Positions 1 to 15,992 of a stretch of 15,992 nucleotides of DNA are shown here, in pieces. Under the pieces are notes generated by a model. The model did not search any database. It was not told where the DNA came from and saw nothing but the letters and a program-made list of their open reading frames with translations. The stretch spans positions 1-15,992 of the forward strand of contig JANXNO010000084.1 of the NCBI GenBank assembly GCA_025354075.1, written 5' to 3'. Position 1 is the first letter of the stretch, and the number at the start of each line of letters is the position of its first letter. The DNA is from Burkholderiales bacterium. GTDB taxonomy: Bacteria > Pseudomonadota > Gammaproteobacteria > Burkholderiales > Casimicrobiaceae. The translations under genes and the position numbers were made by a program.

Positions 1-1
1 C

Positions 2-94
2 TTTTTTATTGAGCCACTGTCGATCATCGTCAACGCACAGACGCTTGACGCGGTTGCTACGCGTCACTGGCTGACCGCCGTTGCGTTGCCGTGA
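2..94 (+). CDS. 3' end of an unidentified CDS (partial)
   Basis: From base 2 one forward frame stays open for 30 codons and ends at TGA 92-94, 30 bases before the arnA-type gene. The last residues read RHWLTAVALP. By position, in a pathway where the next two genes are Ara4N genes, it could be the separate formyltransferase or another arn gene, but I do not recognise the fragment. The other two forward frames close earlier, at about 12 and 74. The fragment is too short for firm coding evidence. Confidence 0.4.
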   Translation, partial: FFIEPLSIIVNAQTLDAVATRHWLTAVALP

Positions 95-124
95 AACAAT
101 ATCGCCCATGAAAAAGGCTCAGCT

Positions 125-1171
125 ATGAAAAAAATTCTCATCCTCGGTGCCAACGGCTTCATTGGGCATCATCTGAGTCGCGCGATACTGGCCAACACCG
201 ACTGGCAAATTGTCGGCATGGACTTAGGCTCTCATCGCGTCAATAGCCTGCTCGACCATCCGCGCATGAGCTTTCACGAGCGCGACATGTTGACCAGCAC
301 CGCCTGGATCGACGAGCAGGTGGCTGCGTGTGACGTGGTCCTGCCGCTGGTAGCTATCGCTACGCCGGCAACTTACGTCAGCGATCCACTGCGCGTGTTC
401 GAGCTGGATTTTGAGGCGAATTTGCCGATCGTGCGCATGTGTGTGAAACACAAAAAACGCCTGATTTTTCCGTCGACCTCCGAGGTTTACGGTATGTGTA
501 AGGATGCTGAGTTCGACTCAGAAACGTCGGACTTTATCGTTGGCCCGATCAACAAACCACGCTGGATTTATTCGGTCGCCAAGCAGTTGATGGATCGCAT
601 CATTCATGCGCACGGGCTCAAAGGCGAGCTGGATTACACGCTGATCCGTCCCTTCAACTGGATCGGTTCTGGGCTTGATTCGCTGACCGCCAGCAGCCCC
701 GGCGGCGCGCGCGTAATCACACAATTTATCGGCCACATTATTCGCGGCGAACCGATTCAACTGGTCGACGGCGGCAGCGCACGACGCAGCTTCACCGACG
801 TTGAAGACGCCATCGCCGCGTTGATGACCATCATCGAAAATCCGCGCGGCATCGCCACCGGAAAAATCTACAACATCGGCAATCCAGCGAACAATCATTC
901 GGTACGTGAGCTCGCAGAAATGCTGCTCAAAATCGCGCCCGAATATCCTGAATATCAGGCAGGTGCGGCAAAGACGACCATCGTCAGCACGACAGCAGAC
1001 GACTACTACGGCGTCGGCTATCAAGACGTGCAGGATCGCAATCCGCGTATCACCAACACCGTTGATGAACTCGACTGGTTGCCGCGCGTGACGATGGCGC
1101 GGGCGCTACGAAAAATTCTTGAAACGTATCGCGAAGAAGCTGCTGCCATCACGCTCGCACAGAAAGCCTGA
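125..1171 (+). CDS. arnA: UDP-glucuronate oxidative decarboxylase (stand-alone ArnA dehydrogenase domain)
   Basis: A 348-residue extended short-chain dehydrogenase. It oxidises UDP-glucuronate at C4 and decarboxylates it to UDP-4-keto-pentose, the first committed step to UDP-Ara4N for lipid A modification; stand-alone homologues can also make UDP-xylose. The NAD-binding GANGFIG motif is at residues 8-14, the STSEVYG segment with Ser119-Glu120 (equivalents of the E. coli ArnA catalytic Ser433-Glu434) at 117-123, and the Tyr149-x3-Lys153 pair in YSVAK. Arg221 of RRSFTD matches the key decarboxylase arginine. Similarity to the C-terminal half of E. coli ArnA is very high from memory (for example CDVVLPLVAIATP, INKPRWIYSV). 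The N-terminal formyltransferase domain of E. coli ArnA is absent, so the enzyme is split here. The start is supported by an AAAAAGG ribosome site 7 nt upstream. Its TGA overlaps the next ATG by one base, so the two genes are translationally coupled. Confidence 0.93.
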   Translation: MKKILILGANGFIGHHLSRAILANTDWQIVGMDLGSHRVNSLLDHPRMSFHERDMLTSTAWIDEQVAACDVVLPLVAIATPATYVSDPLRVFELDFEANLPIVRMCVKHKKRLIFPSTSEVYGMCKDAEFDSETSDFIVGPINKPRWIYSVAKQLMDRIIHAHGLKGELDYTLIRPFNWIGSGLDSLTASSPGGARVITQFIGHIIRGEPIQLVDGGSARRSFTDVEDAIAALMTIIENPRGIATGKIYNIGNPANNHSVRELAEMLLKIAPEYPEYQAGAAKTTIVSTTADDYYGVGYQDVQDRNPRITNTVDELDWLPRVTMARALRKILETYREEAAAITLAQKA

Positions 1172-2124
1172 TGCCGTTTCTTTGCTTAAAGGTTGATGTC
1201 GACACGCTGCGTGGCACGCAAGAAGGCGTCCCTCGACTGGTCGAACTTTTCAAACGCGAACAGGTGGGCGCGACCTTCCTGTTTTCGATGGGCCCGGACA
1301 ACACCGGCCGCGCGATCAAGCGCATTTTTCGTCCCGGATTTTTAGCCAAAGTTCGGCGCACTTCGGTGCGAGCCAATTACGGCTTGAAGACGCTGATGTA
1401 CGGCACGCTAATCCCCGGCCCGGACATCGGCGTGCGTGCTGCGGATCAGATGCGCGCCACCCGTGATGCCGGTTTTGAATGTGGCATTCACTGTTGGGAT
1501 CATGTTGGCTGGCAAGACAACGTAATGAAAAACTCACCCGAGTGGACGCGCTCGCAGATGGATCGCGCGCACGAACGATTTATCGAAGTCTTTGGCACAC
1601 CTTCGCTGACCTGGGGCGCTGCAGGCTGGCAGATGAGCGTTGAGGCGTTGCGTCATCAGGGCACGCTGGGGTATCACTACGCGAGCGATGCGCGTGCCGG
1701 CGCGTTGCCTACGGACGCGATACCCGCTTTCTGGCCGCTGGTGCGCGCCGAATCTTTACCCGTCGCTCAAATCACCGGCACACTGCCAACACTGGACGAG
1801 CTGATCGGCGTCGATGGCTGCACCGCCGACAACGCGCATTTGCATCTGCTGAACCTCACCGCGTCGCCCACCCGAGATCATATTTTCACGCTGCATGCGG
1901 AGCTTGAAGGCATGGCATTGTTGCCCATGATGGAGCGCCTGCTCGCGGGCTGGCGCGATCAGGGCTACACGTTGGTCAGCACCGGCGCGTATTGCCGCAC
2001 GCTGGAAGCGTCGAGCCTGCCGTACTGCGAAGTGGAGTGGGGCGAAATCGCGGGCCGTTCTGGCACACTTATGAAACAGGGATTACCTTACCTGGCGAAT
2101 ATCGAACAAACAATGCGCCGGTAA
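1171..2124 (+). CDS. arnD: 4-deoxy-4-formamido-L-arabinose-phosphoundecaprenol deformylase
   Basis: A 317-residue NodB-type polysaccharide deacetylase. It removes the formyl group from undecaprenyl-phosphate-Ara4FN, the step before Ara4N transfer to lipid A by ArnT. The metal site shows as VDVDT at residues 8-12 (Asp9, Asp11) and His107/His111 in the GIHCWDH segment; HAELEG near residue 242 carries the late conserved histidine. The stretches DVDTLRGTQEGVPRL and GPDNTGR are nearly identical to E. coli ArnD. The start overlaps the arnA stop (TGATG), as expected within one operon. The product should confer resistance to polymyxin-type cationic peptides if the rest of the pathway is present, but that lies outside the window. 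Confidence 0.93.
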   Translation: MPFLCLKVDVDTLRGTQEGVPRLVELFKREQVGATFLFSMGPDNTGRAIKRIFRPGFLAKVRRTSVRANYGLKTLMYGTLIPGPDIGVRAADQMRATRDAGFECGIHCWDHVGWQDNVMKNSPEWTRSQMDRAHERFIEVFGTPSLTWGAAGWQMSVEALRHQGTLGYHYASDARAGALPTDAIPAFWPLVRAESLPVAQITGTLPTLDELIGVDGCTADNAHLHLLNLTASPTRDHIFTLHAELEGMALLPMMERLLAGWRDQGYTLVSTGAYCRTLEASSLPYCEVEWGEIAGRSGTLMKQGLPYLANIEQTMRR

Positions 2125-2160
2125 TTTTTTAGGGTTTGCAAATGGGCACTTCTAGAAATT

Positions 2161-2269
2161 CATTTTTCGGGATGAAATGCAAGGCGCGCGGCACACGGCA
2201 ACCGGAAAGTACGCCCTGGTACGTGAGGATTGCGAGCACCGTGCAACGCCGCAGTTCGCCCAAACAATG
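2161..2269. repeat. 109-bp palindromic MITE/REP-like intergenic element
   Basis: The ends form an imperfect inverted repeat: 2161-2180 against 2251-2269, about 15 of 19 paired positions matching by hand with one gap. Inner GGCG/GCAA blocks also mirror each other, and the apex has GTAC-GCCCTG-GTAC. The whole element could fold as one long hairpin between arnD and bcp. It has no transposase ORF. Its right end lies immediately before the AGGAG ribosome site of bcp, so it forms most of the bcp leader. Confidence 0.55.
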
Positions 2270-2294
2270 AAAGTATAGGAGCGCCCAAAGCATC

Positions 2295-2753
2295 ATGGCC
2301 AACAGCAAAGTCACCGATTTCAGTCTCCCCACCAGTGGTGGCGGTACGTTCAAACTGTCCGACCACAAGGGCAAAATCGTTGTCCTTTATTTCTATCCCA
2401 AAGACAGCACACCGGGCTGCACGACCGAAGGCATCGACTTCACAGCCCTGCACGATCAGTTCATCAAAGCCAACGCCGTCGTCGTCGGCGTGTCGCGTGA
2501 CAGCGTCAAATCACACGACAATTTCTGCGCGAAACACGGGTTTCCCTTCGTGCTAATTTCCGACACCGAAGAAAAACTCTGTGCGCAGTTTGAGGTGATG
2601 AAAATGAAAAATATGTATGGCAAACAAGTGCGGGGCATCGAGCGCAGCACGTTCATCATCGGCGCAGACGGCAAACTCGCCAACGAGTGGCGCGGCGTTA
2701 AAGTTGCAGGCCACGCACAAGCGGTGCTGGATTGCGTCCAGACGCTGGCCTAG
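2295..2753 (+). CDS. bcp: thioredoxin-dependent peroxiredoxin, Bcp/PrxQ family
   Basis: A 152-residue peroxiredoxin that reduces hydrogen peroxide and organic hydroperoxides in the cytoplasm using thioredoxin. The peroxidatic cysteine is Cys42 in the STPGCT motif. The common E. coli Bcp resolving cysteine five residues later is missing (Gly47-type position in GCTTEGIDF). Cys78 in NFCAKHGF instead fits the PrxQ subtype whose resolving cysteine lies in helix alpha-3, as in Xanthomonas PrxQ, where the Cys-Cys spacing is also 36. AGGAG (2277-2281) precedes the ATG by 13 bases. The gene stands alone between the arn operon and a terminator-bearing gap. Confidence 0.92.
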   Translation: MANSKVTDFSLPTSGGGTFKLSDHKGKIVVLYFYPKDSTPGCTTEGIDFTALHDQFIKANAVVVGVSRDSVKSHDNFCAKHGFPFVLISDTEEKLCAQFEVMKMKNMYGKQVRGIERSTFIIGADGKLANEWRGVKVAGHAQAVLDCVQTLA

Positions 2754-2799
2754 TTATTTTTGCTTCTAATCAGGGCAATCAACACCACGAAACATACTT

Positions 2800-2904
2800 C
2801 AGCTTTTTGTTGAAAGACCTATCTAAAAAGGGCCTGAATGCGTTTTTTTAATTTATCGACTTACGCATTAAAACGCGGCTTAGCCCAAGAAAAATGGGCT
2901 TTTT
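2800..2904 (+). repeat. intergenic element copy A (sRNA-like, ends in terminator hairpin)
   Basis: An 88-nt stretch (2800-2887) aligns without gaps to 15362-15449, with 55 identical positions by hand count, and is followed in both by a matching hairpin. Shared blocks are the start (CAGCTTTTT then TTGAAA), TCGACTTA in the middle and AGCCCA at the hairpin. Both copies are intergenic and in the same orientation. This could be a small RNA family or a non-coding repeat. Confidence 0.5.
2882..2904 (+). terminator. Rho-independent terminator at the end of element A
   Basis: Stem AGCCCA (2882-2887) / TGGGCT (2895-2900) with a 7-nt A-rich loop is followed by a T tract (2900-2904). It can end bcp transcription or a small RNA from element A. 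Confidence 0.6.
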
Positions 2905-3080
2905 ATAACAAAGCTGTTGCTTAAAATTTGGTTTTTTACGTTCGGGCTGCCCCGCCGCTTGTCCTTGCGCAACCACAGAATATCTGTACCGTCGTTTAGG
3001 TCACAACTTGAATCGCTGAACGCGTTGTTTTGTTAGCGCATCACCCCAAAAGCGATCAAAAAGAGGGACGACATTTGCGT

Positions 3081-3428
3081 ATGACCAGCGAAATTACAGA
3101 CGCGATTGCCAGGCTTGCGCCTGGAGAGTCAGACGCCATCAAGCATTTGTTTGACGTCTCCTACGTCGAGCTGAAGCGCCTCGCGCACTCACGGTTGTGG
3201 GCGGCAAATCTCAAACAAAGCTACGCCACCGAATCGTTGCTGCACGAGAGCTACCTTCGGCTCGTAAATCAGAAAACTCTGTCCCTCCCAGATCGAAAGC
3301 ATTTTTTCGCTTATGCGTCGAAAGTCATGCGCAGCATCATCCTCGACGCCGTGCGCGAAGCCAACGCTGAGCGACGCGGCGGCGGCCAGGCCGACCTCAC
3401 CCTCAAAACCGAGATCGCGGAGGTCACG
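3081..3428 (+). pseudogene. ECF sigma-70 factor fragment (region 2 only)
   Basis: About 115 residues from ATG 3081 match the N-terminal half of ECF sigma factors of the TIGR02999-like group: an ESLLHESYLRL helix at about residues 51-61, then HFFAYASKVMRSIILDAVRE (about 74-93), then RRGGG. This is region 2, which binds core RNA polymerase and the -10 element. The region 4 helix-turn-helix that should follow is absent; from about residue 117 the same frame continues as a CsgG-like protein. Without region 4, promoter recognition should be lost. GAGGGA at 3063-3068 may be the ribosome site, and a TTG at 3075 is an alternative start. The join point is estimated from where sigma similarity stops. 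Confidence 0.65.
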
Positions 3429-3977
3429 CCACGCGGCGCAACCGCCATGTTCATGACGGCGCTGGTGAAAACGCGCAAATTTCGCGTGCTGGAACGCGCT
3501 CGAATGGCGGAAGGAATCGCTGCTGAGAAAGCGCTCAATCAGCAGGGTATGACGACAGGCCAATCGGGTCGGGCACAGTATGTCAGCGCAAATTACATGT
3601 TTGAAGCAACGGTTAGTGAGGCAACAACAGATGCCAACAAGACCTCATTCAGTCTGGGCGTTGCCAGCGCTGCGGCTGGCAAAGGCTGATCGTCGGACAC
3701 CATCGCCATCGACGTGCGCGTGACGGATGTTGAGAGCGGGATCGTAGTGGATGCCATTGACGTACGGCGCGAGATTAAAGGCGTGGAGACCAAAGTTGGG
3801 GGCGTGACCACAGCGATCACCAATCTCCTCACGCGCGGTCGTGGCGGTGCCCTGGCTGACGCGCTTGCACCGACGGACGAATTCATCAATGCGCGAAGAG
3901 ACAGTGTTGACAAAGCGCTGCGTGAGGCTATCGAGGAAGCCGTCAACGAGATCGCCAAGCGATTTGCAGCAGACTAG
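3429..3977 (+). pseudogene. CsgG/HfaB-type outer membrane protein remnant with in-frame stop
   Basis: From about 3429 the frame reads like the CsgG/HfaB family, which forms lipoprotein secretion pores for curli-type or holdfast proteins: TALVKTRKFRVLERARM resembles the family's FxVxER block, followed by SANYMFEATVSE. An in-frame TGA at 3687-3689 interrupts it after AAAGKG. The frame then resumes with IAIDVRVTDVESGIVVDA and runs to TAG 3975-3977. The N-terminus with the lipoprotein signal is missing, having been replaced by the sigma fragment. The deletion and the stop together argue for a decayed gene. The family call is from pattern memory, with no search. Confidence 0.6.
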
Positions 3978-4061
3978 TTGCGGTGCAAACGCTCCACAAA
4001 AAAAGGTGCGCAACGAAGTGAGTATTGCGTTTTGCTCCACGGTCACGCCCTAGTCTACCCG

Positions 4062-5474
4062 TTATTGGCGGCCCGTACACGGCGCAAGCGTTGTCACTTG
4101 TGCGCTGTGTGCGGCAAAAAAAATGCGGCTTTTGCGGCTTCGTTTAGCCTCGTACATTGCCGCATCCGCATTGCGCATCAGCTCCACGGTGTCGCCGACC
4201 GCAGGCGGAGAGAGCGCGATCCCTATGGACGCGCCCACAAGCGTCTCGCCGGATGAGAAACCGCACGGTGTGGAAAACGTCTGCACGATTCGATCACACA
4301 GCATGTTGATTGATGCGGTGGACACCTCCGTCTCGACAAGCAACACAAATTCATCGCCGCCCAGTCGGGCCACAACGTCTGATTGCCTCGTAATGCTGAG
4401 CAGCCGCCGCGCAACTTCGCACAGCACTTCATCGCCTACCCCGTGGCCGTATTGATCGTTCACCCGCTTGAAGCCATCAAGGTCTATGAATAAAAGCGCG
4501 AGTTGTGAATTGCTGCGCCGCGTTCTGGATAACGCCTGCTCCAGTCGCTCAGTCAGCGCGCGCCGGTTGCACAGCCCCGTTAACGGGTCGTGCGAAGCCA
4601 TCTGATGCAGCTGCGCTTCAGCGAGAGTGCGAGCCGTCGTATTTTGCAGCAACGACATCATCGAGCTCACCTTGCCGGTGGCATCGGTAAGCGCTGAATT
4701 AAACCACTCGCAGTACACCAATTTTCCGTTGCTATGAAGTAGCGCTACTTCAATACGATTGTTGGATTCAAAACCAGTTTGCAAGCGCTCAAACGCATCG
4801 GTGAGCGACTTCACACGCTCCGCGTTGCCGAGCACCGCCAACACGTCAAATAACGACTGGCCCACAATCGCCTGCGCGTCGGCACCTAGCATTTCGCAAA
4901 TCTGCGACGAACAGCGCGAGATCTTCAGCTGATCATCCAGCTCGATAACAGTCAGTGGGCTGTTGTCCATGTGCGACGACAGTCGTTCGTTGGCAGCACG
5001 CAATGCCTCTACCGTAACCTTTAACTCATGCACGCTCATGGATGACGACACGGCACCGATGATCCTGCCGTGATCATCGCGCCACGGCATGAGCGAGACC
5101 GTATGCCACACGCCGCTGCTGCCCACCACCGGGCCGAGACGGTCGTACGTCACCGTCTCACCCGAGAACGCACGACGGATGTACGGCATGAACGCATCAG
5201 AGTGGCTGGTGTCGTACAGTTCAAGCAATGTCTTTCCCAGCAACTCCGATGGCGTTTTGTTAAATGATTTTGCGAACCGTGCGTTGACGTAATGCAGCCG
5301 TGTGTCCAGATCAAGCATCGATACGATTGCGCCGAGGTTGCCGTCGAGAATGCGCCCGAGCGCCTCAAATGTCAGCGTTGCGTTCGTGGGCGTGCACGGC
5401 AGCGCTTTCGGCAATTCAGCAGCACATGTCATTTCTGACGCAGCGTCAGACGATTGATCTTTGTCGTCGGCCAT
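4062..5474 (-). CDS. PAS-PAS-GGDEF diguanylate cyclase
   Basis: This makes the second messenger cyclic di-GMP from two GTP. From the ATG at 5474 the protein is about 470 residues: two PAS sensor domains (about 40-150 and 167-285) and a GGDEF domain (about 290-455). The active-site motif GGDEF is intact at 372-376, and the inhibitory RxxD site (RQSD, 363-366) lies exactly five residues before it, so feedback inhibition by c-di-GMP is expected. No membrane segment is visible, so it is probably a cytoplasmic sensor; the ligand is unknown. The frame stays open to an ATG at 5612 with AAGGA about 15 nt away, but those 46 extra residues look unlike protein, so I prefer 5474; its own ribosome site is weak. 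It is convergent with the decayed CsgG gene and divergent from the FAD oxidase. Confidence 0.9.
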   Translation of the reverse strand: MADDKDQSSDAASEMTCAAELPKALPCTPTNATLTFEALGRILDGNLGAIVSMLDLDTRLHYVNARFAKSFNKTPSELLGKTLLELYDTSHSDAFMPYIRRAFSGETVTYDRLGPVVGSSGVWHTVSLMPWRDDHGRIIGAVSSSMSVHELKVTVEALRAANERLSSHMDNSPLTVIELDDQLKISRCSSQICEMLGADAQAIVGQSLFDVLAVLGNAERVKSLTDAFERLQTGFESNNRIEVALLHSNGKLVYCEWFNSALTDATGKVSSMMSLLQNTTARTLAEAQLHQMASHDPLTGLCNRRALTERLEQALSRTRRSNSQLALLFIDLDGFKRVNDQYGHGVGDEVLCEVARRLLSITRQSDVVARLGGDEFVLLVETEVSTASINMLCDRIVQTFSTPCGFSSGETLVGASIGIALSPPAVGDTVELMRNADAAMYEAKRSRKSRIFFAAHSAQVTTLAPCTGRQ

Positions 5475-5691
5475 CGTGGTACCAGCTCGTTTATTTGCCT
5501 GCAAGGAGTTGCTATCCGATATCCCGCGGAATCTTGGCTCACGGCATAAGCCTTGACGCATGCCGTTGTTGGGGCGAACGCTGATCGCGCTTGTCTGCTC
5601 ACTGCAGGCCATACTCCATCGGAAAATTCCTTCCGGATTATCACATCAAGCCCATAGAATCGGATAGTTCTTATTGAATTATGGGGTTGAA

Positions 5692-7311
5692 ATGGCGCAC
5701 GTTCACTCAAAGAAGCGCATCCGCGAAGCGACACTGCTGGCGCAACTTGCGGCCTGTGGCGACGAACCCCTGACGCGACTCGGCCTTAGACGCGAAGATT
5801 TGATGGCGATGTTGCCCACGTTTCGCGGCACAATTGTGTTTCCGGACGACCCGAACTACAACACGGATCGCATGCTTTTCAACCCGGTGTTTGACCCGTA
5901 TCCGATGATGATCATTTACTGCGTGGTCAACTCGGACGTGCAGTTGGCATTGATGCTCGCCAAGGTCACGCCGAGGCCGTTCACGGTGCGGTCGGGCGGT
6001 CATTGCACGGCAGGCTTCTCGGCAGGATCGGGCATCCTGATTGATGTCAGCGCGTTGAACGATGTGTACGTCGATCCCAATGCCCTCTTCGCGACGGTCG
6101 GCTGCGGCTGCAATTTCGGCAAATTTCGCGCGGCACTCAAGCCCTATGGACTGCATGTCCCCGGAGGCGAATGCGACGACGTGTGCATCGGCGGCTACAT
6201 GCAGGGTGGAGGTTATGGCTTCACCTCGGTGACACTCGGCATGAATTCTGACAACGTGATTTCGATGCGCGTGCTGCTAGCCAACGGCCAAATCGTCAAC
6301 GCATCAGCCACAGAAAACTACGACCTGTGGTGGGCGATGCGTGGCGGCACGGGTGGCAGTTTTGGCATTCTGCTTAACGTGACCTACAAGCTCGTCCCGC
6401 TCGGCGACGTGTTTGGTTGGGCCATCATCTGGCCGCTGTCGAGCGGTAGCGAAATGAATCAGGCCGCACTCGCGCTGAACGTGTTGCAGGATCAATACAT
6501 GGCAACCGCGCCATCGAACAACCTGAACATCCAAGTATCGCTGTGCTACCAGCCGGGCATTGTCGGTGGCCTGCCACTGCCGCCTGCGCCGATGTATCCA
6601 TACCTCATGGTGCGCGGCGTTTGGGTCGGTAACGCGGTGGACGGGCAGGCCGCCATCCAGACGTTGTGCAACTTGCCCGGCGCGACCACACAATGGACGC
6701 GGGAGACCGACTTTGACACATTGAACGAGAGCCTACTCAATGTGCCGTACGGCATGCCGTGTTTTGCTGAGGGCACGCCGATGCCGAAAGAGGACAAGGC
6801 ATCGCGCATCGTCGCTCGCAGGCTCACCACCAACGAATGGATGGGTTTACTCAATTATTTCGTGTCAACACCGAACCCGTACTCTTACTTCTACATGGAG
6901 TTTTACGGTGGTGCAATTAACGCGTATCCGATCACCGGCAGCGCGTTCGTGCATCGAACTGCGCTGTTCAACGCAGTGCTCGACGTGTTCTGGTGGACAG
7001 AGGAAGAACGCGCACCGTCACAAGCATTTCTGGACGGCTGGATCGCATTGATGGAGCCGCTATACAACGGTGAGGTCTATCAAAATTACCCTCGTTTAAA
7101 CGACCCGAATTTCAAGTCCAAGTATTGGGCTGGATCGCAAAATGCGCTTAAGCTGGTGAAGACAAAATACGACTTCAACACGCTGTTCAGCTTCGCGCAG
7201 TGCATCGTGCAGCGTGGCGTGCTCGATGAGGACATTGCGACGCCGGAGGGAGTGCCGGATGAATTGCGGCGGGCAATTGAAGCACCGATTCTAGTCGCGA
7301 AATTTGGGTAA
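5692..7311 (+). CDS. FAD-linked oxidase, berberine bridge enzyme type, probably bicovalent flavin
   Basis: A 539-residue PCMH/VAO-type flavoenzyme with a berberine-bridge C-terminal signature (NYPRLND, then KYDFNTLFSFAQ). RSGGH ends at His104, the position that carries the 8-alpha-histidyl FAD bond. GGECDDVCIGG places Cys161 where berberine bridge enzyme and glucooligosaccharide oxidases have the 6-S-cysteinyl bond. The MQGGGYG and GGTGGSFGI loops bind the FAD pyrophosphate. Family members oxidise sugars, alkaloids or other alcohols with oxygen; the substrate here cannot be told. No signal peptide is seen. ATG 5692 is chosen because GGGG lies five bases upstream; a TTG at 5674 would add six residues. 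It is divergent from the diguanylate cyclase with about 217 bp between starts. Confidence 0.88.
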   Translation: MAHVHSKKRIREATLLAQLAACGDEPLTRLGLRREDLMAMLPTFRGTIVFPDDPNYNTDRMLFNPVFDPYPMMIIYCVVNSDVQLALMLAKVTPRPFTVRSGGHCTAGFSAGSGILIDVSALNDVYVDPNALFATVGCGCNFGKFRAALKPYGLHVPGGECDDVCIGGYMQGGGYGFTSVTLGMNSDNVISMRVLLANGQIVNASATENYDLWWAMRGGTGGSFGILLNVTYKLVPLGDVFGWAIIWPLSSGSEMNQAALALNVLQDQYMATAPSNNLNIQVSLCYQPGIVGGLPLPPAPMYPYLMVRGVWVGNAVDGQAAIQTLCNLPGATTQWTRETDFDTLNESLLNVPYGMPCFAEGTPMPKEDKASRIVARRLTTNEWMGLLNYFVSTPNPYSYFYMEFYGGAINAYPITGSAFVHRTALFNAVLDVFWWTEEERAPSQAFLDGWIALMEPLYNGEVYQNYPRLNDPNFKSKYWAGSQNALKLVKTKYDFNTLFSFAQCIVQRGVLDEDIATPEGVPDELRRAIEAPILVAKFG

Positions 7312-7415
7312 ATGCCGATTACGTCATTTCTGCTGAGGCAGTAAAACAGTGACTTTTCGCGACAAACAATTGCGATGAGACACGTCACTGTCTTGCGTTC
7401 GCAGGCTTAGCGACG

Positions 7416-7937
7416 TTACCGCGATGACCCCGGCTGCAAACTGAACGTGTCGTAGCCGACTTCCTTCACCCGACCTTCGGCGTTGTAAGTCACATCGAAG
7501 TATTGATCCTCGCTGCCGGTGTGGAATTTGAATTTGTGCGTCAGTTCATTGGGCGTCATGCCGAAGCGCTGCTCTTTGCTGTTTCGCCCAAGAATGCGCC
7601 GCACTTCGCTGATCGTCATGCCGGGTTGAATGCGCCTAAAGTTCGCCTCTACCAACACCTGATCAATCTTCTCAACCGTGCCTTGCGCGTTCACCGTCAT
7701 CATGTATGTGCGCACACCCTCGGGGCCTAGCGGATACTCCCAAACCTCTTTGGCACCCTCGCGATACACGTTCGCGGGTTCTCCCATTTTCAGCTTCATG
7801 TCGGCCACAGTCGATTGTCCGGCTTGCAGCTCGCCGGTAGCGACACGATCACAACCTGCCATCACCAACAACGTTGAAAATAGCCCCATCGCGATAGCCC
7901 CTTTGAATGAAATCTGCGTCATAGCCGTCCTCTTCAT
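7416..7937 (-). CDS. BamE/SmpA-like outer membrane lipoprotein with two repeats
   Basis: A 173-residue lipoprotein. The N-terminal signal peptide ends in LLVMAGC with Cys29 as the lipidation site (Met at -3 is slightly unusual). After it come two SmpA/OmlA-type modules: LQAGQSTVADMKLKMGEP (about 37-54) followed by a VWEYPLG strand, and IQPGMTISEVRRILGR (about 103-118) followed by HKFKF. BamE itself has one such module, so this is a relative of unknown role, probably periplasmic-facing at the outer membrane. Its ATG overlaps the TGA of the TadA-GNAT gene by four bases (ATGA), so it is the last gene of that operon. Confidence 0.8.
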   Translation of the reverse strand: MKRTAMTQISFKGAIAMGLFSTLLVMAGCDRVATGELQAGQSTVADMKLKMGEPANVYREGAKEVWEYPLGPEGVRTYMMTVNAQGTVEKIDQVLVEANFRRIQPGMTISEVRRILGRNSKEQRFGMTPNELTHKFKFHTGSEDQYFDVTYNAEGRVKEVGYDTFSLQPGSSR

Positions 7938-8914
7938 AGAATTTTCCGCATATCGCGATGTGGAATATTGCAGTCGAGATATTCGCCGCCTTCCACCACA
8001 AACCCAAACTTCTCATAAAAGCCAATCGCATGGGTTTGCGCCGATAAAACGACCTCGCGGTCACCACGTTGACGCGCGCGCGCCATCAGGTGCTGCAATA
8101 CGAGTCCTCCTACGCCAAATCCGCGAAAAGGTTTGAGTACAGCCATGCGCCCGATATGTCCGTCCGGCAAAAGGCGGCCACAGGCAGCGGCCTTGCCGTT
8201 TGACCACGCGATGGCATGAATCGACAACGGATCGTACGTGTCAATTTCTTCGTCAGCGGGCACATTCTGCTCTTCAACGAATACTTCAAAACGAATCGCT
8301 TTAAGTGTGGCCATATCGTCAGGCCAGGTCGCCGTTTTCACTTTGAATTCTGGTTTCATCGTTGCGGGCAATCCGCGCCTTCCGCTAAAAAAAATTTTCA
8401 ATCGTAGCGCGGATTCATCGGCAAATACACCGCCGACGACAGCACGTGCATGATGATTCAAACGCGGCTCCGCGAACAGATCAACCACGCTGCCAGCCGC
8501 ACCGAATTTCAGGTCTGGCGCGCCCCACACCACTCGGCTCAAGCGCGCATGAATGATCGCACCAGCACACATCGCACATGGCTCGACTGTCGTATAAATC
8601 GTCGCGCCCGGCACCCGATAATTGTTGATCGCCCGAAAGGTGTCACGCAGCGCAACCACCTCGGCATGCGCGGTCGTGTCGCCGTTGCGAATCACGCAAT
8701 TCATGCCGCGACCGACGATCTGTCCCGCCACGACCACTACGGCGCCAATCGGCACCTCACCTGCCGCGCCGGCCTCGTCCGCGAGTAGCAGCGCTTCGCG
8801 CATGAAGCGCTGGTCGTCTTCTGTTTGTCCCCTCTCCACTCGCGGGAGAGGGTTAGGGTGAGGGGGCGGCTGATGGGAGGAGAGACCTTTCACAGCCCCA
8901 ATCGCTCCATCCAC
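7934..8914 (-). CDS. tadA: TadA tRNA adenosine-34 deaminase fused to a GNAT acetyltransferase
   Basis: A single 326-codon frame. Residues about 35-178 are TadA, which converts A34 to inosine in tRNA-Arg(ACG): HAE at 83-85 (zinc His and proton-shuttle Glu) and PCAMC at 112-116 (two zinc Cys). Residues about 186-326 are a GNAT of the ElaA-like kind, with FEVFVEEQNVP at 209-219 and an acetyl-CoA loop RGFGVG at 264-269. The TadA end (LRLKIFF, residues 170-176) falls on a run of eight T, and one slipped base gives an immediate stop. ATG 8359 (Met186) could start the GNAT part alone. The N-terminus is uncertain: residues about 15-30 translate a repeat element, and the ATG at 8914 lies inside the end of paiB. 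Met38 (8803) or GTG 8839 are possible real starts. Both enzymatic parts look intact. Confidence 0.85.
   Translation of the reverse strand: MDGAIGAVKGLSSHQPPPHPNPLPRVERGQTEDDQRFMREALLLADEAGAAGEVPIGAVVVVAGQIVGRGMNCVIRNGDTTAHAEVVALRDTFRAINNYRVPGATIYTTVEPCAMCAGAIIHARLSRVVWGAPDLKFGAAGSVVDLFAEPRLNHHARAVVGGVFADESALRLKIFFSGRRGLPATMKPEFKVKTATWPDDMATLKAIRFEVFVEEQNVPADEEIDTYDPLSIHAIAWSNGKAAACGRLLPDGHIGRMAVLKPFRGFGVGGLVLQHLMARARQRGDREVVLSAQTHAIGFYEKFGFVVEGGEYLDCNIPHRDMRKIL
8385..8398 (-). other. candidate slippery site T_TTT_TTT with -1 frame stop at the TadA/GNAT junction
   Basis: On the minus strand the zero frame reads ATT TTT TTT AGC, with eight T at 8394-8387. This is a canonical X_XXY_YYZ heptamer. 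A -1 shift, or one extra T in the transcript, gives TAG (8387-8385) straight after the run and would release TadA ending at LKIFF. Whether slippage occurs cannot be told from sequence, and a base-call error in the run would look the same. Confidence 0.35.
8828..8866. repeat. REP-like hairpin repeat (CCCTCTCC/GGAGAGGG type)
   Basis: CCCTCTCC (8830-8837) and GGAGAGGG (8845-8852) form an 8-bp stem with a 7-nt loop, followed by TTAGGGTGAGGGGG. Translated on the minus strand it gives the familiar spurious peptide PHPNPLP. This type is widespread in proteobacterial genomes. It sits between paiB and the TadA core. Confidence 0.65.
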
Positions 8915-9501
8915 TTGCCCAACGCCTGCTCATCCGGGTTGCCCACCGCGTAAATCGCCTTCATCGAGGCATGCGCTTCGGTTCGATGCTGATTGAGTTT
9001 GAACTTGCTCTGCATTCGCGTTACGCGCAGCTGAAACGCCGAGATCGCGCACATCATCATCGTTTGATATTTCGCATCCAGCGCGCGCCATTGATTGGCG
9101 TAGGCGGGTTCATGAATGCCAATCAGGAATTTCAAAAAGTCATCCTTTGCCGCGTCACCAACCACTTCAGTCAATTCACCGTACGCATGAACCGCAATGT
9201 AGTTCCATGTCGGCACGCGCTTCAAGTCGGGATACACACGCGGCGACATATAAGCGTGCGGACCTGAAAACGCGATCATCGTACGCGCATTGGCGGACAG
9301 CAGCACCGCATGTGGATTCGCTCGCGCCACGTGAAAATGCAGTGTGGTGTCGTCACCGGAAACAGTCACTGCGACGGGCAGCGGCGTGGCAATCGGGGAG
9401 CCATCCGCATCCGTCGAAATCAGCGTGGCGAACGGATGGTCACGCATGACCTCCAGAGTCGATGCGCGATCAGGGGCTTCAAAATGTTTGGGGATGTACA
9501 T
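8890..9501 (-). CDS. PaiB-like FMN-binding protein
   Basis: A 203-residue member of the PaiB family, which has a split-barrel flavin-binding fold. Diagnostic blocks are the N-terminal MYIPKHF, HPFATLIS at about 23-30, PTWNYIAVHAYGE at about 99-111, and KFKLNQHR near 166. Bacillus PaiB was described as a transcriptional regulator acting with the polyamine acetyltransferase PaiA, but many homologues are known only as flavin-binding proteins, so the role is open. ATG 9501 is preferred to GTG 9507 because family members begin MYxPxHF. It starts 15 bases after the EamA stop and its 3' end overlaps the long form of the next gene. Confidence 0.87.
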   Translation of the reverse strand: MYIPKHFEAPDRASTLEVMRDHPFATLISTDADGSPIATPLPVAVTVSGDDTTLHFHVARANPHAVLLSANARTMIAFSGPHAYMSPRVYPDLKRVPTWNYIAVHAYGELTEVVGDAAKDDFLKFLIGIHEPAYANQWRALDAKYQTMMMCAISAFQLRVTRMQSKFKLNQHRTEAHASMKAIYAVGNPDEQALGKWMERLGL

Positions 9502-9516
9502 GAGCACTCAAGGCAG

Positions 9517-10392
9517 TTATGCAGGTTTTGTGGAGCGGCGTCCAACGGCAATCAATACAACCGTCAGCAACGCCACCCCAAACATCGCGGGTTCAATGGA
9601 TTCCTTAAGGAGCAAAGCAGCGAAAGCCAGGGTGAAGAATAGCTGGATCAGTTGCACCTGGCTCACCCGCGCTATGCCGCCGATCGCGAGACCTTTGTAC
9701 CAGAAGAAAAAACCAATCCACTGACTCATGAGACCGAGATAAACAAACGAGAACCCTATCGACGCGGGTGCAGCGACAGGCAACGTTGGCGCGCTCCATA
9801 GCGCAATCACAAGCGTGCCCGGCAAGCCGAGGATTAACGCCCACGAAATAGCTTGTGGTCCGGTCAAATAACGCGTGGCAATCGCACCACTCGCATAGCC
9901 CAATCCGCCCAGCGCAATGCCTAACAGCATTAATGCATCCGCTGCGTGCAGCTCACCATGCGCACGCTGCCATGCGTAACCACACACCAGCAACGTGCCC
10001 GCCACCGCGCACCACCAGAATCTGCGCGACAGTGACTCGCGATTTAACCATGCGCCAATCACTGCAGTCGCCAGCGGCAAAATGCCGTTGACCACGGCGG
10101 CGTGGCTTGATGACACCGTTTGCAATGCAAGCGTGTTCAGCAATGGCCAGCCAAACACAATGCCAAGCGTAGCGCCCACCAGAGGCAACCACGCCGCGCG
10201 TGACGGCATTGGCGCGCGCGTAGCAACGAGGTAGATGATGCCTGCGGCGGCGGCCAGCACCGCGCGACCTGCCCACACAAACCACGGCGACAACAGATCC
10301 CCTGCCATCGCGATCTTGGTCATCGGCATGGTGAAACTGAAGATGATGACGCCTATTGCGCCAAGGATCAAGCCGGAGGATTGCGGATTCAT
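9517..10392 (-). CDS. EamA/DMT-family inner membrane transporter
   Basis: A 291-residue protein with about ten hydrophobic segments in two repeated halves, typical of the drug/metabolite transporter family; the first helix is GLILGAIGVIIFSFTMP and the end is GVALLTVVLIAVGRR. It probably exports a small molecule from the cytoplasm; the substrate is unknown. It is the first gene of the operon with PaiB, TadA-GNAT and the lipoprotein. A TATAAT box and a 16-bp palindrome sit just upstream of its ATG, suggesting a repressed promoter. Confidence 0.88.
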   Translation of the reverse strand: MNPQSSGLILGAIGVIIFSFTMPMTKIAMAGDLLSPWFVWAGRAVLAAAAGIIYLVATRAPMPSRAAWLPLVGATLGIVFGWPLLNTLALQTVSSSHAAVVNGILPLATAVIGAWLNRESLSRRFWWCAVAGTLLVCGYAWQRAHGELHAADALMLLGIALGGLGYASGAIATRYLTGPQAISWALILGLPGTLVIALWSAPTLPVAAPASIGFSFVYLGLMSQWIGFFFWYKGLAIGGIARVSQVQLIQLFFTLAFAALLLKESIEPAMFGVALLTVVLIAVGRRSTKPA

Positions 10393-10405
10393 GCGAAGTT
10401 GGCGT

Positions 10406-10421
10406 GTTCGATATATCGAAC
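10406..10421. promoter_or_regulatory. 16-bp perfect palindrome, candidate operator
   Basis: GTTCGATATATCGAAC is a perfect 16-bp palindrome. It lies 14 bp before the EamA ATG and just downstream of a TATAAT, where the transcription start would fall, so a dimeric repressor bound here would block the promoter. The regulator is not identified; PaiB or the neighbouring XRE-cupin protein are possible by proximity only. Confidence 0.5.
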
Positions 10422-10424
10422 GGA

Positions 10425-10430
10425 ATTATA
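10425..10430 (-). promoter_or_regulatory. -10 box (TATAAT) of the EamA-PaiB-TadA operon
   Basis: The minus strand reads CACTATAATTCC, an exact sigma-70 -10 hexamer 33 bases before the EamA start. The -35 region at the proper distance is poor, which would fit a weak or activator-helped promoter. Confidence 0.5.
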
Positions 10431-10456
10431 GTGTCGTTGTCGATGTAGATTCTTGG

Positions 10457-10538
10457 GGTGGGCAGCCTCTGCCCACCGAGGCATTGCTTTGCCGATTGGG
10501 TTGATTTGCAGAGGCTTGGTGGGCACGCGGTGCCCACC
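10457..10538. repeat. paired GGTGGGCA palindromes (REP-like)
   Basis: Two hairpins share the same arms: GGTGGGCAG (10457-10465)/CTGCCCACC (10469-10477), and GGTGGGCAC (10518-10526)/GTGCCCACC (10530-10538), each with a 9-bp stem and 3-nt loop. GCCTCTGC (10466-10473) can also pair with GCAGAGGC (10508-10515) in an alternative fold. It lies between the XRE-cupin stop and the EamA promoter and could act as a terminator-like or mRNA-stabilising structure. Confidence 0.65.
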
Positions 10539-10566
10539 CTACAAAGCCGGTTCACGACCAGCGGCA

Positions 10567-11244
10567 CTACCGCTTAATCACCCTCGGCAGCGAATGAATC
10601 ACCAACAACCATTCGGCTTTTTTGGTACCCGCGTTACGAACAGAATGCTCACTATCCGCCGCGAACAGCGCTGCATCGCCCGCCTCAAGCATGAAAACGC
10701 GTTTACCCACCGAGACTTCAATCTTGCCCACTTGCACGACGATATGCTCCTGCGTGCCCAGTGCATGCGCCGCGAATTTGCCAGTCGATTTGCGGGGAGG
10801 CAAGCTGTTGTGAACAATCTCTACCGTCGCATCGGGGCTGACCGGAGATAACGTGCGTCGAATCAAGCCCGTTTTTGGATCGGTGTAAATGGGCTGCTCC
10901 ACCGCCAGTTGAATATGCACAGGCGGGCCATTTTCGCCGCGCAGCAACGTCGACAGCGAGACCGTCATACCTTCAGCCAACTTCGCCAGCATCACCGCCG
11001 TAGGGCTGGTGAGTCCAGCCTCAATGCGACTCACCACAGACATGGAAACGCCTGCGCGCTTAGCCAGATCGGAAAGCGTAATTTGCTGAATCTCGCGCGT
11101 CGCGCGAATCGTCGAGCCAATCGACTGCGCTACCTTAAGCGCATTACTCGCGTTATTGGCAAGGCCGGTCGCTGTGCGCACGACAGCGAGCGCGGTTCCC
11201 AGCGCAGCAGCACCTGCGGTCTTCGGAACAATTTTTGTCGCCAT
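10567..11244 (-). CDS. XRE-family regulator with C-terminal cupin domain
   Basis: A 225-residue transcription factor. An HTH of the XRE type spans about residues 45-102 (TLSDLAKRAGVSMSVVSRIE), and a small cupin sensor about 142-218 (GTQEHIVV, then LEAGDAALFAADSEHSV with His200). Such HTH-cupin proteins usually sense a small metabolite and often control nearby transport or amino-acid, polyamine or sugar genes. The first 44 residues are an Ala-rich tail (TAGAAALGTALAVV) not typical of the family. AGAGG lies 8 bases before the ATG, supporting this start and hence the extension. The neighbouring EamA operon is a possible target. Confidence 0.87.
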   Translation of the reverse strand: MATKIVPKTAGAAALGTALAVVRTATGLANNASNALKVAQSIGSTIRATREIQQITLSDLAKRAGVSMSVVSRIEAGLTSPTAVMLAKLAEGMTVSLSTLLRGENGPPVHIQLAVEQPIYTDPKTGLIRRTLSPVSPDATVEIVHNSLPPRKSTGKFAAHALGTQEHIVVQVGKIEVSVGKRVFMLEAGDAALFAADSEHSVRNAGTKKAEWLLVIHSLPRVIKR

Positions 11245-11351
11245 GCCAGAGCCTCTTAGTTAACGACGATGCATTGATTGTAGGAGCGGCTTGCGGTGAC
11301 CTGGCCACGGATTGCTAAGCCGGCACGCGATACAGCGGACCCTGCGACAGA

Positions 11352-12725
11352 TTACGTCGACGTCATCGTGTAATCTTCTTTGCCATCCTTCATCGACCAG
11401 CCGCGCGCGGTGAGCTCGCCGCGCAACCGGTCCGCCTCAGCCCAATCCTTCGCGTTACGCGCGGTCCAACGCGCCTCAGCCAACGCGCGGACATCGCCAG
11501 GCACGTCTTCAATTTTTGGCACCCATGACGTCAATCCAAGACCGAATGCCTCGTCAAACTTGAGTATCGTCGCTTTTTTTACGCCCGGTGCGAGGCCAGA
11601 TTTCAGCACTTCGAACGCCAACGCCAAAGCTTGCGGAAAATTTAAATCGTCGTTGAGTTTTTCCATTAAACGTTCAAAGAATCCGGCGTCCACTGTCGTC
11701 GCTTCACCCAACGAATAGACGTTATTGCGAAGCCGGTCCAGCCCCGTTTGTGCGGCGTCCAGCGTCTCCCAACTGAAGGAGAGCTGCGTGCGATAGTGTC
11801 CAGTCAGGCAAAGATAACGATAGGCGATAGGGTCGTAACCCTTATCGATCAACAACTGCACGCGCAAAAACTCGCCCGACGATTTGCTCATCTTTGCGTC
11901 GTTGGTGATTAAAAAATAGCCGTGCATCCAGAAGTTCGCGAGCCGAGTGCCGTACGCCGCTTCGGTCTGCGAAATTTCGTTGGGATGATGTACGGTAATG
12001 TGATCTTCGCCACCGCAATGAATGTCGAAATATTCACCGAGATATTTGTGCGCCATCGCTGAGCATTCGATATGCCAGCCCGGAAAACCGCGTCCCCACG
12101 GCGAATCCCATTCCATCTGACGATGGTCTTCGGGTGCGGAAAACTTCCACAGGGCGTAGTCGGTTGAGTGTTTCTTCTCGCCCAAATCAACGCGCGAACC
12201 CGCCTGCAATCCGGCGATGTCCAACCGTCCCAGATGCCCGTAACTCGCCTGCTTCGACGTGTCGAAATAGATGCCGTCGCTGGTGCGATAGGTGTAGCCC
12301 TTCTTCTCAATTTCTTCGATAAAACTAATCTGCTCGGGGATGTTGTCGGTGGCCTTGCACCACACGTCCGGCTCTTGGATATTGAGCGCTTTCAAGTCCG
12401 CACGAAACGCGTCGGTGTAAAGCGCAGCTATCGTCCACGCGGTCTGGCCGGTGCGTTTGGAGCCTGCCTCCATCTTGTCTTCGCCGTCGTCACCATCGGA
12501 CACCAAGTGCCCGACGTCGGTGATGTTCATGACATGATTGACGCGATAGCCATTGAGTTTGAGCACCCGCACCAAGCCGTCTTCAAAAAGATACGTGCGC
12601 AGGTTGCCGATGTGTGCATAGTTGTAGACCGTCGGCCCACAGGTATACAGCCCGACCTCGCCTGGTTTCAGTGGCGTGAATTCGCGTTGCGAGCGCGTCC
12701 AGGTGTCATAAAGTTGCAAGGACAT
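11352..12725 (-). CDS. cysS: cysteinyl-tRNA synthetase
   Basis: Charges tRNA-Cys with cysteine using ATP; class I synthetase. From ATG 12725 the protein is 457 residues, close to E. coli CysS (461). The ATP motifs are HIGN at 38-41 and KMSKS at 278-282. Zinc ligands are visible: Cys29 in YTCGPTVYN, Cys221 in [10 protein letters not shown], His246 and Glu250 in HHPNE. The frame is open for 44 codons upstream to GTG 12857, but that part covers a terminator hairpin and is not synthetase-like, so it is leader. The ribosome site before 12725 is weak. A Cys-rich leader ORF and an intrinsic terminator lie directly upstream, suggesting expression is set by charged tRNA-Cys. Confidence 0.96.
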
Positions 12726-12756
12726 ATTTTGGTGCAATGTAGCGACTGTGTGGAAC

Positions 12757-12782
12757 AAAAAAGGCTGCACCGGGCAGCCTTT
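12757..12782 (-). terminator. intrinsic terminator in the cysS leader (candidate attenuator)
   Basis: On the minus strand AAAGGCTGC (12782-12774), loop CCGGT, GCAGCCTTT (12768-12760) is followed by T to 12757: a 9-bp stem with a 6-T run. It ends 31 nt before the cysS ATG, leaving little room for a separate promoter, so transcripts reaching cysS probably have to read through it. Confidence 0.75.
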
Positions 12783-12804
12783 ATTACAGCGCGGATCGAT
12801 GAAA

Positions 12805-12912
12805 CTAATGCGCTGTGTGCGGCCTGCCAGTGGATAACGATGCCGACAACGATCCACCGCGCGCCCACAAGAAACAACTGCAACAAAGACAACCGCGCTT
12901 CACTGCAATCAT
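12805..12912 (-). CDS. Cys-codon-rich leader peptide of cysS
   Basis: A 35-codon ORF from ATG 12912 to TAG 12807-12805. Codons 8-13 (12891-12874) read Cys-Leu-Cys-Cys-Ser-Cys, within [10 protein letters not shown]. Four Cys codons in six is far beyond chance for the rarest class of residue, and the next gene is cysS. The ORF ends 22 nt before the terminator stem. GGCAGGCC at 12828-12821, inside the ORF after the Cys codons, can pair with GGCTGCC (12779-12773) in the terminator's 5' arm with one bulge, so a ribosome stalled for lack of Cys-tRNA could favour antitermination. The ribosome site before the ATG is weak, and no clear promoter is seen between the subtilase stop (12946) and the ORF. 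Confidence 0.65.
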
Positions 12913-12945
12913 ACGACTTGCGTTAAGCACAGCGAGAGTGCTCCG

Positions 12946-15075
12946 TTACTGCGGCACGCAGAAAGCCACACGTGCCTGTGTCCAGCCAGCATCAACCATT
13001 CGTGCGATTTCGGCTGCATCGTTCAGCGTTCGCAAGTTATACCCCAAGCCATCCTGGCGAACAAACTCGTGCACTGGGTTACTTCCGCCGGGACACAGCC
13101 CCGCATTGGGAAGGGCCGCCTGAAATGCCATACCGTCCACCATCCAACCCGAATTGGCCGCGTACGCCTTGCACTCCTCAACGCTCGCGCTGAAGCCGAA
13201 CCCGCCCCCCGAGACCAACCTTGACCGGCATACGGGCTGGGCAATTGCCAGGGCGTTGAACTGTGCCGTGAAGCTAAATGTCTCAATGCTGAGTCCCGTT
13301 CGGGCCCATGCTCCGCCGCGCAAACCTGAAGCCATCTGAGCAATCTCAACCGGATCAGCGCTTAACGCGTAACGCCCCGTGACTGCTTCACGCATCTCCA
13401 CGAGGCGAACGCGATCTGCGGAGGCCGTCAGATCGTCAAGCAATCGGTTAGGAACAACCGCCGCCACTGCGTTGCTCGCATCCAGCATACCGGCACCACA
13501 TGCGCCCGGAGCCGAAGCGCAATCCGATCCCGCCACAAACGTGCGCGATGCGCCTATCAATCGATTAATCACCTGCCCGGCGGAAAGCGTCGGATCGCGC
13601 GCCAGCATCAGTGCAATAACGCCCGCTACATGAGGTGCGGCCATGCTGGTGCCGCTGTAGGTTGCATAACTTGGAACGCCCGGTTGAGTGATTCCCCCGT
13701 TCAATGTCGAGATCACGCCGGGCAAGTCGCCAAAGTCACCGCCCGGTGCCGTAATGCCAACACCTAGTCCAAAATTGCTGTAGCTGGACAAATCGCCCAG
13801 CAAATTACCCGCAGCGACTGCAATAACCCCATTGCAGTTGGCAGGCGTAAAGTCCGCGACGCGCGTAGCATCGTTGCCCGCAGCGACCACAATCACCGCA
13901 CCACGATTGATGGCAGCATCGACAGCCGCCTGCATGTTGGTACCGCAGGGCCCGTAACCGCCCAGACTCAGATTGATCACTTTCGCCGGATTCGGGTTAT
14001 TCGGCACGTCGGCTACCGGAACGCCCGCTGCCCAGCGAATTGCGTCGGCGACGTCATCATCTGTGCCGCCACAGCGGCCCAGCGCGCGGACCGGAACAAT
14101 GCGGGCATTGGGTGCTACACCCGAGATACCTTCGCCGTTATTGGCGCTTGCTGCGATGATGCCCGCGACGTGCGTACCATGCCACGAGCTGATGAAATCA
14201 AACGACGACGAACAATCGAGTCCATCGTCGTAATCGCCTGGATCCGTTGCGTCTGGATCGCGACTGTCACCATCGCTCGCAATAAATTCGTTGCGAATCA
14301 TGTCGTAGCCAGACATGCGTTTTGCATCAAGCTCAGGGTGAGAACGAATTCCTGTATCGATCACGGCGACCGCCACCGAGCCGGCCGGTGTGATGTCCCA
14401 CGCCTCAGCCGCGCGAATGCCGCCCACGCCTTTCCCTAGTGCCCACTGCTGGGCGAACATTGTGTCGTTCGGGATCCATTGGTGGCGAAGCACGCGAACG
14501 CGCTCGGCTGTGCGAATGAAAGGCTCGCTCGCAGCAGCGACGGCCACAGCAGCCAGAGACGCAGCAGTCGTGCCTGGCGGAAGCGTCACCAGCGCACGGT
14601 TTCCGGTGGCTACCCGCTTCAGGGCGAGCGCCTGCCCGGTGCGTTTTGCAAGCGCGCTGACCGTGACCGCTGCGCTACTACCTGGCTTCAGCGTGAGCGC
14701 AAGCATGCGCGAATGAAATTCAGTCTCAGGGGCCAAGCGCGCCAGCGGGGCGTCAACCGCACCGGAATGAGCCCACAACACACTAGATTGCTCACGCAGC
14801 GCCGTTGCAAGCGCGATCGCTTTCGCATCATCGGTTGTAATCAGAGCAAACCGACCATTACCCAACGAGACCGGTGCCGACTGACCCGCAGCTTGCGCAA
14901 GGCGCGCGGCTGTTACCTGCTCGCGGCCTTTGAGTTGCCCGCTGAGCTTAAATTCGACTGTGGTGGCCTCGGCGGTGACGCTTACCGCAGCGAGCGCTCC
15001 TGTCATCATCAGGTGAATAAAGCGAACGCTACGCCCCTTGAGGCACTGCGTTGCATCAACATTATCTTTTGTCAT
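12946..15075 (-). CDS. secreted subtilisin-like serine peptidase (S8)
   Basis: A 709-residue secreted protease. It has a charged start and a hydrophobic signal segment with likely cleavage near residue 37, then a pro-region to about 200. The S8 catalytic domain spans about 205-540: Asp240 in VIDTG, His299 in WHGTHVAG, Asn401 of the oxyanion hole in AAGND, and Ser477 in GTSMAAPH. Acidic inserts near 266-286 (SDGDSRDPDATDPGDYDDG) and several Cys suggest calcium binding and disulphides. The C-terminal about 95 residues contain two similar 41-residue modules (616-656 and 668-708) of unknown role. GGAGAG lies 6 bases before the ATG. The gene appears monocistronic, with the cysS leader following its stop. 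Confidence 0.93.
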   Translation of the reverse strand: MTKDNVDATQCLKGRSVRFIHLMMTGALAAVSVTAEATTVEFKLSGQLKGREQVTAARLAQAAGQSAPVSLGNGRFALITTDDAKAIALATALREQSSVLWAHSGAVDAPLARLAPETEFHSRMLALTLKPGSSAAVTVSALAKRTGQALALKRVATGNRALVTLPPGTTAASLAAVAVAAASEPFIRTAERVRVLRHQWIPNDTMFAQQWALGKGVGGIRAAEAWDITPAGSVAVAVIDTGIRSHPELDAKRMSGYDMIRNEFIASDGDSRDPDATDPGDYDDGLDCSSSFDFISSWHGTHVAGIIAASANNGEGISGVAPNARIVPVRALGRCGGTDDDVADAIRWAAGVPVADVPNNPNPAKVINLSLGGYGPCGTNMQAAVDAAINRGAVIVVAAGNDATRVADFTPANCNGVIAVAAGNLLGDLSSYSNFGLGVGITAPGGDFGDLPGVISTLNGGITQPGVPSYATYSGTSMAAPHVAGVIALMLARDPTLSAGQVINRLIGASRTFVAGSDCASAPGACGAGMLDASNAVAAVVPNRLLDDLTASADRVRLVEMREAVTGRYALSADPVEIAQMASGLRGGAWARTGLSIETFSFTAQFNALAIAQPVCRSRLVSGGGFGFSASVEECKAYAANSGWMVDGMAFQAALPNAGLCPGGSNPVHEFVRQDGLGYNLRTLNDAAEIARMVDAGWTQARVAFCVPQ

Positions 15076-15361
15076 CGGTCTCTCCAGATCATCCGTGCCT
15101 CATCACGCGCGACAAAGCGATCGCCATCACGTTCTACAATTCACTTGAAGAGTGTATGCCAAGAGCATGACTAAACAAAGCAAATTGATGCGCCGCGCTC
15201 TCGAATCGCTTCGGGGTAATCCGCGCCCGTCAAGATGTGATGAGGGTTGAAAGTCGCCCGGCATCTGAGTGGAAGCCCATGCCTGCAAACTAGATCGTTA
15301 CGCCAGATCGGTGCAGCCTATCGAGGATAAGTCGTGGCAGGTGAGTTTCGTTTGCTGTATG

Positions 15362-15466
15362 CAGCTTTTTATTGAAATCCCCGTTTAACTTGGGCTAAAC
15401 GCCGTTTTAAGCATTATTCGACTTATTGACTTTCACGAGTGCAAGCCCATAAGAAATTGGGCTTTC
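15362..15466 (+). repeat. intergenic element copy B (paralogue of 2800-2904)
   Basis: 15362-15449 aligns without gaps to 2800-2887 (55 of 88 positions identical by hand). It begins with CAGCTTTTT and TTGAAA, has TCGACTTA in the middle, and ends in the same AGCCCA/TGGGCT hairpin. It lies between the subtilase and the aminotransferase, on the strand opposite to both. Confidence 0.5.
15443..15466 (+). terminator. terminator-like hairpin of element B
   Basis: AAGCCCA (15443-15449) / TGGGCTT (15458-15464), a 7-bp stem with an 8-nt loop. The T tract is short (TTT then CC), so it is a weaker terminator than in copy A. Confidence 0.45.
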
Positions 15467-15556
15467 CGACATAAGTAGCCACGCCGAAACGCGTCACTGA
15501 GCTCGCGAGCGTTGGGGAAAGCGTCGCGTTAAAAAACTGCGGGCCTGCCGCGAATC

Positions 15557-15992
15557 TCACTTCGTACTACGTCTAACCCAATCCTGAATCCGCTGCACAC
15601 CCTTCACGATGTTCTCGTTTTGCGTGGCGTAGCTGAAGCGAATGTGCTGGCCGTCACCCGGCACGCGATGACCGAAATGAATGTCGGCGAGCACGGCAAC
15701 GCCGGCTTCGTACAGCAAACGTTTACGCAGTTCTTCGCTATCCGCCAGCCCCGTCATTGCGCACAATGCCGTCACATTCGGCCACGCGTAAAACGCACCG
15801 CCGCTGGCCTGACACTTGATGCCGGGAACTTCGTTGAGCAAACCAACAATCAGGTTGCGTCGCTCCAGAAACGACTTGCGCATCGCCTCTGCCTCATGCT
15901 GAGGCCCGCTAACGGCGGCGACTGCGGCCCATTGCGAAATGTGGCTCGCACAGCTGTCGGTGTTGGTGACCCATTTGGTGAACGCCGGTGCG
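15557..15992 (-). CDS. class I/II pyridoxal-phosphate aminotransferase, C-terminal part
   Basis: The frame is open from the window edge to TGA 15559-15557, about 144 codons; the N-terminus and the PLP lysine lie outside. It starts FTKWVTNTDSCASHISQWAA, then RRNLIVGLLNEVPGIKC, GGAFYAWPNVT, AGVAVLADIHFG and IRFSYAT. The Arg in IRFSYA binds the substrate carboxylate. This is the aspartate-aminotransferase-like fold; the exact amino acid cannot be assigned from the C-terminus alone. An internal ATG at 15883 is not the start, because family similarity continues upstream of it. Confidence 0.88.
   Translation of the reverse strand, partial: APAFTKWVTNTDSCASHISQWAAVAAVSGPQHEAEAMRKSFLERRNLIVGLLNEVPGIKCQASGGAFYAWPNVTALCAMTGLADSEELRKRLLYEAGVAVLADIHFGHRVPGDGQHIRFSYATQNENIVKGVQRIQDWVRRSTK

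Follow-up and report, generated by a model that had tools for sequence, protein, structure and literature searches.

A Predicted Leaderless Cysteine-Codon Attenuator Upstream of a Divergent cysS Gene in the Burkholderiales

The leaders of the trp, his, leu, and pheST genes are built from a run of codons for an amino acid, an antiterminator, and an intrinsic terminator, which precede a gene of the same pathway. The aminoacyl-tRNA synthetase T-boxes of the Firmicutes bind uncharged tRNA directly, without a uORF, and control termination. The polycysteine leaderless uORFs of mycobacteria were reportedly treated by Canestrari in 2020. Cys-run leaders are found with actinobacterial cys operons (PMC1262725; Shell 2015, PMC4633059), and those of Mycobacterium are without conserved terminator hairpins (PMC1262725). 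A 2026 paper gives translation attenuation as the mechanism of the mycobacterial polycysteine uORF (PMC13236596). The closest system is uORFC-8-2 of the Rhodobacterales, a predicted uORF with tandem Cys codons and a terminator at cysS, for which ribosome-mediated attenuation is proposed; UGC dominates, the tandem Cys codons are usually located at codons 14-15, and there are two stems (PMC8632094).

In this report, we analyze the leader of cysS in a stretch of 15,992 nucleotides (the window) from a Burkholderiales bacterium of the Casimicrobiaceae (GCA_025354075.1, contig JANXNO010000084.1), and all coordinates are window positions. The four parts of the trp, his, leu, and pheST leaders have counterparts here, the antiterminator as a candidate, but the amino acid is Cys and the gene is cysS, translation of the leader is probably leaderless, and there is little sequence conservation outside the terminator. 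Like a T-box, the leader is proposed to sense tRNA charging and to control termination, but it would do so via a uORF; a T-box covariance model found no match in the window. The Cys run, the position before cysteine genes, and probably the leaderless arrangement are shared with the mycobacterial polycysteine uORFs, which differ in the genes regulated and in being without conserved terminator hairpins. With uORFC-8-2 the leader shares tandem Cys codons in a uORF, a terminator, and the position upstream of cysS, and both are predictions. Compared by its published description, that alphaproteobacterial system differs in codon usage and placement, since TGT accounts for 45/84 of the leader Cys codons here and the Cys runs occur at varied codons.

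The preliminary description of this locus knew of no Cys-codon attenuator of cysS in the betaproteobacteria. That statement holds for the literature searched, which included few subscription papers and no supplements, and an earlier report may exist; the claim of novelty has to be toned down, because the same kind of leader has been predicted in the Rhodobacterales. uORFC-8-2 was the only cysS attenuator found in that literature, and the main texts of PMC2965389 and PMC4833913 do not mention cysS. Rfam scans gave no family match for the window leader and none to uORFC-8-2, a family that may be missing from Rfam. A match to RyhB (19 bits, gathering threshold 55) was taken as chance.

Leader anatomy and the candidate promoter

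All features of the leader are on the minus strand. The leader peptide ORF (uORF) has 35 codons (12805..12912), and a Cys-run ORF is found at this position in 18/18 near relatives, window included. Codons 8-13 encode CLCCSC (12874..12891), the run by which charged tRNA-Cys is proposed to be sensed; the Cys codons are numbers 8, 10, 11, and 13 (TGT 12891, TGT 12885, TGC 12882, and TGT 12876, respectively). The hairpin starts 22 nt after the TAG stop codon (12807-12805). It has 9 bp, a CCGGT loop, and a calculated energy of -13.3 kcal/mol, and reads AAAGGCTGC-CCGGT-GCAGCCTTT (12760..12782). The last three T of the hairpin open the six-T run (12757..12762), the first three of which are consequently paired within the stem. 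A terminator scan of 12600-13050 returned this hairpin as the single terminator (shuffle mean 0.5). The ATG of cysS (12725-12723) follows the hairpin by 31 nt. The gene (11352..12725) encodes a cysteinyl-tRNA synthetase of 457 aa including the start Met and is the proposed regulated gene; its identity is supported by PF01406 (E 4.5e-90) and TIGR00435 cysS (397 bits), both over cut-off. A candidate antiterminator strand, GGCAGGCC (12821..12828), lies between the Cys run and the stop.

The coordinates of the ORF and its Cys-Leu-Cys-Cys-Ser-Cys run in the preliminary description all hold, and its placement of the 9-bp hairpin and six T, 22 nt past the stop and 31 nt from the cysS ATG, is exact. 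The pairing that it had put forward between GGCAGGCC and GGCTGCC (12779-12773) is complementary with a one-base bulge, and its second helix, between 12855-12850 (GGATCG) and 12798-12793 (CGATCC), is likewise complementary in the window sequence. The 16 nt before the cysS ATG (12726-12741) have no Shine-Dalgarno-like motif (GGAG, GAGG, or AGGA), nor do those of the other 17 core loci defined below. The gene upstream of the leader (12946-15075) encodes a 709-aa S8 (subtilase) peptidase (PF00082), whose mycosin-like NCBIfam score is under cut-off. Elsewhere in the window, a single ORF (7934-8914) fuses a cytidine-deaminase-like domain to a GNAT acetyltransferase domain.

The 18 core leaders also share a candidate promoter. 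In 17/18 of them (expected 1.3), the end of a TAnnnT box lies 5-10 nt upstream of an in-frame uORF ATG, and in eight loci this box reads TAAACT. The window is the exception: its -10-like element, TTAACG (12921..12926), lies 8 nt before the uORF ATG and is the poorest of the core set, and a sigma-70 promoter scan of the window leader called none. A spacing of 6 nt between box and ATG is the commonest (24/46 leaders), a count biased by the choice of 28 of the 46 partly by the box and, in the core set, by taking the ATG nearest to 6 among several in frame. Genus members have no good -35 element, the best match being 2-4 of 6 positions, and loci of Massilia, Rugamonas, Crenobacter, Paraburkholderia, and Pseudogulbenkiania have a TTGACN -35 located 16-19 nt further up. 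The position of the -10-like box would place the start of transcription at or near the uORF ATG, which suggests that the uORF is leaderless.

Conservation and distribution

A cysS search of 64 family genomes identified 17 that belong to the genus of the window, its own genome included. One contig is cut inside cysS (G015), which leaves 16 genus genomes with upstream sequence; these and two genomes of the sister genus g3 make up the core set of 18. Upstream of cysS, 16/16 and 2/2 of these genomes, respectively, have a Cys-run ORF and, after it, a T-run hairpin. The leader peptides range from 14 to 35 codons and vary freely in sequence, and they share nothing but the Cys run, with a total of 3 to 8 Cys; Cys accounts for 84/484 codons. 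The preliminary description had asked whether the Cys run, its frame, and the distance from stop to hairpin are kept together, and this was found in 18/18 leaders, with a stop-to-terminator distance of 18-35 nt; outside the run, the peptide is not conserved. A Cys codon run that is kept while the peptide varies is what an attenuator predicts. Stems like AAGGCTGC...GCAGCCTT occur in the terminators of most genus members. In one locus (L016), the entire leader is displaced upstream, with 99 nt from hairpin to cysS, and in another (L011) the Cys-run ORF contains CC and an in-frame start lies further upstream. Among the Cys codons of the 18 leaders, TGT is used in 45/84 cases vs 11/93 in their cysS genes (p 2e-9); measured against the other NNY codons of the leaders, the bias is borderline (p 0.057).

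A fixed search was defined by an ATG, an ORF of 8 to about 40 codons, at least two Cys in six codons, and a terminator 8-60 nt past the stop. It was positive for 16/16 genus members, with a rate of 1.3% in their shuffles and 0.4-1.5% in shuffles overall; when a -10 box was also required 5-8 nt upstream of the ATG, 10/16 were left. Among the other loci of the family, those of g3 being counted here, 10/45 were positive, and many members with this cysS are thus without a leader by the search used. Positives amounted to 35/94 among the other window-type cysS loci of the order, a set covering 92 of the 105 genomes with this CysS type and leaving out the other 13, and to 5/29 among named Burkholderiales loci, whose genomes are partly shared with the other sets. 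The search found 0/41 positives upstream of canonical Burkholderiales cysS genes; this set had 42 loci before L187 was left out because its cysS start could not be placed, and one member (L166) has only 235 nt upstream. Window-type cysS loci with records not labelled Burkholderiales or Betaproteobacteria gave 0/39. Chance Cys pairs upstream of cysS in Chloroflexi, KSB3, and some canonical loci were rejected, having no terminator in the right place.

The order search covered 399 genomes, of which 392 had a CysS match. The CysS type of the window (E 1e-180 or better) was found in 20 genomes and one fragment, and the remaining CysS proteins of the order score at about 1e-90 or weaker and are 36-41% identical among the matches listed. 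For the family of G252, the window's CysS type was counted in 105/392 genomes. The window CysS belongs to a divergent type, relatives of which occur in Chloroflexi, Latescibacterota, and Gammaproteobacteria, and its best-scoring solved chain is 3sp1. Two genomes, G178 and G353, carry both types. When the label "leader or Cys run" was mapped on a FastTree tree of 133 CysS proteins, 13 changes were counted vs 41.9 after shuffling. The trait is clustered yet scattered over the betaproteobacterial window-type lineages, which fits an early presence with losses and does not imply a single origin.

Alternative pairing within and beyond the genus

The best duplex between the RNA downstream of a ribosome stalled at a CC pair of the Cys run and the terminator 5' arm plus loop was determined for the 18 core leaders. 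Relative to dinucleotide shuffles, the mean z was -1.18 (Stouffer -4.99), and own partners gave -15.5 vs -13.7 kcal/mol for species-swapped partners (permutation p 3e-4). The swap p was unchanged (3e-4) for the 15 genus leaders that remain when L018 is left out. That own partners outpair swapped ones points to joint change of the variable loop and the upstream strand. The partner ends -8 to +3 nt from the uORF stop in 12/18 leaders (expected 4.3, P 6e-5), where it would be covered by a ribosome that terminates translation. All of these p-values are optimistic, because the leaders are related. The genus was examined by swaps and shuffles in place of alignment-based covariation, because the leaders looked too divergent outside the terminator for an alignment.

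A predicted mutually exclusive antiterminator, maskable by a ribosome at the stop, is therefore found at the level of the group of 18; the window's own duplex taken alone is no better than shuffles (z +0.27). For the window leader with a ribosome at Cys codon 13 and the 3' arm not yet transcribed, the GGCAGGCC-GGCTGCC helix is part of the MFE fold. When the complete terminator was included, the stalled leader still folded into the terminator at equilibrium, so that the antiterminator would have to prevail by kinetics, as it does in known attenuators. The pairing probability was 0.79 for the stalled ribosome vs 0.45 for a ribosome at the stop, a difference that is partly trivial because less RNA is free in the latter case; the stalled value compares with 0.70 in shuffles (p 0.04), a weak effect. 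The window is a weak example of both the antiterminator and the promoter.

A similar leader was found at one locus each of Massilia, Rugamonas, Paraburkholderia, Crenobacter, and Pseudogulbenkiania. Outside the core set, 54 candidates were clustered to 28 non-redundant leaders, six loci having been barred by hand beforehand as chance (L115, L199, L226, L229, L231, and L243), some of which would fail the score anyway. For these 28 leaders, no signal of pairing with the terminator arm and loop was obtained (mean z +0.57, Stouffer +3.0; p 0.94 in the swap test), and the partner still ended near the stop in 11/28 (expected 4.5). Extending the arm into the 5' flank by 8, 12, or 16 nt gave swap p-values of 0.039, 0.0024, and 0.0002, with Stouffer values of -0.8, -1.2, and -2.9 and n of 28, 27, and 26, respectively; this extension was post hoc, made after the negative result and after GGCCATAGAAG and CTTCTATcGGCC had been noticed in one clade. 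The evidence for pairing outside the genus is mixed.

A second clade was aligned with 11 sequences, including L121 and leaving out L275, which has a longer 3-Cys leader. Here the stop-codon segment can pair with the 5' arm of the terminator and the adjoining flank; this helix is retained in 91.7% of cells, vs 39-54% when slid, and the terminator is kept in 100%. Compared with column shuffles, the percentage paired was not higher (231/500 as high), and the one double-change pair of the antiterminator was equaled in 42/500. In 10/11 of these leaders, the uORF has 15-19 codons and a single Cys, and the antiterminator strand includes the stop codon; the leaders of this kind (L270, L271, L273, L274, and L276-L281) often have an ACR..P-like end. 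Of the 35 rows in the clade to which Undibacterium belongs, 18 show a Cys run but no terminator by scan and 16 have neither; the lone "leader" label there (L199) looks like a chance hit. Six Undibacterium-type loci (L062, L072, L095, L118, L195, and L198) have Cys runs at or beside the uORF stop, up to CCCCCC*, and no intrinsic terminator was found in them.

Proposed mechanism and alternatives

We conclude, with a probability of about 0.88, that the cysS leader is a ribosome-mediated transcription attenuator. Transcription would probably begin at the uORF ATG or no more than a few bases away. When Cys-tRNA is plentiful, the ribosome would pass the Cys run, reach the uORF stop, and cover the surrounding segment, so that the terminator hairpin would form and transcription would end before cysS. 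When Cys-tRNA is scarce, the ribosome would stall in the Cys run, leaving the segment between the run and the stop free to pair with the 5' arm of the terminator (and with its loop or 5' flank); termination would then fail, cysS would be made, and charged tRNA-Cys would be restored. We infer the start site, the stalling, the termination, and the response to cysteine supply from what the sequences themselves establish, namely the anatomy, its conservation, and the species-matched alternative pairing at group level. Because the arrangement is kept in every genus genome that could be checked, it is very probably a switch that raises cysS when charged cysteine-tRNA runs low.

The preliminary reading of the locus as Cys-codon attenuation is favored by the comparative evidence, that is, by the conserved run and terminator and by the species-matched pairing near the uORF stop. 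The same evidence bears on a rival account, in which the hairpin does no more than terminate the upstream serine-peptidase gene, the Cys ORF is there by chance, and the cysS promoter follows the hairpin. The peptidase gene does end at 12946 on the same strand, 163 nt before the hairpin, and the window has a TACATT box 10 nt before the cysS ATG. However, a search for a promoter between hairpin and cysS, which the preliminary description had named as counter-evidence to attenuation, found TAnnnT in only 3/18 loci, the window among them, against 17/18 for the -10-like box before the uORF ATG, and the Cys run is kept in 18/18 near relatives and is absent in controls. This account is very unlikely.

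Slightly less improbable, though still unlikely, is an action of the uORF via translation (by coupling, or by exposing the cysS start) or via Rho, with no part for an intrinsic terminator, a mode that has been suggested for the Cys-run leaders of cys operons in actinobacteria. All 18 core leaders have the hairpin and T-run 18-35 nt past the stop, and the species-matched pairing involves the terminator 5' arm, both of which argue against such an action, whereas some Undibacterium relatives with Cys runs at the stop and no terminator by scan would suit it, as would the Cys-run leaders without terminators described for Mycobacterium (PMC1262725). The least probable of the alternatives, and one to which we attach hardly any weight, is that the Cys-rich peptide is a functional small protein that senses metals or redox state, the terminator being incidental. 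Metal binding is possible for CC and CxC motifs, but outside the Cys run both length (14-35 codons) and sequence vary freely, and some more distant relatives have a single Cys.

We give an even chance to a wider form of the attenuator reading. In that form, a Burkholderiales-wide family of leaderless Cys-codon attenuators would go with a single divergent lineage of cysS and be missing from the canonical cysS genes of the order. The antiterminator strand would be located at the uORF stop, its partner drifting between the terminator loop, arm, and 5' flank; a single Cys would suffice in one branch, and in some Undibacterium a run at the stop would work without a recognizable terminator.

If attenuation by the cysS leader is correct, the betaproteobacteria would gain a sensor of tRNA-Cys charging that follows the logic of trp attenuation, and they would be a second proteobacterial lineage beside the one predicted Cys-codon cysS attenuator found in the literature searched. 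The natural variants, with 1 to 8 Cys codons and differing placement of the antiterminator, may then allow one to ask how many codons are the minimum for stalling and what geometry the switch requires.
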